NCBI GenBank assembly: GCA_947497315.1
Contig: CANMFX010000002.1
Coordinates: forward strand, 744,001 to 808,000
Direction: 5' to 3'
Source of the DNA: an uncultured Sphingomonadaceae bacterium
GTDB lineage: Bacteria > Pseudomonadota > Alphaproteobacteria > Sphingomonadales > Sphingomonadaceae
DNA: 64,000 nt
The notes below the pieces were generated by a model. The model was not told the DNA's origin. It worked only from the letters and a program-made list of their open reading frames with translations, and searched no databases. Positions 1 through 64,000 of this stretch are shown in pieces. A program made the position numbers and the translations under genes. Each line of letters opens with the position of its first letter. The first letter of the stretch is position 1.

Positions 1-935
1 TGCGCAAGCAATTCTTGCCGCAAGTTAGGACTATAATCATGTTCCGGTGCTTTGGAATAGGAAGACATGATGGGGCCTGATGCCAACTCGCTCGCCTTTT
101 GTTCCGAAACACCAAGGCCAAAATGGGAGCCTGCTGTTATCAAGCTTCCAGCAGGCTCCCGGAGGAATGATTCAAAATCCATCCACAATATGTTGGCGGA
201 CTGACTTGTCTTTTGCGCCGCGAATAGAGTGATTAGCTCGCACATCCAGCTCATGGCAACACGGTGGGCCAGTGGTAACTCCCATAAATGTACCGGAGCA
301 TCGCCCAGATGTCGGGACAATCGCTTCAATCGTGGACCGGCCATCATGTGTGTTTCCTGCACAGAGGCTTCACCCGCCAATATTGTCGGGATATAGCGAT
401 CCAGTGGAGCATAGAGAAATAGCGCGTCGGTGGGCGTCGCCAAAAGCTGCGGTGCCAATTCGCTGACAAAGCTGCTTGCCTTGATCATCACCCGTTGATC
501 AGGATGGAATGAACGCGATAGCCATTGAACGGCTTGGGAAAATCGCTGTGCGTAGACTTCTGGCGACCAGGGGCTTTCTGGTTCGTCCTTAATCTGCGAT
601 ATTTCGCAGAGCGTCCGCAGTAACTGCGGTTCTCTTAGTGCCAATAGCTTGTCAATCTCGCCGAGCAGCCGCGATAACAGGGTAGATCCGACATGCCCGA
701 TATGGAAAATATATTGGGGTTTGGCGGCTTGGGGCAGATTGACTGCTGATAACTCCGACCAAGGTACCAGCTGTCGCTGCAATTGCGGGGTTATAATGCG
801 CTGGTCGAGGAAACTGGCTTTGCGGTAATCGTCTTCGGTCAAATGCGATAGCAGCACCTGATCGGTTGGCAGGTCAACCAGATGGGGCAGAAGCCGGGCA
901 TCCTGAGAAAACTGATTTTGCCAGCTATTGGTCAA
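1..935 (-). CDS. Sulfotransferase-like protein (3' end lies beyond the window)
   Basis: An open frame runs leftwards from a TTG codon at 935-933 off the left edge, about 311 codons without a stop. A GAGGG ribosome-binding site lies about 6 bases upstream and no ATG start is available. Residues about 78-92 read FHIGHVGSTLLSRLLG, which resembles the 5'-phosphosulfate-binding loop of PAPS-dependent sulfotransferases, where a Gly-rich turn with Ser/Thr precedes a helix. The rest is divergent: no clear 3'-phosphate motif is visible and the C-terminus is missing, so substrate is unknown. It lies downstream of rplI on the same strand but behind a strong terminator, so it is probably transcribed separately. 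Family assignment is an inference from the P-loop-like segment and overall length. Confidence 0.6.
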   Translation of the reverse strand, partial: MTNSWQNQFSQDARLLPHLVDLPTDQVLLSHLTEDDYRKASFLDQRIITPQLQRQLVPWSELSAVNLPQAAKPQYIFHIGHVGSTLLSRLLGEIDKLLALREPQLLRTLCEISQIKDEPESPWSPEVYAQRFSQAVQWLSRSFHPDQRVMIKASSFVSELAPQLLATPTDALFLYAPLDRYIPTILAGEASVQETHMMAGPRLKRLSRHLGDAPVHLWELPLAHRVAMSWMCELITLFAAQKTSQSANILWMDFESFLREPAGSLITAGSHFGLGVSEQKASELASGPIMSSYSKAPEHDYSPNLRQELLA

Positions 936-951
936 TATGCCCTCAATCCTA

Positions 952-1006
952 AGAAAAAGCCCGGAGGCGGATTGTTACTCTGTAACGCACCAGCTCCGGG
1001 CTTTTC
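952..1006 (-). terminator. Intrinsic terminator after rplI
   Basis: On the minus strand, arms AAGCCCGGAG and CTCCGGGCTT are followed by a run of five T. The hairpin begins about 20 bases after the rplI stop and ends the rpsF-rpsR-rplI unit before the sulfotransferase-like gene. The loop is long (about 30 bases) and contains a second small inverted repeat, GTTAC/GTAAC. Confidence 0.8.
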
Positions 1007-1025
1007 AATCACTTGCTGACAAAAA

Positions 1026-1679
1026 CTATGCTTTGTCTTCAGCACTTTCTTCTGCTTCTTCAGCAACTTCCTCGGAAGTTGCTTCCTCTGAAGCTTCTTC
1101 GGTGTCTGTTGCTTCGGTTTCTTCACCGTCGTCTTCGCTTTCCGGTGCCAGAGCTGCAGCAGCCAGTTCAGCCTGCTCTTCTTCAAACATCTGGGCGATG
1201 ACGTCGATACCGTCTTTCTGCAGTTCAGCTTCGTCGTCGCTGCGGGCCACATTGACCTCGACAGTGACAGAAACTTCAGGGTGCAGACGGATGCGCACAT
1301 CGAAAACACCAAGCGTCTTGATTGGTTTTTCGAGGATGACCATGCTTTTTTCAACATGAGCGCCATCGGCATTGAGCGTTTCGACAATGTCGCGAACCGA
1401 AACCGAACCATAAAGCTGGCCGCTGGCGGAAGAGGCACGGATCAAAACGATCTGTTTGCCATCCACATTGCCGGATGCTTTTTCAGCATCTTTGCGTTTT
1501 GCTTCATTGTCCGCCTCGATCTGCGCACGATTGGCTTCGAAAACCTTTTTGTTCGCTTCGTTGGCGCGCAAGGCTTTCTTGTTAGGCAGCAGATAGTTGC
1601 GTGCATAACCGTTTTTCACGGTTACGACATCGCCAATGCCGCCCAGTTTTTCGACTCGTTCGAGCAAAATAATATCCAT
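1026..1679 (-). CDS. rplI: Large ribosomal subunit protein bL9
   Basis: bL9 of the 50S subunit, which binds 23S rRNA near the L1 stalk and helps maintain reading frame. The N-terminal domain is typical: MDIILLERVEKLGGIGDVV, then NGYARNYLLPNKKA, followed by the long connecting helix and the C-terminal globular domain to about residue 150. The protein is 217 residues, roughly 65 longer than the common family length. The extra part (about 152-217) is almost entirely Glu, Asp, Ala, Ser and Thr, a low-complexity acidic tail. It is last in rpsF-rpsR-rplI, 11 bases after rpsR. Identity is certain; the role of the tail is not known. Confidence 0.97.
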   Translation of the reverse strand: MDIILLERVEKLGGIGDVVTVKNGYARNYLLPNKKALRANEANKKVFEANRAQIEADNEAKRKDAEKASGNVDGKQIVLIRASSASGQLYGSVSVRDIVETLNADGAHVEKSMVILEKPIKTLGVFDVRIRLHPEVSVTVEVNVARSDDEAELQKDGIDVIAQMFEEEQAELAAAALAPESEDDGEETEATDTEEASEEATSEEVAEEAEESAEDKA

Positions 1680-1690
1680 GTCTCTTGCTC

Positions 1691-1915
1691 CTATTTCACG
1701 AGATAAGGCAGCAGGCCGAGATGGCGGGCGCGTTTAATTGCCTTGGACAATTCGCGCTGCTTCTTGGCGGAAACTGCGGTGATACGACTAGGTACGATTT
1801 TGCCACGCTCGGAAATATATCCCTGCAGCATTTTCACATCTTTATAGTCGATGGGTTGTGCGTTCTTACCGGAAAAGGGGCAGCTTTTGCGGCGACGGAA
1901 AAATGGACGTCCCAT
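1691..1915 (-). CDS. rpsR: Small ribosomal subunit protein bS18
   Basis: bS18, 74 residues, the normal family length. It pairs with bS6 on the central domain of 16S rRNA. Family hallmarks are visible: an [12 protein letters not shown] start and a basic core with [17 protein letters not shown], ending in the [10 protein letters not shown] segment. It is the middle gene of rpsF-rpsR-rplI, 21 bases after rpsF, so the two partners are made from one message. Confidence 0.97.
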
Positions 1916-1936
1916 GTTTATTACTCCTTTTCTAGC

Positions 1937-2329
1937 TTAACTATCGTCGCGGTCACGGCGAGGGCGGTCACCACCACGATCTCCGCCACCACGGCGTGAG
2001 TCACGGTCTGGCTTGCGCATCATGACTGACGGGCCTTCTTCATGCTCGTCGACGCGGATGGTCAGAAAACGGATCACGTCTTCGTTGATGCGGGTCTGAC
2101 GTTCCAACTCGGCAATTACGTTGGTTGGCGCGTCGAGACGCAGCATAACGTAATGGGCTTTGCGGTTTTTCTGAACCTTGTAAGCCAGCGTACGCAGGCC
2201 CCAGGTTTCCGTCAAAACGACTTTGCCTTCATTGGCTTCAACAATTTTTGTAGCTTCCTGAGCGAGACTATCAACCTGAGACTGGCTCAGGTCCTGACGC
2301 GCGAGGAAGACATGCTCATAATGCGGCAT
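1937..2329 (-). CDS. rpsF: Small ribosomal subunit protein bS6
   Basis: bS6, 130 residues, binding partner of bS18 in the 30S platform. The ferredoxin-like fold is recognisable from the [15 protein letters not shown] start, the [20 protein letters not shown] strand-helix pair and the RFLTIRV strand. The last ~30 residues are Arg/Asp/Gly-rich ([17 protein letters not shown]), the extended disordered tail common in alphaproteobacterial bS6. An AAGGAA site sits 8 bases before the ATG. It is the first gene of the operon; bS6:bS18 often bind the rpsF leader, but no such motif could be assigned with confidence here. Confidence 0.97.
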
Positions 2330-2507
2330 GCTTTATTTCCTTCATATTACCGATCGCTGACGCCGCACCATGCAGACACGCCCCTCCGGCTTTCTTCTGT
2401 TTCCCGTGATTCTTTTGCGGGAATCGCCGAGAAGCGCGGCCTATGACGAAGTTTTGCCCATAATGCAAGGGCTGGCTGACTTTCCTTTGGTCAAAATGCC
2501 CAGATTG

Positions 2508-2756
2508 TCAGATGCACCATTCCAGTTCGTGCTCGGTAGCGGTACGATTTTCCGCTTTTACCCGGTTGGTGACCATCCGGTCATAGAGCTTTTTAACGAG
2601 GTTACTACCGGTTTTTTCAAACAGGAACGGGAAAATTCCGTGTAAAAGGCAGGCAAAGCCAGCCGCCATCATCGGGATGCCAAAGCTGGATGCCATCACG
2701 AAATGTTCGGCATAGGTTTCCCCGACTGATGCTGGATGCTCGGTAAAAAGCTTCAT
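2508..2756 (-). CDS. DUF6356 family membrane protein
   Basis: Small 82-residue protein of a family seen mostly in sphingomonads. The start MKLFTEHPASVGETYAEHF at 2756 is preferred over a longer frame because AGGAG lies 6 bases before that ATG. It has the family pattern HPxSVGExYxEHF at the N-terminus, a hydrophobic segment around residues 23-45 that contains GFACLLHGIFPF, and a basic tail KxLYDRMVTNR. Function is unknown; one membrane-associated helix is predicted by eye. Nothing in the neighbours explains its role. Confidence 0.75.
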   Translation of the reverse strand: MKLFTEHPASVGETYAEHFVMASSFGIPMMAAGFACLLHGIFPFLFEKTGSNLVKKLYDRMVTNRVKAENRTATEHELEWCI

Positions 2757-2909
2757 ATCTACTCCTGATCTGATGTCAGATAGCGTAATAGTCCATTGAG
2801 GCACAAAATCTTTGCCAAATTTGCGCTATAATGGCCTTAATCTAGAAAATTTTTCCTCTCATTCGATCCAAATTGGAAAATAATTGGAAATTGGCATCGA
2901 TCTCCGGAT

Positions 2910-3983
2910 TCAAAGCCATTGAATGGCGAGCATTGAGAGAAGGAATGCCATGGCCGTTGTCATGATGACCGGCGCAAAGCAATGCCAGCCATGTGACATC
3001 AGTCCAGCCAGATTGGACTTTATCGCCGCAGCCACCACGGCAAATAGCAACAAGGTGCTGGCCAGCTGATTACCAGCGCCGACCAAGGACGAGGGCAGGG
3101 ATACCAAGCTGTTCAGTGCCACCAGTAGGATGAACCCGATGATGAACCAGGGCATGCCCTGTCGAAGGCCAATTTTCGGAGATGACGGGTCGGTATCTTT
3201 CACAGCCATTTTCTGAAGCACCATCGAGACGATAATCAAAACCGGCGCAAGCAGCGTCACGCGAGAGAGTTTTACCACAGTAGCGACCTCTCCGGCTTCG
3301 GGAGAGTAGGAAAAGCCGCCCCCGATGGCTTGAGCCACATCATGAATAGACGCACCGATTAAAAAGCCTGCCTGTTTGTCGTTCAGGTTCAGAAATCCCG
3401 CTATGGCTGGATAGAAGGTCATTGCGAAGGCGCTGGCGATCGTTGTCCCGAGCAGAACGATAGTGAAGCGCGACTGATCTATTCTTTTGGTGCCGATGAT
3501 GCTCCACAGTGCCAGCGCGGCGGAAGCGCCGCATATCGCTGTCGCTCCACCGGCAAGCAGACCAAAAAGCGGATCAAGCTTGAACAATCTGGCCGCGATG
3601 AGGCCGGTGAATATGACGACCATCATGATGGCGATCAGCGCAACAAAGGGGATGATGCCCAGACTGCCTATTTCGGCAAAACTGATCCGCATGCCGATCA
3701 ATACGATGCCGATCCGCAATAATGTTTGGGATGAAAAATCCAGTCCGGTTGACAGGCGCTTGTCTGCATTCACGAAGCTAAGCGCAAGCCCCAGCAGCAG
3801 ACCCATCAATATGGCTGGCGGACCATAATGTTCACTGAGCCAGAGCGCAGCCAGCGAAACCACAGCGACCAGCATAAGACCGGGTAAGTGGGACAAAAAT
3901 GTCTTTTTTTGAGTGGGTTCGGCAAGCTGCAACTCGCCATATAAGTCAGCCACCAGGGGAAGTTGACGATCATGTTGTGACAA
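2910..3983 (-). CDS. YeiH-type putative sulfate exporter (UPF0324)
   Basis: A 357-residue polytopic membrane protein with about ten hydrophobic segments, matching the UPF0324/YeiH family. Recognisable family stretches are GLLLGLALSFVNADKRLSTGLDF, LLRIGIVLIGMRISFAEIGSLG, GGATAICGASAALALWSIIG, and GASIHDVAQAIGGGFSYSPEAGEVATVVKLSRV near residues 210-245. The conserved His in the SIHDVAQ motif is present. Members are annotated as putative sulfate exporters on limited evidence, so substrate is uncertain. The gene stands alone between the DUF6356 gene and the TonB receptor, and shows no obvious operon partner. Confidence 0.8.
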   Translation of the reverse strand: MSQHDRQLPLVADLYGELQLAEPTQKKTFLSHLPGLMLVAVVSLAALWLSEHYGPPAILMGLLLGLALSFVNADKRLSTGLDFSSQTLLRIGIVLIGMRISFAEIGSLGIIPFVALIAIMMVVIFTGLIAARLFKLDPLFGLLAGGATAICGASAALALWSIIGTKRIDQSRFTIVLLGTTIASAFAMTFYPAIAGFLNLNDKQAGFLIGASIHDVAQAIGGGFSYSPEAGEVATVVKLSRVTLLAPVLIIVSMVLQKMAVKDTDPSSPKIGLRQGMPWFIIGFILLVALNSLVSLPSSLVGAGNQLASTLLLFAVVAAAIKSNLAGLMSHGWHCFAPVIMTTAMAFLLSMLAIQWL

Positions 3984-4205
3984 TCTGGTCTCCGGTCCTG
4001 TGGTGATGATATCCCGATCGTCGGCACATTAGGCGAGCGGAAGGGGAATGCAATCCACTTAATGTCCAGACAAAGCAATCCCGCTCTTTTCAAAGTTTAC
4101 ACATTTCCTACCTCTTCAGCATTGCTATCTGCTTGCTTATAAAACGGCTGCGCTCGGCGCGCTCTCAGTCGAGACTCCTACTCGACCAGATCCAGCCCAA
4201 GCGAA

Positions 4206-4236
4206 CAAAAAAGAGCCCTGCCGAAACAGGGCCCTA
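4206..4236 (-). terminator. Intrinsic terminator after the TonB receptor
   Basis: On the minus strand GGGCCCTG, a six-base loop, CAGGGCTC and then six T residues, about 45 bases after the receptor stop codon. The stem is GC-rich and the T tract is uninterrupted. The remaining bases between 3984 and 4279 hold no gene that can be supported. Confidence 0.85.
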
Positions 4237-4279
4237 AGTATTGTGCCTTTGGGAGGCGACGTAACGATATGAACGTTTC

Positions 4280-6520
4280 TTAGAATTCAAATCCGACGGT
4301 CACGCCATATTGCCGCGGTGCGATTCCGGTTCCGAAAGTGAACAGACCGGCCACTGGTAGCGCAGAGCTCAGTCCGCGGCTGTCCGTCAGATTGCGTCCG
4401 AAAGCCCGGACATATATTTCGGTGTCATCGCCCAGGATATGGGTATATGTGATCGATGCTGAAAGATCGTCCTGAGCTTGATGCAGCCCGCGCGGGTCGT
4501 TCTGTCCGAAATTGCCCGGAGCGGCGACGATGGTGGTCTGGTAGGAACTGGTGGTACTGTATTTCGCATTGAGATTAATCGTACCGTCATTGCCAAGAGG
4601 GACCTCGTAATTTCCGGCGATTGAGAAAGAGACATCCGGCGTTCTGCGCAAGTCACGGGAAGACGCATCTTCACCAGCATCCTGAATACCGTCGAGGTTT
4701 ACATCGATGAAGAAGTCATCGTAGCTGGCATCAAGGAGGCCAAGAGAACTGGTAATAGTGAAACCTTCGAAAAGTTCTGCTCGCATATCGATCTCGGCCC
4801 CAAAAATGGTCGCATTGGCGGCATTTAAAGTGACGGTTTCTTGCGGATTTGGAGAGCCTGGAGGGGTGGCTTGCACCACATCCTCCTGCTTGTCATTATA
4901 TCTACTGTAAAAACCCGCTATGTTCAAAGTTACACGACCGTCTGCGAACTGAGTTTTGGCTCCGAGTTCGAAGGAGTCAACGGTCTCGGGATCAAAGGAC
5001 ACTGCCACTGACGAGGGGCTGTTGGCCCGCCCATTAAATCCGCCTGACCGATAGCCTCGCGCATATGAACCGTAAACGAGGATATCGTCGCTGAACCGAT
5101 AGTCCACACTGACACGGGGTGTAAACTGGCTCCAGTCATCTTCGTTGGACAACGCGAGCAGCGGACCAGGTCCGGCAAAAATCGAACGCGTATATTCTTT
5201 TTCGTCCTTCGAATAGCGCGCGCCGAGACTGACGCGGAATTGGTCGGTCAACTCAATGTCAAAATCTGCGAATGCAGCATATGACTTCGTCTCATGATCG
5301 GTTTCAGCTGGCAGAGTAAAGCCGGTTGGCAGCGTCGTGCCCTGTTGCAGTTGATATTCATTGTTGAAATAAAACAACCCGACAACACCGCTGAAGCCTT
5401 GTGCAAACTCGCCTGCCAAACGCAATTCCTGGCTGAACTGTCGATATTGTTGGGCTCGGTTAGTGGTAAAGAACGAGATGGATGCACCATCAAAATCCTG
5501 AATCACCAGCTCGTCGGACTCTTTCAACGCAGTGATCGATGACAGGGTCAGGTCACCTATGTCGTAGTTGATCCGTGCGGAATAGGAATCCTCTGTAAAC
5601 TGGACATCGCCTAGCACGTTGCCGAAAACCGTATAGAGGTCGTCACGCGTATTGCGATTACACTGCTCGGCTAGCGCGGGAACAGGAACCCCGCATATGG
5701 CTTCACCCGTTTGAGATAGCGAAGCAACGGCAGGGTCGCCGCCGATTTTTGTGACTTCTGCGGTTAGAAGTATTTCAAGGGCATCGCTCGGCTCTATCAA
5801 TATCGTACCACCGGCACCGCGTACACTGTTCGAGCCGGTCCGCTGCCCCAGCGTCACGTTGTTGTAAAAGCCGTCGAAAGTACGGTCAGAGAAAAACAGC
5901 TTTGCGCCAAATACATCTCCATCCCCGAAATTGAAGACGGCGTTATAGTCTTCGCGGCCATAATTGCCGAAACTGGCCTCGGCACGTAAGCCGAACTCCT
6001 TGGTTGGCCGTGTCCGTTCAACATTAATCACGCCACCGATTGTGTTACGGCCGAATAGGGTTCCCTGTGGGCCCCGCAAAACTTCAATTTGTGCAAAATC
6101 AAAAGCGTTGGTGAGCTGAGCGGTATTGGTCCCGATAAAAACGCCGTCAATCACGACGCCGACAGTGGGCTCAAAACTCTTCTCGACATCTTCAAAACTG
6201 ACTCCGCGAAGCGAAATAGCACCGGCACCGGGGCCAGCGCCCACCGGATCAATCACCAGGCTGGGGGACAATGTTTCAAGATCTTCGATATTCAACGCGC
6301 CTTGAGCGCCCAGCTGTTCGGGACTGACCACCGTCACTGCCAGCGGCACGTCCTGCACAGACTCTGAATCACCGCGCAAACGACCGGTCACAACGATGAT
6401 GTTATCTTCTTCAGCGCTTTCACTCTGCTGGGCAAAGGCCGGTGTGCTGATGCCCGCCATCAAACCCAATATTGTCCCAGCTGCTAAGCTTCGCTTCAAA
6501 ACCTGACTCTTGTTGCCCAT
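4280..6520 (-). CDS. TonB-dependent outer membrane receptor
   Basis: A 746-residue TonB-dependent receptor. The start at 6520 (MGNKSQVLKRSLAAG) has an AGGGAGGAGAG site just upstream and gives a clean signal peptide ending near AFAQQ. A TonB-box-like segment (DNIIVVTGR) precedes the plug domain (about residues 40-165), which contains the conserved VEVLRGPQGTLFGRN-type motif in the form IEVLRGPQGTLFGRNTIGG. The rest is a beta barrel ending in a C-terminal aromatic residue (GVTVGFEF). It belongs to the broad sphingomonad group used for uptake of plant-derived or organic nutrients; the ligand cannot be read from sequence. It is divergent from the DUF3604 gene with a palindrome between them, suggesting shared control. 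Confidence 0.95.
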   Translation of the reverse strand: MGNKSQVLKRSLAAGTILGLMAGISTPAFAQQSESAEEDNIIVVTGRLRGDSESVQDVPLAVTVVSPEQLGAQGALNIEDLETLSPSLVIDPVGAGPGAGAISLRGVSFEDVEKSFEPTVGVVIDGVFIGTNTAQLTNAFDFAQIEVLRGPQGTLFGRNTIGGVINVERTRPTKEFGLRAEASFGNYGREDYNAVFNFGDGDVFGAKLFFSDRTFDGFYNNVTLGQRTGSNSVRGAGGTILIEPSDALEILLTAEVTKIGGDPAVASLSQTGEAICGVPVPALAEQCNRNTRDDLYTVFGNVLGDVQFTEDSYSARINYDIGDLTLSSITALKESDELVIQDFDGASISFFTTNRAQQYRQFSQELRLAGEFAQGFSGVVGLFYFNNEYQLQQGTTLPTGFTLPAETDHETKSYAAFADFDIELTDQFRVSLGARYSKDEKEYTRSIFAGPGPLLALSNEDDWSQFTPRVSVDYRFSDDILVYGSYARGYRSGGFNGRANSPSSVAVSFDPETVDSFELGAKTQFADGRVTLNIAGFYSRYNDKQEDVVQATPPGSPNPQETVTLNAANATIFGAEIDMRAELFEGFTITSSLGLLDASYDDFFIDVNLDGIQDAGEDASSRDLRRTPDVSFSIAGNYEVPLGNDGTINLNAKYSTTSSYQTTIVAAPGNFGQNDPRGLHQAQDDLSASITYTHILGDDTEIYVRAFGRNLTDSRGLSSALPVAGLFTFGTGIAPRQYGVTVGFEF

Positions 6521-6580
6521 GATAACTCTCCTCCCTTTGAACGGCCTATTTATTTTGGCCATTTCCATTAATTAATTGAT

Positions 6581-6601
6581 CATTCATATAAAAAATGAAT
6601 G
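6581..6601. promoter_or_regulatory. Palindromic operator-like site between divergent genes
   Basis: CATTCAT, a 7-base AT-only spacer, then ATGAATG: a perfect inverted repeat of 7-base arms in the gap between the TonB receptor and the DUF3604 gene. It lies close to both starts. A TetR-family regulator is encoded downstream in the DUF3604 operon, so this is a plausible operator for it. The link is inference from position and symmetry. Confidence 0.4.
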
Positions 6602-6652
6602 GGACATTCTCCACAATCAAAACTGACAGTAGTGGATCGGCAGGGGGGCATC

Positions 6653-8491
6653 TTGAAAAACAGAAACGGAACATTGCCATTGGGCCAACGCGCCACACGA
6701 TATTTATACGCCGCGATGTTCAGTATACCGCTGTTCGCTTGCCAAAATGCGTCTCCAGTGAACGAAAGTCCTGAAGCGGAGAGTGAACTCCTCTCGGCCT
6801 CGGAATATCCCGACCAAGTTTTCTGGGGAGATCTGCATGTTCATTCCAATCTGTCTTTCGATAGCAACAGCTTTGGAAACCAGAATCTTGGGCCGGAGGC
6901 AGCATATCGCTTTGCGCGGGGTGAAGAGGTCGAAACATCAACCGGTCAGAAGGCAAAGCTAACACGGCCTCTCGATTTTTTAATGGTTGCGGACCACGCC
7001 GAATATCTCGGGTTCCTGAGTGCATTACAGCAAGACGACAGAGCTGTTCTGGGATCGGATCTAGGCAAGCGCTGGAAAGGATATCTCGACGGTGCCGAGG
7101 GGATGGGACCGATCATGACCGAATATGTCGCCATGGTGACCGGTGCAGCGCCGCAGGAGGTTCCCGACAGGAAATTCAGCCAAACAATATGGAGCAATGT
7201 TGTCGATATTGCGGAGCGCTACAATCAACCTGGCAAGTTTACTGCCTTTGCCGGGTACGAATGGACGTCAATGCCAGGAGGTCGCAACTTGCATCGCGTA
7301 GTCGTGTTCAAAGATGGTCCTGACAAAACCAAGACCATAATTCCATTTTCTGCCTTGGACAGCGATGACCCGGAGAATCTCTGGAAGTTTCTGGAGCAAT
7401 ATGAAAAGAAGACCGGTGGATCGGTTCTGGCGATAGCGCATAATGGGAACTTGTCAGGCGGAATCATGTTCGATGATCAAAGGCTTGATGGCACGCCTCT
7501 TACCCAAGAATATGCAAAAACCCGCTCACGTTGGGAACCAGTCTATGAAGTAACGCAGGTTAAAGGTGATGGCGAGGCACATCCGCTTTTGTCACCTGAC
7601 GATGAGTATGCAGATTTCGAAACCTGGGATGAAGGTGATATATCGCAAACTCCCAAGCCTCAGGACCCCGCTCTCAAAAAACAGATGCTGAAAGGCGAAT
7701 ATGCTCGTAGCGGTTTAAAGAAAGGCCTTAAATATGCCGCAGAACTAGGGGCTAATCCGTATGAATTTGGACTGATGGGATCAACGGATAGTCACACTGG
7801 CCTGGCTACGGCTGACGACAATAATTTTTGGGGTAAATTCAAGGATTCTGAACAATCTGAGTCGCGGATCACCAGCAAGATGGGAGGCGCGCTCTGGTCG
7901 AATTCCAAACTCACTGCATCTGGTTACACCGGTGTTTGGGCGCGGACAAATACCCGTCAAGAGTTGTTCGCTGCTATTCAACGCCGGGAGGTATATGCGA
8001 CAACTGGTCCGCGCATTAAGTTGCGTATTTTTGCCGGTTGGGAATTTTCCAAAAATGATCTGGAAATCCCCGATTTCGCCAAAAAGGGTTACGATAAAGG
8101 TGTTCCAATGGGAGGCGTGCTGTCACCCGTCTCCGGTGACGAAACGCCTCGCTTCATTGTCAGTGCGATGAAGGATCCCGATGGTGCAAGCCTTGAGCGC
8201 GTACAAATCATCAAGGCATGGCGGGACAGTGAAGGCGGACTTAACGAAAAGATCTACAACATCGCTACGACCGAAAACGTATCTGGTGAGGCGGAGGTGT
8301 TGGCTTATTGGCGTGATCCTGATTTCCAAAAGGAGCATCACGCATTTTATTATGTGCGCGTCATTGAAGTTCCGACAAAGCGTTGGACCACTTATGATGC
8401 TGAGAAATATGATGTTGCGTTGCCATCAAATATCCCAAAAATGACCCAAGAGAGGGCATATAGCTCCCCTATATGGTATCGCCCGCTATAG
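6653..8491 (+). CDS. DUF3604 (PHP-like) putative lipoprotein
   Basis: DUF3604 protein of about 612 residues. The start is taken as TTG at 6653 because a G-rich ribosome-binding site (GGGGGG) lies a few bases upstream and the encoded N-terminus then has a basic region, a hydrophobic core and a lipobox (SIPLFAC); the frame is open further upstream to an ATG at 6599. After the lipobox come VFWGDLHVHSNLSFDS, a PHP-type metal site of the HxH kind, then FLMVADHAEYLG and later VLAIAHNGNLSGG and GLMGSTDSHTG, all carrying likely metal-binding His or Asp. The family is uncharacterised, with members predicted to be exported hydrolases. Context with a TonB receptor and TetR regulator suggests a role in processing an imported compound. 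Confidence 0.85.
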   Translation: MKNRNGTLPLGQRATRYLYAAMFSIPLFACQNASPVNESPEAESELLSASEYPDQVFWGDLHVHSNLSFDSNSFGNQNLGPEAAYRFARGEEVETSTGQKAKLTRPLDFLMVADHAEYLGFLSALQQDDRAVLGSDLGKRWKGYLDGAEGMGPIMTEYVAMVTGAAPQEVPDRKFSQTIWSNVVDIAERYNQPGKFTAFAGYEWTSMPGGRNLHRVVVFKDGPDKTKTIIPFSALDSDDPENLWKFLEQYEKKTGGSVLAIAHNGNLSGGIMFDDQRLDGTPLTQEYAKTRSRWEPVYEVTQVKGDGEAHPLLSPDDEYADFETWDEGDISQTPKPQDPALKKQMLKGEYARSGLKKGLKYAAELGANPYEFGLMGSTDSHTGLATADDNNFWGKFKDSEQSESRITSKMGGALWSNSKLTASGYTGVWARTNTRQELFAAIQRREVYATTGPRIKLRIFAGWEFSKNDLEIPDFAKKGYDKGVPMGGVLSPVSGDETPRFIVSAMKDPDGASLERVQIIKAWRDSEGGLNEKIYNIATTENVSGEAEVLAYWRDPDFQKEHHAFYYVRVIEVPTKRWTTYDAEKYDVALPSNIPKMTQERAYSSPIWYRPL

Positions 8492-8533
8492 AGCTTTGGT
8501 AGTCGCCAGCTAATCCACAAGGATAGATTAACT

Positions 8534-9190
8534 TTGAACATTGAGATTCAGCCCAAGAAAAAACCCGGCCGCCCACATGGTAGCTTTGCGCAAAACACGA
8601 AGAAGCGGTTGTTGGAAGCTGCAACGAAGCAATTTGGCGAGCGGGACTTTGCTGAAGTCAGCATGACTATGATTGCCGAAGAAGCTGGTTTGACCGGCGC
8701 TGCGATTTACAATTACTACGATTCCAAAGACGCGTTGTTTTTGGATGCAGTGTCACTTTACATCGAACAGAATACGAAAATTCTAACGGCGGCATCACTT
8801 GTTTCTGGTAACTGGAAAGACCGTCTGAATAATGTACTCGAGGCAGTTAAGACTATCTACAAGGATGGAACCCAGAATCAGCTTCTAACCAGTACTACGC
8901 AGCTGAAAATCGCGAGGGAGCCAGAGAAATTTGAACAAATTTTGGAATTGCGGAAAGTTTACAGCAAGATTTTCCAAGGCATTGTTGCAGATGCCATTCA
9001 ATGCCAAGATCTTCCAAATGACACAGACAATGAGATCATGGGAGATCTGCTTATGGCGCTCACAACGAACGGGATAGGTGCGGTGGTCGTCCATCGAACC
9101 TCAAACGAAGACATTGATGCCGTCATAGATAGTTTTCGCATGTTGATTGGTATAAAAAATCCAGACCCCGACACGGACAAGCCGCTTTAG
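8534..9190 (+). CDS. TetR/AcrR family transcriptional regulator
   Basis: A 218-residue regulator that starts with TTG, preceded by AAGGAT, 42 bases after the DUF3604 stop. Residues about 20-70 form the TetR helix-turn-helix: KRLLEAATKQFGERDFAEVSMTMIAEEAGLTGAAIYNYYDSKDALF, with the usual AGLTxxxIYxYYxSKxALF pattern. The C-terminal two-thirds is the variable ligand-binding part. The sequence is Lys/Asn-richer than its neighbours. It is probably cotranscribed with the DUF3604 gene and may repress it and the divergent receptor through the palindrome at 6581-6601. Confidence 0.9.
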   Translation: MNIEIQPKKKPGRPHGSFAQNTKKRLLEAATKQFGERDFAEVSMTMIAEEAGLTGAAIYNYYDSKDALFLDAVSLYIEQNTKILTAASLVSGNWKDRLNNVLEAVKTIYKDGTQNQLLTSTTQLKIAREPEKFEQILELRKVYSKIFQGIVADAIQCQDLPNDTDNEIMGDLLMALTTNGIGAVVVHRTSNEDIDAVIDSFRMLIGIKNPDPDTDKPL

Positions 9191-9226
9191 GGCAACCGAT
9201 CCATTGAAAAGCAGCATCGGTTGCCC
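9190..9226. other. Stable hairpin just after the TetR gene
   Basis: Perfect 11-base arms GGGCAACCGAT and ATCGGTTGCCC separated by 15 bases, beginning in the tetR stop codon. It lacks a T tract on either strand (an A run follows on the plus strand), so it is not a classical intrinsic terminator, although it may protect or end the message. Confidence 0.5.
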
Positions 9227-9298
9227 AAAAATCTTCTTTGGTCAGTAGATTGATTGAATTCCAACGTCTGCTTTTGCGCGTAAAACTTCGACCCCGCC

Positions 9299-10564
9299 TC
9301 ACTTAATGAACTTAAACATATGCCCACCAATTTTGCGCATCTGGATTTCTTCCGATCCTTCGGTAATCCGGTAGCGACGATGGTGGCGGTAGATATGTTC
9401 GAACGGTTTGTGGCGGGAGTAACCCATGCCGCCATGGACCTGCATCGCGCGGTCGGCGGCGTCGCAGCACAGGCGGTTGGCGCGGTAGTTACACATGGAC
9501 ACCTGCGCGGAGAGATATTTCGCCACGTCGACCTTGGCCATACCGTCCATCTGGGCGGCGGTTTTATAGATTAGCTGGCGCAACATGGCAGCTTCAGTGT
9601 GAAGCTCCACTAGCGGAAACTGAATCGCCTGATTGACCGACAGTGGCTTGCCAAAGGGTTTGCGCTCTCCGGCATATTTGACCGATTCATCGATGCAATA
9701 TTGCGCGGCGCCCAGTGACGAGGCGGCTTGCCGTATGCGGTTTTCATGGACGAAATGCTGCGCGGCAGCGAGACCCATGTCGAGGTCACCCAATATCTGG
9801 TCCGCCGGTATCCATACGTTGTTAAAGCTGCACTTGGGATGATCGGTGGGCATGTTGAATGTCCACATATATTCGCCAACCTCGAAGCCCTCCGCGTCGG
9901 TGGGGACCAGAAAACAGCCAATGCCCTGCGCATCGCCATCCTTGCCGCGATGGCGGGCAAAGGTCATCACATGGGTGGCCACATGCAGGCCGGTGGTCCA
10001 CATCTTGTTGCCGTTGATCAACCAGCCATCGACGCCGTCGCGCTGCTCAGGAACAGCGGTGGTGTCCATCCATGTCGCATCAGAACCGTGATCCTCTTCG
10101 GTAAGGCCAAAGCACCATTTCATTTCGCCTTTCAGCATCGCAGGAATGCATTCCTGTTTCTGTTTCTCTGTACCGAAGTCGCGCACCATGAGGGGTTGGA
10201 CGAGATTGCCGACGATGGAACTTTCATTCTGCAGATCGTTATGCAGACCTAGCCCCTTGTGCGCTAGATGTTCACGGATGCGGGCCATACCGAGGTTGGA
10301 GCCGTCCTGTCCGCCAAAGTCTTTCGGTAACGCATAGCGGAAATGACCCGCAGCGTCGGCGGTGCGGCGCATCTCGTCGAGCAGCTCTTCCCATTCCTTG
10401 CTCGGCAGGCCGTGATTGTCCCAGTCGGTGCGGCTGTCTTCCCGGCGGTGATCGAAAAAGCGGATATTGTCGTTGCGCTGCTCAATCGGCTTGATTTCAG
10501 CTTCGATAAAATCGTCGAGAACGGTGAGATAATCTTCGATGTCCTGGGGAATTTCAAAACTCAT
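9299..10564 (-). CDS. Acyl-CoA dehydrogenase family protein
   Basis: Flavin-dependent acyl-CoA dehydrogenase, 421 residues from the ATG at 10564, whose GGAAG site lies inside the end of the preceding gene. Family signatures are WCFGLTEEDHGSDATWMDTTA (the substrate/FAD-contacting loop) and, near the C-terminus, CCDAADRAMQVHGGMGYSRHKPFEHIYRHHRRYRITEGSEEIQ. It resembles the large acyl-CoA dehydrogenases that sit beside a phosphotransferase-like gene, as here. The previous gene ends 1 base before its start region, indicating translational coupling. The acyl substrate is not predictable. Confidence 0.93.
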   Translation of the reverse strand: MSFEIPQDIEDYLTVLDDFIEAEIKPIEQRNDNIRFFDHRREDSRTDWDNHGLPSKEWEELLDEMRRTADAAGHFRYALPKDFGGQDGSNLGMARIREHLAHKGLGLHNDLQNESSIVGNLVQPLMVRDFGTEKQKQECIPAMLKGEMKWCFGLTEEDHGSDATWMDTTAVPEQRDGVDGWLINGNKMWTTGLHVATHVMTFARHRGKDGDAQGIGCFLVPTDAEGFEVGEYMWTFNMPTDHPKCSFNNVWIPADQILGDLDMGLAAAQHFVHENRIRQAASSLGAAQYCIDESVKYAGERKPFGKPLSVNQAIQFPLVELHTEAAMLRQLIYKTAAQMDGMAKVDVAKYLSAQVSMCNYRANRLCCDAADRAMQVHGGMGYSRHKPFEHIYRHHRRYRITEGSEEIQMRKIGGHMFKFIK

Positions 10565-10565
10565 A

Positions 10566-11975
10566 TCATGGCTTCCATTTGTTGAGGGCGACGGCAAGAC
10601 CGGCATATTTGGGCTGGTCGATAGACAGGCGCTCCAGTGCGGATAGCCTGAGATGATCCCACAGACCCGAATGATCTGCGTCTATGCTTCCTTCTGATAG
10701 GGCGGCACAAAGCTGTCCATGATCAAATCCAATAGCTTTCAACCGTTCATCTGAAGCAGCCCGGAAAGCGGGACCAAAGCTCGCCTGCCGCTGCGCAACG
10801 CCCAGCGCATTGCCGGCCACTCTGGATTGAAACCGGTCATGGCCTTTGAGGTCAGGTTGAACCGTTTCCATGTTCCATTCGCCCAGAGCCGTGAGCAGTT
10901 CACCATAGCTGGTTTCGCCCTTGGCATCCTGGGCTTCGGGGATTTTCCAATCAAGCGAAGTACAGATATCTTGAGGTAGAATCTCTTCAAATAGCAAGGC
11001 CAGATCAATTTCGACTTCTGACACTCTGCGGCCAATGACCGTGCGCTCCAAAGAACGATCCCCATGGCTGCGCCAAATTTCTCCCATCACCAGACAGGCC
11101 ACGCCCCACCAGACAGTGGAATAGATCAACCAGAAGCGGAACCGGTCTGGATCAACGGTTTCGCCGCTGTGCCGGGCATATGCAGCGAGAAATGCTTCTG
11201 CACTGTCAAAACCGCCCGCGACTTTCTCATAATGACCGAAGCGCCAGCTGGGCGTGCAGAGATAGGCCAAATCCTGAACCGGATCACCCAATCGCGCTAA
11301 TTCCCAATCCAGCACTGCTGACACACCAGATGGTGCGATCATCAGATTGCCCATACGAAAGTCGCCATGCACCAGCTTTTTGGCCGGGCTATCCGTACTA
11401 TCCGGAGCGTTTTGTTTCAGCCAGTGAAAGGCATATTCATAGATCGGGATCGCTCCGCCAATCTCGTCATATTTGTCTTTCTGCAAAGCGATGAGTTCCA
11501 GCGGTGAATAATATTCCAGACGGTCCGCCAGCTCTTTGGGGTCCATATTGTGGATATTCCAGAGCTCTGCCGCGCACTGGTCGGTCAATTTGCTTTCGGC
11601 CTCTGCAAATTCCGGATTGCCGAGAATCTTGTGGGGCAGGGTCTCACCATCTGCCTTGTCCATCACAAAGCCTTCGCCAAGATCATCTTCCGGCGACAGG
11701 CGCGCCCGAACGGTTGGTGCGGTGACGCCCGATTGCACCGCAAGATCAATCACGTCGGCTTGGATCGCCAGCGATATACCCCGCAAGCCTTCGTCGTCCG
11801 GCGAAATTCCAGCAGGCAAGCGGCGTAGAACAAATTCCTCCCCTGCATAAACAAAGGCCCAGCTTTCCATGCTGGCGCCGCCTGAAAGCCGTTTGAGCGC
11901 GGAAACTGAACCGTTGGAACCCAATGCCCTAGCGCAAAAAACAGTCAGTTTTTCTTCGGAAAGCTTATTTTCCAT
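10566..11975 (-). CDS. Phosphotransferase (APH family) with C-terminal DUF6285 domain
   Basis: A 469-residue protein. The first ~330 residues form an aminoglycoside-phosphotransferase-like kinase fold with ATP-binding N-lobe (SMESWAFVYAGEEFVLRR), the catalytic loop VHGDFRMGNLMI (His-Gly-Asp...Asn) and the metal motif VLDWELARLGDP. The last ~110 residues (GELLTALGEWNMETVQPDLKG... and beyond) match the DUF6285 pattern, a fusion seen in acyl-CoA-dehydrogenase-linked kinases. Such kinases are thought to phosphorylate hydroxyacyl-CoA intermediates, as in mammalian ACAD10/11; that role here is inference. It is translationally coupled to the acyl-CoA dehydrogenase. Confidence 0.85.
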   Translation of the reverse strand: MENKLSEEKLTVFCARALGSNGSVSALKRLSGGASMESWAFVYAGEEFVLRRLPAGISPDDEGLRGISLAIQADVIDLAVQSGVTAPTVRARLSPEDDLGEGFVMDKADGETLPHKILGNPEFAEAESKLTDQCAAELWNIHNMDPKELADRLEYYSPLELIALQKDKYDEIGGAIPIYEYAFHWLKQNAPDSTDSPAKKLVHGDFRMGNLMIAPSGVSAVLDWELARLGDPVQDLAYLCTPSWRFGHYEKVAGGFDSAEAFLAAYARHSGETVDPDRFRFWLIYSTVWWGVACLVMGEIWRSHGDRSLERTVIGRRVSEVEIDLALLFEEILPQDICTSLDWKIPEAQDAKGETSYGELLTALGEWNMETVQPDLKGHDRFQSRVAGNALGVAQRQASFGPAFRAASDERLKAIGFDHGQLCAALSEGSIDADHSGLWDHLRLSALERLSIDQPKYAGLAVALNKWKP

Positions 11976-12117
11976 ATTGAAAGCTTAATTGGTCAATTAA
12001 AAATTGGCAATCGCTATAATGGCAGAATAGTTCCGGCGATTTACGCCGTGATACTTGCATGCGAGGTCATTCCCTCTTACCTGCGGCTACAGCAAAACAA
12101 ATCCACAAGGGGTCAGT

Positions 12118-13053
12118 ATGAGGGCGTTTATTTTTCCAGGACAGGGCAGCCAGGCCGTCGGCATGGGCAAGGCCCTTGCGGAAGCGAGCAACACGGCGCG
12201 TGAAGTTTTTCAGGAAGTCGATCATGCACTGGAGCAAAATCTGTTCCAACTGATGTGTGAAGGGCCGGAAGAAGAACTGACCCTGACGGAAAATGCGCAG
12301 CCAGCGATTATGGCCAATGCGATTGCGACCATGCGCGTGATGGAAAAAGAGGGTGGCAAGTCGCTTGCTGACCTATGCTCCTATGTTGCTGGTCATAGTC
12401 TGGGCGAATATACGGCGCTTTGTGCGGCGGGCGCATTGAACCTGACAACAACAGCAGAATTGTTGAAACTGCGCGGCCAGTCCATGCAAAAGGCTGTTCC
12501 GGTTGGTGAGGGCGGGATGGCCGCCCTGCTAGGTGCAGATATCAAAAAAGCCGCTGGTTTGGCAAAAGCCGCAGCGCAAGGTGATGTTTGCACAGTGGCA
12601 AACGACAATGATCCGACACAGGTCGTCATTTCTGGTCATATGGGGGCCATTGAGCGCGCCATATCGCTGGTAAAAGAGCATGAAATTAAACGCGGTGTAT
12701 TGCTGCCGGTATCGGCACCGTTTCACTGTTCGCTGATGCAACCCGCAGCGGAAGCAATGGAAGGAGCGTTGGCCGAAGCCAGTATATTGCCGCCCGCTGT
12801 TCCGGTTTTTGCCAATGTCACCGCGGATGCAGTGAGCGATACAGATGAAATCCGCCAGTTGCTAATTCAGCAGGTCACCGGAACGGTCCGCTGGCGGGAG
12901 TCTGTTTTGAACCTGTCCGAGGCAGGCGTAGAACAGTTTGTTGAATTTGGCGGCAAGGTACTTGGCGGTATGGTGAAACGGATCAACAAGGAAGTCCAGA
13001 CAACCAGCCTGATTTTGATGGATGATATTGAAGCTTTTCTGGCTTCGGTCTAA
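12118..13053 (+). CDS. fabD: Malonyl-CoA:ACP transacylase
   Basis: FabD, 311 residues, moves malonyl groups from CoA to acyl carrier protein. The start MRAFIFPGQGSQ at 12118 is the conserved family N-terminus, so the longer frame upstream is not used. The nucleophile motif GHSLGEY gives Ser94, with the partner GQ site at FPGQGSQ and the catalytic-site His in PVSAPFHCSLM. Length and motif order are normal. It heads fabD-fabG-(unknown)-acpP-fabF-mltG on one strand, which supplies type II fatty acid synthesis. Confidence 0.96.
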   Translation: MRAFIFPGQGSQAVGMGKALAEASNTAREVFQEVDHALEQNLFQLMCEGPEEELTLTENAQPAIMANAIATMRVMEKEGGKSLADLCSYVAGHSLGEYTALCAAGALNLTTTAELLKLRGQSMQKAVPVGEGGMAALLGADIKKAAGLAKAAAQGDVCTVANDNDPTQVVISGHMGAIERAISLVKEHEIKRGVLLPVSAPFHCSLMQPAAEAMEGALAEASILPPAVPVFANVTADAVSDTDEIRQLLIQQVTGTVRWRESVLNLSEAGVEQFVEFGGKVLGGMVKRINKEVQTTSLILMDDIEAFLASV

Positions 13054-13085
13054 ACGCGCTGCCTTTATTAAAGACAGGAACAAAA

Positions 13086-13829
13086 ATGTTTGATCTCACA
13101 GGAATGACCGCACTGGTAACTGGCGCTTCAGGCGGCATCGGATCCTCAATAGCCAAATCCCTTGCGGCGCGGGGTGCGACCATTGCTCTGTCCGGTACAC
13201 GCAAGCTGGCACTAATGGATCTAATTCCGGAACTGGAAGGGGAAGGACATGTTGTCGTTCCATGCAATCTTTCAGATGCTGATGAAGTGAATGAACTGGT
13301 TCCCCAAGTGATTGAGAAACTGGGTAAACTTGATATCCTGGTCAATAATGCCGGGATCACCCGTGACGGGCTGGTCATGCGCATGTCGGATGATGATTGG
13401 TCAGACGTACTGAATGTCAATTTGGAATCGGCTTTCCGTCTGGCCCGTGCTGCGGCGCGGCCGATGATGAAAGCCCGGCACGGCCGGATTATCTCGATAA
13501 CCTCTGTCGTTGGCGCAACCGGTAATCCCGGACAAGTCAACTATGTCGCCTCAAAGGCCGGGTTGGTGGGTATGTCCAAGGCGCTGGCGCAGGAGCTAGC
13601 TTCGCGCGGGATCACCGTAAACTGTGTTGCTCCCGGCTTCATTGCCACGCCGATGACAGAAGCCCTGACCGACGCCCAGAAAGACGATATAAACCGCAAA
13701 ATTCCGGCAGGAAAAATGGGCGCGGGCGAAGATATCGGTGCGGCTGTAACCTATCTGGCGAGCAACGAAGCTTCCTATGTCACCGGCCAGACGTTGCACG
13801 TCAACGGCGGCATGGCGATGATCAGCTAA
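13086..13829 (+). CDS. fabG: 3-oxoacyl-ACP reductase
   Basis: FabG, 247 residues, NADPH-dependent short-chain dehydrogenase. Visible are the cofactor motif TGASGGIG near residue 12, the NNAG motif (LVNNAGITRDGL), a Ser in SITSVVGATGNPGQ and the YVASKAG pair with Tyr and Lys. The C-terminus GQTLHVNGGMAMIS is typical of FabG rather than of other SDRs. It lies 32 bases after fabD, so they are probably cotranscribed. Confidence 0.96.
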   Translation: MFDLTGMTALVTGASGGIGSSIAKSLAARGATIALSGTRKLALMDLIPELEGEGHVVVPCNLSDADEVNELVPQVIEKLGKLDILVNNAGITRDGLVMRMSDDDWSDVLNVNLESAFRLARAAARPMMKARHGRIISITSVVGATGNPGQVNYVASKAGLVGMSKALAQELASRGITVNCVAPGFIATPMTEALTDAQKDDINRKIPAGKMGAGEDIGAAVTYLASNEASYVTGQTLHVNGGMAMIS

Positions 13830-13841
13830 CGGGCATTTCAG

Positions 13842-14378
13842 ATGTTCTCCACTTTATTGCTGTTGGCGGTGATCGCAAACCCCGGCCCATCTTTGCCGAC
13901 AGAGGGATTGCTGACGATCGAGTATCTCGATTGTGTGAGCAAGAAAGTCTCGACCGATCAGGCGCAGGCTTATTTTGCGATGGCGCGCAAAGGGGAGGAA
14001 GTCGACGCCTTTCAATCAGCAAATAAACTAACCAAAAACTGTCAGGCCGAGCATGGCTGGACCGATATCCAGACGCGCAGCGCGTTTCGGATTTCCTTGA
14101 TGGACGGATGGTTGTTGCAAGAAGGTCTGATCGAAAAAATTCAGAATTTGGGGGATTTTAAGCCATTTCTCGACCAATATTATCGCGATAATGTGAAGCC
14201 AACGGGGCGCTATATGCTGGAAGACGTTTTTCTGTCCGGCAAAATGGATAAAGATTTGACCGAAGCAGGCTATCCGGAAGACAAGGAATTGCGTGAACTG
14301 GCCTATAATTATTGGGAATGGCGCGGCGCTCTATTCGGTATCGAGGAAGATTTTCGGAACGGTGAACTGCGACAATAG
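13842..14378 (+). CDS. Exported protein of unknown function
   Basis: A 178-residue protein not recognised. It starts MFSTLLLLAVIANPGPSLP, a short signal-peptide-like segment. The remainder is mostly helical and charged, with two Cys (LDCVSKK and TKNCQAEHGW) that could form a disulfide. It sits 12 bases after fabG and 108 bases before acpP on the same strand, inside the fatty acid gene cluster. That position suggests cotranscription but says nothing firm about function. Confidence 0.6.
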   Translation: MFSTLLLLAVIANPGPSLPTEGLLTIEYLDCVSKKVSTDQAQAYFAMARKGEEVDAFQSANKLTKNCQAEHGWTDIQTRSAFRISLMDGWLLQEGLIEKIQNLGDFKPFLDQYYRDNVKPTGRYMLEDVFLSGKMDKDLTEAGYPEDKELRELAYNYWEWRGALFGIEEDFRNGELRQ

Positions 14379-14486
14379 CCTGTAATGTTATGCATACATT
14401 CACAAAGCCGCGCTTGCCCTCTTGCAAGCGGCGCGCCATGCCACTAGGACAAAATGGAAATTAATACCAAAGAAGAAGGAACTCTC

Positions 14487-14723
14487 ATGAGTGAGACTGC
14501 AGACCGCGTAAAAAAGATTGTTGTTGAGCATCTCGGCGTTGAAGCCGACAAGGTGACCGAAGAAGCGGCATTCATCGATGATCTGGGCGCTGACAGCCTC
14601 GACATTGTTGAGCTTGTGATGGCTTTTGAAGAAGAATTCAGCGTCGAAATTCCTGACGATGCGGCTGAAAAAATCGCAACGGTCAAAGATGCGATTGATT
14701 TCATCGACAATAACAAGGGTTAA
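14487..14723 (+). CDS. acpP: Acyl carrier protein
   Basis: AcpP, 78 residues from the ATG at 14487, which has AAGAAGGAA upstream. An upstream in-frame ATG would add 11 residues and is not preferred. The phosphopantetheine site is the conserved DSLD motif ([18 protein letters not shown]), with Ser37 as the attachment residue. The protein is short and acidic, as expected. It carries the acyl chain for FabD, FabG and FabF, all encoded nearby. Confidence 0.97.
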
Positions 14724-14790
14724 TTGATTTTGGAATGCAGCCTGATATCCGGGCTGCTATTCCGGGGCCAATGATCGCTAAATAATTACA

Positions 14791-14840
14791 AAGCGGCTCA
14801 CCGGCCTGGGAAGCATTTCCTGAACCGGTGGCCGCTTTTG
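14791..14840 (+). terminator. Hairpin with T tract between acpP and fabF
   Basis: AAGCGGCTCACCGG, an about 20-base loop, CCGGTGGCCGCTT and a short T run (TTTT). The structure lies 68 bases after the acpP stop and just 38 bases before the fabF start. It could end the abundant acpP message while allowing some read-through to fabF, a common arrangement for acpP-fabF pairs. Confidence 0.6.
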
Positions 14841-14878
14841 AATTGGGGCTTAAGCAAGCCTGAAATAAGGAGCATAAA

Positions 14879-16135
14879 ATGCGTCGTGTTGTAGTGACCG
14901 GACTGGGTTTGGTAACGCCTCTTGGCGGAGATGTCGAAACAAGCTGGGGCAACATAATTGCTTCAAAATCCGGTGCCGGGAAAATTACACGTTTTGATGC
15001 TTCTGACCAGAAATGTCATATCGCCTGTGAAGTCAAACCGGCTGATCATGAATATGGTTTTGATCCCAATTTGCGTGTCGACCACAAGGTCCAACGTCAG
15101 GTTGATCCTTTCATTGTTTATGGCATTGATGCCGCAGGACAGGCGATGGAAGATGCCGGCCTGACCGACATGAGCGATGAGGAAAAACTGCGGACCGGCT
15201 GTTCGATTGGCTCCGGTATCGGCGGTTTACCCGGTATTGAAAAAGAATCACTGGTTCTCAATGAACGTGGTCCGGGCCGGGTGAGTCCGCATTTTGTTCA
15301 CGGGCGGCTGATCAACCTGATCTCTGGACAGGTTTCGATCAAATATGGCTTGATGGGACCCAATCATGCGGTTGTGACGGCCTGTTCCACCGGTGCGCAC
15401 AGCATTGGTGATGCAGCGCGCATGATTGCATTGGATGATGCGGATGTCATGCTGGCAGGCGGTGCCGAGGCCACCATTTGTCCGATTGGTATTGCAGGCT
15501 TCGCACAAGCCAAGGCGCTGTCGACCAAGCGGAATGATGACCCGACCGCTGCTTCAAGGCCTTATGACAAAGACCGCGACGGCTTTGTGATGGGTGAGGG
15601 CGCGGGCGTTGTTGTTCTGGAAGAATATGAACGGGCCAAGGCGCGCGGCGCGAATATCTATGCCGAAGTGGTCGGCTATGGCTTGTCCGGCGACGCGCAT
15701 CATGTAACCGCGCCGCATCCTGATGGTGTGGGTGCCTATCGCTCGATGGAAATGGCGCTGAAACGTTCTGGCCTGACCACGGCGGATATTGACTATGTCA
15801 ATGCGCACGGCACCTCGACCATGGCGGATGTGCTGGAACTGGCAGCAGTCCGCCGCCTGTTCGGCGATGACATCGCGACCATGTCGATGAGCTCGACCAA
15901 GTCGGCCATCGGCCATCTGCTGGGCGGTGCTGGTGCGGTGGAGGCGATATTTTCGATTCTGGCGCTGCGTGACCAAACTGTACCACCGACGTTGAATTTG
16001 GATGATCCGGAAGACAGTTGCGAAGGCGTGGATCTGGTGCCGCATGTGGCCAGAAAACGGGAAGTGAAGGCCGTGCTCAGCAACAGCTTCGGCTTTGGCG
16101 GAACCAATGCCAGCGTCATTATGAAGGCGGTATAG
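14879..16135 (+). CDS. fabF: Beta-ketoacyl-ACP synthase II
   Basis: FabF, 418 residues, condenses malonyl-ACP with acyl-ACP. The Cys-His-His triad is seen: TACSTGAHS with Cys169, VNAHGTST with the first His, and SAIGHLLGGAGAVEA with the second. Start MRRVVVTGLGLVTPLGG is the family norm. It is followed 7 bases later by mltG, and a terminator-like hairpin separates it from acpP. Confidence 0.97.
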   Translation: MRRVVVTGLGLVTPLGGDVETSWGNIIASKSGAGKITRFDASDQKCHIACEVKPADHEYGFDPNLRVDHKVQRQVDPFIVYGIDAAGQAMEDAGLTDMSDEEKLRTGCSIGSGIGGLPGIEKESLVLNERGPGRVSPHFVHGRLINLISGQVSIKYGLMGPNHAVVTACSTGAHSIGDAARMIALDDADVMLAGGAEATICPIGIAGFAQAKALSTKRNDDPTAASRPYDKDRDGFVMGEGAGVVVLEEYERAKARGANIYAEVVGYGLSGDAHHVTAPHPDGVGAYRSMEMALKRSGLTTADIDYVNAHGTSTMADVLELAAVRRLFGDDIATMSMSSTKSAIGHLLGGAGAVEAIFSILALRDQTVPPTLNLDDPEDSCEGVDLVPHVARKREVKAVLSNSFGFGGTNASVIMKAV

Positions 16136-16142
16136 CGCCACT

Positions 16143-17114
16143 ATGCGGCGCTTCGGTTGCCTCATCCTTGTTATCGCCACGGTCATTATCGGCCTTGTGG
16201 CAGGCAATTTCATCTATGGCTGGACCGCCTCCGGACCGCTGGAGCAGGAACGGACATTTATTGTTCAATCAGGTTCCAGCCTCGGCATGGCGGCCAGGGC
16301 GCTTGAGGAAGATGGCGTCATCAAGTCTGCCGATGCCTTTCTGAATCGCGCCAAGATTTTCGGCGGGTCAGAACCGATTAAGGCAGGCGAGTTTGTCATT
16401 CCTGCCGGGGCAAGCAATGCCACGATATTGGGCATATTGCAGGGCGGGAAAACCGTACAGCGGCTCATCACGATACCGGAAGGTACACCCTCGATTATCG
16501 TGCATGAAAAACTGATGGCGGAAAAACTTTTGACCGGTGACATCTCGGTTCCCGAAGAAGGGTCGCTCTTGCCAGACAGTTATAGCTTTGAACGCGGTGA
16601 GAGCCGTGCAGCGGTCGTCGCGCGCATGCAAAAGGCGATGAAGGATACGATTGCCGAACTATGGCCCAAAAAAACCGCAGCCAGTGTGGTCAAGACACCT
16701 GAAGAAGCCGTCATCCTTGCAGCAATTGTCGAGAAGGAAACAGCTCTGGCCCGCGAACGCAGGACGGTTGCGGCAGTCTATAGCAACCGGATCAACCGCA
16801 ATATGATGTTGCAGGCCGATCCGACGATCATCTATCCGATCACGAAGGGCAAGCCGCTGGGACGGCGCATAAGACAGTCCGAAATTGCCGCGGTGAATGA
16901 CTATAATACCTATTCCATGGTTGGCTTGCCCAAGGGGCCGATTGCCAATCCGGGGCGTGCATCAATTGAAGCGGTACTGAATCCGGCGGACAGCGATTAT
17001 CTGTTCTTTGTGGCTGACGGCAAAGGCGGGCATGTTTTTGCCAGAACGCTGGCCGAGCATAACGCCAATGTCGAAAAATGGTTCGCCATCCGCCGTGAGC
17101 GGGGTGAGATGTAG
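16143..17114 (+). CDS. mltG: Endolytic murein transglycosylase
   Basis: MltG (YceG), 323 residues, an inner-membrane lytic transglycosylase that ends peptidoglycan strands. One N-terminal membrane segment (FGCLILVIATVIIGLVAG) precedes the periplasmic LysM-like and catalytic domains. The catalytic Glu lies in VILAAIVEKETAL, and the family motif ADPTIIYPI and YNTYSMVGLPKGPIANPG are present. fabF-mltG adjacency is common in alphaproteobacteria, linking lipid and wall synthesis genes. Confidence 0.95.
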   Translation: MRRFGCLILVIATVIIGLVAGNFIYGWTASGPLEQERTFIVQSGSSLGMAARALEEDGVIKSADAFLNRAKIFGGSEPIKAGEFVIPAGASNATILGILQGGKTVQRLITIPEGTPSIIVHEKLMAEKLLTGDISVPEEGSLLPDSYSFERGESRAAVVARMQKAMKDTIAELWPKKTAASVVKTPEEAVILAAIVEKETALARERRTVAAVYSNRINRNMMLQADPTIIYPITKGKPLGRRIRQSEIAAVNDYNTYSMVGLPKGPIANPGRASIEAVLNPADSDYLFFVADGKGGHVFARTLAEHNANVEKWFAIRRERGEM

Positions 17115-17135
17115 TACGCCTATGGCAAAAATCTT

Positions 17136-17561
17136 GTGATTAGTGGCTTGATGGCGTCGATGCTGGCTGTCTCCGTTCCGCAATCGTCCGAAAAGGCCGA
17201 AGAAGTAGAGCATCACAAAGCGCAAACCGCCCCTGATAAGCAAGATATCGAGGCGTCACAAAAAATGTTGGGACGCTATTACCTGCGCGGCTTGATGGAA
17301 ACCGCATCGGGCCTTCAATTGTCAGAGGATGGCCGCTTCCAATGGTATTTGATCGTCGGTGGGCTAGACATTTTGTCCGGTGGCAGCTGGAGTCTTCAGG
17401 GTGAACAGGTAACGCTGATATTTGATCCGCCCAAAGAAGGCGCGCGCTATGACCCCATCGGGACGGTTATGATGAGGATCGATGGTGAAAACCTTATACC
17501 ATCCAGTGATTTTGGCGGCGGTACCTTTGTAAAGGCCAAGCCCCGATCGGACAGGAAATGA
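17136..17561 (+). CDS. Small protein of unknown function (possibly exported)
   Basis: A 141-residue frame with a GTG start at 17136; ATG codons at residues 6 and 9 are alternatives. The N-terminus (MISGLMASMLAVSV) is short and weakly hydrophobic, so export is uncertain. The body has a beta-rich, lipocalin-like pattern: SGLQLSEDGRFQWYLIVGG, GGSWSLQGEQVTLIF, GTVMMRIDGENL. No family was recognised. A mini-frame ATG at 17122 is out of frame and ends after five codons, overlapping this start. It follows mltG by 21 bases. Confidence 0.55.
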   Translation: MISGLMASMLAVSVPQSSEKAEEVEHHKAQTAPDKQDIEASQKMLGRYYLRGLMETASGLQLSEDGRFQWYLIVGGLDILSGGSWSLQGEQVTLIFDPPKEGARYDPIGTVMMRIDGENLIPSSDFGGGTFVKAKPRSDRK

Positions 17562-17675
17562 GCACCGGATTTCTTTCAGATTGCACCAGGGTTTGCGATT
17601 AGCCACAAAAGTGCAGATTTTTGGGTTATGTTCAGGGCCACTATTCAAGAGCAACCTACGTAACAGGGGCCGGTC

Positions 17676-18887
17676 ATGAGAATAAAGCCTTATCTAGCGA
17701 TCATCATACTGGCTGCTTTCTCATTTACCGGGCTGCGTATGTGGCAGGAAAGCAGTTTTGGGACAGGGCCGCTGAACTCGTCCGCAAAACAGCAGGGGGA
17801 AAGCCTGGAAATCGCTTTTGTGGCCAATGCTGTTGGCGGAACGATCAGCCTGATCGATGTCCAGAAGATGCAGGTAATAGACTCGATAGACATTACGCCC
17901 GACGGTAAAAATGCCGGATTTTTTCGTGACCCAGTACAATCATTTGCTCAAGATATCGCGGAAGGCAAGGGTGGTCTGAACTATGCCCAGGATACTGATT
18001 TGTCGCGGGATGGGCGCGTATTGTTTGTCTCGCGCGGCTTTCTGGCTGATGTCGCCGCGTTCGACCTTAAGACCCACGAAATTCTCTGGCGGACGCCGAT
18101 CGCCGGAATACGCGCAGATCATATGGACATTTCACCCGACGGCAAACGGTTGTTTGTGTCAGCGGTTATTCGCGGCGGGGATATTGTCGAAATACTTGAT
18201 ACGCGCACAGGCGATAAACTGGGGCATTTCAAGACAGGTGATTGGCCGCATGATGTCCATGTCAGTGAAGATGGAAGCAAGGTATATGCTGCCAGCCTTG
18301 GCGATATGGAGGCCGAACTGTCTGAACGTAACGTCAATGGTGATGCCTACCGCGTAACCGTCGTTGATGCGCAGTCGTGGGAGATGCTGAAGGAACATAG
18401 CTTCGACGCAGGGATTCGTCCGTTCCAGATATCCGAGAGCCGCCGCATGCTATATGCTCAGCTATCCAATACACATGCCATTGTTGCACGCGATCTCGAT
18501 GGCGACACTCAGAAAGGCCGCATAGATTTGCCGATCAAGGCGGGAGTCACAGAAGATGATTGGGATTTTGAGGCACCGCATCACGGGCTATCCTTGTCAT
18601 CTGATGAGACCACATTATGCGTCGCCGGGCGTGCATCCGACTATGCCGCTTTTGTTGACGCAGAAAAACTCACGCTCAGCGCGACAATTAATGTCGGTGA
18701 TGCACCAAGCTGGTCTGTCTTCACAGAAAACGGAGAGTTTTGCCTGCTCGCCAATACCAGAAGCGATGATGTTTCATTTGTATCGCGATCCGATCAGGTC
18801 GAGATTGCGCGCATCAAGGTTGGACGAGGGCCCAAACATATTACGTTGGGCCGTGTGCCGGTTGATGTTTTGCAAAAACCCAACTGA
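17676..18887 (+). CDS. YVTN/YncE-type beta-propeller protein
   Basis: A 403-residue protein with an N-terminal hydrophobic anchor or signal (YLAIIILAAFSFTGL). The rest is a WD/YVTN-like seven-bladed propeller with repeated patterns of 'FVANAVGGTISLIDVQKMQVI', 'LSRDGRVLFVSRGFLADVAAFD', 'ISPDGKRLFVSAVIRGG' and 'VSEDGSKVYAAS'. Such proteins are found in the periplasm, often with dehydrogenases or metal systems. No partner is evident here; the gene lies between the unknown gene at 17136 and the convergent nitronate monooxygenase-like gene. Function is not predictable beyond the fold. Confidence 0.8.
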   Translation: MRIKPYLAIIILAAFSFTGLRMWQESSFGTGPLNSSAKQQGESLEIAFVANAVGGTISLIDVQKMQVIDSIDITPDGKNAGFFRDPVQSFAQDIAEGKGGLNYAQDTDLSRDGRVLFVSRGFLADVAAFDLKTHEILWRTPIAGIRADHMDISPDGKRLFVSAVIRGGDIVEILDTRTGDKLGHFKTGDWPHDVHVSEDGSKVYAASLGDMEAELSERNVNGDAYRVTVVDAQSWEMLKEHSFDAGIRPFQISESRRMLYAQLSNTHAIVARDLDGDTQKGRIDLPIKAGVTEDDWDFEAPHHGLSLSSDETTLCVAGRASDYAAFVDAEKLTLSATINVGDAPSWSVFTENGEFCLLANTRSDDVSFVSRSDQVEIARIKVGRGPKHITLGRVPVDVLQKPN

Positions 18888-18938
18888 AAAACAAAGCCGG
18901 TTTGCTGATTTTTCGACAAGCCTCTCTATTCAGACGCC

Positions 18939-19910
18939 CTAGTAGTTGAACCGGGTTTTCAAGCTATCTCGCGCTTCCTGATATTCAGCGATCAACTTGT
19001 CGACCATATCCTGCACGGAGCGGACTTCATCAATTGCGCCGATGCCCTGACCACTGCCCCAGATATCTTTCCAGGCCTTTTTCTCGGTATTGCCACCGGA
19101 GCCGAAGTTCATGGTCTTATAGTCGCCTTGCGGAAGGTCATCTGGATCGAGACCGGCATTTTCGATCGAACCGCGCAGATAGTTGCCGCTGACGCCCGTA
19201 AACAGGTCGGAATAGACAATATCTTTGGCACGGCCTTCGACAATGCCGTCTTTATAGCCTTGATCGGCATTGGCTTCCTTGGTCGCGATAAAGGCGGAGC
19301 CCATATAGCCGAGGTCCGCGCCCATGGCCTGTGCGCCCAAAATAGATGCACCGCAACCGATCGATCCGGACAAAGCGACCGGACCATCAAACCACTGACG
19401 AATTTCCTGCATAAGCGCGAAGGGAGAGATAACGCCCGCATGGCCGCCAGCGCCGGCTGCTACCGGGATCAGGCCATCGGCGCCTTTTTCGATGGCTTTA
19501 TGGGCAAAGCGGTCGTTGATAATATCGTGCATGGTGATACCGCCCCAGTTGTGGACGGCAGTGTTGAGGTCCTCAATCGCGCCTAATGACGTAATGATCA
19601 GCGGCACCTTCCATTTTTCACAGGTCGCCATGTCCTGATCGAGGCGATCATTGGACTTATGGACAATCTGGTTCACGGCGAAGGGGGCCGCCGGCTTGTC
19701 GGGATTGTCCCGGTTCCACGCGGCCAGCTCTTCGGTAATCTGGTGCATCCACTCGTCGAGCAGGCTTTGCGGCCGTGCGTTGAGGGCAGGGAAGGACCCG
19801 ACGATTCCCGCTTTACACTGCGCAATGACCAGTTCCGGTCCCGATACGATAAACAAAGGTGAACCGATAAGCGGCAGGCGAAGATTGTCGAAAATGGCAG
19901 GTAAAGTCAT
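18939..19910 (-). CDS. Nitronate monooxygenase-like flavin oxidoreductase
   Basis: A 323-residue FMN TIM-barrel of the NMO/2-nitropropane-dioxygenase family. Hallmarks are PLIGSPLFIVSGPELVIAQCKAGIVGSFPALNARP at the N-terminus, GAGGHAGVISPFALM in the middle, and LSGSIGCGASILGAQAMGADLGYMGSAFIATKEANA, which contact FMN. Family members oxidise nitroalkanes or propionate-3-nitronate, yet many have unknown substrates. The gene is alone on its strand between the propeller gene and leuA. Confidence 0.85.
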   Translation of the reverse strand: MTLPAIFDNLRLPLIGSPLFIVSGPELVIAQCKAGIVGSFPALNARPQSLLDEWMHQITEELAAWNRDNPDKPAAPFAVNQIVHKSNDRLDQDMATCEKWKVPLIITSLGAIEDLNTAVHNWGGITMHDIINDRFAHKAIEKGADGLIPVAAGAGGHAGVISPFALMQEIRQWFDGPVALSGSIGCGASILGAQAMGADLGYMGSAFIATKEANADQGYKDGIVEGRAKDIVYSDLFTGVSGNYLRGSIENAGLDPDDLPQGDYKTMNFGSGGNTEKKAWKDIWGSGQGIGAIDEVRSVQDMVDKLIAEYQEARDSLKTRFNY

Positions 19911-20014
19911 AAGGTCCCCAATAGAAAAGGCTAAACGGAAAAGCTTAGAAGTCCGCCATACCGCAAGCGGCAGCGGATTCCACTGTTATTTTAACCGATT
20001 GCTTAATTCGGGTG

Positions 20015-21673
20015 CTAAATCCGGTTTACCGCGCTGAGCAGCGCTTCAACGGAGGCTCTGGCAACATCGCTATTGATACCGACACCATAGAATTCGCGGC
20101 CATCACCAGTTCTGCATTCGACATAGGCTGCCGCCTGCGCGTCTTTGCCTGAACCCAGTGCATGTTCCTGATAGTCCATGATCTCCAGCGTGATGCCCAA
20201 TGATGAGGCGAGGGCGTCGACAACGCTCGATATCAGGCCATTGCCGCGACCACTAACAGATGTTTCTCCATCGGGGCCTTTGACTTTGCCAACAAATATG
20301 CGTTCGCCGCCGGTCTGGCTTTCCTGATAGTCGATCAGGCTATATTTGCCGCCACCATCGAGATGATAGCGTTTCTGGAACGCGCCCCAGATATCCTCGG
20401 TAGACAGTTCCCGGCTTGTCTCGTCGGCCAGTTCCTGCACCGTGCGGCTGAAATTGGCCTGCAGACGCTTGGGCAGTTTCAGACCATAATCCTGTTCCAA
20501 TATCCACGCGATACCGCCTTTGCCGGACTGGCTGTTTACGCGGATGACGGCTTCATAGTCGCGGCCAATATCCCGCGGGTCGATCGGCAGATAAGGTACG
20601 TTCCACAGCTCGTCATTGCGTTGTTCCTGTGCTGCAAAACCCTTTTTGATCGCGTCCTGATGGGAACCGGAAAAGGCAGTGAAGACCAACTCTCCGGCAT
20701 AGGGATGGCGTTCCGGAACCGGCAGCTGATTACAATATTCCACCGTGTTGACGATTTCATCCATGTTGGAGAAATCAAGTTTGGGGTCAACGCCCTGCGT
20801 GTACATATTGAGGCCCAGCGTCACCAGATCGACATTGCCGGTGCGCTCGCCATTTCCAAACAGACAGCCTTCGACGCGGTCTGCGCCAGCCATCAAACCA
20901 AGCTCTGATGCCGCAATCCCCGAACCACGATCATTATGTGTATGCAGGCTGATCACGACATGGTCGCGCTTGCTGATATGCTTGCACATCCATTCGACCT
21001 GGTCTGCGTAGATATTCGGTGTTGATGCCTCGACTGTCGCGGGCAGGTTAAGGATCAGCGGTTTCTCTGCGGTTGGCTCGATAATCTCCATAACAGTTTC
21101 GCAGACTTCCAGGCTGAATTCGATCTCGGCGGTCGAGAAAGTTTCCGGCGAATATTCGAAATGCCAGTCGGTATCGGGATATTTCTCTGCCTGTTCGCGC
21201 AGGATGGTTGCACCTTCCTTGGCAATATCCTTCACGCCGTCTTTGCCCAGCTTGAACACAACATCACGCCATGCTGGTGAAACCGCATTATAGAGATGGA
21301 CAATCGCCTGTTTCGCGCCTTCCAGGCTGGCGAAACTCGTTTCGATCAGGTCACGGCGGGACTGGGTCAGCACCTGCACCATCACGTCGTCCGGTATGCT
21401 GCCTGACTTGACCAGGCCGCTTATAAAATCAAAGTCCGTCGCACCGGCGGACGGGAAGCCGACTTCAATTTCCTTGATCCCGATTTTGACGAGCAGATCA
21501 AAGAAACGCTGTTTCTTTTGCGCATCCATAGGATCGATCAGCGCCTGATTGCCGTCCCGCAGATCGGTGGAGAGCCAGCGCGGTGCCTTGTCAATGGTAC
21601 GGGAAGGCCATTGCCGGTCCGGCAAATCAATCTGGCCAAAGGGACGATATTTTTGAGATGGTATAGGATGCAT
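20015..21673 (-). CDS. leuA: 2-isopropylmalate synthase
   Basis: LeuA, 552 residues from the ATG at 21673 (MHPIPSQKYRPFGQIDLPDRQWP), first committed step of leucine synthesis: acetyl-CoA plus 2-oxoisovalerate. The N-terminal TIM barrel has the metal and substrate motif STDLRDGNQALIDPM and the HTHNDRGSG metal-binding HxH; the C-terminal part is the LeuA allosteric regulatory domain that binds leucine. Length and motifs place it in the longer LeuA type found in actinobacteria and many proteobacteria. An attenuator with a leucine-coding leader peptide lies directly upstream. Confidence 0.96.
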   Translation of the reverse strand: MHPIPSQKYRPFGQIDLPDRQWPSRTIDKAPRWLSTDLRDGNQALIDPMDAQKKQRFFDLLVKIGIKEIEVGFPSAGATDFDFISGLVKSGSIPDDVMVQVLTQSRRDLIETSFASLEGAKQAIVHLYNAVSPAWRDVVFKLGKDGVKDIAKEGATILREQAEKYPDTDWHFEYSPETFSTAEIEFSLEVCETVMEIIEPTAEKPLILNLPATVEASTPNIYADQVEWMCKHISKRDHVVISLHTHNDRGSGIAASELGLMAGADRVEGCLFGNGERTGNVDLVTLGLNMYTQGVDPKLDFSNMDEIVNTVEYCNQLPVPERHPYAGELVFTAFSGSHQDAIKKGFAAQEQRNDELWNVPYLPIDPRDIGRDYEAVIRVNSQSGKGGIAWILEQDYGLKLPKRLQANFSRTVQELADETSRELSTEDIWGAFQKRYHLDGGGKYSLIDYQESQTGGERIFVGKVKGPDGETSVSGRGNGLISSVVDALASSLGITLEIMDYQEHALGSGKDAQAAAYVECRTGDGREFYGVGINSDVARASVEALLSAVNRI

Positions 21674-21740
21674 GGTCAATACTCTTATGCTGCAAGCGAT
21701 TTCGCACAAGGCGGAAATTGCTAATTAATTTCAATTTTCT

Positions 21741-21801
21741 GGAAAAATAATCCCTTAGACGGGGCCGCTGCATCGAGCAGCAGCACAGCTACGCCTAAGG
21801 G
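21741..21801 (-). promoter_or_regulatory. Transcription attenuator (terminator) of the leuA leader
   Basis: On the minus strand CCCTTAG (plus-strand 21795-21801) pairs with CTAAGGG (21752-21758), with an inner CTGC/GCAG-type hairpin, followed by ATTATTTTT. It is a rho-independent terminator about 70 bases ahead of the leuA start. The leader peptide stop codon lies in its first arm. An alternative pairing, AGCTAC in the leader codons with GTAGCT just inside the terminator arm, could compete. Stalling at leucine codons would then allow read-through. Confidence 0.7.
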
Positions 21802-21842
21802 CGCATAAGTCGGTGTAGCTCTAGGTTTGAGGCACATCTCAT
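21795..21842 (-). CDS. leuA leader peptide
   Basis: A short frame, MRCASNLELHRLMRP, just upstream of the terminator. Three of its 15 codons are leucine, two of them CTA, a rare codon in such genomes, followed by CTT. Rare leucine codons placed just before an attenuator are the classical signature of Leu-tRNA sensing. The start is uncertain: in-frame ATG codons lie further upstream and none has a strong ribosome-binding site. The cognate tRNA-Leu(UAG) gene is also in the window at 40947. Confidence 0.6.
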   Translation of the reverse strand: MRCASNLELHRLMRP

Positions 21843-22013
21843 GCCGATATTCATATCTGTTGCGGTGCAAAAATCAACCATGCCGGTGAATTTATTTTGC
21901 ATGGAGTGAAACCTTTTTGCTCGCTTCGGCGAAACCATCAACGAGCATGACGGCTCAACGAAATTATTTTTACCCTCAATCACAAGAACTTAAACCTTAT
22001 CAAGGAACAGAAA

Positions 22014-22499
22014 ATGAAAACACTGATTATGCCAATCGCACTCGCGCTCGCCGCGACCACCGCCACTTTTGCATTACCGATAGATGCGGCAATTGCCGGG
22101 CCGACCTTCACCGGTGTGGAAGGCGGAAACATCGCTGTGAGCGGATTTGACGTAACATCCTATTTCACCGGCAGCGGCAAACCCGTTAAAGGCAGCAAGG
22201 CCCATCGGGTTAAGTATAAGGGTGTGGACTATCACTTCAGCAGCGCATCGAATGCTGCAAAATTTAAAGAGAATCCCGCAAAATTTGCTCCGCAATATGG
22301 CGGGCACTGTGCATGGGCTTTGTCCCGCGGTTCACTCGCTCCCGGTGATCCGCTCATCTACAAAGTTACTGATGGCAAACTATACCTGAACTTCAACAAG
22401 CAGGTTCAAACAACCTGGCTTGGAGATATCGCCGGCTTCATCAGCAAAGCTGATATCAAATGGCCAACATTTCCGGATGACGCCAAATTCGGCGGCTAA
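22014..22499 (+). CDS. Exported YHS-domain protein
   Basis: A 161-residue protein with a clear signal peptide (MKTLIMPIALALAATTATFALPIDAAIAG). The YHS core follows: GGNIAVSGFDVTSYF, HRVKYKGVDYHFSSASNAAKF, PQYGGHCAWALSRG, then DGKLYLNFNKQVQTTW. YHS domains are small metal-associated modules; in exported versions the Cys of GGHCAW is conserved. It is followed by the Cys/Ala-rich gene and a second YHS paralogue, all on the same strand with short gaps. Roles in periplasmic copper or other metal handling are plausible but not proven. Confidence 0.85.
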   Translation: MKTLIMPIALALAATTATFALPIDAAIAGPTFTGVEGGNIAVSGFDVTSYFTGSGKPVKGSKAHRVKYKGVDYHFSSASNAAKFKENPAKFAPQYGGHCAWALSRGSLAPGDPLIYKVTDGKLYLNFNKQVQTTWLGDIAGFISKADIKWPTFPDDAKFGG

Positions 22500-22560
22500 T
22501 CGGGTCCCCCATTCGTCACGCAACCATCTAACGTAAACACTTACATTAAAGGAAAATAGC

Positions 22561-22863
22561 ATGAACAACCAACGCAAAGTCTCCGCAATGCTCGCTGTCA
22601 TGGGCGGCTTGTCCTTGGCCACACCTTCTGCAGCGCTTGCTACCTGCACGGCAGCTGCTCCCGTAGCCCAATCAGCCTGCGGTGCGTGCGCAGCAGCATG
22701 TGCTGCATCTGGTGGAGCTTGTGCAGCCGCTGCATGCGGTGCCTGTGCAGCTGTGGACTGTGCTGCTGCCGCGTGCGCCGCCGGATGTGCCGCTGATGCC
22801 GCAGCTTGCGCTGCTCAACCCGCTGCTTGCGGTGCCTGCGCAGCGGCCTGTGCACCTCAATAA
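22561..22863 (+). CDS. Exported cysteine/alanine-rich protein
   Basis: A 100-residue protein with a signal peptide ending near AALAT and a mature part of about 73 residues holding 14 Cys, mostly in an Ala/Gly background. The segment CGACAA recurs three times, and the pattern is short: C-x2-C, C-x3-C and C-x4-C spacings. Almost no other residue types occur: no His, no Met and few charges after cleavage. Codons vary between synonymous forms (GCA, GCT, GCC, GCG; TGC, TGT), which argues that the protein sequence is selected rather than being a recent DNA repeat. An AAGGAAA site precedes the ATG. It lies between two exported YHS proteins. No known family was recognised; metal binding or structural disulfides are inferences. 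Confidence 0.7.
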   Translation: MNNQRKVSAMLAVMGGLSLATPSAALATCTAAAPVAQSACGACAAACAASGGACAAAACGACAAVDCAAAACAAGCAADAAACAAQPAACGACAAACAPQ

Positions 22864-22941
22864 AGAACAGTGGTTTGAGGGGGTTAGGTTATGTTAAGAC
22901 ACCAGCGCCCCCTCAAACAGATTACCCAAAGGATTTAACAA

Positions 22942-23481
22942 ATGAATAAAACATTTTTAGCAGCGATCATGATGGCCACGTTGCCAATCGCTTGCTCCGC
23001 CCCTTCGGCAGAAACAACGGAAACAGCAGAAACGGCCGATGCCGCAATTATCGAAGTTTCCGATGATATGAAATTGCCTGTTTTCACCGGTCCTGCCGGA
23101 TCTGAAAATATAGCCGTAAGCGGCTATGACACAGTCAGCTATTTTGAAGGCGACGGCGTGCCTGTTGAAGGAAGCAAGGAACATCGTGTCAGATATAATG
23201 GTGTTGAATATCACTTTGCTTCGGCCGAAAATGCGGCGAAATTCCAAGCCGAACCAGCCAAGTTTGCTCCCCAATACGGTGGTCACTGCGCTTGGGCAGC
23301 CTCACGCGGCAAGCTCGCATCGGGTGATCCCAAGCTCTATGCGATTGTTGACGGTAAGCTATATCTGAACTTCAATCAGAAGGTTCAGGACACATGGAAT
23401 ACGGATATCCCGGGCTTTATTGAAAAGGCTGACACGGAATTTCCCAAAATTCCAGCGGACGCTCGTTACGACGACGCTTAA
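22942..23481 (+). CDS. YHS-domain lipoprotein
   Basis: A 179-residue paralogue of the YHS protein at 22014. Instead of a cleavable signal peptide it has a lipobox (ATLPIAC), followed by a Glu/Thr/Ala-rich linker (ETTETAETADA), so it is probably anchored to a membrane. The YHS core (GSENIAVSGYDTVSYF, HRVRYNGVEYHF, PQYGGHCAWAASRG, DGKLYLNFNQKVQDTW) aligns throughout with the first copy. The pair therefore looks like a tandem duplication with different localisation. It lies 78 bases after the Cys/Ala-rich gene. Confidence 0.85.
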   Translation: MNKTFLAAIMMATLPIACSAPSAETTETAETADAAIIEVSDDMKLPVFTGPAGSENIAVSGYDTVSYFEGDGVPVEGSKEHRVRYNGVEYHFASAENAAKFQAEPAKFAPQYGGHCAWAASRGKLASGDPKLYAIVDGKLYLNFNQKVQDTWNTDIPGFIEKADTEFPKIPADARYDDA

Positions 23482-23606
23482 GTCCGGCTCAAATAATGAG
23501 AAGGGGCGGTGGAACGTGATTCTGCCGCCTTTTTGTTTGACGTATAGGCAAAAATTAACCGGGATCAGCTAACCCTGCATCTCTCGACGCGTTTGCAAGG
23601 TGCAGA

Positions 23607-24005
23607 ATGTACAGACTTGTCTATATCAGCACACCAAAACCGGATATCACCCGGGCAGAAATGGCAGATATTCTTCGTGTCGGCCGCCGGAATAATGTCC
23701 GTAACGGCATAACCGGACTTTTGATTCAGGATAAACGGCGCTTTCTCCAATATCTGGAAGGTGAGGCAGAGCAGGTCGAAGAGACTTTTGCCCGGATATC
23801 CGCTGACAGACGCCATTCCGCGATAATCCAGCTAAAAAATGGCTATATCGGGCGGCGCCAGTTTCCAAAATGGGAAATGGCTTCGAAATATGTGGATGGT
23901 GACACCAGCCTTCTATCCGCCGTCAAGGACCTGGTAAGTGATTGCGACCGTGACGTGGCAAATGAACTGATGAGCTTTGCGGAAGCCCGAGACCGCGCCG
24001 CGTAA
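23607..24005 (+). CDS. BLUF-domain blue-light photoreceptor
   Basis: A 132-residue single-domain BLUF protein that binds FAD and senses blue light. Key residues by alignment with AppA: Tyr6 (RLVYIS), Asn30 (RRNNVRNGITG), Gln48 (RRFLQYLEG) and, near the end, Trp89 and Met91 (FPKWEM). The usual DRRHSAII segment is also present. No output domain is attached, so it must act through a partner. Such short BLUF proteins often influence c-di-GMP or transcription regulators; none is encoded next to it here. It lies between the YHS cluster and ilvC. Confidence 0.9.
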   Translation: MYRLVYISTPKPDITRAEMADILRVGRRNNVRNGITGLLIQDKRRFLQYLEGEAEQVEETFARISADRRHSAIIQLKNGYIGRRQFPKWEMASKYVDGDTSLLSAVKDLVSDCDRDVANELMSFAEARDRAA

Positions 24006-24049
24006 CTTCTTGGAAGCTGACACCGGCGCGGCCTTGTAGGTTCTGTGGC

Positions 24050-25078
<1,029 letters not shown>

Positions 25079-25113
25079 TTATATTCAGATAATTAGAGCT
25101 AGTAATAGGGTGT

Positions 25114-25629
25114 TCATGCTACATCCGGTCCGCGGCCGATGGCAACTACACCGGTGCGTCCGACTTCAACCAATCCGACTTCCCGCATCAGGCCGACAAA
25201 TGTCTGGATCTTGTCCGGTGCCCCGGTAATTTCGAATACAAAACTTTCGGTCGTCGCATCTACAACCCGCGCGCGATAAACATCGGCAAGCCGCATCGCT
25301 TCGATCCGGTTTTCGCCTTTTCCAGAGACCTTTACCAAAGCCAGTTCGCGCTGCACATGCGGTCCAGCTTCGGTGAGGTCGCGCACGCTGTGTACCGGGA
25401 CCAACCGGTCAAGCTGGGCAATAATCTGTTCAATCACATGCGGCGGGCCGTTAGTGGCAATAGTTATCCGGCTGATCGCGTGATCGGCGCTGATATCGGC
25501 GACGGTCAGGCTTTCGATATTATAGCCGCGCGCGGTAAACATCCCGGCGATGCGCGCCAAAATACCCGCTTCATTGTCAACCAGCACGGCCAGGACATGG
25601 CGTTCGACTTTTTCTTCCTTGATATGCAT
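25114..25629 (-). CDS. ilvN: Acetolactate synthase small (regulatory) subunit
   Basis: IlvN, 171 residues, valine-sensing regulatory subunit of acetolactate synthase. The N-terminal ACT domain is evident: RHVLAVLVDNEAGILARIAGMFTARGYNIESLTVA. A second ACT-like half follows, with LALVKVSGKGENR. Its start overlaps the ilvB stop by one base, so the two subunits are translationally coupled. Confidence 0.97.
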   Translation of the reverse strand: MHIKEEKVERHVLAVLVDNEAGILARIAGMFTARGYNIESLTVADISADHAISRITIATNGPPHVIEQIIAQLDRLVPVHSVRDLTEAGPHVQRELALVKVSGKGENRIEAMRLADVYRARVVDATTESFVFEITGAPDKIQTFVGLMREVGLVEVGRTGVVAIGRGPDVA

Positions 25630-27392
25630 TAAACAAGCGCCTTTGCGTTATCGTCCATCGTGCCTTTGACGTCCTCTGGCGTCAGCAGCATATCGGTATG
25701 CGCTGCGCCTGATGGTATCATAGGGAAACAATTGGCCAGTTTCGCGACGCGGCAATCGACCAGTACCGGACCATCGGTTTCAATCATCTTCTTGATTCCG
25801 GTCTCCAGATCGGAAGGGTCCTCGATCAATATGCCGGTCCAGCCATAGCTTTCAGCCAACTTGATAAAATCTGGCAGACTATCGCTATAACTATTTGAAT
25901 AACGGCTTTCATAGGTCAGTTCCTGCCATTGCCGGACCATACCCATATATTCGTTGTTCAGAATGAAAATCTTGACCGGCAAGCGATATTGGCTGGCCGT
26001 GCCCAGCTCCTGAATATTCATCTGGATCGAGGCTTCACCTGCGATATCGATCACGAGCGCATCAGGATCACCCAGCTGCGCACCAATAGCAGCAGGCAGG
26101 CCATAGCCCATGGTACCCAAGCCACCACTGGTCAGCCATTTATTGGGTTTCTCAAAATCAAAATGCTGCGCAGCCCACATTTGGTGCTGGCCGACTTCGG
26201 TGGTGATGATCGGGCTGCGCTCATGCGTGGCTTCCCACAGCTTGCGGATAGCCTCTTGTGGCATGATTTCGGTCTTGCTTTCAGGATAAGCAAGGCAATT
26301 GGTTGCACGCCATCCTTTGATCCGCGCCCACCATTCCTCATAGTCGGGAGCGTTAAATTTGCGCCCTTTTAGGACAGCAAGCAGTTGCTCCATAACCCGT
26401 CCGACATCACCGATAACCGGTAGATCGACGCGGATTGTCTTATTGACCGAGGATCGGTCGATATCGACATGGATTTTCTTGCTATTGGGCGAGAATGCAT
26501 CAATCCGGCCTGTAATACGGTCATCAAAGCGCGCGCCGAGACAAACCACCAAGTCAGCGCGGTTCATCGCCATATTGGCTTCAAACGTGCCATGCATGCC
26601 CAGCATCCCGAGCCATTGTTCGGATGAGGCTGGAAAAGCGCCAAGACCCATAAGGGTCGATGTCACCGGAGCGCCCGTCAATTCCGCCAACTGGCACAGT
26701 GTTTCGCTGGCATTCGGGCCGCTGTTGATAATGCCACCGCCGGTATACAGTATCGGCGCCTTGGCTTGCATGATCATCTCAGCAGCCTCGTTTATGGCTT
26801 TGAAATCACCATCAATTTGCGGCTGATAACGGGGGTTTATCTTTCCGTTATGAGAGCGGAATTCGGCCTCCGCGACCTGAACATTTTTGGGAATATCAAC
26901 CACAACCGGGCCCGGACGGCCTTGCGTGGCGATATGAAAAGCCTCTGTCAGAACGCCAGCAAGGTCAGATGGCTGTTTTACCAGATAGTTATGTTTTGTG
27001 CAGTGCCGGGTAATGCCTACCGTATCGGCTTCCTGAAAAGCATCGGAACCTATGAGATTCGTCGCAACCTGACCGGTGATGACAACCATCGGGATGGAAT
27101 CCATCAACGCATCGGTGATCCCCGTGACCGCATTGGTTGCGCCTGGGCCGGATGTGACCAGAACAACACCGGGTTTGCCGGTCGAACGGGCATAGCCCTC
27201 TGCGGCATGGGTCGCTGCCTGTTCATGGCGGACCAATATATGTTTAATCTTAGGATGGTCATAGAGCGCATCGTAAATTGGCAGCACAGCGCCGCCGGGA
27301 TAGCCAAATACGGTGTCGACACCCAGATCGAGCAGGGTTTGAACCAATATTTCCGCACCGCTTTTTTCGGCCACTTTAAGCTCCATAATCAT
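25629..27392 (-). CDS. ilvB: Acetolactate synthase large (catalytic) subunit
   Basis: Catalytic subunit, 587 residues from an ATG at 27392 (MIMELKVAEKSGAEIL); the next ATG at 27386 is equally possible. ThDP-enzyme signatures: FGYPGGAVLPIYDAL with the catalytic Glu in HEQAATHAAEGYARSTGKPG, and the ThDP-binding GDPDALVIDIAGEASIQMNIQEL. It starts the branched-chain pathway and is paired with ilvN. Its upstream region contains the miaA stop, a small hairpin and an AT-rich stretch. Confidence 0.97.
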   Translation of the reverse strand: MIMELKVAEKSGAEILVQTLLDLGVDTVFGYPGGAVLPIYDALYDHPKIKHILVRHEQAATHAAEGYARSTGKPGVVLVTSGPGATNAVTGITDALMDSIPMVVITGQVATNLIGSDAFQEADTVGITRHCTKHNYLVKQPSDLAGVLTEAFHIATQGRPGPVVVDIPKNVQVAEAEFRSHNGKINPRYQPQIDGDFKAINEAAEMIMQAKAPILYTGGGIINSGPNASETLCQLAELTGAPVTSTLMGLGAFPASSEQWLGMLGMHGTFEANMAMNRADLVVCLGARFDDRITGRIDAFSPNSKKIHVDIDRSSVNKTIRVDLPVIGDVGRVMEQLLAVLKGRKFNAPDYEEWWARIKGWRATNCLAYPESKTEIMPQEAIRKLWEATHERSPIITTEVGQHQMWAAQHFDFEKPNKWLTSGGLGTMGYGLPAAIGAQLGDPDALVIDIAGEASIQMNIQELGTASQYRLPVKIFILNNEYMGMVRQWQELTYESRYSNSYSDSLPDFIKLAESYGWTGILIEDPSDLETGIKKMIETDGPVLVDCRVAKLANCFPMIPSGAAHTDMLLTPEDVKGTMDDNAKALV

Positions 27393-27560
27393 TGTTAAAC
27401 CCGCGACAGGCGGGCGTTTGATAGGCGATGCTGCACTGCAAGGCAATCTACAAGATTCGGCACAGCATTCGCTCGAACTGGGCGGCGCTACATATTTATA
27501 TATATTATGTCAAGGCCAATTATTATAATAATATAATAATATCATCGATATTATGATTAT
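27393..27560 (-). promoter_or_regulatory. AT-rich upstream region of ilvB
   Basis: Between and within the end of miaA and ilvB the sequence is strongly AT-rich (repeated TTATTATAATAA palindromes) and contains a TTGACA element at about 27507-27512 on the minus strand, with TATAAAT close behind it. Nearer ilvB lie the arms AATCT/AGATT and CCCGC/GCGGG with a short T run. It may be the ilvBNC promoter or leader, but neither a properly spaced -10 box nor an independent leader peptide was found. Confidence 0.3.
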
Positions 27561-28458
27561 TTATGATCTCTTTATGGCGAGGCCAATCGTCGGGGCATTG
27601 GTTACGGAACCAGGTATACTGACGCTTGGCATATTGCCGTGTGGCGGCCATGGCCCGGGTCTTCGCTTCTTCAAGATTGATTTCGCCATCGAGCCAGGCG
27701 CTGATCTCCGGCACACCAATGGCGCGCATAACCGGGCAATCGTCTGATAAATCTCTCTTTAGAAGCGCTGTAACTTCTTCTTTGGCGCCATTATCGAGCA
27801 TATTCTGAAACCGCCGATCACAGCGTTCGTAAAGCCATTCGCGGGGTGGTAGCAGAACCAGGGGGTGCAGATTGATCTCGTCAGCTATTCCACCGGCCAT
27901 ATGAGCGTGCCAGTGTCCCATAGTTTTTCCGGATGACCGAACAACTTCCAGCGCGCGCATGACCCGACTTGAATCTCTGGCGTTTAAACGCTGCGCAGAC
28001 GAAGGGTCTTCTCCCTGTAGGGCGGCATAGGCGTCAGCAATGTCCATCTGACGCACTTGCGCACGGACGGCAAGGGAGATTTCGGGTATCGGCGCGATCC
28101 CGTTCAGCAATGTGCGGACGTAGAGACCTGTCCCGCCAACCAGTATCGGCAATATGTCGTCGTTATGAGCCGCCGCTATTTCGGTTTTGGCATCATCGGC
28201 CCAGCGCGCCGCAGAACAAGTCTCGGCACCATCTATGTAACCATAAAGCCGATGATCTATCCCGCCCATTTCCTGCTCATCAGGCCGCGCGCTCAGAACC
28301 TGTAGATCTGCATAAACCTGAGCGCTGTCAGCATTGATGATCACAGAGGGTTGCTTTTTGGCCAGCTCCAGTGCCAATGCGGATTTGCCGCTGGCCGTCG
28401 GACCAACGATCAGTGCCACATCCTTTTTGTCTTTCGGAGAATATATGCTCATCGCCAC
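27523..28458 (-). CDS. miaA: tRNA dimethylallyltransferase
   Basis: MiaA, 311 residues, prenylates A37 in tRNAs that read codons beginning with U. The P-loop GPTASGKSAL, the NADSAQVYADLQVLSARP segment and the VGGTGLYVRTLLNG motif are present, as is AKRQYTWFRNQ near the C-terminus. The final residues, after the usual family end, form an unusual tail IINNHNIDDIIILL encoded by AT-rich codons (ATT, ATA, TTA). A second start (MSIYSPKDKKD) is 6 bases downstream of the first. The gene start overlaps that of divergent serB. Confidence 0.95.
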   Translation of the reverse strand: MAMSIYSPKDKKDVALIVGPTASGKSALALELAKKQPSVIINADSAQVYADLQVLSARPDEQEMGGIDHRLYGYIDGAETCSAARWADDAKTEIAAAHNDDILPILVGGTGLYVRTLLNGIAPIPEISLAVRAQVRQMDIADAYAALQGEDPSSAQRLNARDSSRVMRALEVVRSSGKTMGHWHAHMAGGIADEINLHPLVLLPPREWLYERCDRRFQNMLDNGAKEEVTALLKRDLSDDCPVMRAIGVPEISAWLDGEINLEEAKTRAMAATRQYAKRQYTWFRNQCPDDWPRHKEIINNHNIDDIIILL

Positions 28459-29326
28459 GCTAATAGCAGCAGATCGGCTGCAAAAGGGAGAGCTAAGTTC
28501 TGCCGCAGACCGATTGACGGACGCCGGCGGGAAAATTTCCCGGATCAGCGATATTATTGACGGTAAAGCAGCTGATATTTTTCTCGAGGGCGATCTGGAA
28601 GTTTTGCGGGATGCCCTGCCAATCGAAAGCGCCGAAATAGATTTTGTCGTTCAACCGTCCGGAAATCGGGAGAAAAAGCTGCTGATATCGGACATGGACA
28701 GCACGATGATCACCGTGGAATGTATCGACGAGCTTGCAGGCTATGCCGGTATCAAGGACCAGATCGCCGAGATAACCGAACGCGCCATGCTGGGCGAGCT
28801 GGATTTCGAAGAGGCTTTACGGGGCAGGGTGGCGTTGCTCGCTGGCCTGGATGTGTCAGCGATTGACCGATGCCTTGCTGAAAAAGTCGAAATCATGCCC
28901 GGGGCCGAAACATTGGTAAAGACCATGGCCGCGCGGGGAACGAAGACTATATTGGTTTCTGGCGGCTTCACCCGATTTGCTGACCCGGTTGCCCGCAAAA
29001 TAGGATTTTCTGTCGCAGAAGCGAACATATTGGCTGAAGCGGGCGGGGTTTTGACCGGAAAGCTGACCGGTGCAATTGTGGATGCGCAAAGAAAAGCGGA
29101 ATTGCTTAAGCAGAGCGCAAAATCCGCAGGACTGTCTCTCGACCAGTGCATGGCTGTGGGGGACGGCGCCAATGATATCCCGATGATAGCGCTGGCAGGA
29201 ATGGGGGTCGCCTATCATGCCAAACCCAAGGCCGCACAAGCCGCTGATGCAGCGATCAGACATAATGATCTCAGCGCTCTGCTATATATGCAGGGCATTG
29301 GTTCTGATGACTGGGTGAACGGTTAA
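28445..29326 (+). CDS. serB: Phosphoserine phosphatase
   Basis: SerB, 293 residues from ATG 28445, last step of serine synthesis. Haloacid dehalogenase motifs: DMDSTMITVECIDELA (nucleophile Asp), LVSGGFTRFADPVA (Ser in motif II), and VGDGANDIPMIALAGMGVAYHAKP (motif IV). The N-terminal ~85 residues form the ACT-like or additional domain. It runs divergently from miaA and the two coding regions overlap by 8-14 bases depending on the miaA start, so each promoter must lie inside the other gene. Confidence 0.96.
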   Translation: MLIATLIAADRLQKGELSSAADRLTDAGGKISRISDIIDGKAADIFLEGDLEVLRDALPIESAEIDFVVQPSGNREKKLLISDMDSTMITVECIDELAGYAGIKDQIAEITERAMLGELDFEEALRGRVALLAGLDVSAIDRCLAEKVEIMPGAETLVKTMAARGTKTILVSGGFTRFADPVARKIGFSVAEANILAEAGGVLTGKLTGAIVDAQRKAELLKQSAKSAGLSLDQCMAVGDGANDIPMIALAGMGVAYHAKPKAAQAADAAIRHNDLSALLYMQGIGSDDWVNG

Positions 29327-29345
29327 GCCGCTCAGTCGAGTCCGA

Positions 29346-30392
29346 TTACCGGGATTTTACGATACAGTCGTTGCCGGATGCCTTGACGCTGCCACAAACC
29401 TTGCTCGCTTGCGCCTTGGTGGCAAAAGGCCCAGCTTGCAATCGCGTGATCGAGCCGGCTGCAACCAGATAGGGTTGCAAATTGTTCAGGGCAGAGACAC
29501 GCTTTTCCAGATTGTTCCAAAGCGCCTTGGCTTTATTCTGGTCGCCAAATGCGCCCAGTTGAACACGCCAATTGCCGGTCGCAGCGGTGCGCACTGGCGC
29601 AGCAGCTGGAGCGGGAACAGGTTTTGCTGCGGGTGCTGCTGCCTTAACAGGGGCCGGGGCAGGAACTGGTTTAACCGCTGGCGGAGCAGCGGGTTTTGCT
29701 GCAGGTACCGGGGCTGGAACCGTTGTAACAGCCTTCGATGCAGGCAATTGCGCGGTTTGAATTGCGCGGCTCGATGGCGTTGCTCTCAACCCGCCGACCT
29801 GGGCGGTACGAACGCGTTTTTCATTCTCTTCCATCTGACTGGCTAGTTCAATGGCACGGCGACGCTGGTCGAGAGGAATATATTTGTCCATCTGAGCCAT
29901 GTTGGACGTCGCTTGTGGCAATCCGGCGGCGGAAGCGCGGGTCATCAGGGCATAGGCCTTGATCCAGTCTTTCTCGACAAAATCTCCATTAAAATGCCCT
30001 GTACCCAATACATATTGCGCGCGCGGTTCGCCGCGATTGGCGGAAGCCTGCAGATATGGTAGGGCCTCTTTTCGCCGCTGGTTCTGGAAAAGGATCAGGC
30101 CATAGTTATCACTGGCCTGCAAATGGCCCTGATCGGCGGCACGCTTATAAAATTGTTCGGCCTTGGCCAGATCCATGGGCACACCGCGTCCAAGCTTATA
30201 AGCCTGACCCATATTGAACTGCGCGTCGGCATCACCGGCATTGGCTGGACCTCGCCATTCGGCAACAGCAGTTTTATAATCGCCGCGTCCCCAGGCATCG
30301 ACGCCGTCTTTAACGTCGGCCAATGCAGGCGCTGTGAATCCGAAAACCGCAGATGCCATTATAATATGGCGCGCTATCTTGGAATTTTTCAT
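29346..30392 (-). CDS. Sel1-repeat and SPOR-domain protein
   Basis: A 348-residue exported protein: signal peptide (IIMASAVFGFTAPALA), several Sel1-like TPR repeats (YKTAVAEWRGPANAGDADAQFNMGQAYKLGRGVPMDLAKAEQFYKRAADQGHLQAS, and further copies), then a Pro/Ala-rich linker about residues 210-265, and a C-terminal SPOR domain (WRVQLGAFGDQNKAKALWNNL...). SPOR domains bind denuded glycan strands at division septa. It is close to a TPR-SPOR protein at 32137 with similar architecture. Role in envelope or division is an inference from the domains. Confidence 0.9.
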   Translation of the reverse strand: MKNSKIARHIIMASAVFGFTAPALADVKDGVDAWGRGDYKTAVAEWRGPANAGDADAQFNMGQAYKLGRGVPMDLAKAEQFYKRAADQGHLQASDNYGLILFQNQRRKEALPYLQASANRGEPRAQYVLGTGHFNGDFVEKDWIKAYALMTRASAAGLPQATSNMAQMDKYIPLDQRRRAIELASQMEENEKRVRTAQVGGLRATPSSRAIQTAQLPASKAVTTVPAPVPAAKPAAPPAVKPVPAPAPVKAAAPAAKPVPAPAAAPVRTAATGNWRVQLGAFGDQNKAKALWNNLEKRVSALNNLQPYLVAAGSITRLQAGPFATKAQASKVCGSVKASGNDCIVKSR

Positions 30393-30564
30393 GTGATCAG
30401 GCCCTCGGTATTCAAATTACTGACAGTCATCTTATGCGTAATTTGTCCTTAACGCCAATTTGCAAATTATTCGTAACCTTAAATCAAAAATCTGACCGGT
30501 GACTGAATCGAAATCTAACGCCGTGTAAAATAATTTTTCCGTCCAAAAAAACATCACACGTTTG

Positions 30565-30579
30565 TTAACCCTATTTTAG
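30565..30579 (+). promoter_or_regulatory. CtrA-like binding site ahead of parA
   Basis: TTAACCCTATTTTAG reads as TTAA, seven bases, TTAG, one base off the CtrA consensus TTAA-N7-TTAA. It lies 77 bases upstream of the parA start. CtrA is expected in a sphingomonad, and chpT, part of its phosphorelay, is in this window. A single degenerate site is weak evidence. Confidence 0.3.
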
Positions 30580-30655
30580 CCCTGTTCTGTCAGAGAAGGC
30601 GATGAATGAATTTCAGACGTCCTGATCAACACGTGATGATACTAAGGGGAATAGA

Positions 30656-31378
30656 GTGCGAGTTCTAGCAATGGCATCCCAAAAAGGTGGTTCCGGCAAA
30701 ACAACTTTGTCGGGTCATCTTGCCGTACAAGCCCAACTGGCCGGAGCAGGTCCGGTTGTCCTAATCGATATCGACCCACAAGGTTCCTTGGCCGATTGGT
30801 GGAACGAACGCGAAGCGGAACTGCCTGCTTTTGCGCAAACCACTGTATCCCGACTGGCTGCCGATCTGGCGATCTTGCGGCAACAGGGTTTCAAACTCGC
30901 GGTGATTGACACGCCGCCAGCCATTACCATGGCGATCCAGTCTGTCATCTCGGTCGCAGAACTTATTGTTATACCAACACGCCCCAGCCCGCATGATCTG
31001 CGTGCCGTGGGTGCAACTGTCGATCTGTGTGAGCGTGCCGGCAAACCGCTATTGTTTGTCGTGAATGGCGCAACGCCGAAAGCAAAAATCACTTCGGAAG
31101 CCGCTGTCGCGCTGTCTCAGCACGGTACGGTCGCTCCGATCACCGTACATCACCGGACGGACTTTGCCGGATCCATGATTGATGGCCGCACCGTTATGGA
31201 AGTTGATCCCGATGGCCGGTCTTCTCAGGAAATCCAGCAGCTTTGGGGTTATATTTCTGACCGTCTGGAGAAGAATTTCCGCCGCACCGTATTTTCATCA
31301 CCTGCCATGGCGCCGACAACCAATGTCGGAGTTCCTCGGCCCGGAAGCAATTTCGGTCGCCGGGTCATCGGGTCCTAA
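30656..31378 (+). CDS. ParA-family ATPase
   Basis: A 240-residue Walker-type ATPase with GTG start and an AAGGGG site upstream. Deviant Walker A motif QKGGSGKTTLSGHLAVQA, Walker B-like VVLIDIDPQGSLADWW and the switch region FKLAVIDTPPA are clear. It is most like the short orphan ParA proteins rather than chromosomal ParA with ParB: no parB-like gene or parS cluster is next to it. Its stop overlaps the region of the next gene, which encodes a ribbon-helix-helix-like protein. Confidence 0.9.
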   Translation: MRVLAMASQKGGSGKTTLSGHLAVQAQLAGAGPVVLIDIDPQGSLADWWNEREAELPAFAQTTVSRLAADLAILRQQGFKLAVIDTPPAITMAIQSVISVAELIVIPTRPSPHDLRAVGATVDLCERAGKPLLFVVNGATPKAKITSEAAVALSQHGTVAPITVHHRTDFAGSMIDGRTVMEVDPDGRSSQEIQQLWGYISDRLEKNFRRTVFSSPAMAPTTNVGVPRPGSNFGRRVIGS

Positions 31379-31395
31379 TGGGAGGAGCAGAGAAT

Positions 31396-32100
31396 ATGAG
31401 CGAACCTAAACCATTAGCATCCCTGTCATCTTCCTTGCTGGCACGCAAAGGCGGCGCAAAGCCTGCCATGCGGCGTCAAGGAATGGCATTTCCAACTCAG
31501 GCTGATCATGAAAATGAAGATCTGGGGTGGAATGACATGGGTTATGACACCAATCCTGATCATGAAGCAGGGCAATCGGATACGAACGGGCCTGTCGATG
31601 CGGATCAGTATCATTACAATCCATTAGCAGGAGCGATTCCTGAGGTTGTTCCGGCGGTGAAGAAACAGCAGGAAGAAATTGCTGCGAAGTTAAGCCAGCA
31701 GCCGAAACACGAAGAGCAAGTTGCAGCAGAACCCGAACAGAAGGTCGAGCCTGCTGAAAAGGAACAATCGGTTCCTGTTCCCCTCTCTATTTCCCGCGAA
31801 GTGGCACCGGTTGCTGAAAATTCCAGCATCGGAGTTGCTCCACCGCCGCGTAAAAAGGCAAATACTGCGAAGCCAGCAGCGAAAAGCCGTCGTCCGGCAC
31901 AAAAGTCGCGGACACGCAAAGCCAAGGCTGCGTTTACCTTAAGGTTGGACGCTGACAGGCACCTGAAACTGCGGTTGGCGACGGCTGTGAAGAATGTTTC
32001 GGCACAGCAGTTGGTAACCAAAGCCGTGGACGAATATTTGAGGTCTATCCCCGAACTTGACGACTTGGCAGAGCGCATTCCGTCACGCGGCGCTGCTTAA
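31396..32100 (+). CDS. Disordered protein with C-terminal ribbon-helix-helix-like domain
   Basis: A 234-residue protein. The start at 31396 (MSEPKPLASL) has AGGAG upstream; an earlier ATG at 31378 overlaps the parA stop. The first ~170 residues are low-complexity, charged and Gln/Glu/Pro-rich with basic stretches (KKANTAKPAAKSRRPAQKS). The last ~55 residues (AAFTLRLDADRHLKLRLATAVKNVSAQQLVTKAVDEYL) look like a ribbon-helix-helix DNA-binding domain. Pairing with a ParA suggests a small partner protein, as in ParF/ParG, but this is inference. Confidence 0.65.
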   Translation: MSEPKPLASLSSSLLARKGGAKPAMRRQGMAFPTQADHENEDLGWNDMGYDTNPDHEAGQSDTNGPVDADQYHYNPLAGAIPEVVPAVKKQQEEIAAKLSQQPKHEEQVAAEPEQKVEPAEKEQSVPVPLSISREVAPVAENSSIGVAPPPRKKANTAKPAAKSRRPAQKSRTRKAKAAFTLRLDADRHLKLRLATAVKNVSAQQLVTKAVDEYLRSIPELDDLAERIPSRGAA

Positions 32101-32136
32101 AATAAAGATACAGATTTTAATTGCGAGGGCATTAAT

Positions 32137-33567
32137 ATGAAACGCGATACGATATTGAAACTGGCCGCTTCGACTATGGTCATTTCGACAACTCTGACCG
32201 GTTGCGGTCCTTTCGGAGGCGGTTCGGTTGCTTCTTTATCGAGCAAGCCTGCTACGATTAAAGATGGCGCGAAATATGCCAAAAAAGCTGAAAAAGCTCT
32301 CCGTAAAGGCCAAGTCGAAAAAGCGATTGCCTATGCAGAGCAGTCTGTTGCCGGTGTCGGCAGCGACCCTGAAACGCGTGCGTTGCTTGGTCAATCTTAC
32401 TTGGCCGCCGGTCGTTTTCATTCTGCGGAGCGCAGTTTCCTTGACGCAATGGAACTGGGTCAAAAAGATGCCCGCACGATCTTGAGCTTGAGCCTGTCAC
32501 AATTGGCTCAAGGCAAAGCCAACAAGGCGAAACAATTGATCGAGAATAACCGTCAATTCATTCCAACCGCCGATTATGGTCTGGCATTGGCTCTGACCGG
32601 TGATTCCAAAGGTGCAATTGCTGAACTGGAGCAGGCCATTCGTAGCGCCAACGTCACAGGCCGTACCCGCCAAAATCTGGGACTAGCTTATGCTCTGGAC
32701 GGTCGCTGGAAAGAAGCGAAATTGATGGCAATGCAGGATATGACACCTGCCACTGTCGACAACCGCATCATGCAATGGGCACAAATGGCTCGTCCGGGTG
32801 CTTATGAAGTGCGCGTAGCATCTTTGCTGAACGTTGAACCGGTTGCCAATGATCCAGGTCAACCTGTTCGCCTGGCACTGAATGCTGCTCCTGTTGTGCC
32901 CGTTGTTGCTGCTGCGACACCTGCGGAAGATTATAGCCGGGAAGTTGCCAGTTTCGATACAGAAACACCGCTTCCAGCTGTCGGTCCAGCACCTGTGGCA
33001 GATTCTGACGTCGACTTCATGGCCAAGGAAAATAACGTCAAAGTCACAAAAGTCGCAGTTCCTGCAAGTAAAGCTGCCGAGGAAAAGAAAGCTGCTAAGC
33101 CCGCTGCTCCAGCTCCGGAAAAGACCTTCATTGTTGAAGGTTCGGACGCACCGGCACCGGTTAAAAAAGCAGCTCCTGTTTCAACGGCTGCTGAGCAGGT
33201 TATTGCCGCAATACAGCCAGTGTTACAAAAAGTAGCTTTCACACCGCGTGCCCGGGCCATTTCCAATGGCAAGCATCTGGTGCAGCTTGGCGTATTCTCT
33301 TCACCTGAAAATGTGAAGCGCGCCTGGGGCATTTTGACTTCGAAAAATAAAGACCTGGCGCCATTCCAATATGCCAGCTCCCCAATCCAACGGGACGGCA
33401 AGACCCTTTACCGCCTGGCCGCCATGGGTTTCGGTAACGAACAGGCTGCGAAGGACATGTGTATCGGTATTAAGGCGAAGGGCGGCGCATGTATTGTTCG
33501 CAACGTCGAAAAAGTTCGTCCAACACAAATGGCTAGTAAGGCACCGCAAAAGCTCGCCGCACGCTAA
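32137..33567 (+). CDS. TPR and SPOR-domain lipoprotein
   Basis: A 476-residue exported protein. The N-terminus has a hydrophobic stretch followed by a lipobox (STTLTGC). TPR-like helices follow: AKKAEKALRKGQVEKAIAYAEQSVA, LGQSYLAAGRFHSAERSFLDAMELGQ, and others, up to about residue 230. A Pro/Ala/Lys-rich linker leads to a C-terminal SPOR domain (LVQLGVFSSPENVKRAWGILTSK). It is third in the ParA-RHH-TPR/SPOR group. A GAGGG site lies 8 bases before the ATG. It may connect the ParA system to the septal cell wall. Confidence 0.85.
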   Translation: MKRDTILKLAASTMVISTTLTGCGPFGGGSVASLSSKPATIKDGAKYAKKAEKALRKGQVEKAIAYAEQSVAGVGSDPETRALLGQSYLAAGRFHSAERSFLDAMELGQKDARTILSLSLSQLAQGKANKAKQLIENNRQFIPTADYGLALALTGDSKGAIAELEQAIRSANVTGRTRQNLGLAYALDGRWKEAKLMAMQDMTPATVDNRIMQWAQMARPGAYEVRVASLLNVEPVANDPGQPVRLALNAAPVVPVVAAATPAEDYSREVASFDTETPLPAVGPAPVADSDVDFMAKENNVKVTKVAVPASKAAEEKKAAKPAAPAPEKTFIVEGSDAPAPVKKAAPVSTAAEQVIAAIQPVLQKVAFTPRARAISNGKHLVQLGVFSSPENVKRAWGILTSKNKDLAPFQYASSPIQRDGKTLYRLAAMGFGNEQAAKDMCIGIKAKGGACIVRNVEKVRPTQMASKAPQKLAAR

Positions 33568-33588
33568 AAATAATCAAACCAACATCCT

Positions 33589-33622
33589 AAGGGCGGGAAA
33601 GCTAAAGCGCTTTTCCGCCCTT
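33589..33622 (+). terminator. Hairpin at the convergent TPR-SPOR / pyrC-like junction
   Basis: AAGGGCGGGAAA and TTTTCCGCCCTT form a long stem. The T tract is weak (TATAT). It begins 21 bases after the TPR-SPOR gene and covers the end of the pyrC-like gene on the other strand, so it could serve both directions. Confidence 0.55.
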
Positions 33623-34822
33623 ATATATTGCGCGAACGCGGCCTTGTACGGGCAGTTTGTCAAATGGCGTATTGCCTGCCGCCGCGGCCATCTTTCGGGT
33701 ATCGACCTGCCACGGCGCTTCCTGATCGATCAATATCAGGTCGGCTTCATAACCTTGCGTAATTTGTCCGGCTTCGACACCCAATATTTTTGCGGGTGTA
33801 GCCGATAACAGCTCGAACAGACGGGGCATGTCCACCAGTCCGTCGCGAACAAGATTGAGCGACAAAGCAAGCAATGTCTCGGCACCAGCCATGCCAAATT
33901 CCGCTTCGGCAAAGGGCAGGCGCTTATCCTCTGGCCCCCGGGGATCATGGCCGGATGAAATAACATCTATCGTGCCGTCCTTGACCGCTTCCAGGCAAGC
34001 CTGGCGATCTTCCTCGCTCCGCAAGGGCGGTGACAGTTTTGCAAAGGTTCTGAATTCGCTAATCGCGATATCAGACAAGAACAGATGAGCGGGGGTAATG
34101 CCGCATGTTACCGGCAGGCCTTCCGATTTGGCTGTTCGAATCAACTCCAGCCCTTGTGCCGTCGTAACTTGCCGAAAATGAATATGCGCACCGCTTTCCC
34201 GGACCAGACCAATATCCCGGGCGATGGAGAGCGCTTCTGCCGACGCAGGCGCGCTGGACAGGCCCAGGCGTGTGGCGGTTTCACCTGCGGTTGCCACGGC
34301 CCCTGCGGTCAGCCCGCTATCTTCGCTATGGACGATGACCGGCATGTCCAGCGACCGGCAATAGTGGAGCAGCTTGAGCATGATGCCGCTATCTGCAATC
34401 CAGCTTCTGCCGGTGGCCACGGCACGGGCCCCGGCCTGTTTCATCAATCCGATTTCCGCCAATTCGGTACCTTTCAGCCCTTTTGTCGCGGCTGCAAGAG
34501 GGTGAGACCAAAGGTCTGGCTTCCCTTCGGAAGCGTTATGCTTGATCATCGCCGGTAGGTCGAGCACCGGCGCCTGGTCCGGCATCAAGGCCGCACGGGT
34601 AACCCCACCATAGTGGAAAGCGGGCTTGTCGATGGCAAAGACGCCCAGGTCAATGATACCGGGTGCCAACAGCGATCCAGCACAGTCGACAGTTTCGTGA
34701 TCTGCAGATGGTTTGTCTTCACTGACTTCGACAATGCGATCATCATCCACGGAGACGTGTAAGGGTTGCGGGGCTTTCGCTTCGGGGACCAGAACCTTTG
34801 CGTTGATGAAAGTCTTTTTCAT
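33602..34822 (-). CDS. Dihydroorotase-like protein lacking metal ligands (PyrX-type)
   Basis: A 406-residue amidohydrolase of the dihydroorotase family encoded right after pyrB with a 4-base overlap. The key metal motif is lost: where active enzymes have PGxxDxHxH this protein reads PGIIDLGVF, so both His (positions 60 and 62) are replaced by Gly and Phe. Later sites are changed too: HIHFRQVTT in place of the usual His, and SSGHDPRG where the catalytic Asp is expected (Gly instead). The general fold is retained. This matches the non-catalytic PyrC'/PyrX of some bacteria, which is needed to assemble active aspartate transcarbamoylase. A true dihydroorotase must lie elsewhere. Confidence 0.85.
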
Positions 34823-35823
34823 GACCAGCCCTCCACACCGCGCGATCGTCGGGTCAGAACATCAAGACAAGCCATGCGAACGGCCACACCCATTTCGACT
34901 TGCTCCGTGATTGCAGAGCGATCAAGATCATCCGCAATATCACTACTGATTTCGACACCGCGGTTCATCGGGCCGGGATGCATGACCAGGGCATCCGGTT
35001 TTGCCAGTGCAAGACGTTCTCTGGTTAACCCATAGAGGTGATGAAACTCTCTGGGACTGGGGATAAAATCGCCATTCATTCGTTCATTTTGCAGCCGCAG
35101 CATCATAACAACGTCCGCACCATCCAGTGCCTGCTCAAAATCCGAAAAAGCCTCCACATTCATCCTGTCGAGAGCCGCCGGTAAAAGCGATGTTGGAGCG
35201 CAAACCCGCACTTTTGCACCCAATGTCGTCAGGCAGTAGATGTTGGAGCGAGCCACCCGGCTGTGCATGACGTCGCCGCAGATTGTAATTGTAAGTCCGC
35301 TGATATCGCCCTTGCGTCTCTGAATGGTCAACGCATCAAGCAAACCCTGTGTCGGGTGCTCGTGGCTGCCATCACCGGCATTGAGCACGGGGCAATCCAC
35401 TTTATCGGCAATGAGCTGCACCGCGCCGGAACTCGCATGGCGAATGACGATGGCATCGGCGCGCATCGCATTGAGTGTGACCGCCGTATCGATAAGGGTT
35501 TCACCCTTTTTGACGCTGGATTGCGCGGCATGCATATTCACGACGTCTGCGCCCATCCGTTTGCCGGCAATCTCGAAAGAAAGAAGCGTTCGTGTGCTGT
35601 TTTCGAAGAAGGCGTTGATGACGGTCAGGCCGTCGAGCCGGTCGACATGTTTGCTCGATTGGCGGTTCAGATCGACCCATTGCTCGGCTTCCTTGAGGAG
35701 AAATAATATCTCCCAGGGTTGCAGTCCGGCGATACCCAATAGATGGCGATGTGGAAAAGCATCCGATCCTGCGGGAAACTGATGCCCGGCAGCCGGCGGT
35801 GAACCTGTTTGATCAATTGTCAT
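34819..35823 (-). CDS. pyrB: Aspartate carbamoyltransferase catalytic subunit
   Basis: PyrB, 334 residues from ATG 35823 ([16 protein letters not shown]). It makes carbamoyl-aspartate in pyrimidine synthesis. Carbamoyl phosphate-binding motif [22 protein letters not shown], and [14 protein letters not shown], are clear. The N-terminal extension before [15 protein letters not shown] is typical of the type A form that needs a PyrX partner. It overlaps the degenerate dihydroorotase gene by 4 bases, supporting a complex. Confidence 0.96.
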
Positions 35824-35845
35824 TAAAGTCAGCCCTATAGAGGCA

Positions 35846-36307
35846 TCATTCCACGGCGGCAAGCCCGTCAATTGCGCCCTGCAGAATATAGGCGGCGGCC
35901 ATCTGATCAACCACTTTACTGCGCCGTTTCCGGCTGACATCGGCCGCAATAAGATCGCGGGTCACGGCCTGGGTGCTCCAGCGCTCATCCCACAATAATA
36001 TGGGGAGGCCAACCGGACGTAGATTCTGGGCAAAGGACTTGGCCGCCTGAGTCTGTTTGCTCTGGCTGCCATCAAGGTTGAGCGGAAGGCCAACGACAAA
36101 GCCCGTCACATGCTGCTGCTCGATGACCGTCTTGATTCGCTCCAGATCCTTGGAGAACTTGCGGCGCTCGATAGTTTCAGCGGCCGTCGCAATCATCCAC
36201 TGCGCATCGCATAGCGCCATGCCCACCGTCTTGGTACCAACATCAAGCCCCAGCAAGCGCCCGCCATCGGGCAGGGCTTCCCGAAAAGCGCTCCGGTCGT
36301 CTGTCAT
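35846..36307 (-). CDS. ruvX: Putative pre-16S rRNA nuclease YqgF
   Basis: YqgF/RuvX, 153 residues, RNase H-fold nuclease for 16S rRNA 5' maturation. Signatures: [20 protein letters not shown] at the start, [27 protein letters not shown] in the middle, and [39 protein letters not shown] at the end, containing the conserved acidic residues. The stop is 22 bases before pyrB start, on the same strand, and its start overlaps the end of the DUF3089 gene by one base. Confidence 0.95.
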
Positions 36308-37431
36308 TAGCGCGAGAGAAATGCAGTCATCCTTTTCATCACATCTTCGCGAACGTTACGCCAGAACAGGCTGTAATCATAGACATGATAATTGTTGCCG
36401 GGCAGGGTGTAGGGCCCCAGATCCGGCGGATCGCCGATAAGCAGGAACCCGCGATCGTCACAGCGCGCAGACACCGCTCCGGCGACCAGCGTGGCATCGC
36501 TTAACTCGTCATTGGGCACAAGCGTTCCGAGATTCAGTTCCGCAGGCGATTCGGAATTGGTGTCGCCGTTGATCGGGTTGGTGCACAGCAGGTTTGTGTC
36601 TTTACGTGGCTCACCATTAAAACCGATGGTCGTGTCATAAACTTCGACAATCCGGCCATAATCCGCAGGTTCGGCAAAGCTTTCCCAGCTGAGCAGGCAA
36701 TTGGTTTGTTCGGCTGTTTCACAGACATCCAGGCCCAGAGCCGGGACATCCGCCTCTATCGACACCGGCCAGCCAACGACATAAGCCGCAACAATGCGGT
36801 TCGCGAGCGGTGTGCCCGCAACCCGGTCTTTCAGCAAATTGGTGAGATGCAGACTGCCCTGGCTATGGCCTGCCAATATGATCGGGCGGTCATCCGGAAC
36901 CTCTTTGATAAAAAAATCAAAAGCGATCAAAACATCCTGATAGGCGGCATCCAGAGCTTGTTGCCCCTCTTTCTTGTCGGTCAGGAAGGCACCGAGCGTG
37001 GCTTGGCGGTAGCGCGGCGCCCAGACATCGCCAGCCTTGTTAAAGGCGCTGGCCTGACCGCGCAGGAAGATTTTCGTACGATCCTCAGTTTCTTTATGTC
37101 CGAGAGGCGCGTTCCATTTTGATTTATCAATGAACGATGTGGGGTGGATGAAAAATATTGCCGCACGCTGATCTTCCCTGGGTGCGTCGCCATTGGGCTC
37201 ATAACCCTGCGGCAGCCACAGGGCAGGGTTGCCCTTTTTGATCTCGGGCCGGGCATACCACATGGCAACATCGGCATAGATATTGTTTTCCAGCACTTCC
37301 TGTGCCTGAAATTCGGTATCGGGAACGAATACGACTTCTGCCAGTTCCTCACCGTAGATTCGCAAGACAAAGGCCCCTGCGATGACCAACACGATGATGG
37401 CTGCAACGAAATAGAGAAACTTACGCGCCAA
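36307..37431 (-). CDS. DUF3089 alpha/beta-hydrolase-like protein
   Basis: A 374-residue protein with an N-terminal membrane anchor ([23 protein letters not shown]). The DUF3089 part carries a nucleophile-elbow motif [16 protein letters not shown] (G-H-S-Q-G), and [20 protein letters not shown] upstream, with probable Ser-His-Asp chemistry. The family is annotated as lysophospholipase- or lipase-like, with no confirmed substrate. The C-terminus [17 protein letters not shown] is typical. It heads the DUF3089-ruvX-pyrB-pyrX unit. Confidence 0.85.
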
Positions 37432-37560
37432 TTATTTTACTCCAATTTGGGCTATTGCCGCTCATTCAACTTGAAGCGGCCTCGCGCCAATGCTAGCGGC
37501 GCGAGATACACATATATTGTGTTCCTACCCGAAAAAAGATGAACCGATAAAGAATGAATC

Positions 37561-37848
37561 ATGTCAGTCGATAAAGAAACCGTCAAAAAGATCGCAAGCC
37601 TGTCTCGGATCGCCGTGACTGAGGCAGAAGCCGACGCACTGGTACCAGAGCTTAACAATATACTCGGATGGGTCGAACAGCTGGGCGAAGTGGATTGCTC
37701 AAAGGTCGAGCCGATGACCGCAGTCATCCCCAACAAACTGCGCCTGCGCGATGACGTGGTCAGCGATGGCAATGTCCGTGACAAGGTTCTTGCCAATGCG
37801 CCGGTGGCGGAACATGGCTTCTTTGGCGTGCCAAAGGTGATTGAATAA
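37561..37848 (+). CDS. gatC: Asp-tRNA(Asn)/Glu-tRNA(Gln) amidotransferase subunit C
   Basis: GatC, 95 residues, the small subunit that stabilises GatAB. Typical features: [40 protein letters not shown] and the [16 protein letters not shown] segment. Overlaps gatA start by one base. First of gatC-gatA-gatB. Confidence 0.96.
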
Positions 37849-39332
37849 TGGCTGAGATTTATGAACTGGGCATTGCGGCTATCCGCAGCGGTGTTGCCGA
37901 TGGCGATTTTACGGCGAAAGAAGTGGCCGAGACATTTATCGACCGGGTGAGCGCGGCAAAGTCGCTGAACGCGGTGCTGGTGGAAACACCGGATCATGCG
38001 CTGGCCGCCGCCGAGGTAACAGATAAGGCGAAAGCCGCGGGCGAAACGCTGGGTAAAATGGCTGGCGTGCCGGTTGGCATGAAAGACCTGTTCTGCACCG
38101 AAGGTGTGGCGACGACGGCAGGTAGCTTGATACTGGATGGGTTTACGCCGCAATATGAGTCCACCGTTTCCGCGAATCTGTTCAAGGCAGGCGCGGGCAT
38201 GCTCGGCAAGCTGAATATGGATCAGTTTGCGATGGGGTCATCCAATGAAACCAGTGCTTTTGGCAATGTGATTTCGCCATGGCGCCGCAATGACGGTGGC
38301 AATACCGATCTGGCGCCCGGTGGTTCTTCAGGCGGCAGTGCTGCCGTGGTGTCCGGACGTATCTGCCCCGCTGCGACGGGTACTGATACCGGTGGCTCCA
38401 TCCGCCAACCCGCAGCTTTTGTGGGTATTACTGGCTTTAAACCAACCTATGGCCGCTGTTCGCGCTGGGGCACGATTGCTTTTGCCAGTTCGCTCGATCA
38501 GGCGGGGCCCATGGCGCATGATGTCCGCGATTGCGCGATCATGCTGGAATCTATGGCGGGCTTTGATCCCAAGGATTCAACCTCGCTCGATTTGCCTGTT
38601 CCTGAATGGGAAGCTGGCCTGAAAAGCGACCTTACCGGCAAGCGTATCGGTATTCCCAAGGAATATCGGGTCGACAATATGCCGCCCGAAATTGATGCAC
38701 TATGGCAGAAAGGCATAGAGTGGCTAAAAGATGCGGGCGCGAAAATCGTCGATGTGTCTTTGCCGCACACCAAATATGCACTGCCAGCCTATTATATCAT
38801 CGCTCCGGCAGAGGCCTCTTCCAATCTCGCCCGCTATGACGGTGTGCGTTATGGAATGCGCGACTTGCCGGACGGGGCAGGACTGCAGGATATGTATGCC
38901 GCAACCCGCGAATCCGGCTTTGGGCCTGAGGTAAAGCGCCGGATAATGATTGGCACCTATGTGCTGTCTGCCGGCTATTATGACGCCTATTACACCCAGG
39001 CGCAGAAAGTGCGGACGCTGATCTCGCAGGATTTCGACAAGGCCTGGGAAAGTTGTGATTTGCTGCTGACGCCAACAGCACCTAGCGCAGCCTTCGGACT
39101 GGGTGAGAAAACCGACGATCCGCTGGCTATGTATTTGAACGATGTGTTTACGGTGCCGAGTAGTCTCGCGGGATTACCGGCCATGTCGGTGCCAGCAGGA
39201 CTGGACGGGCAGGGGCTTCCCTTGGGATTGCAAATTATCGGCAAAGCACTGGACGAACAGGGCGTGTTTAACGCCGGTCTGGCATTGGAAGAACGCGCCG
39301 GCTTTGTCGCGAAACCGGAGCAGTGGTGGTGA
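37848..39332 (+). CDS. gatA: Amidotransferase subunit A
   Basis: GatA, 494 residues, amidase that supplies ammonia to mischarged tRNA. The Ser-cisSer-Lys triad region is visible: [15 protein letters not shown] with Lys, [13 protein letters not shown] with Ser, and [17 protein letters not shown] with the cis-Ser. It is coupled to gatC and followed by gatB. Confidence 0.97.
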
Positions 39333-39334
39333 AT

Positions 39335-40831
39335 ATGACTGAATCAACCTATCGTATCCAGGGCGCAACCGGTGAATGGGAGGTCGTTATTGGCCTCGAA
39401 GTGCACGCCCAGATCACCTCGAATGCAAAACTTTTTTCCGGAGCTTCCACCGAATTTGGCGCAGAGCCAAATACACAGGTCAGTCTGGTTGACGCTGCAA
39501 TGCCAGGAATGCTGCCGGTTTTGAACAAGGAATGTGTTCGTCAAGCCGTACGGACGGGTCTTGCGCTAAATGCGCAGATCAACAAATATTCGCGTTTCGA
39601 CCGTAAAAACTATTTCTACGCCGATTTGCCGCAGGGCTATCAGATCTCCCAGCTCTATCATCCGATTGTGGGTGAGGGGAAAGTCGAAATCTCACTCGAC
39701 GAGAAAGATCCGGACGCCCATGGCAAGACCGTAGGCGTGGAACGTATCCATATCGAACAGGATGCGGGCAAGCTGATGCATGATCAGCATCCGACAATGA
39801 GCTATGTCGATCTGAACCGCTGCGGCGTCGCCTTGATGGAAATTGTGTCGATGCCGGATATGACATCACCCAAGGAAGCAGCGGCTTATGTCCGTAAGCT
39901 CAGATCAATTCTGCGTTATGTAGGCAGCTGTGATGGCAATATGGAGCAGGGCAGCATGCGCGCAGATGTCAATGTTTCCGTCCGCAAACCGGGAGACAAG
40001 CTTGGCATCCGGACAGAGACGAAGAACGTAAACTCCTTGCGCTTCATTCAGCAGGTTATCGAATATGAAGCCCAGCGTCAGGTCGACGTGCTAGAAGAGG
40101 GCGGTGAAATAGTTCAGGAAACGCGGCTGTTTGATCCGGACCGGAACGAAACCCGCTCGATGCGCTCCAAGGAAGATGCGCATGATTATCGCTATTTCCC
40201 GGACCCGGACCTGCTGCCACTGGAACTGGAAGATGATTTTATCTTCGACTGCAAAGCGAGTCTGCCGGAACTGCCGGATGAAAAACGGGCACGGTACAAG
40301 AATGTCCTCGGCCTCAGTGCTTATAATGCAGCGGTTCTGACGGCCGAGCATGAAACCGCGCTCTGGTTCGAAGAATTGCTGGAAACGACCGATAAACCAG
40401 AAAAAATCGCAAGCTCGGCAGCCAATTGGCTGACGTCTGAACTATTCGGTGCGCTCAACAAAATGGGACTGTCCATCGAACAGAGCCCCGTCTCACCGCA
40501 GCAAGCCGCGGAATTACTTGGTCTGATCGCAGACGGCACTATCTCGGGCAAAATTGCCAAACAGGTGTTCGAAATCATGCTCGAAACTGGCGATGGTGCA
40601 GCTAAAATCGTGGAGGAAAAGGGCCTGAAGCAGGAATCCGACACCGGCGCGATTGAGAAAGTTATCGCTGACGTCATGGCTGCAAACGAAGACAAGGTCG
40701 CTGAATATCGCGGCGGAAAAGACAAATTGTTCGGTTTCTTCGTCGGTCAAACCATGAAGGCGATGCAGGGGAAAGCCAACCCACAGGTCGTGAATGAGCT
40801 TTTGAAAAAAGTGCTTGGCCCGGCGGGCTAA
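39335..40831 (+). CDS. gatB: Amidotransferase subunit B
   Basis: GatB, 498 residues, tRNA-binding kinase subunit of the amidotransferase. The ATG at 39335 ([27 protein letters not shown]) is preferred over GTG codons just upstream. Motifs: [46 protein letters not shown]. The C-terminal YqeY-like tail begins around residue 350. With gatCA it makes Gln-tRNA(Gln) and Asn-tRNA(Asn). Confidence 0.97.
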
Positions 40832-40946
40832 TCGGGCGGGGTAAATTAGCGGCGTGAACGCGCAAAGTGGGCTTGCCCTTTGGGCAGTGATCCGCTAGGC
40901 GCACGCGTCAATCAAAATTCGATAGTGATTTGACGGTGTAACTCGT

Positions 40947-41031
40947 GCGGGCGTGGCGGAATTGGTAGACGCGCCAGATTTAGGTTCTGGTATCTTCGGG
41001 TGTGGGGGTTCGAGTCCCTTCGCCCGCACCA
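40947..41031 (+). tRNA. tRNA-Leu (UAG)
   Basis: Cloverleaf with acceptor arms GCGGGCG and CGCCCGC, D arm GGTAGACGC, anticodon stem CCAGA/TCTGG with loop TTTAGGT and anticodon TAG, a long variable arm, T arm GGGGTTCGAGTCCC and encoded 3' CCA. The long variable arm and identity bases fit leucine. It reads CTA/CTG-family codons, including the CTA codons in the leuA leader peptide. Confidence 0.96.
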
Positions 41032-41084
41032 AAACACCGAAAAACAGATCGAAATAGAAATAATGAAGGCATTAAAGGGTAATC

Positions 41085-42653
41085 ATGCAGATTGTTGAAA
41101 CTTTGAATGAAGGTCTGAAACGGGCCTATGACATCAAAATCTCCGCGAAGGACATTGAAACACGCGTTGATAATGAGGTCAAGAAACTGGCTCCACAGGT
41201 CAATATGCCCGGTTTCCGCAAAGGCAAGGTTCCAGCGAATCTGGTTCGCAAGATGCATAATGATGCCTTGATGCAGGATGCGCTGAGCAGCACCGTTCAG
41301 GAAAGCGTCGAGAAAACAATCGCTGACAACAAATTGCGTCCCGCGATGCAGCCCAGCGTTACCCTGGCTGATGGCTATGAAGCTGGCAAAGATGCTGAAG
41401 TCAAGGTTGAGTTAGAGATCTTGCCAGACGTGCCGACACCATCTGTTGATGGTATCAAGCTGGAGCGCTTGCAGGTCGAAGCAGACGAGAAAACGGTTCA
41501 GGAATCACTCGACAAATTTGCCGAAAGCCAAAAGCAGTTTGAAACGGCAGCCAAGAGCTACAAAGCCAAAATCGGCGACCAGTGTCTGATTGATTTTGAA
41601 GGCAAAGTGAACGGCGTGCCATTTGATGGCGGCAAAGGTGAGGGCATGGCGATTGAGCTTGGCTCTGGCCGTTTGATCCCCGGTTTTGAAGACCAGTTGG
41701 TTGGCAAGAAAGCCAATGACGAAGTGTTGGTCAAAGTGACCTTCCCGGAAGATTATAATGTCGAGACCCTGAAGGGCAAAGACGCGACGTTTGACGTGGT
41801 GATTGGCGAAGTGCAGACTGCTAAAGTCTCAAAGGCCGATGACGAGATGGCGAAATCCATGGGTCTGGAAGGTCTCGACCAGTTGCGTGAATTGCTGAAA
41901 GGTCAGATCGAACAGGAACTGAATGGCCTTACCCGTACGCACATGAAGCGCAAGTTGCTCGATCAGTTAGCTGCATCGCACGACTTTGAAGTACCACCAA
42001 CTATGGTTGAAGCTGAATTCAACCAGATTTGGCAGCAGCTGGAGCAGGAAGCAGCTCAGGAAGAAGATCCTGAAGCGGCCAAGAAGGAAATGGAAGACGA
42101 GAAGGACGAATATCGCGAGATCGCGGTCCGCCGTGTTCGCCTTGGCTTGCTACTTTCCGAAATCGGACAAGCTAATGGCGTGGAAGTTAGTCAACAGGAA
42201 ATGTCCATGCTGATTCAACAGGCTGCCCAGCAATATCGCGAAGAAGATCGCCAGCGGTTCGTTGAATATATCCAGCAGGATCAGATGGCTGCTGCGCAAC
42301 TGCGTGCGCCGATGTATGAAGACAAAGTCGTCGACTTCCTGTTTGAAAAAGCAGAGATTACTGACAAAACGGTAACTCGTGAGCAGTTGGAAGAGGCCAT
42401 CGAAGCGGAGGACGAAGCGGAAGCCAAGCCAGCCAAGAAAAAGGCACCGGCGAAGAAAGCTGCCGCCAAGAAGCCTGCTGCTAAAAAGCCGGCAGCCAAA
42501 AAACCAGCGGCTAAGAAGCCGGCAGCGAAGAAACCAGCTGCAAAAGCAGCTCCTGCGAAAAAAGCTGCAGCTAAAGCACCAGCCAAGAAAGCGCCCGCGA
42601 AGAAACCCGCTGCGAAGAAACCAGCGGCCAAAAAGCCTGCCGCTAAAAAATAA
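41085..42653 (+). CDS. tig: Trigger factor with lysine/alanine-rich tail
   Basis: Trigger factor, a ribosome-bound chaperone and prolyl isomerase, 522 residues. The ribosome-binding signature is NMPGFRKGKVPANLVRK (GFRxGxxP). The PPIase domain spans about 160-250 (LIDFEGKVNGVPFDGGKGEG, GFEDQLVGKKANDEV). The chaperone domain ends near residue 435. The last ~80 residues are near-perfect tandem PAAKK/APAKK repeats, a histone H1-like tail that can bind nucleic acid or ribosomes; the repeat length is likely variable. It is followed by a convergent clpP paralogue, then clpP and clpX, a conserved proteostasis block. Confidence 0.95.
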   Translation: MQIVETLNEGLKRAYDIKISAKDIETRVDNEVKKLAPQVNMPGFRKGKVPANLVRKMHNDALMQDALSSTVQESVEKTIADNKLRPAMQPSVTLADGYEAGKDAEVKVELEILPDVPTPSVDGIKLERLQVEADEKTVQESLDKFAESQKQFETAAKSYKAKIGDQCLIDFEGKVNGVPFDGGKGEGMAIELGSGRLIPGFEDQLVGKKANDEVLVKVTFPEDYNVETLKGKDATFDVVIGEVQTAKVSKADDEMAKSMGLEGLDQLRELLKGQIEQELNGLTRTHMKRKLLDQLAASHDFEVPPTMVEAEFNQIWQQLEQEAAQEEDPEAAKKEMEDEKDEYREIAVRRVRLGLLLSEIGQANGVEVSQQEMSMLIQQAAQQYREEDRQRFVEYIQQDQMAAAQLRAPMYEDKVVDFLFEKAEITDKTVTREQLEEAIEAEDEAEAKPAKKKAPAKKAAAKKPAAKKPAAKKPAAKKPAAKKPAAKAAPAKKAAAKAPAKKAPAKKPAAKKPAAKKPAAKK

Positions 42654-42666
42654 TTTGGCTTATGAA

Positions 42667-42710
42667 CTGGCCGGACATGCATGGCATGTTCCGGCCAGCT
42701 TGTTTGTTTA
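42667..42710 (+). terminator. Intrinsic terminator after tig
   Basis: CTGGCCGG and CCGGCCAG arms around a loop rich in CATG/ATGC, followed by CTTGTTTGTTT. It starts 13 bases after the trigger factor stop and ends at the convergent clpP paralogue. Confidence 0.75.
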
Positions 42711-43319
42711 GAAGCTTACTTCATCAGCTTTCTTGATGACAGTGCCCAATATTCCATATTTCTTGGCTTCATCTATCGACATCCAGTAATCGCGGTCGAT
42801 GTCCTTTCGTACCCGGTCAATCGATTGTCCGGTCGCTTCGGCTATTTTTTGAGCGATACGTTCCCGCATTTTGACAATTTCTTCGGCCTGAATAGCGATA
42901 TCGGAGGCTTTTCCGCCCGCACCGCCAGAGGGCTGATGGATTAGAAACCGGGTATTGGGCAAACAGAATCGCTGTTTTGCCGGGACGCCCAGGAAAATAT
43001 GCGTAGCGATGCTGGCGACCCAACCGGTGCCGATCACCGCAACGGGCGCGCTGATATATTCGATAAGATCGTGGATCGTGTCACCCGATTCCACATGGCC
43101 ACCCGGTGAATTGATGAGCAGCCGGATGGGTTCGTCACTGACATGGTCAAGATAGAGCATCTGCGCTGACACGCGCTCTGCCAGTTTCTGATCGACTCCA
43201 CCGAAAATCATCACCGTCCGCGTTTCCAGCATCCGCTTCATCATGAAGGCCATGGGGTCTGATGCTCCATTGTCCTCGTCGGCATGAAATTCCGGAATGG
43301 ATGGCGAATATGATGGCAT
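42708..43319 (-). CDS. ClpP-family protease subunit (second paralogue)
   Basis: A 203-residue ClpP-like serine protease, divergent from the main clpP gene. The start at 43319 (MPSYSPSIPEF) has AGGAG about 7 bases upstream. The full triad is kept: Ser103 in GWVASIATHIF, His128 in LIHQPSGGAGG and Asp177 in DRDYWM. Compared with the main ClpP the segment around the Ser is altered (GTGWVASIA rather than GQAASMGS), and the N-terminus is different. It could form mixed or separate barrels with the main ClpP. Paralogous ClpP pairs occur in other bacteria, but the partner here is not known. Confidence 0.9.
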   Translation of the reverse strand: MPSYSPSIPEFHADEDNGASDPMAFMMKRMLETRTVMIFGGVDQKLAERVSAQMLYLDHVSDEPIRLLINSPGGHVESGDTIHDLIEYISAPVAVIGTGWVASIATHIFLGVPAKQRFCLPNTRFLIHQPSGGAGGKASDIAIQAEEIVKMRERIAQKIAEATGQSIDRVRKDIDRDYWMSIDEAKKYGILGTVIKKADEVSF

Positions 43320-43542
43320 AATTATCTCCTGCAAAAATGGGGATGTTTTGATTATACGGCGAGCATAGCCGCGGGTTATTTGATGCGCAATGTCATCCAA
43401 TGACCATAATGGCTTGGAAAAAATCCTTAACCGACTTGAACATTGCTTAAGATACACCGATGTAGGGCTGAACGGATGGGGACTCCGGTTCACGGGACCT
43501 CCATTTTCATATCCTGATTTTCACAGAAGGCACTAAATTACC

Positions 43543-44169
43543 ATGCATGATCCGATCGTCGACGCTCTTGTTCCCGTCGTTATTGAGCAATCCAACCGCG
43601 GAGAGCGCAGCTTTGACATTTTTTCACGGTTGCTACGTGAGCGTATCGTCTTCGTAACCGGTCAGGTTGAGGATGGTATGGCTTCAATCATTACGGCCCA
43701 GCTATTGTTTCTGGAGTCTGAAAATCCGAAGAAAGATATCTATCTTTACATCAACTCACCCGGCGGCGTTGTAACCGCGGGCATGGCGATTCACGATACA
43801 ATGCAATATATCCGTCCCCGCGTCGGTACAGTTTGCGTCGGTCAGGCAGCCTCCATGGGCAGTTTCCTGCTGGCTTCTGGCGAACCCGGTATGCGTATGG
43901 CAACGACCAACGCCCGGATCATGGTGCATCAGCCTTCTGGTGGTGCTCAGGGCATGGCATCTGACATCGAAATTCAGGCCAAGGAAATCCTTCGCATTCG
44001 CAGCCGGATGAACGAGCTTTATGCCAAATATACCGGTAAACCGATCAAAGAGATCGAAAAGGCGATGGATCGGGATACGTTCCTGGAGGCTGATGAAGCC
44101 AAAGCCTTTGGCATTGTCGATGAAGTTTACGACAAACGGCCAAAACCTGCCGATGAAGATGCTAAATAA
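43543..44169 (+). CDS. clpP: ATP-dependent Clp protease proteolytic subunit
   Basis: ClpP, 208 residues, with the triad Ser104 ([11 protein letters not shown]), His129 ([12 protein letters not shown]) and Asp178 (DRDTF). [23 protein letters not shown] is the usual helix. It forms the chamber fed by ClpX, encoded 140 bases downstream. A hairpin with T-rich tail lies between them. Confidence 0.97.
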
Positions 44170-44197
44170 GGCGTTATCGCGCACCTAAATGAAAATT

Positions 44198-44266
44198 AAG
44201 CCGCTTTTGATAGACTTAACGGCATCAACAGTTAGTGCCGAAAAAAGCGGTAGCATTTTGTTTTTT
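44198..44266 (+). terminator. Terminator-like hairpin between clpP and clpX
   Basis: Outer arms CCGCTTTT and AAAAAAGCGG enclose CGGCA/TGCCG, then a T-rich run (TTTTGTTTTTT). It lies about 30 bases after clpP and ends 44 bases before clpX, so clpX probably has its own promoter or depends on read-through. Confidence 0.6.
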
Positions 44267-44309
44267 GGCGGTTAGATTGCAGTTTCTAGCCGAGTTTTAA
44301 GGACTTTTT

Positions 44310-45581
44310 ATGACGAAATTGACGGGATCTGATTCGAAGAGCACGCTATATTGCTCGTTCTGCGGAAAATCCCAGCATGAAGTCCGCAAGTTGATTGCCG
44401 GACCCACCGTATTCATCTGTGACGAATGCGTAGAGCTTTGCAACGACATCATTCGCGAAGAAACCAAGGGTGCGATTACCGGCAAAAAAGACGGTGAAGT
44501 CCCAACGCCGCAGGAGATCTGTGATGTCCTGAACGATTATGTGATTGGTCAGGACCGGGCGAAGCGCGTTTTGTCGGTTGCTGTCCACAATCACTATAAG
44601 CGCCTGAACCACGCCGCCAAATCGGGCGATATAGAACTTGCAAAATCGAATATTCTACTCGTCGGGCCAACAGGTTGCGGTAAAACGCTTCTAGCCCAGA
44701 CTCTGGCGAAGACCTTTGACGTGCCGTTTACGATGGCTGACGCCACGACGTTGACCGAAGCTGGTTACGTCGGTGAAGATGTCGAGAATATCATTCTGAA
44801 ACTGCTGCAATCCTCCGACTATAATGTCGAGAAGGCGCAGCGCGGTATCGTTTATATCGATGAAATCGATAAAATCAGTCGCAAGGCGGAAAACCCGTCC
44901 ATTACCCGTGATGTGTCGGGTGAGGGCGTTCAGCAGGCCTTGCTGAAGCTTATGGAAGGAACGACTGCTAGCGTTCCACCACAAGGCGGCCGCAAGCACC
45001 CGCAACAGGAATTCCTGCAGGTCGATACGACGAATATCCTGTTCATCTGTGGCGGGGCATTTGCCGGTCTGGAAAAAATCATTGGTGACAGGCTGGAGGC
45101 TAAATCTATTGGCTTTGGCGCCCATGTCGCTGCGCCGGAAGAGCGTAAGGTTGGTAAACTGCTGGCGGAAGGCGAACCAGAGGATCTTTTGAAATTCGGT
45201 TTGATTCCCGAATTTGTTGGTCGTTTACCAGTTATTGCCACGCTGGAAGATCTCGATATCGATGCGCTGGTTCAGATTTTACAGGAGCCGAAAAACGCTC
45301 TGGTCAAGCAATATGCCAAACTGTTCGAACTGGAAGATGTCGGCCTGACCTTCACCGACGATGCCCTGGTGGCCATCGGTAACAAGGCGATCGAGCGTAA
45401 GACCGGCGCACGCGGTTTGCGGTCTATCGTCGAGAATATCCTGCTCGACACCATGTTCGACCTGCCTGATCTGGAAGGCGTTGACGAAATTGTCATCGAC
45501 AAGGATGTGGTTGCCGGAACGAAAGAACCGGTCAAGGTGATTGCGAAAAGCAGCAAAGCCAAGAAAGAAGACGCGGCTTAA
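44310..45581 (+). CDS. clpX: ATP-dependent Clp protease ATP-binding subunit
   Basis: ClpX, 423 residues, AAA+ unfoldase. The zinc-binding domain is [30 protein letters not shown]; Walker A is [12 protein letters not shown], Walker [14 protein letters not shown], and the pore-loop [14 protein letters not shown]. It supplies substrates to ClpP. Confidence 0.97.
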
Positions 45582-45951
45582 CTCTCAGAGCATTTTTGAG
45601 AGAGACACTTTATAGTTTGTGCTTCATTTCTGTGTCCGCTTCATCGCGGCAGCAAGCGCTAGGTCTGGATACCCTTAATCACAGCCTGAGTATATTTTTG
45701 AAATGTCGCTATCGCTACATACCTTCTCTTTTGGCAGCCCCAGTACGCTCAATTCAAGCGGGAAAAAAAATTAATTTTATTGCGATCAAACCAATGATGG
45801 CGAGTATAGCTATTAGGGCAATTTTGACTAACCGCTTCAAATTTCATGCCCACTAACAAAGATTTCCACTTCACGACATGCCTACGTGCCAATCCCGTGT
45901 TACTTCAATTAGGCTAGTAATCTCTATTTCGGATTTATTCAGTGATTTTAG
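45582..45951. other. 370-base intergenic stretch after clpX
   Basis: Holds no clear gene. Immediately after clpX is a small hairpin (CTCTCA/TGAGAG). A plus-strand frame at 45596-45856 lacks family or codon support. On the minus strand, 45840-45754, a TTG-initiated frame would encode a single hydrophobic helix. Confidence 0.5.
45754..45840 (-). CDS. Possible 28-residue membrane peptide
   Basis: TTG-initiated frame with the product MKRLVKIALIAILAII and a further hydrophobic run ending LIFFPA. A basic start followed by one transmembrane helix is the pattern of small membrane peptides. No convincing ribosome-binding site was found and an in-frame stop lies just upstream, so this remains weak. 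Confidence 0.25.
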   Translation of the reverse strand: MKRLVKIALIAILAIIGLIAIKLIFFPA

Positions 45952-46293
45952 TCAGTTGCCATAGCGTTTTTTGATATAGGCGAGCACTGCGTTACGGCGA
46001 TTGTCTTGGATCTCAAAGCGACCAGCGCGCACGGCCTGAGCAACTTCAGGCGCTGTTTCACGATTGAGCTTGTTATGATACTCACAGCTTTTGCAAGTGA
46101 TGTAACGGCGTACTTGCGCGCGGCCCCGGACGATCAAGCGATCCTCATTAGAGATGCGGCTGTTGGTGCCTCGCTTGACTTGCGTGCCCCAATCGTTCCC
46201 AGCGGTACCGCGGCCAGACGAACCCGAAGCAAAAGCAGCTGTAGAGCTGGCAATCAACGCTAACAATGTGGCAGAAATCAATGTTCTCTTCAT
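45952..46293 (-). CDS. Small exported protein with a Cys pair
   Basis: A 113-residue protein with a signal peptide (MKRTLISATLLALIASSTAAFA), then a basic region. Mature part has CKSC (ITCKSCEYHNKL), a possible redox or metal site, and many Arg residues. AAAGGCC precedes the ATG. No family was recognised. Neighbours are the clpX gap and another orphan. Confidence 0.6.
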   Translation of the reverse strand: MKRTLISATLLALIASSTAAFASGSSGRGTAGNDWGTQVKRGTNSRISNEDRLIVRGRAQVRRYITCKSCEYHNKLNRETAPEVAQAVRAGRFEIQDNRRNAVLAYIKKRYGN

Positions 46294-46462
46294 CGGCCTT
46301 TATCTTTCCATACCAACAAACTTCGCTTTCTCGCGCTCATGACTTTTGCTGACAAGAAAGTAAGTACCGGAAATTTAACATCGATGGAAGAATAATGTGG
46401 CCGATTTCTACTTATGCGCATGAACGATGGTCGGCTATGCGCTCAAAGCACATACTGGCCTT

Positions 46463-46490
46463 GCGTCCGCTTTATCCCGAAAGCGGACGT
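46463..46490. repeat. Dispersed hairpin repeat, copy 1
   Basis: GCGTCCGCTTT ATCCCG AAAGCGGACGT: 10-11-base arms with a six-base loop. Same arms as copy 2 and copy 5, with a loop variant shared with the half copies. Confidence 0.6.
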
Positions 46491-46523
46491 TTGCTGGCAG
46501 GCATTACTGCGCAGCGCATCGCT

Positions 46524-47393
46524 TCAAATCGAACCCAGGCGTAATGTGATGTCGGCACAGTGGTGACCGGCTTGGCTGATTTCCATGGTGATGGACCCGC
46601 TTGAGCTATCCTGTCGTTTCAATTCAACGCCAAATGGGTAGTCCAACTCTACAAACCGCAGAAACTTCATCTGCCCGCCTTTGATTGCAATTGATTTGTC
46701 CGGGTTCAATAAAGCAGCAAATTGCCGGGCTACATCGGCCAAATGAGTTGAGTTTACGTGATCACCTGATCCGCTGTGATATGGGTGCACGGGTGGAAAT
46801 CCGCTTTCCTTGGTAATCAATGCTTGGGCACATGGTGGGTTTGATTGATTCAAGGGAGATAAAAAGCAATCACGTGCAACCTTCATGCCTACCGCAAATG
46901 GCGGTGCAAAGTGAAAATCAACTGAAGAAAATGAGGGAGATACTGCAACTTTTTCCTTGGCCTCCGTTCTCCATGATTCAAAATCACGGGTGCTGAAAAC
47001 GACCCCCGTTCCGTTGATATCAAGAACCGATGCACCACAAGAATCAAACAACCGCAATCGGTATCCGGGTTCACCGACGGGACCAACTAACTCGGAGACT
47101 CCAGTTACTGCATGCCCGGCGCAACCCTCGCCATAGGTCCATTCCATCTGCGTCAACGCCGTCCATTTGGTCGGGTCCAGCGACCCACGTGCCACGCTTG
47201 TTTCAACCGCAGCCCAATAGTTGATTGACTGTACAACAATAGGATCGCTCGGGGCCAGTGCCAGCCATGGCCAATGATCATGGTCCAACGAACATTCGAA
47301 CGAAACAGTTCCATCCGCAACAGCCTTGTGAGCCAAAGTATAATGAAATTCAGTCACCTTTTTCATCATATTGATGATCACAGAAGAAAACAA
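46524..47393 (-). CDS. Protein of unknown function
   Basis: A 289-residue protein not recognised. An internal Met (residue 9 or 10, MMKKVTEFHYTLAHKAV) is a second possible start. No signal peptide or membrane segment is visible. The C-terminal stretch (KFLRFVELDYPFGVELKRQD) has an alternating hydrophobic pattern that could be a hotdog-like domain, but this is a guess. It lies between two copies of a hairpin repeat on the minus strand. Confidence 0.6.
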   Translation of the reverse strand: MFSSVIINMMKKVTEFHYTLAHKAVADGTVSFECSLDHDHWPWLALAPSDPIVVQSINYWAAVETSVARGSLDPTKWTALTQMEWTYGEGCAGHAVTGVSELVGPVGEPGYRLRLFDSCGASVLDINGTGVVFSTRDFESWRTEAKEKVAVSPSFSSVDFHFAPPFAVGMKVARDCFLSPLNQSNPPCAQALITKESGFPPVHPYHSGSGDHVNSTHLADVARQFAALLNPDKSIAIKGGQMKFLRFVELDYPFGVELKRQDSSSGSITMEISQAGHHCADITLRLGSI

Positions 47394-47442
47394 ATCCTAC
47401 AACCGCGAATGCACGATATCAACGACCGTCTTGCACCTTCAG

Positions 47443-47470
47443 TGTCCGCTTTTGCGCCCAAAGCGGAGGT
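47443..47470. repeat. Dispersed hairpin repeat, copy 2
   Basis: TGTCCGCTTT TGCGCCC AAAGCGGAGGT: arms TCCGCTTT/AAAGCGGA with a seven-base loop, between the orphan gene and mtgA. Shares loop TGCGCCC with the copy at 53497. Confidence 0.6.
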
Positions 47471-47488
47471 TAGTCCGGATCAAATAAT

Positions 47489-48193
47489 CTACTGATAAAC
47501 GCAGCCGTCCAGACCCTCATTCTTGACTATGTTAATCCTCGCCGCAATCGTATTGCCATAACGCCGCGTAAAACCGCTAGCGCCGATTACCGCCCGTTTC
47601 TTGGGCAAGGGTAGAGCAGCGGCGATGCGTGCGGCTTCGATCTTTGTTAGTTCTAATGCGTCTTTCTTGAAATAGCGCTGCGCACCCGCTTGTGCGCCAT
47701 AAGTCCCGATGCCGGTTTCCGCGACATTGAGATAGACTTCCATAATCCGTTTCTTACCCCAAATTTTCTCGATCAGGAATGTGAAATAGGCTTCCAGTCC
47801 CTTGCGAAAATAGCCGCCGCCTTGCCAGAGAAAGACGTTTTTGGCGGTTTGTTGTGATATCGTGGAGCCACCGCGGATACGGCCGCCCTGCGCATTGCGC
47901 TTGATTGCCGAGCGTATGGCTTCGCGATCAAAACCGTCATGGCTGCAGAATTTGCTGTCTTCAGCAGCGATTACAGCCCGTGTCAGATTGGGGGATATCG
48001 ATTCCAGCGGTTCCCAATCCTTGGTGATGCTGTTGTTGTCCATGATCATTGTCGCCGTGATTGGGACCGGCAAGAATGCCATGAGTCCCACCCATGCAAG
48101 GGTGATCAGAAGGAAATAGACTAACAGTTTGAAAAACAGCTTGGTGATGCGTGAAGGCAAGCCTTTTGATTTTCGGCGAGATTTTAAAGCCAT
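47489..48193 (-). CDS. mtgA: Monofunctional biosynthetic peptidoglycan transglycosylase
   Basis: MtgA, 234 residues, GT51 glycosyltransferase that polymerises lipid II. N-terminal membrane helix (LFFKLLVYFLLITLAWVGLMAFL). Catalytic Glu in VIAAEDSKFCSHDGFD and motifs RGGSTISQQTAKNVFLW, KRIMEVYLNVAETG. No transpeptidase domain. The ATG at 48193 is used; it lies just after the rpoH terminator, so it may have its own promoter. Confidence 0.95.
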   Translation of the reverse strand: MALKSRRKSKGLPSRITKLFFKLLVYFLLITLAWVGLMAFLPVPITATMIMDNNSITKDWEPLESISPNLTRAVIAAEDSKFCSHDGFDREAIRSAIKRNAQGGRIRGGSTISQQTAKNVFLWQGGGYFRKGLEAYFTFLIEKIWGKKRIMEVYLNVAETGIGTYGAQAGAQRYFKKDALELTKIEAARIAAALPLPKKRAVIGASGFTRRYGNTIAARINIVKNEGLDGCVYQ

Positions 48194-48204
48194 GATCACC
48201 AAAT

Positions 48205-48247
48205 AATGAAAAAGCGCCCCGAAAACAAATGTTGTTTCGGGGCGCTA
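48205..48247 (-). terminator. Intrinsic terminator after rpoH
   Basis: On the minus strand AGCGCCCCGAAA, a short loop, then TTTCGGGGCGCT followed by TTTTT. The stem is strong. It lies between rpoH and mtgA and ends just before the mtgA start. Confidence 0.85.
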
Positions 48248-48278
48248 AAATCTTTAGAAATTCTCAGAAGTTGAAGAA

Positions 48279-49187
48279 TCAACCCGCTGTAAGCAGTTGT
48301 TTTTCTCCAGCAATACGCAGCATCGCCTTTTGCAGCTTCTCAAATGCGCGAACTTCAATCTGTCTGATCCGCTCGCGGCTGACTTCATAGACCTTGCTCA
48401 GGTCTTCCAGCGTTTTGGGATCTTCCGACAAACGCCGTTCAGCAAGAATATGCTGTTCGCGTTCGTTGAGCGATTCCATTGCTTCGGTCAGCATCTCATG
48501 TCGGAAATCAGCTTCCTGCGCGTCAGCAATCTGCTGGTCATGCAGTGGACCGTCATCTTCCAATGTATCCTGCCACTGGCCGCCATCGCCATCTTCCGAC
48601 AAAGGCACGTTCAGCGACGCATCGCCGCCCATGGACATGCGGCGGTTCATATTGACCACCTCATGTTCAGCCACGCCGAGATCGGTTGAAATCTTGTTCA
48701 CATCTTCAGGCGACAAGTCGCCGTCTTCAAATGCTTCGAGATTGTTTTTCATCCGGCGCAGGTTGAAGAAAAGCTTCTTCTGTGCGGCGGTCGTACCCAT
48801 TTTCACGAGGCTCCAGCTGCGCAATACATATTCCTGTATCGAAGCGCGAATCCACCACATGGCATAGGTCGCCAGGCGGAAACCTCTATCGGGCTCAAAT
48901 TTCTTCACGCCCTGCATCAGGCCAACATTACCCTCGGAAATCAGGTCCGAGACAGGCAGGCCATAGCCGCGAAAGCCCATGGCGATTTTAGCCACGAGTC
49001 GCAGGTGGGACGTTACTAACTGGGCCGCCGCTTCCTGATCTTTATGCTCAGAATAGCGTTTCGCCAGCATATATTCTTGTTCGGGTGTCAATAACGGAAA
49101 TTTACGCACTTCCGAAAGATAACGGTTCAGGCTCGCGTCCCCCCCTAAGGCAGGGATTTTTGCCGGAACATTGCTATTATTAGCCAT
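48279..49187 (-). CDS. rpoH: RNA polymerase heat-shock sigma factor (sigma-32)
   Basis: RpoH, 302 residues from ATG 49187 with AAGGAA upstream. Regions: 2.2-2.4 (DLISEGNVGLMQGVKKFEPDRGFRLATYAMWWIRASIQEYVL), the RpoH box QKKLFFNLRRMKNN, and region 4 (LNEREQHILAERRL ... SRERIRQIEVRAFEKLQKAM). The RpoH box distinguishes it from RpoD. Followed by a terminator. Confidence 0.96.
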   Translation of the reverse strand: MANNSNVPAKIPALGGDASLNRYLSEVRKFPLLTPEQEYMLAKRYSEHKDQEAAAQLVTSHLRLVAKIAMGFRGYGLPVSDLISEGNVGLMQGVKKFEPDRGFRLATYAMWWIRASIQEYVLRSWSLVKMGTTAAQKKLFFNLRRMKNNLEAFEDGDLSPEDVNKISTDLGVAEHEVVNMNRRMSMGGDASLNVPLSEDGDGGQWQDTLEDDGPLHDQQIADAQEADFRHEMLTEAMESLNEREQHILAERRLSEDPKTLEDLSKVYEVSRERIRQIEVRAFEKLQKAMLRIAGEKQLLTAG

Positions 49188-49261
49188 TTTTGTTCCTTCT
49201 CTGGTTTGCCGCCGGGCCTCATCAAGCACCCATTGGTCTCATTCCATATAGTATCTAATAT

Positions 49262-50215
49262 CTATACACGCAACTTACTGAATAGTTCCTGCATATCGGG
49301 TGGAAAGTTACAGTTAAATAACAATTTTTCTCCCGTTATGGGGTGAACAAATCCAAGAATAGCAGCATGTAGTGCCTGACGGCAAAATCGAATATCTTTT
49401 CTGCCGGAAAGCAATGATTTTCGACGAGTACCATATAGGGGATCGCCGATAAGACTATACCCGATATGGGACATATGGACCCTCACCTGATGGGTACGTC
49501 CGGTTTCCAGCGTACATTCGACTAAAGTGGCACCATTTAGCGGCTCTTTGGTCGTATAATGTGTAATTGCCGTCTTTCCCTTATCATCGCCGACCACGGC
49601 CATTTTCTTGCGATCTGTATTGCTGCGACCGATATTGCCTTCAATTGTTGCCGAATGCGGATTCGGTCGGCCGTTGCATATCGCGAGATAGCGGCGTTCT
49701 ATATCATGGGCCGCGAACAAAGCGGTCAAGCCCTGATGGGCTTTGTCGGTTTTTGCCGCCACCATCAATCCGGAAGTATCCTTATCAATCCGGTGGACAA
49801 TGCCGGGGCGGGTCACGCCGCCAATGCCTGATAGCTGCCCTTTGCAATGATGGAGCAAGGCGTTGACCAATGTTCCATCGGGATGACCGGCGGCGGGATG
49901 AACTACCATTCCGGCGGGTTTGTTGACGACAATGAGGTGATCATCTTCGAAAACCAGATCCAGCGGAATGTCCTGCGGTTGTGCAGGGCCTTCAATCGGT
50001 GCGGGAACCGTCAGCGCAAAAGTCTTGCCCGCACATTTTTTGGACGCGGGGTCAGTGCAGGTGGCTCCATCAATCAGCAAATTGCCGCTTGTGATCAGAT
50101 TTTTGATCCGTTCCCGCGACAAGTCATCCAGAAAGCCGGCCAAGGCCGCATCAAGCCGCTGTTTCTTGTCGGTTTCTGGCACGATGCCGGATTTTATGGA
50201 TTGCCCCGTTGTCAT
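49262..50215 (-). CDS. RluD-type 23S rRNA pseudouridine synthase
   Basis: RluA/RluD family, 317 residues, pseudouridylates rRNA. An S4-like N-terminal domain (RLDAALAGFLDDLSRERIKNLITSGNLLIDG) precedes the catalytic domain, with Asp144 in HRIDKDTSGL, and GRTHQVRVHMSHIGYSLIGDPLYG. Domain order favours RluD over RluA or RluC, but the exact site is not certain. Confidence 0.9.
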   Translation of the reverse strand: MTTGQSIKSGIVPETDKKQRLDAALAGFLDDLSRERIKNLITSGNLLIDGATCTDPASKKCAGKTFALTVPAPIEGPAQPQDIPLDLVFEDDHLIVVNKPAGMVVHPAAGHPDGTLVNALLHHCKGQLSGIGGVTRPGIVHRIDKDTSGLMVAAKTDKAHQGLTALFAAHDIERRYLAICNGRPNPHSATIEGNIGRSNTDRKKMAVVGDDKGKTAITHYTTKEPLNGATLVECTLETGRTHQVRVHMSHIGYSLIGDPLYGTRRKSLLSGRKDIRFCRQALHAAILGFVHPITGEKLLFNCNFPPDMQELFSKLRV

Positions 50216-50231
50216 CGCCTAGATGTGGGCT

Positions 50232-50663
50232 ATGAAACTGGTCATATCAAGCGCGATATTGGACGATTTGCAGCAACTTGCCCATGAAACGGCTCCTGAG
50301 GAGGCTTGCGGGTTGCTCTTTGGCGACAATGGGACAGTTTCGCACTTTAAGGCGATGCTAAATGTCGCGGAAAATCGCCTCCGGCATTTTGAAATCGACC
50401 CCGGTGATCTAATCGCTGCGGAGCGAGCGATGCGGAACGAAGGCCCCAAAATTATCGGCTATTTTCATTCGCACCCATCCGGTGCTGTGGAACCGTCAGA
50501 AACAGATGCTGCTATGGCGGCGGCAGATGAACGGATATGGCTTATTATCAACGGTGAGGAAGCAGCCGCATGGCAGGCAACCCAAAAGGGCGAAATATAT
50601 GGTCGCTTTGATCCAATCACCCTTGATTGCCAAAGCACAAAAGGCCAAACAGCCGACAATTGA
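50232..50663 (+). CDS. JAMM/MPN metallopeptidase (M67 family)
   Basis: An about 143-residue Zn-dependent peptidase (start at 50232 or 50223). The JAMM motif is HSHPSGAVEPSETD (HxH-x7-S-x2-D), with the upstream Glu in PEEACGLLFGD. Bacterial members cleave ubiquitin-like sulfur carriers such as ThiS/CysO-type or act on unknown proteins. No sulfur-carrier gene is adjacent. It lies 16 bases from the divergent rluD-like gene. Confidence 0.85.
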   Translation: MKLVISSAILDDLQQLAHETAPEEACGLLFGDNGTVSHFKAMLNVAENRLRHFEIDPGDLIAAERAMRNEGPKIIGYFHSHPSGAVEPSETDAAMAAADERIWLIINGEEAAAWQATQKGEIYGRFDPITLDCQSTKGQTADN

Positions 50664-50690
50664 GTTTTCACAAGTTAAGGGCCCATTCCC

Positions 50691-51329
50691 ATGTCTCAAT
50701 CCGGTGTCGATCTCGCTGCATTGCTTTGTTCAAAATTATGTCATGATCTGTTGAGCCCGGTTGGTGCAATCAACAATGGTTTGGAGTTGCTGGAAGATGA
50801 AACGGACCCTGAGATGCGGGATCGCTGTCTGGATTTGCTTGCGGACAGCGCCCGGGCATCGGCGGATAAATTGAAATATTTCCGATTGGCCTTCGGCGCC
50901 GCAGGCGGTTTCGGTGATGAAGTCGATCCTGCCGAAGCAAAACAGCTGGTCGAAAGCCTGGTTGGCGATCAAGGTAAAATTACACTGGGTTGGGCTGTTC
51001 AGAGCGGCACGCTACCAAAAAAAGCGATCAAGATTCTTTTGAACCTAGCCCTTATTGCCCGGGAAGCGTTGGTACGCGGTGGACAACTGGATGTTGGTGC
51101 GGAACAGGGCAATAATGGTATCGAAGTTGTCGTCCGCGCTGAAGGACCGAAAATCGCATTGGATGACGGTATTCGTGCGGCATTGGAAGGTACGTTGCCG
51201 CAATCGGAACTGACCGCCAGGACAGCAGCTGCCTGGATGTCTCGTGAACTGTCATGCGAGAATGGCGGTGACCTGCGGGTATCGCCCGCTTCCGGTACAG
51301 AACTTTTGTTGGGCGCGATTGTCGCCTGA
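50691..51329 (+). CDS. chpT: Histidine phosphotransferase ChpT
   Basis: A 212-residue ChpT-like protein that passes phosphoryl groups from CckA to CtrA and CpdR. The phospho-accepting His18 is in LCHDLLSPVGAINNG, followed by a four-helix dimer half and a degenerate ATPase-like C-terminal half (GTELLLGAIV). Widely conserved in alphaproteobacteria. It follows the JAMM gene by 27 bases. Confidence 0.92.
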   Translation: MSQSGVDLAALLCSKLCHDLLSPVGAINNGLELLEDETDPEMRDRCLDLLADSARASADKLKYFRLAFGAAGGFGDEVDPAEAKQLVESLVGDQGKITLGWAVQSGTLPKKAIKILLNLALIAREALVRGGQLDVGAEQGNNGIEVVVRAEGPKIALDDGIRAALEGTLPQSELTARTAAAWMSRELSCENGGDLRVSPASGTELLLGAIVA

Positions 51330-51356
51330 TAAAAGGGATTGAAGGAGCCTTTTACG

Positions 51357-52049
51357 ATGGACATGATCTGGACGCCTTCTCCCAATTTTGACGAGCGTAA
51401 GCTGCCTGTCAGCATTTTGGTAATGCACTATACTGGCATGAAGGACGCCGCGTCGGCCATAAATTGGCTCGCGAATCCCGACGCCAAGGTGTCCGCTCAT
51501 TATGTCGTGACCGAGGATGGCCAGGTTGTGAACATGGTCAAGGAAGAAAACCGCGCCTGGCACGCCGGACGCGGCTATTGGCGCGGCATCGAAGATGTGA
51601 ACAGCGCCAGTATCGGCATTGAGATCGTAAATCCGGGCCATGAATGGGGCTATGTGCCATTTCCCGAGGAACAGATGGATGCGGTGACGCGACTGGCCCA
51701 TGATATCGTCAAACGCCACGGTATCGTGCCGACCAATGTGATAGGTCATAGCGACCTTGCACCGGCGCGAAAGCAGGATCCGGGAGAACTGTTCGATTGG
51801 GACCGGCTTGCGAGACACGGCATCGCGCTCAAAAAACCGCCTCTAAATCTTGGCGAACCACCATGGACAGACGGCGGTTTTATGCTGGCACTGGAACGCT
51901 TTGGCTATGATATTACCGCTGAGAAAGATGCAGTCGTAGCTTTCCAGAGACGTTTTCGCCCTAAAAACATCGACGGCGTTATCGATGGAGAATGCCGGAC
52001 GCTGTTATTATCTTTAATGCTCGACAGAGAGCGTGGAATCACTAAATAG
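51357..52049 (+). CDS. N-acetylmuramoyl-L-alanine amidase (AmpD-like)
   Basis: An amidase_2 protein of about 230 residues. The ATG at 51357 is chosen for the GGAG site 9 bases upstream. Zn ligands are His in ILVMHYTGMK, VNMVKEENRAWHAGRG and VIGHSDLAPARKQDPG. The C-terminal ~60 residues look like a peptidoglycan-binding domain (FGYDITAEKDAVVAFQRRF). No signal peptide, so it probably acts in the cytoplasm on recycled muropeptides. rnpB starts about 6 bases downstream. Confidence 0.9.
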   Translation: MDMIWTPSPNFDERKLPVSILVMHYTGMKDAASAINWLANPDAKVSAHYVVTEDGQVVNMVKEENRAWHAGRGYWRGIEDVNSASIGIEIVNPGHEWGYVPFPEEQMDAVTRLAHDIVKRHGIVPTNVIGHSDLAPARKQDPGELFDWDRLARHGIALKKPPLNLGEPPWTDGGFMLALERFGYDITAEKDAVVAFQRRFRPKNIDGVIDGECRTLLLSLMLDRERGITK

Positions 52050-52055
52050 AGCGCA

Positions 52056-52491
52056 CCAGAGGGTCGGCCAGTCGCCTGCCTTCGCTAAAGCTATGGCAGA
52101 CAGGCTCCGCAAATATTTGCATAAAGGGCCTGCCCACCGAAGCCTTGGCGAAGGTGGGAGGAAAGTCCGGGCTCCACGATTTAAAGGTGCCGGATAACGT
52201 CCGGCGGACAGGGGAGAGATCGCCTGTTCAGGGACAGTGCAACAGAAAGAAGGTCGCGAAGGTTTCGACCCCGTGACGTTGAAAGGGTGCGGTAAGAGCG
52301 CACCGCGGGTCTGGTAACAGGCCTGGCACGGTAAACCCCACCTGGAGCAAAACCAAATAGGGGCGGCATATGGCTATTTCGGCCTGCAGCCCGGGTTGGT
52401 TGCTAGAGCGGCGCAGCAATGCATCGCCAAGATGAATGACTGGCTATTCCTTGCAAAAGGATGGACAGAACCCGGCTTATAGGCCCTCTGG
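52056..52491 (+). ncRNA. rnpB: RNase P RNA (class A)
   Basis: All conserved regions appear in order: GAGGAAAGTCCGGGCTCCA near the 5' side, AGTGCAACAGAAAG in the middle, GGTAAACCCCA, and ACAGAACCCGGCTTATAGG at the 3' side. P1 is formed by CCAGAGGG at the start and CCCTCTGG at the end. It begins 6 bases after the amidase stop, which suggests either cotranscription or a promoter inside the amidase gene. It processes tRNA 5' ends. Confidence 0.95.
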
Positions 52492-52581
52492 TATTCTCGG
52501 CTTAAACGCCATTTTGATCGAAATTGAACGTTGTTGCTGATTTCGAAGCAGCAAAGCCTGCTCGGAACTAAGGGCTGCTAG

Positions 52582-52598
52582 ATCCCGAAAGCGGACAC
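52582..52598. repeat. Half copy of the dispersed hairpin repeat
   Basis: ATCCCGAAAGCGGACAC, matching one arm and the loop of the copy at 46463. Paired arm absent. Confidence 0.45.
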
Positions 52599-52703
52599 TA
52601 GCTTTAGGCAATTCAGAGAGACCGTAAAATAGAAATGTCAGAGATAGATTTTTGAGTTTAGAAAAAGAGTCGAAGTTAGCAGTACGAATGGTAAGCCGTG
52701 GCT

Positions 52704-53030
52704 ATGATAATTTTTGGATTGATATTTGGTTTTTTTACCGCAGCTTTTTGTTGGGGCGTGAATGGCCGATTAGAAGCCCGGGCAAAAACCGGGTTTCTAA
52801 AAATCGGCACTGATGCAGTTCAAAAAATGTTCAAAAAAGGCCGCGGATTTAGAATAGCACGGCTAGTGCTATATTTCACTGTTCCGGTCTCATTCTTTTG
52901 TGGTGTATATTTTGAAGATATTAAAATGAGATATGCTCTGGGACTTACCATTGCAGTTTTTTTTGTCTCATACTGTCTTATCTTCACACTGGCGGTGTTT
53001 GATTTAAACAAGAAAGATGATCTGAAATAG
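52704..53030 (+). CDS. Small membrane protein of unknown function
   Basis: About 108 residues with three hydrophobic segments: IIFGLIFGFFTAAFCWGV, LVLYFTVPVSFFCGVYF and YALGLTIAVFFVSYCLIFTLAV, separated by basic loops. A GTG at 52698 is an alternative start. Codons are richer in A/T than the neighbours. No family was recognised. Confidence 0.6.
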   Translation: MIIFGLIFGFFTAAFCWGVNGRLEARAKTGFLKIGTDAVQKMFKKGRGFRIARLVLYFTVPVSFFCGVYFEDIKMRYALGLTIAVFFVSYCLIFTLAVFDLNKKDDLK

Positions 53031-53063
53031 CTTCAGTCGCGTCGTCTAATTTGGCGTCTGCAA

Positions 53064-53081
53064 TATCCCGAAAGCTGACAC
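53064..53081. repeat. Half copy of the dispersed hairpin repeat
   Basis: TATCCCGAAAGCTGACAC, one base different from the half copy at 52582; located at the end of the small membrane protein gene. Confidence 0.45.
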
Positions 53082-53082
53082 T

Positions 53083-53430
53083 TCAATCTAGATCAGTCCA
53101 ACACCATTGACCGGTTTGCATCTTCTTGAAGCTTACCGAAACGACAGACCAATCTCGATTCGCGATACTTGGATCATCATAGTCGAACTTGGTTTCGTAG
53201 GTACAAATGGCTCGACCTCTACGTCCTTCCGTCCATTGGCAATTGAATCCTCTTTCTTTGCTGCTCCCTTCGGCCATTTCCGGGATCAGGCAATTGTCTT
53301 CGAGCACGCAATCGCAACTATTATCAGCATCGGCATCCAAAAATGATGGCAAGTCATTGGATTGTGAACAGCTTGCCGCCAGCGAAAAACTGAGAGCTAG
53401 AGCTATTAGTTGCAGATAATCGGACTTCAT
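53083..53430 (-). CDS. Small lipoprotein of unknown function
   Basis: A 115-residue protein with a signal sequence and lipobox (LSFSLAASC). The mature part is acidic with several Cys (DNSCDCVLEDNC, GFNCQW, AICTYE, GQWCW), likely disulfide-bonded. No family was recognised. It lies between two repeat copies. Confidence 0.6.
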   Translation of the reverse strand: MKSDYLQLIALALSFSLAASCSQSNDLPSFLDADADNSCDCVLEDNCLIPEMAEGSSKERGFNCQWTEGRRGRAICTYETKFDYDDPSIANRDWSVVSVSFKKMQTGQWCWTDLD

Positions 53431-53496
53431 TTCTACAGACTAACCTGCGTGGCCAGTGCCTACAATAACGTTGGATAGGAAAAGATGCTTAACCTA

Positions 53497-53525
53497 ACGT
53501 CCGCTTTTGCGCCCAAAGCAGACAT
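53497..53525. repeat. Dispersed hairpin repeat, copy 5
   Basis: ACGTCCGCTTT TGCGCCC AAAGCAGACAT: arms with one mismatch, same loop as copy 2. It sits upstream of the J-domain gene. Confidence 0.55.
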
Positions 53526-53574
53526 CTTAAAATTACCGCTGGCAGTGATCCAGTAGCCTTGCTAAAAGTCGCAT

Positions 53575-54111
53575 ATGCCAAAAGCAAAACGATCCGATAA
53601 CTGGGGTTTCCCCCGCTGGGGTAGCTATGAAAGCTCGCGTGAAGCAGAGCAGGTGAAGATTTGCGACCGGCATGGGTGTAACGACGCGGGCAATTGTCCC
53701 GCTCCTAAATCACCCAATAGTCCGGACCGCTGGTATTTCTGTGAGAAACACGCTGCAGAATATAATCGTGGCTGGGATTATTTCGAAGGCCTCGACAAGG
53801 AAGAGCGGGCGAAACGCGAAGCGGATGAGCAACGCGATGCTAATGCCTACCAGGAAGCGAAACATTATAGCTGGATGGGATCCGGCGATGGCAGCCGCTC
53901 GCGCGACGAGATGACGGCGCTGGAGATATTCGATCTGACGCCTGATGTTGATTTTGAGACGGTAAAAAAGGCATGGCGTGCGATGGCAAAGGAATATCAT
54001 CCTGATGTCAATCCCGGTGATGAAGAGGCTGCCAAGAAGTTTCAGGCGGCGCAGGCGGCCTTTGATGTGCTTAAAATCGCTGAAGAGCGTCGGGTTTGGA
54101 AGCCGGTTTAA
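53575..54111 (+). CDS. J-domain protein with N-terminal Cys/His cluster
   Basis: A 178-residue DnaJ-type cochaperone. The J domain is at the C-terminus (about residues 115-175), with the HPD motif in AKEYHPDVNPG. The N-terminal part holds C-D-R-H-G-C, a third Cys, and F-C-E-K-H, which may bind zinc. The central part is charged and Tyr-rich. This domain order is seen in alphaproteobacterial J proteins without the Gly/Phe and zinc-ribbon parts of DnaJ. Converges with sufE with a 4-base overlap. Confidence 0.88.
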   Translation: MPKAKRSDNWGFPRWGSYESSREAEQVKICDRHGCNDAGNCPAPKSPNSPDRWYFCEKHAAEYNRGWDYFEGLDKEERAKREADEQRDANAYQEAKHYSWMGSGDGSRSRDEMTALEIFDLTPDVDFETVKKAWRAMAKEYHPDVNPGDEEAAKKFQAAQAAFDVLKIAEERRVWKPV

Positions 54112-54518
54112 GCTTTTTGGTACCGAGTGGCCGTTTCTTCAATAAGCGCAATCATGTTCGGAATACCTTGGGTCCGATTGGAGCTGAGCTGGTTTTTCAA
54201 ATCAAACGGCGCAAGCATTTCCGCAATATTGGTTTTCAAGACGGCATCAATCGGTTGATCCTGAACAGTTTCGAGCACGAGCGCGATGATACCTTTGGTA
54301 ATGGCTGCATTGCTGTCGGCAAGAAAATGCAGGCGCCCATCGTCCAACTGTGTCGGATAAACCCAAACTGAAGCAGAACATCCGCGTACCAATGTCGCGT
54401 CGGTTTTCAGGGCATCGGGCATGGCTTCCAGCTCTTTGCCCAAATCGATCAGAAGCCGGTATCGGTCGTCAGCTTCCAGGAATTCATATTCTTCTACAAG
54501 ATCGTCAAATTTGCTCAT
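54108..54518 (-). CDS. sufE: SufE cysteine desulfurase sulfur acceptor
   Basis: SufE, 136 residues, accepts sulfur from SufS in Fe-S cluster assembly. Acceptor Cys47 lies in LVRGCSASVWVYP. The rest (ADSNAAITKGIIALVLETVQDQPIDAVL) is typical. No suf operon partners are near. It lies 54 bases after the last psp-operon paralogue and may be transcribed with it. Confidence 0.93.
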   Translation of the reverse strand: MSKFDDLVEEYEFLEADDRYRLLIDLGKELEAMPDALKTDATLVRGCSASVWVYPTQLDDGRLHFLADSNAAITKGIIALVLETVQDQPIDAVLKTNIAEMLAPFDLKNQLSSNRTQGIPNMIALIEETATRYQKA

Positions 54519-54572
54519 CCCCGCCCGCTAGCAGGGCAGGGGATTCGCGTCATCCCTTTTTAAGGTTGGTTG

Positions 54573-54803
54573 TTAAAGCTCCACTCCGGCAGCAATCGCT
54601 TCCAGTTTGCGGATGCGTTCCTTCAGGTCCGCAACCTCTATTCGCGATGTAGCACTGGGGGGATTTTCCTCTCGCCTTTGTTCCAATTCCTTGGATTTGA
54701 GGTCAATCCAGTCCCTCCACCCACGCAGAGCGATAAGGGAGACCGCCGTTAGTCCGATCAGGGTAAACGCAGCAATCATCAGGTAAAAACTGGGTTCTGG
54801 CAT
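54573..54803 (-). CDS. Membrane-anchored coiled-coil protein, psp-linked paralogue 6
   Basis: A 76-residue protein with one N-terminal membrane segment (FYLMIAAFTLIGLTAVSLIAL) and a charged helical tail ending ADLKERIRKLEAIAAGVEL. The tail retains the LKERxxxLExIA pattern of the other paralogues, although it lacks the final EIExLR. It is the last of six in the psp cluster, 42 bases after paralogue 5. Confidence 0.7.
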   Translation of the reverse strand: MPEPSFYLMIAAFTLIGLTAVSLIALRGWRDWIDLKSKELEQRREENPPSATSRIEVADLKERIRKLEAIAAGVEL

Positions 54804-54845
54804 GATGCTATCCTTCTTCTTTTCCTGCTTCTTTGAGGGACCGAT

Positions 54846-55106
54846 CTATTGGTCCCGCAATTTCTCTATTTCATTTTCCAGTTCGCGTGCGCCGCGATCA
54901 TCGGTGGCTATTTTCTCAAGTACTGCCACACGTTCCTTGAGATATTTAACCTCTTCACGAAGCCGTCCGGCATCGGGGTCAACCATAGTGACAGGGTTAC
55001 CATCTTCATCCGACGCGATGCCATTTTTGGCCTGAATACGGGTACTGACGACCTTTCCGATGGTGATCACGATGATGATGGCAACAACCATTTCAAACGG
55101 GTTCAT
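54846..55106 (-). CDS. Membrane-anchored coiled-coil protein, psp-linked paralogue 5
   Basis: An 86-residue protein: N-terminal segment MVVAIIIVITIGKVV, then a charged region with EVKYLKERVAVLEKIATD and ELENEIEKLRDQ at the end. Nearly the same C-terminal 30 residues as paralogue 4, so they look like a tandem duplication. No function beyond the family pattern is known. Confidence 0.75.
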   Translation of the reverse strand: MNPFEMVVAIIIVITIGKVVSTRIQAKNGIASDEDGNPVTMVDPDAGRLREEVKYLKERVAVLEKIATDDRGARELENEIEKLRDQ

Positions 55107-55135
55107 TTATTCTCTTCCCTCCAATTGCTTCTTGC

Positions 55136-55405
55136 TTAGCTATCTCTCAGCTTCGCTATTTCACTTTCCAATTCCCGTGCGCCGCGTTCATCGGTTACAA
55201 TTTTTTCCAACGTTGCCACGCGCTCTTTCAGATATTTCATATCTTCCTGCATGCGCCGACCATCTTCACTTTCCGGTAGCCGCTCGCCAAGGAGCATCAG
55301 CTCTTTTTGCTTTTCCAGCATCTTGCTTTGATGACGGGTCCAGATGGCCAGGCCGCCGAGCAAAAATGGTGCGAGGGGTATCAATACCCATAGTTCATCG
55401 AACAT
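55136..55405 (-). CDS. Membrane-anchored coiled-coil protein, psp-linked paralogue 4
   Basis: An 89-residue protein: N-terminal membrane helix (LWVLIPLAPFLLGGLAIW) followed by YLKERVATLEKIVTD and ELESEIAKLRDS. Starts at the base where paralogue 3 stops. C-terminal region is almost identical to paralogue 5. Confidence 0.75.
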   Translation of the reverse strand: MFDELWVLIPLAPFLLGGLAIWTRHQSKMLEKQKELMLLGERLPESEDGRRMQEDMKYLKERVATLEKIVTDERGARELESEIAKLRDS

Positions 55406-55665
55406 CAGTTCAGCTCCTTCACTTCTGGCTCATCGCGCAGACTTTCAATTTGTCCGGCAACATCAAAACCCTTGTCCGTAACAATTCGTTCCAACACGCG
55501 CACCCGCTGTTCCAGTTGTTTGTTACTGACTGCATATTGAGCAGCTTTTTCGGCGGATATCTCGGACTGCATCTTCAATATCTTCTGCTGATGACTGGTC
55601 CAAATTGCAAAAACTCCAACGCCGATGCCGGCAAATGGGATCAACAGGGCTAGATATTCAATCAT
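55405..55665 (-). CDS. Membrane-anchored coiled-coil protein, psp-linked paralogue 3
   Basis: An 86-residue protein: membrane helix LALLIPFAGIGVGVFAIW and tail QLEQRVRVLERIVTD, then AGQIESLRDEPEV. The region just after the membrane segment (HQQKILKMQSEI) resembles that of paralogue 4 (HQSKMLEKQKEL). Confidence 0.75.
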   Translation of the reverse strand: MIEYLALLIPFAGIGVGVFAIWTSHQQKILKMQSEISAEKAAQYAVSNKQLEQRVRVLERIVTDKGFDVAGQIESLRDEPEVKELN

Positions 55666-55675
55666 ATTGATCTCC

Positions 55676-55996
55676 TTAGTTTTTCGGGGCGCGCAAGGCT
55701 TCGATTTCGTTTGTCAAACGATGACTATCATCGGTCACAATCCGCTCAACATTGGCAAGCCGGTCTTTCATCGATCCGATCTCGGCGCGCAGTTCTGCAT
55801 TTTCTTGTGTCAGCAGTTTGACGCGTTCTACCGCCTCGTTGTCCGTTTTCGGATAAACCGCTTTGCCCCACTGATTCTCAAGCGGATAGCCGTTTTTGAT
55901 CCGCATCCAGGTTGTTGCCACCCATCCCAGTGTTACGACTGCACAAGCAAATCCGATGGGCCACAATATAGAGGGGTTAGCTAAAATGCTTTCCAT
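55676..55996 (-). CDS. Membrane-anchored coiled-coil protein, psp-linked paralogue 2
   Basis: A 106-residue protein: membrane helix ILWPIGFACAVVTLGWVATTW, then RIKNGYPLENQWG, shared in form with paralogue 1 (RAKHGYPLEDEWG). The tail has SMKDRLANVERIVTD and NEIEALRAPKN. Starts with a 1-base overlap with the previous gene's stop. Confidence 0.75.
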   Translation of the reverse strand: MESILANPSILWPIGFACAVVTLGWVATTWMRIKNGYPLENQWGKAVYPKTDNEAVERVKLLTQENAELRAEIGSMKDRLANVERIVTDDSHRLTNEIEALRAPKN

Positions 55997-56295
55997 TATC
56001 CCTTCTCCCGCAGCGCTTCGATTTCATCTGCTGTTCGTTTGGCGGGATCAGTCGCGATCCGCTCCAGAACTGCAAGACGTTCCTGCAAGCGATCGATCTT
56101 GCCAACCAGTTCTTCATTTTCCGCAGAGAGCAGCTCAATTTTGCGATCGGCCTTTGGGTCATCCTTAGCGGTTGTCCCGCCCCACTCATCTTCCAGCGGA
56201 TAGCCATGTTTGGCCCGGATCCAATTGTTGATTATATAGCCAGCATAGCAAACGGCGATAATGGCGATAACAAATCCCGGTCCACCCCAATTCAT
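55996..56295 (-). CDS. Membrane-anchored coiled-coil protein, psp-linked paralogue 1
   Basis: A 99-residue protein: membrane helix GFVIAIIAVCYAGYIINNW, the RAKHGYPLEDEWG motif, a helical stretch, LQERLAVLERIATD and ADEIEALREKG at the C-terminus. It is 27 bases after pspC. Confidence 0.75.
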   Translation of the reverse strand: MNWGGPGFVIAIIAVCYAGYIINNWIRAKHGYPLEDEWGGTTAKDDPKADRKIELLSAENEELVGKIDRLQERLAVLERIATDPAKRTADEIEALREKG

Positions 56296-56322
56296 AATCA
56301 GTCTCCCTAAATTCTGTGTGGC

Positions 56323-56703
56323 TTAGCGCAGCTTTTCAATTTCATTCGAAAGTGCGCGGTTGTTACTGGTGTAGTATAATTCCATATCGGCAAGACGGCG
56401 GTCGATCTCACGAAATCGTGATTTGACATCGCGAGCGGTGCGGCGCGGGGATTGACGGACGCCTTGCCAGAATTCCCGATCCTCTCTGTCACCATAAAGT
56501 TCCATCGGTTTGGGATCAGCCGATTTTGCGGCGATCCAATAAGCAACCAAAGTCCATGGAAAGGCGAAAGTCACGGTAGCTATCACAGCGGCCAACCTGA
56601 CCCACATAACGTTTATTCCGGTATAGTCGGAAATTCCGGCGCATACTCCGCTCCATTTGGCGCGCTGTTTATCAAGATAAAATTTTGTGCGGATCGAAGC
56701 CAT
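56323..56703 (-). CDS. pspC: PspC-domain envelope stress protein
   Basis: PspC, 126 residues. The N-terminal PspC domain is clear: FYLDKQRAKWSGVCAGISDYTGINVMWVRLAAVIATVTFAFPWTLVAYWIAA. The C-terminal part ends with DRRLADMELYYTSNNRALSNEIEKLR, the same EIExLR ending as the paralogues. PspC and PspB in enterobacteria relieve PspA inhibition of PspF. It lies between pspB and the first paralogue. Confidence 0.9.
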   Translation of the reverse strand: MASIRTKFYLDKQRAKWSGVCAGISDYTGINVMWVRLAAVIATVTFAFPWTLVAYWIAAKSADPKPMELYGDREDREFWQGVRQSPRRTARDVKSRFREIDRRLADMELYYTSNNRALSNEIEKLR

Positions 56704-56705
56704 GA

Positions 56706-57008
56706 TTAGCGCCTTTCTTTTTTCAAGAGATTATCGAAATTTTCGAGTGTCGGTTTGGGTTCATTGCTTGCACCCGGTAATGCTGACTGCCGCCAGTCTG
56801 GATTGTCTGCTGCCATGATCCGTTCGATTGTCTCCATGCGTTCGTCCAATCGGCGTGCCATGATGTGCAAATCGTCGAGCAGTTGCTCGTCTTCATTGGT
56901 GATGGTTGCGGCCGTTTTCCATTTTGTAACATAGTGGAAAATGATCCACGGGAACGCGACAAACAAAGTGACAATCGCAAAAAACGGGATAAGATCGTTC
57001 GAGTCCAT
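56706..57008 (-). CDS. pspB: PspB-like envelope stress protein
   Basis: PspB, 100 residues: N-terminal membrane helix IPFFAIVTLFVAFPWIIFHYV then a leucine-zipper-like segment with LDDLHIMARRLDERMETIERIMAAD. The pattern matches the PspB layout. Its start overlaps the pspA stop by one base. The motif RMETIERIMAAD resembles the paralogues' RxxxLERIVTD. Confidence 0.88.
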   Translation of the reverse strand: MDSNDLIPFFAIVTLFVAFPWIIFHYVTKWKTAATITNEDEQLLDDLHIMARRLDERMETIERIMAADNPDWRQSALPGASNEPKPTLENFDNLLKKERR

Positions 57009-57691
57009 TATTTGTCACCTTTCTGGTCTGACTTCTTCATGGCCGCCTTCATAGCTTCCAATTCATCATCAACTTTGTCGCTGCTTTCCAGCGCAGCAAT
57101 CTGATTTTCTAGTGTCGCCGGCTCACCGCCCATCGTTAGCGCATCGGCACGGCCTTCGGCCTGGTCCACCTGACGTTCGAGATATTCAAATTTTGAAAAT
57201 GCATCATGGACTTTGTCGCCATTATACATTTCGCGAATTTTATAACGGTTCTCGGCGCTTTCGAGGCGGTTAACCAGACTGCTCTGGCGAGACCTTGCTT
57301 CCTGCAACTTCTTTTGCAGTTTGGCGATATCGCCTTCTGAAGCGCGCAGGGCATCGTCCAGTACCTGAATTTCAACGGTAAGCTGTTCTGCCATGTCAGC
57401 CGCTTTGCGTTTTTCCATCAACGCCGCCTTGGCGAGATCTTCGCGGTCCTTGGATAGCGCCAGTTGTGCCTTTTCGTTCCAGTCTTCGGTCAGCTGGTTG
57501 AGCTTATCAATATGCCGACGCATTTCCTTTTGGTCGGCAATCGTGCGCGCTGCAGAAGCGCGGACTTCAACAAGGGTTTCTTCCATTTCCAGGATGATCA
57601 TGCGGATCAGTTTTGATGGATCTTCCGCCTTATCGAGCATGTCCGTGACATTGGCGGCGATGATATCGCGCGTTCTTGAAAAAATACCCAT
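57008..57691 (-). CDS. pspA: Phage shock protein A
   Basis: PspA, 227 residues from ATG 57691 (MGIFSRTRDIIAANVTDMLDKAEDP). An all-helical ESCRT-III-like membrane protein with the N-terminal amphipathic helix and long coiled coil, including IRMIILEMEETLVEVRASAARTIAD. It protects the inner membrane and, in enterobacteria, inhibits PspF. It is 149 bases after a small exported peptide gene, with a strong hairpin between. Confidence 0.95.
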   Translation of the reverse strand: MGIFSRTRDIIAANVTDMLDKAEDPSKLIRMIILEMEETLVEVRASAARTIADQKEMRRHIDKLNQLTEDWNEKAQLALSKDREDLAKAALMEKRKAADMAEQLTVEIQVLDDALRASEGDIAKLQKKLQEARSRQSSLVNRLESAENRYKIREMYNGDKVHDAFSKFEYLERQVDQAEGRADALTMGGEPATLENQIAALESSDKVDDELEAMKAAMKKSDQKGDK

Positions 57692-57785
57692 GGTTAAACT
57701 CCGGTAGTTGCTAGCATTGTGCCTGGAATGGTTCGAACGTTCAGGCTGGTCTTCATAAAATTCTGTGTCTTCAATCTGGAAAGGT

Positions 57786-57830
57786 GGCCGGGACCGTACT
57801 TCGGCAAGGGGGAATGAAGGGGTCCCGGCC
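57786..57830 (-). promoter_or_regulatory. Perfect 10-bp hairpin between the leading peptide gene and pspA
   Basis: GGCCGGGACC and GGTCCCGGCC are perfect complements with a 25-base loop. It starts 11 bases after the small gene's stop. No long T tract follows on the minus strand (only ACCTTTCC). It may be a partial terminator, a processing barrier or an RNA-stability element that sets different levels of the first gene and pspA. Confidence 0.55.
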
Positions 57831-57840
57831 ATTTCGCCTG

Positions 57841-58023
57841 TCACGCCTTATAGCTGACAGTTGGGGAAATTGTACCATCTTCAGAGATGGTCGGGCCTTG
57901 TGCTTCGGCAGGGCCCACGGCGCTGATCAAAATCGTCAGGCTAAACAGCAACACGGAAATGATGGCAGAAACGTCGGTTCTGCTCAAATTCATTGATTTG
58001 CCTGTTTTCGTAGCTGCTGACAT
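57841..58023 (-). CDS. Small exported or membrane peptide, first gene of the psp transcript
   Basis: A 60-residue protein with a perfect GGAGGA site 5 bases before the ATG at 58023. The central hydrophobic stretch AIISVLLFSLTILISAVGPAEA is a signal or membrane segment, followed by a short Thr/Ser/Pro tail. No family was recognised. Its start lies about 50 bases downstream of the sigma-54 promoter, so it is the first product of the stress-induced message. Confidence 0.65.
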   Translation of the reverse strand: MSAATKTGKSMNLSRTDVSAIISVLLFSLTILISAVGPAEAQGPTISEDGTISPTVSYKA

Positions 58024-58075
58024 GTTGTCCTCCGTTTGGTCGATTTCCAGTCCCTTGCGGGTTCGAAACTAACAT

Positions 58076-58091
58076 TGCAGGAGCCGTGCCA
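58076..58091 (-). promoter_or_regulatory. Sigma-54 (RpoN) promoter for the psp operon
   Basis: On the minus strand TGGCACGGCTCCTGCA matches TGGCAC-N5-TTGCA with one mismatch (C for T), keeping GG and GC at -24 and -12. It lies between pspF and the small exported gene and points into the psp genes. pspF encodes a sigma-54 activator with the GAFTGA motif, so the pair is coherent. Confidence 0.8.
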
Positions 58092-58190
58092 GTTTTTTAA
58101 ATGATTGATATATTTAGATAATATAAGTTTTTGGAAAAATGAATATGGTATTAATTGCTATTTAATAGGAATTTGCACTATATATTGGTC

Positions 58191-59234
58191 ATGGAGCGCG
58201 AAAATCAGTTTGTTGGGGAGTCTGGAGCTTTCCTTGATGCAGTCGAAAAAGCCAGTCGGGCGGCCACTCTGGACCGTCCCGTACTTGTTATCGGAGAGCG
58301 CGGTACGGGTAAAGAGCTCATCGCTGAACGTCTCCATCGATTAAGCATGCGTTGGGATGGCCCTTTAGTTACATTAAACTGTGCGGCCATGCCCGAAACG
58401 TTGATCGAGGCTGAATTGTTCGGCCACGAAGCCGGTGCCTTTACGGGTGCGACTAAGAATAGAGTAGGGCGCTTTGAAGAAGCTGATGGCGGCACCTTGT
58501 TTCTGGATGAATTGGGAACATTGTCTTCCGCGGCGCAGGAGCGATTGCTCCGGGCGGTTGAATATGGCGAGATTACCAGAATAGGATCATCGCGACCACA
58601 AAAGGTGGATGTGCGGATCGTGGCGGCTACCAATGCCGACCTGCCGAAGATGGCGGACGAAGGGAAGTTCCGGGCGGATCTGCTTGATCGCCTGTCATTT
58701 GAAGTCGTGACGCTGCCGCCGCTACGCTATCGCGAGGGGGATGTTCCGGTTTTGGCCGACTATTTCGGGCGGCGCATGGCGGCTGAACTGGAATGGGAAC
58801 AATGGCCCGGCTTCGGTCAATTGGCATCCGAAGCGCTGGCACGCCATCAATGGCCCGGTAACGTCCGGGAGTTGCGTAACGTGATAGAACGCGCCGTTTA
58901 TCAATGGGGTGATTATACGCGCGCTGTCGATCATATCGTCTTTGATCCGTTTGAATCACCATGGAAGCCGAAAGAAATGCCTTCTCGGCAATCGCAGCCT
59001 GTTGAAACCCAAAACATACCGGAAAAAGCGGAACCTGCTCTAGCAGCACCGCCTGCGGAACCAGAGTTTGCGGCTGTTGATGATATGAAAGAAGCGGTTG
59101 AAGCGTTTGAAAAGCGCATCCTTGAAGCCGCATTGGCCAAATCCCGCTACAACCAGCGGCAGACTGCTAAAGCGCTCAATTTGACCTATGATCAGCTCCG
59201 GCACTCACTGAAACGCCACGATTTACTGGGATAG
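58191..59234 (+). CDS. pspF: Sigma-54-dependent activator PspF
   Basis: PspF, 347 residues from ATG 58191. It begins directly with the AAA+ domain (FVGESGAFLDAVEKASRAA), lacking a receiver or GAF domain, as in enterobacterial PspF. Walker A GERGTGKELIAERLH, the sigma-54 contact GAFTGA, Walker B GGTLFLDELGTL, and a C-terminal Fis-like HTH (QTAKALNLTYDQLRHSLKRHDLL) are present. The linker between (about 265-310) is Pro/Glu/Ala-rich. Divergent from the psp operon. Confidence 0.95.
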   Translation: MERENQFVGESGAFLDAVEKASRAATLDRPVLVIGERGTGKELIAERLHRLSMRWDGPLVTLNCAAMPETLIEAELFGHEAGAFTGATKNRVGRFEEADGGTLFLDELGTLSSAAQERLLRAVEYGEITRIGSSRPQKVDVRIVAATNADLPKMADEGKFRADLLDRLSFEVVTLPPLRYREGDVPVLADYFGRRMAAELEWEQWPGFGQLASEALARHQWPGNVRELRNVIERAVYQWGDYTRAVDHIVFDPFESPWKPKEMPSRQSQPVETQNIPEKAEPALAAPPAEPEFAAVDDMKEAVEAFEKRILEAALAKSRYNQRQTAKALNLTYDQLRHSLKRHDLLG

Positions 59235-59336
59235 GATTTGTTAGAACTATCCGCATAGAGCTCTTGAGGTGGTTCTCTTGAACAGAATACCACAAACCTT
59301 ATCTAAGTTATTCGAAACAATGGGATGTGAGGGCAT

Positions 59337-60695
59337 ATGAGTGAGCGCGGCGAGACGGCAACCAAACGGAATCTATGGACCCGCGCACAGGATATGGCCC
59401 TCAAGGCTCCACCGGAACGCAATCGCTATGTCGATTTTCTGAGAGCCTTTTCCATTCTTGCGGTTGTGATCGGTCACTGGCTGGTAGCAGCGCCTTATAT
59501 TGAAGACGGCGTGGTGCAGGGCGGGCATCTGCTCGGTATATTGCCGTGGACACAATGGCTGACCTGGAGCTTTCAGGTCATGCCGGTATTTTTTCTTGTT
59601 GGCGGCTTTTCACACGGGCTTTCCTGGTCCGCGAATTTGCGTAATAACGGTTCCTATGCGGGATGGTTTACGGGACGACTGCGACGATTGATCAACCCGG
59701 TGCTGCCGCTTTTCCTGATTTGGACAGCGTTCGCTCTGTTTGGCACCGCGATGGGCGTGGACCGGAAGATTGTTGAACTGGCGGCCCAGCTTGCGCTGAT
59801 CCCGGTCTGGTTTCTAGCGGTTTATCTGATGGTGGGGGCAGTCGTGCCCTATACATATGCTCTGTGGAAGCGCTTCGGCATGACATCATTCTGGGGGCTG
59901 GTCGCTGGTGCAATCGCCATCGATGCAGCAACCTTTGCGCTAAACATACCTTATGTGAATTTTGTGAACTTTGCCTTCATTTGGCTCGCCGTGCATCAAT
60001 TGGGATATGCATGGAGCGAAGGTTATTTTGCCAAACCCGCCAAAGCATTGATTTGGGGTATAGGAGGTTTGATAGCGCTCGGCCTGTTGGTTGGTTTTGG
60101 CCCTTATCCGGTAGCCATGATAGGCGTGCCGGGTGAACCGGTAAGCAATAGCATGCCGCCGACTATCGCCTTGCTGGCGCTTGGTAGTGCGCAGACTGGA
60201 CTGGTTCTTGCCTTGGAGCCTATGGGACGGCGGATGCTCGACAATCTCAAGATTTGGACCGGCGTTGTCTTGCTGAACGGTATGATCATGACGACCTATT
60301 TGTGGCATCTGACGGCGTTTGTTTTGGTGATGGTTGCAGCTTGGTTACTGGGCGGTATAGGTCTGGAAGCGGCTCCCGGCAGCAGCTCTTGGTGGCTGGC
60401 ACGACCGATCTGGTTTGCGCTTTATATCGCTGCCTTGCTTCCGCTGATCATGATTTTTGCGAAATATGAGCAAGCCGGAACGGGTGGGCAGGGTGAGAGA
60501 GCTGATCTACCACACTGGCGATTGATTGTCGGGCTGCTGTTCGTTTGTGCTGGCTTGGCAGCGACAGCAGCAATCAGCATTGCCAGCCCGCTCGGTGTTA
60601 CAGGTGTACGGTTGTGGGTGGTCGCAATGCCCTTTATCGGTGCGGCCTTTATCGGTTTCGGTCCGGCCCATAAGATCGCAAAGCGGCTCAGCTAA
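59337..60695 (+). CDS. Acyltransferase 3 family membrane protein
   Basis: A 452-residue polytopic protein of the acyltransferase_3 family. N-terminal RNRYVDFLRAFSILAVVIGHWLVA contains the conserved R/F...H pattern, and about ten hydrophobic segments follow. Such enzymes O-acylate sugars or lipids of the envelope. It lies 102 bases after pspF on the same strand, so cotranscription is possible. Confidence 0.85.
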   Translation: MSERGETATKRNLWTRAQDMALKAPPERNRYVDFLRAFSILAVVIGHWLVAAPYIEDGVVQGGHLLGILPWTQWLTWSFQVMPVFFLVGGFSHGLSWSANLRNNGSYAGWFTGRLRRLINPVLPLFLIWTAFALFGTAMGVDRKIVELAAQLALIPVWFLAVYLMVGAVVPYTYALWKRFGMTSFWGLVAGAIAIDAATFALNIPYVNFVNFAFIWLAVHQLGYAWSEGYFAKPAKALIWGIGGLIALGLLVGFGPYPVAMIGVPGEPVSNSMPPTIALLALGSAQTGLVLALEPMGRRMLDNLKIWTGVVLLNGMIMTTYLWHLTAFVLVMVAAWLLGGIGLEAAPGSSSWWLARPIWFALYIAALLPLIMIFAKYEQAGTGGQGERADLPHWRLIVGLLFVCAGLAATAAISIASPLGVTGVRLWVVAMPFIGAAFIGFGPAHKIAKRLS

Positions 60696-60720
60696 CTCTG
60701 GTCACTTATGAACAAGATAA

Positions 60721-60750
60721 AAAAAAGAGGGCTGTAAAGCCCTCTTTTCA
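60721..60750. terminator. Bidirectional terminator
   Basis: AAAAAAGAGGGCT GTAA AGCCCTCTTTT: a compact perfect stem with A and T runs on either side. It lies between the acyltransferase and the convergent PuuD-like gene and can serve both. Confidence 0.9.
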
Positions 60751-60768
60751 AAATCGTTTTAAATCACG

Positions 60769-61335
60769 TTAGCCGCCGAGATTGGCGTTCACCATGCAAT
60801 AGAGCATCGGCAAAGACAGCAGCGTATTCGTCCGTGAAGCCATCAGCGCCACCTTGGCCGCTGATGCTTTGGCATCTGCATCCGCTTCAACCATGCCCAA
60901 TACCTTTTTCTGGTTTGGCCAGATCAGGAACCAGACATTAAACGCCATGACCAGCGCCATCCACATGCCGATACCGATCAGCAAATAGCCTTCCTGCAAA
61001 AGGAGCGCCTGCGTCAGATATCCGGTCAGATGGGCGACAACCAATCCGGTAATCACCGTGAACAAAGCGGCCCAGCGAAAGTAGAAAAGAGCGCTCGGTG
61101 CGATATGCTTGGACACCGCCGGTTTGGCTTCATCAGGAATACTCGGCATTTGCGGGACCTGAACGAAGTTGAAATAATAGAGCAAGCCGATCCAGAGTAC
61201 GCCAAAAAATGTATGGAGCCAGCGGAAGACACCATTTACCTGGTCACCCAGTGGGCCGATGCCGACAATAACAAGTATGGCAAGCAACAAGCCCACCAGC
61301 ATCACCAAATTCAAATTTCCGAAAAACTTCGCCAT
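60769..61335 (-). CDS. PuuD-like urate hydroxylase family membrane protein
   Basis: A 188-residue membrane protein from ATG 61335 (MAKFFGNLNLVMLVGLLLAIL) with GGGAGA upstream. Four or so membrane helices. The pattern RWLHTFFGVLWIGLLYYFNFVQVP with conserved His resembles the N-terminal domain of PuuD urate hydroxylase; the C-terminal cytochrome c part is absent. Membrane heme or quinone coupling is possible; function in urate breakdown is not certain. Confidence 0.75.
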   Translation of the reverse strand: MAKFFGNLNLVMLVGLLLAILVIVGIGPLGDQVNGVFRWLHTFFGVLWIGLLYYFNFVQVPQMPSIPDEAKPAVSKHIAPSALFYFRWAALFTVITGLVVAHLTGYLTQALLLQEGYLLIGIGMWMALVMAFNVWFLIWPNQKKVLGMVEADADAKASAAKVALMASRTNTLLSLPMLYCMVNANLGG

Positions 61336-61510
61336 TATGATCTCCCCCAGTGTTGTCTGTAACAATGCAGTAATATTATGCCTTCAAGCCATTTTTGTCA
61401 CGGAAAAAGGCTGATCCTATCAGATACGCTCTTATGGACAGTTGCCCCGCAAACCATTTGTCACCATATGCGCTTTCTGAAAGTCATTCTAACAATGGAG
61501 AAAATTCTCA

Positions 61511-62116
61511 ATGTCCTTTGAACTTCCCCCGCTTCCTTATGCAAAAACCGCATTTGGAGATATGATCTCTGAAGCAACGTTCAACTATCACCATGGCAAG
61601 CATCACTATGCCTATGTAACCAAAACCAACGATGCGATTGCCGGTACGGATCACGCGGGTAAAAAATTGTCCGAGATCATAAAAGCTGCCGATGGCGGCC
61701 TGTTCAACAATGCTGCACAGGTGTGGAACCACAGCTTTTACTGGCTGTGCCTGAGCCCTGAGAAAAAGGAAATGCCGGCAGAATTGAAGAGCCGCATTGA
61801 AGCGGACTTCGGTTCTGTTGAGGAGTTCAAGGAGAAGTTCAAAGCGGAAGCCGTTGGTCATTTTGCCAGCGGCTGGGCCTGGCTGGTGCTGAACGGCAAC
61901 AAGTTGGAAATCACATCGCTGCACGATGCGGATAGCCCCGTTGCTCATGACATGAAGCCGCTCCTGACCATCGACGTATGGGAACATGCCTATTATCTGG
62001 ACTACCAGAATGCACGTCCGGACTATGTCTCTGCATTACTCGACAATGCGATTGACTGGGACTTTGTAGCCCAGAACTTAGACGGTGAGGGCGTAAGCCG
62101 CGCTGATCAGGGCTAA
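61511..62116 (+). CDS. sodB: Superoxide dismutase (Fe)
   Basis: SodB, 201 residues. Metal ligands His in HHGKHHYAYVT, His in NNAAQVWNHSFYW, and DVWEHAYYLDYQNARPDYV near the C-terminus. GGLFNNAAQVWNHSFYWLCL fits the Fe-type signature. No signal peptide, so cytoplasmic. Confidence 0.95.
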   Translation: MSFELPPLPYAKTAFGDMISEATFNYHHGKHHYAYVTKTNDAIAGTDHAGKKLSEIIKAADGGLFNNAAQVWNHSFYWLCLSPEKKEMPAELKSRIEADFGSVEEFKEKFKAEAVGHFASGWAWLVLNGNKLEITSLHDADSPVAHDMKPLLTIDVWEHAYYLDYQNARPDYVSALLDNAIDWDFVAQNLDGEGVSRADQG

Positions 62117-62139
62117 ACGTACCCTTGTATGAATTTCGG

Positions 62140-62174
62140 AACCGTGCCTCGTTGAACCGGGGCGCGGTTTTTTA
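62140..62174 (+). terminator. Intrinsic terminator after sodB
   Basis: AACCGTGCCTCG, a loop of about six bases and CGGGGCGCGGTT followed by TTTTTT (stem with a few mismatches), 24 bases after sodB. The end overlaps the convergent yciB stop. Confidence 0.75.
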
Positions 62175-62807
62175 TTGGGCTTCTTCCGCCTCTTCTTCAT
62201 CCTGACCAAGATCAAGACCGTGCCGCATCAGCATCGGGACGTTGGCGATGGCGAAGATGAAAGATAATATCGTGATGCCCCACACTTTCAGCGTCAGCCA
62301 CATGTCGAAACTGAGGGAAAGGCGCATCGCTTCGTTCAGTACCGCCATCGCGACAAAAAATATTGCCCAGTTTCGCGACAGTTTGAGCCAGCCCTCATCG
62401 GACAACCCTTCATAAGCAGCCTGCAGCAGATATTTGAGCATGGCCTTGCCGCGCAGCAATCCGACACCCAGTATCACCGCAAAGCCCAGATAGATAATCG
62501 TCGGCTTGATCTGGATGAAACGCGGATCGTTGAAATAGATGGTAAGAGCACCAAAGCCGATCACCAAAACCGCTGACAGCCAGAGCATGGGGGATATCTT
62601 GCCCAGTTTCCATTTGGAAACGATCACAGCAATCACGATAGCAATCATGAAAGCCGCGGTGCCGTATATTGCTGACAGGACCGGGTTGTCGCCAGGAACA
62701 GCGAATTTATAGGTTAGGAAAAAGACTAATAAAGGCCCGAAATCGAGCGCAAAGCCCAGACCCTTGTTTTCCTGTTTCGGTTCTATGTTGACGACGTCAT
62801 CACTCAT
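62172..62807 (-). CDS. yciB: Septation protein A / YciB family membrane protein
   Basis: YciB (IspZ), 211 residues, five or so membrane helices. Family motifs: LGFALDFGPLLVFFLTYKF, IKPTIIYLGFAVILGVGLLRGKAMLKYLL, and GWLKLSRNWAIFFVAMAVLNEAMRL. Usually implicated in septation or envelope maintenance. Overlaps the ftsY stop by 4 bases, so coupled. Confidence 0.93.
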   Translation of the reverse strand: MSDDVVNIEPKQENKGLGFALDFGPLLVFFLTYKFAVPGDNPVLSAIYGTAAFMIAIVIAVIVSKWKLGKISPMLWLSAVLVIGFGALTIYFNDPRFIQIKPTIIYLGFAVILGVGLLRGKAMLKYLLQAAYEGLSDEGWLKLSRNWAIFFVAMAVLNEAMRLSLSFDMWLTLKVWGITILSFIFAIANVPMLMRHGLDLGQDEEEAEEAQ

Positions 62808-63733
62808 TCTTCAATTCCTGCTATGGCCGCTGCCAGATCATTGGCGTCAAACGGTCGTAAATCTTCCATGGTCTCTCCGACACCAATGGCATGGATCGGC
62901 ATTTCAAATTGTTTGGCGGCTGCAACAAGAACACCGCCGCGCGCTGTACCATCAAGTTTTGTCATGATGAGGCCGGTAACCTTTGCCACTTCCTTGAACA
63001 CTTCAATCTGTGACAGGGCATTTTGTCCCGTCGTCGCATCCAGAACAAGAACAACATCATGCGGGGCTTCCGGATTGAGTCGCCCCAGAACACGCCGGAT
63101 CTTGTCCAGTTCATCCATCAATTCACTGCGGTTTTGCAAGCGGCCGGCTGTATCAACGATTAATACGTCAATGCCGGTCGCTGTGGCCTGTTTAACGCCT
63201 TCATAGACGATGCTGGCGCTGTCGCCGCCCTCCTTGCCGCTGATGATAGGAACACCGAGCCGCTCGGCCCAGACTTTAAGCTGACCAATCGCTGCCGCCC
63301 GGAATGTATCACCGGCAGCCAGCATGACGCCATAATCCTGCTCCAGGAACAAATGGGCGAGCTTGGCGATGGTCGTGGTTTTTCCCGAGCCATTGACGCC
63401 TATCACCAATATGACTTGCGGGCGGGGGAAGGCATCGATTTCCAGAGGCACCGCCACCGGCTCCAGTATACCGGCAATTTCCGATTGGATTATTTCGCGC
63501 ACCGCATGTTCGCTAAGGCCTTTTTCAAACCGCTCGTTTGAGAGCTTTTCACGAATGGCTGCGGCCGTCGCGGGACCAAGGTCTGAAATGATCAACGCAT
63601 CTTCAATATCGTCAAGAGTGGCGTCGTCGAGTTTTGCCTTGGTCACCAAGCCGGTCAGGTTTTCTGTCAGGCGGCCCGATGTTTTGCTGAAGCCGCCAAA
63701 CAGACGGTCTTTCCACCCCGGTTTTTCACTCAT
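62804..63733 (-). CDS. ftsY: Signal recognition particle receptor FtsY
   Basis: FtsY, 309 residues: NG domain with GVNGSGKTTTIAKLAHLF, VDTAGRLQNRSELMDEL, and TKLDGTARGGVLVAA. The acidic N-terminal A domain is short, as in many alphaproteobacteria. It targets ribosomes to the Sec translocon. Starts by overlapping the mtaB stop by 4 bases. Confidence 0.96.
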   Translation of the reverse strand: MSEKPGWKDRLFGGFSKTSGRLTENLTGLVTKAKLDDATLDDIEDALIISDLGPATAAAIREKLSNERFEKGLSEHAVREIIQSEIAGILEPVAVPLEIDAFPRPQVILVIGVNGSGKTTTIAKLAHLFLEQDYGVMLAAGDTFRAAAIGQLKVWAERLGVPIISGKEGGDSASIVYEGVKQATATGIDVLIVDTAGRLQNRSELMDELDKIRRVLGRLNPEAPHDVVLVLDATTGQNALSQIEVFKEVAKVTGLIMTKLDGTARGGVLVAAAKQFEMPIHAIGVGETMEDLRPFDANDLAAAIAGIEE

Positions 63734-64000
63734 ACTATTTTTCTTCCGATCAGTTTCCGGTCATCGGACGCAATGACTTCAACAGGGATGATTTGGCCTT
63801 CTGGCATGGTTTCTTCAAAACTGATATGGGCAAAGTTTTCCGCATATCCAGCCTTGCCATTCAGTTCGCACAGCACATTTTGCCGTGTCCCGACCAGATT
63901 GTCACGCCAGGTCTGTGCTTTCGCACTCACCTTCTGACGCAAAAGTTTGGCGCGGTCCTTAATGGTGACACCATCGATCTGGGGCATATTGGCTGCAGGC
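63730..64000 (-). CDS. mtaB: tRNA t6A37 methylthiotransferase (3' end only)
   Basis: Open frame entering from the right edge; only about the last 90 residues are in the window. The MPQIDGVTIKDRAKLLRQ segment and the TRAM-like end (NVLCELNGKAGYAENFAHISFE) match the MtaB C-terminus. The radical-SAM core is outside the window. The order mtaB-ftsY-yciB with 4-base overlaps is a typical alphaproteobacterial unit. Confidence 0.85.
   Translation of the reverse strand, partial: PAANMPQIDGVTIKDRAKLLRQKVSAKAQTWRDNLVGTRQNVLCELNGKAGYAENFAHISFEETMPEGQIIPVEVIASDDRKLIGRKIV

Follow-up and report, generated by a model that had tools for sequence, protein, structure and literature searches.

Candidate membrane-anchored PspB/PspC-like tail proteins encoded behind pspABC in Sphingomonadaceae

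The psp operon of Sphingomonadaceae carries a block of small genes, X1 to X6, behind pspABC, and on balance we favour the view that X1 to X5 encode membrane-anchored spare PspB/PspC signalling tails, with X6 as an allied adaptor. The block was studied in a stretch of 64,000 nucleotides (the window) and in sampled relatives. The occurrence of these PspB/PspC-like tails beside pspABC indicates that membrane repair in sphingomonads is probably switched through several plug-in adaptors instead of one. The way in which PspB and PspC detect membrane trouble and pass on PspA has, to our knowledge, been approached mainly in a few gammaproteobacteria. The several natural versions of the tail, together with genomes devoid of PspB or of the PspC tail, offer ready comparisons for tail function, and a function is suggested here for genes that occur in more than 200 sampled genomes and are called 'hypothetical protein' in at least one RefSeq record.

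Layout of the psp locus and predicted topology

Six minus-strand ORFs of 99, 106, 86, 89, 86 and 76 aa (X1 to X6) lie between pspC and sufE (Table 1). The spacings from pspC through X6 are 27, -1, 10, -1, 29 and 42 bases, in agreement with the initial annotation, which had described six extra genes in the same direction with gaps of at most 42 bases and two 1-base overlaps. The pspB gene is the sole PF06667 match of the source genome (E<=0.001). The sufE gene probably marks the end of the X block without belonging to it, and was found behind the block in 36 of the 38 same-family loci fetched through PspB. An ORF of 60 aa precedes pspA; similar '..AVGPA..' ORFs were seen by eye, without a significance test, in a number of relatives, and in S. 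parapaucimobilis a 48-aa hypothetical protein is annotated at the matching position.

Table 1. Features of the psp locus (positions in the window)
Feature	Position	Strand	Basis
pspF, sigma-54 activator, divergent	58191..59234	+	TIGR02974 over cut-off (G000:C2:802212-803219, E 8.6e-148); Sigma54_activat
Predicted sigma-54 promoter element ACTGGCACGGCTCCTGCAA, 400 bases upstream of pspA	58075..58093	-	17/18, simple consensus score
Small hydrophobic ORF, 60 aa, between predicted promoter and pspA	57841..58023	-	seen by eye
pspA	57008..57691	-	PF04012 5.1e-38; TIGR02977 over cut-off
pspB	56706..57008	-	PF06667 3.9e-25; TIGR02976 over cut-off
pspC, C-terminal end ...LADMELYYTSNNRALSNEIEKLR	56323..56703	-	PF04024 3e-13; TIGR02978 3.1e-34, over cut-off
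X1, 99 aa, bitopic tail protein, HGYPLEDEWGG linker	55996..56295	-	orthologous group 86/76 in tree
X2, 106 aa, bitopic tail protein, NGYPLExxWG linker	55676..55996	-	orthologous group 100/99 in tree
X3, 86 aa, bitopic tail protein, AEKAAQYA coil	55405..55665	-	orthologous group 99/99 in tree; hhalign to PspB 93.8%
X4, 89 aa, chimera: X3-like N half and X5-like C half	55136..55405	-	half-by-half comparison
X5, 86 aa, bitopic tail protein, NPFEMVV start	54846..55106	-	most widespread type in order
X6, 76 aa, bitopic protein, C-terminal end RIEVADLKERIRKLEAIAAGVEL	54573..54803	-	X6 profile; second-operon context
sufE, first gene past X block, 54-base gap	54108..54518	-	PF02657 7.6e-34

The X genes occupy a fixed position behind pspC, downstream of a predicted sigma-54-like site. 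The mean best score of this site was 17.0 over 138 loci versus 14.3 for letter shuffles, and the observed score was reached by 5% of the shuffles of X-carrying loci. Although 117 of the 119 X-carrying loci scored at least 15/18, this cut is close to the shuffle mean and we therefore relied on the mean score.

Each of the X1 to X6 products of the window has a single hydrophobic segment at its N-terminus, as initially annotated. In nonredundant family sets, from which rows longer than 125 aa were excluded (as in the tree below), a second candidate segment was seen in 0/24 X1, 0/30 X2, 0/29 X3, 0/42 X5 and 1/26 X6. Lysine and arginine were richer behind the membrane helix than before it in 23/24 X1, 26/30 X2, 29/29 X3, 42/42 X5 and 26/26 X6, and PspB showed the same bias (43/44). 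The structure model of X2 (mean pLDDT 73.7) comprises a membrane helix (8-35), a linker and a second helix (52-102); that of PspC was of low quality (mean pLDDT 63.4). A fold search with the X2 model (best E 4.6) and a PDB sequence search (best 0.006, a designed coiled coil) gave nothing usable.

Relation of the X proteins to each other, to PspB and to PspC

Judged from their sequences, X1 to X5 are one family that combines a PspB-like membrane helix and coil with a PspC-like C-terminal tail. The ending R-x-x-x-(L/V)-E-(R/K)-I-(V/A)-T-D is present in five of the six window genes and absent from X6, and E-I-x-x-L-R or a close variant also occurs in five of six; a shared ending in most of the products had indeed been noticed at the outset. 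Profile-profile comparison (hhalign) gave probabilities of 98.2-99.8% among X1, X2, X3 and X5, the profiles including some ORFs with unrelated N-terminal extensions due to an early start codon. With control profiles, the values against X reached at most 71.3% for FtsB (with X3), 8.8% for AtpF and at most 43.5% for reversed profiles. The likeness thus exceeds that of chance coiled coils, less clearly so for X6; mere chance similarity had been named by the initial annotation as speaking against its proposal. That the X proteins are unrelated single-pass coiled-coil proteins with a superficial resemblance is very improbable: their helices are short and of low complexity, and the X3-FtsB value is high for a control, but these features stand against the probabilities within the family and against the conservation of the groups across genera under purifying selection. 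Such selection is supported by dN/dS values of 0.00-0.17 in orthologous X comparisons for which dS could be estimated, dS being above 1 in many of them. Four X5-type proteins searched alone had no NCBIfam match at E<=0.001.

X4 is a chimera. Its N-terminal half, in a split made by eye, matched X3 at 17 of 36 positions (score 82; others <=33), and its C-terminal half matched X5 at 30 of 41 (score 153; others <=61). The likeness of X5 and X4 (54846 and 55136, respectively), initially taken as a sign of recent duplication, is confined to the C-terminal half, and the duplicate reading was dropped in favour of the chimera.

X6 may be a related or parallel type, weakly linked by sequence to X1-X5. 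Its profile gave 88.8% with X5, 86.5% with X3 and 48% with X1 and X2, values not far above the X3-FtsB control, and its membership is accordingly putative. Its probabilities were 1.1% against PspB and about 1% against the PspC tail.

The PspB profile matched X1, X3, X5 and X2 at 95.5, 93.8, 91.6 and 80.6%, respectively, over the helix and the coil, and a profile built only from the PspB of 19 X-free loci gave 93.7, 95.2, 93.5 and 66.9%. These profile matches indicate that X1, X2, X3 and X5 share descent with PspB over this region. The resemblance extends to the one N-terminal membrane helix, the predicted C-in topology, the cytoplasmic coil and the shared operon; X1-X5 differ by their PspC-like end (T-D ... 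E-I-x-x-L-R), which few PspB carry. None of the six window X proteins passed the curated PspB cut-off (PF06667/TIGR02976); below it, X3 and X4 matched at E 0.11-0.13 (Pfam), and X4 and X5 at 0.012 and 0.72 (NCBIfam). In the tree, ten PspB formed one side (100/100, branch of 2.74), opposite to X1, X2, X3, X5 and orphans; the tree has few columns and many of its forks are unresolved. Since none is over the curated cut-off and PspB stands apart, we regard X1-X5 as a sister family and not as PspB copies, which disfavours a simple PspB duplication. The 'PspB-like' label of the initial annotation stands as homology over helix and coil for X1, X2, X3 and X5, but not in the sense of strict PspB paralogues.

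Some X relatives do match PspB models at 1e-5 to 1e-8, which runs counter to rejecting a duplication. TIGR02976 was matched by 8/11 of the X3 group (best 2.1e-8) and by 11/14 of the X5 group (best 3.6e-6, the window X5 not included), and PF06667 by 5/14 of the X5 group (best 1.6e-5), all being E values and not cut-off calls. Two or three PF06667 matches were listed in 18 of 296 genomes, and the one identified was a second PspB (G058, L082).

The tails of X1-X5 resemble the PspC tail (TIGR02978 positions 71-121) in bearing R-L-x-x-x-E ... T-S/D ... L-x-x-E-I-x-x-L-R, and differ from PspC in lacking its domain and its membrane part. PspC tails from all sampled loci matched X2, X5, X1 and X3 at 95.7, 95.6, 94.1 and 89.9%. 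With PspC tails from X-free loci the matches to the same groups were weaker (88.3, 86.0, 68.6 and 43.7%), which makes the tail likeness partly specific to the lineage, and the strong form of the idea, that the X tails are the general PspC tail, is weakened. X2 matched the PspC tail of TIGR02978 at 3.8e-4, and 8 of 11 members of the X3 group matched this model (best 1.7e-4); for the PspC domain PF04024, no match at E<=1 was listed for any X. PspB and the PspC tail showed no mutual profile match (1.2%). PspC and X tails end alike in all 115 loci with at least two X, to which kinship may contribute. Among the 19 X-free loci, the PspC tail fitted a loose EIxxLR in 2, EFRxL in 1 and neither in 16; the five single-X loci had EIxxLR in two and EFRxL in three (family f8).

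Distribution and natural variants

Conservation beside pspABC, raised by the initial annotation for Sphingomonadales, was found at the level of the family: the block is family-wide and not absent from other psp loci. The X5 profile detected 211/213 sampled family genomes and 56/83 genomes of other families in the order, and the X6 profile 204/213 and 1/83 (E 7.1e-5), respectively. Among 60 loci fetched through PspB, all 38 of the same family had X genes behind pspC, one to six each. The loci read were those of the listed best-scoring PspB matches, genera with weaker matches having no locus, and 30 short loci (about 3.2 kb) were kept outside the X-per-locus counts. A class-wide search was positive in 10 of 385 genomes, five from the window's family; of the others, G561 and G527 have, by eye, PspB-like genes in their own psp operons, G499 an orphan X5-like pair, and G353 and G506 partial matches.

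X5-like genes outside psp occur in several other families of the order, and at all 14 of the sites inspected there they lay apart from psp, so that their ancestral role may exceed Psp. It is accordingly conceivable, though improbable, that the X proteins are Psp-independent small membrane proteins, the X5-like gene having an older role of its own, for instance in division or envelope upkeep, and hitchhiking on the psp promoter; five f8 loci have an X5-like gene behind one resembling rpoD, and a few X members weakly match FtsL or DivIC models. The common ending of PspC and X tails argues against such independence, as do two further observations. In a second operon of one genus, X6 lies behind a PspC-domain gene in 22/22 genomes, with a second pspA in 20/22, and one family genome is jointly devoid of PspA, PspB, X5, X6 and a PspF over the cut-off.

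Natural variants also exist within the psp operon. Genomes G146 and G186 have the order pspA-pspC-X3-X3-X5, without PspB. Genome G053 is likewise without PspB, and its PspC, of 88 aa, lacks the tail; X3 and X5 come next and adjoin pspA, whereas pspF was located on a different contig, where no neighbouring psp gene was seen. Not every genome needs the complete set, since G269 has pspABC with X6 as the sole X and two small genomes have one X5.

Proposed role and known systems

X1-X5 would have been added to the Sphingomonadaceae psp operon and usually kept as three to seven specialised versions. Under the favoured adaptor reading, the block would be controlled by PspF and sigma-54 and its products would insert into the inner membrane N-out/C-in. 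Each would pair with PspB, PspC or another X via helix and coil, and its tail could bind PspA or the PspC tail and thereby recruit or hold PspA. The result would be several PspA docking sites per cell, each with a different membrane part; the tuning of PspA binding suggested by the initial annotation is plausible in this light. The known switch, whose ON state has PspA bound by the C-terminal domain of PspC (PMC5596341), would thereby be extended. Tentatively, the system may be a multi-adaptor switch: the PspA-binding tail would be uncoupled from PspC and multiplied on single-pass proteins with differing membrane and linker parts, PspC could lose its tail (G053), PspB would be dispensable (G053, G146, G186), and sensing and PspA recruitment would be spread over interchangeable units.

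The initial statement that PspB and PspC are each single in known Psp systems was too strong. Multiple PspC were reported in a 2022 survey, and Ravi et al. 2024 (PMC11237479) mention a psp operon with 'PspB duplicates', AOL22920.1 being the example. The latter resemble the X block in that more than one PspB-like gene occurs in one psp operon; they are given there as one phrase and one accession, and the passages compared contain no description of the X family or of its PspC-like tail, spread and variants. Within the passages obtained from the literature on Psp and related searches, Ravi 2024 alone touches on the X block, and none of the papers listed for Sphingomonas and phage shock concerned this operon by title or abstract.

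The enterobacterial Psp effectors PspD and PspG are small proteins of the Psp regulon, as the X proteins may be, and PspG interacts with PspC (PMC3068692). With HMMER filters on, no match of any X to the Pfam PspD or PspG models was listed at E<=1. We consider it rather unlikely that the X proteins act mainly at sites of damage, as membrane tethers or as effectors with a stabilising effect on the inner membrane or on PspA polymers, like PspG/PspD of E. coli, outside the PspF switch. Such a role would suit their high copy number, as in structural parts, and G053, where X3 and X5 adjoin pspA though pspF lies on a different contig and PspB and the PspC tail are both missing; it fits less well with an X tail that resembles the regulatory, PspA-binding domain of PspC (PMC5596341). 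Effector and adaptor roles are compatible with each other. Xylose or ethanol raises pspA, pspB and pspC in Zymomonas (PMC8645129, PMC3495753).

Operon layout and conservation of the X genes

In the window, six small minus-strand genes, here named X1 to X6 in this order, come after pspA, pspB and pspC and before sufE; pspF is divergent from this operon. A small hydrophobic ORF (57841-58023) lies between the predicted sigma-54-like site and pspA, and a similar '..AVGPA..' ORF was found at the same place in a number of relatives. At four loci (L036, L037, L060 and L061), a protein with a TonB-like C-terminal domain, named by eye, is encoded just upstream of pspA. The nearest strain-named relative found was Sphingorhabdus sp. 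EL138 (99% over X2), and RefSeq labels these genes 'hypothetical protein' in Sphingomonas parapaucimobilis. The window's family (f1), meant below wherever genomes are called family genomes, is taken to be Sphingomonadaceae on the basis of the names of matched organisms.

Coordinates of the X genes, of the predicted promoter element and of a variant PspC
Feature	Position	Strand	Remark
X1	55996-56295	minus	ORF downstream of pspC
X2	55676-55996	minus	ORF in block between pspC and sufE
X3	55405-55665	minus	ORF in block between pspC and sufE
X4	55136-55405	minus	ORF in block between pspC and sufE
X5	54846-55106	minus	ORF in block between pspC and sufE
X6	54573-54803	minus	last ORF before sufE
Predicted sigma-54-like site	58075-58093		from sequence
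Tail-less 88-aa PspC	L309:3122-3388		X3 and X5 immediately next; genome without PspB match

Comparison of X1-X6 with eight relatives gave dN/dS values of 0.00-0.17 for the orthologue pairs with estimable dS, many dS values exceeding 1; a ratio of 0.27 for X3 against locus L032 compares non-orthologous genes, as L032 lacks an X3. When rows above 125 aa were dropped, lysines and arginines were in excess after rather than before the membrane helix in X1 (23/24), X2 (26/30), X3 (29/29), X5 (42/42), X6 (26/26) and PspB (43/44), which suggests a C-in topology. In the structure model of X2, positions 8-35 form a membrane helix and positions 52-102 a second helix, with a linker of low confidence in between.

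Relationship of the X proteins to PspB and PspC

The window's pspA, pspB and pspC passed the Pfam and NCBIfam cut-offs, while none of X1-X6 did; X2 matched the PspC tail (the C-terminal segment) of TIGR02978 below cut-off (E 3.8e-4). In the window's genome PF06667 gave one match at E<=0.001, and the X5 profile gave five at E<=1e-4, corresponding to X1-X5 of the operon. Two or three PF06667 matches were listed in 18/296 genomes. Against the curated outside models, 8 of 11 X3-group proteins matched PspB (best 2.1e-8) and 8 matched PspC (best 1.7e-4); for 14 X5-group proteins the counts were 11 (best 3.6e-6) and 6 (best 0.0056).

Nonredundant profiles of X1 (n=28), X2 (n=31), X3 (n=36), X5 (n=42) and X6 (n=26) were then aligned by hhalign with each other and with profiles of 44 PspB and 45 PspC tails. 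X1, X2, X3 and X5 matched among themselves at 98.2-99.8%. PspB matched X1, X3, X5 and X2 at 95.5, 93.8, 91.6 and 80.6%, spanning the membrane helix and the coil, and the PspC tail matched X2, X5, X1 and X3 at 95.7, 95.6, 94.1 and 89.9%; PspB and the PspC tail did not match each other (1.2%). The controls reached 8.1-71.3% for FtsB (highest with X3), 0.9-8.8% for AtpF and up to 43.5% for reversed profiles. X6 matched X5 (88.8%) and X3 (86.5%), to be read beside the FtsB value with X3, and gave about 1% with PspB and with the PspC tail. With PspB from 19 loci devoid of X genes, X1, X3 and X5 retained 93.5-95.2% and X2 66.9%; with the PspC tails of these loci, the values fell to 88.3 (X2), 86.0 (X5), 68.6 (X1) and 43.7% (X3). 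Taken together, the profile comparisons and curated-model matches argue firmly for common descent of X1, X2, X3 and X5 with PspB, and indicate that the likeness to the PspC tail is partly lineage-specific.

A tree built from 91 proteins set PspB apart as one side at 100/100; X2 (100/99), X3 (99/99) and X1 (86/76) formed single groups, and X5 was intermixed with X5-like orphans located outside psp. The alignment is short, many forks are open, the bootstrap had not settled and the root serves for drawing only. We interpret the X family as a sister family of PspB rather than as PspB copies. X4 is a chimera, its N half being X3-like (17/36) and its C half X5-like (30/41).

Distribution in Sphingomonadales

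We examined 141 loci: the window, 60 from the best listed PspB matches and 80 found via the X2/X1 profile. Among the 60 PspB-found loci, all 38 of the window's family carried X genes after pspC (six in 7, five in 12, four in 12, three in 5, one in 2), with sufE within the stretch in 36; of the 22 loci from other families, 3 had one X5 (all in family f8) and 19 had no X. In the 117 loci with both pspC and sufE, seven X were counted in 1, six in 22, five in 51, four in 20, three in 8, one in 2 and none in 13, numbers biased upward by the inclusion of X2-found loci. G058, which belongs to a different family of Sphingomonadales, has a second PspB-like gene after pspC (L082:3160-3384, reverse-complement coordinates).

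When 296 Sphingomonadales genomes were searched, the X5 profile matched 211/213 family and 56/83 other-family genomes (47 of the latter once, 9 twice), as tallied by hand from match listings. The 14 other-family sites inspected were all away from psp; three f8 genomes have an additional X5-like copy inside psp. The X6 profile matched 204/213 family genomes and 1/83 others (E 7.1e-5). In five f8 genomes (L250, L251, L255, L257, L258) the orphan directly follows an RpoD-like gene, and in G499, outside the order, two adjacent X5-like genes lie by dut and coaBC (L259), these neighbors being named by eye.

Putative role and natural variants

In Yersinia, the C-terminal domain of PspC is described as binding PspA in the ON state, so freeing PspF (PMC5596341). 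X proteins have a PspB-like anchor joined to a PspC-like tail, and from this combination we infer that they most likely act as extra membrane-anchored partners in the PspC-PspA-PspF exchange. Ravi 2024 mentions PspB duplicates (one accession) and a fusion of PspC to a divergent PspB (PMC11237479); among the papers listed by literature searches, no further one dealt with the X1-X6 block as judged by title or abstract.

A PspC ending of the loosely defined EIxxLR type was present in 115/115 loci with at least two X genes and in 2/19 X-free loci; kinship alone could explain this distribution. In genus g13, X6 is in a second operon, directly after a PspC-domain gene in 22/22 genomes. This operon (L243, L244, L263-L284) ends in pspC2-X6 and has pspA2 upstream in 20/22; in the one genome scanned, its PspA and PspC were both above the Pfam cut-off. 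PspC2 of L244 also has an EIxxLR tail. PspB is missing from G146 and G186, with the order pspA-pspC-X3-X3-X5, and from G053, with pspA, the tail-less PspC, X3 and X5, and pspF on another contig. In G266 neither PspA, PspB, X5 nor X6 was matched and no protein passed the PspF cut-off, and G269 has pspABC-X6 only. Multiple PspC were noted in a 2022 survey (PMC9239133). A second PspC-domain gene adjoins pspC at L054, L055, L064, L075, L078 and L089.
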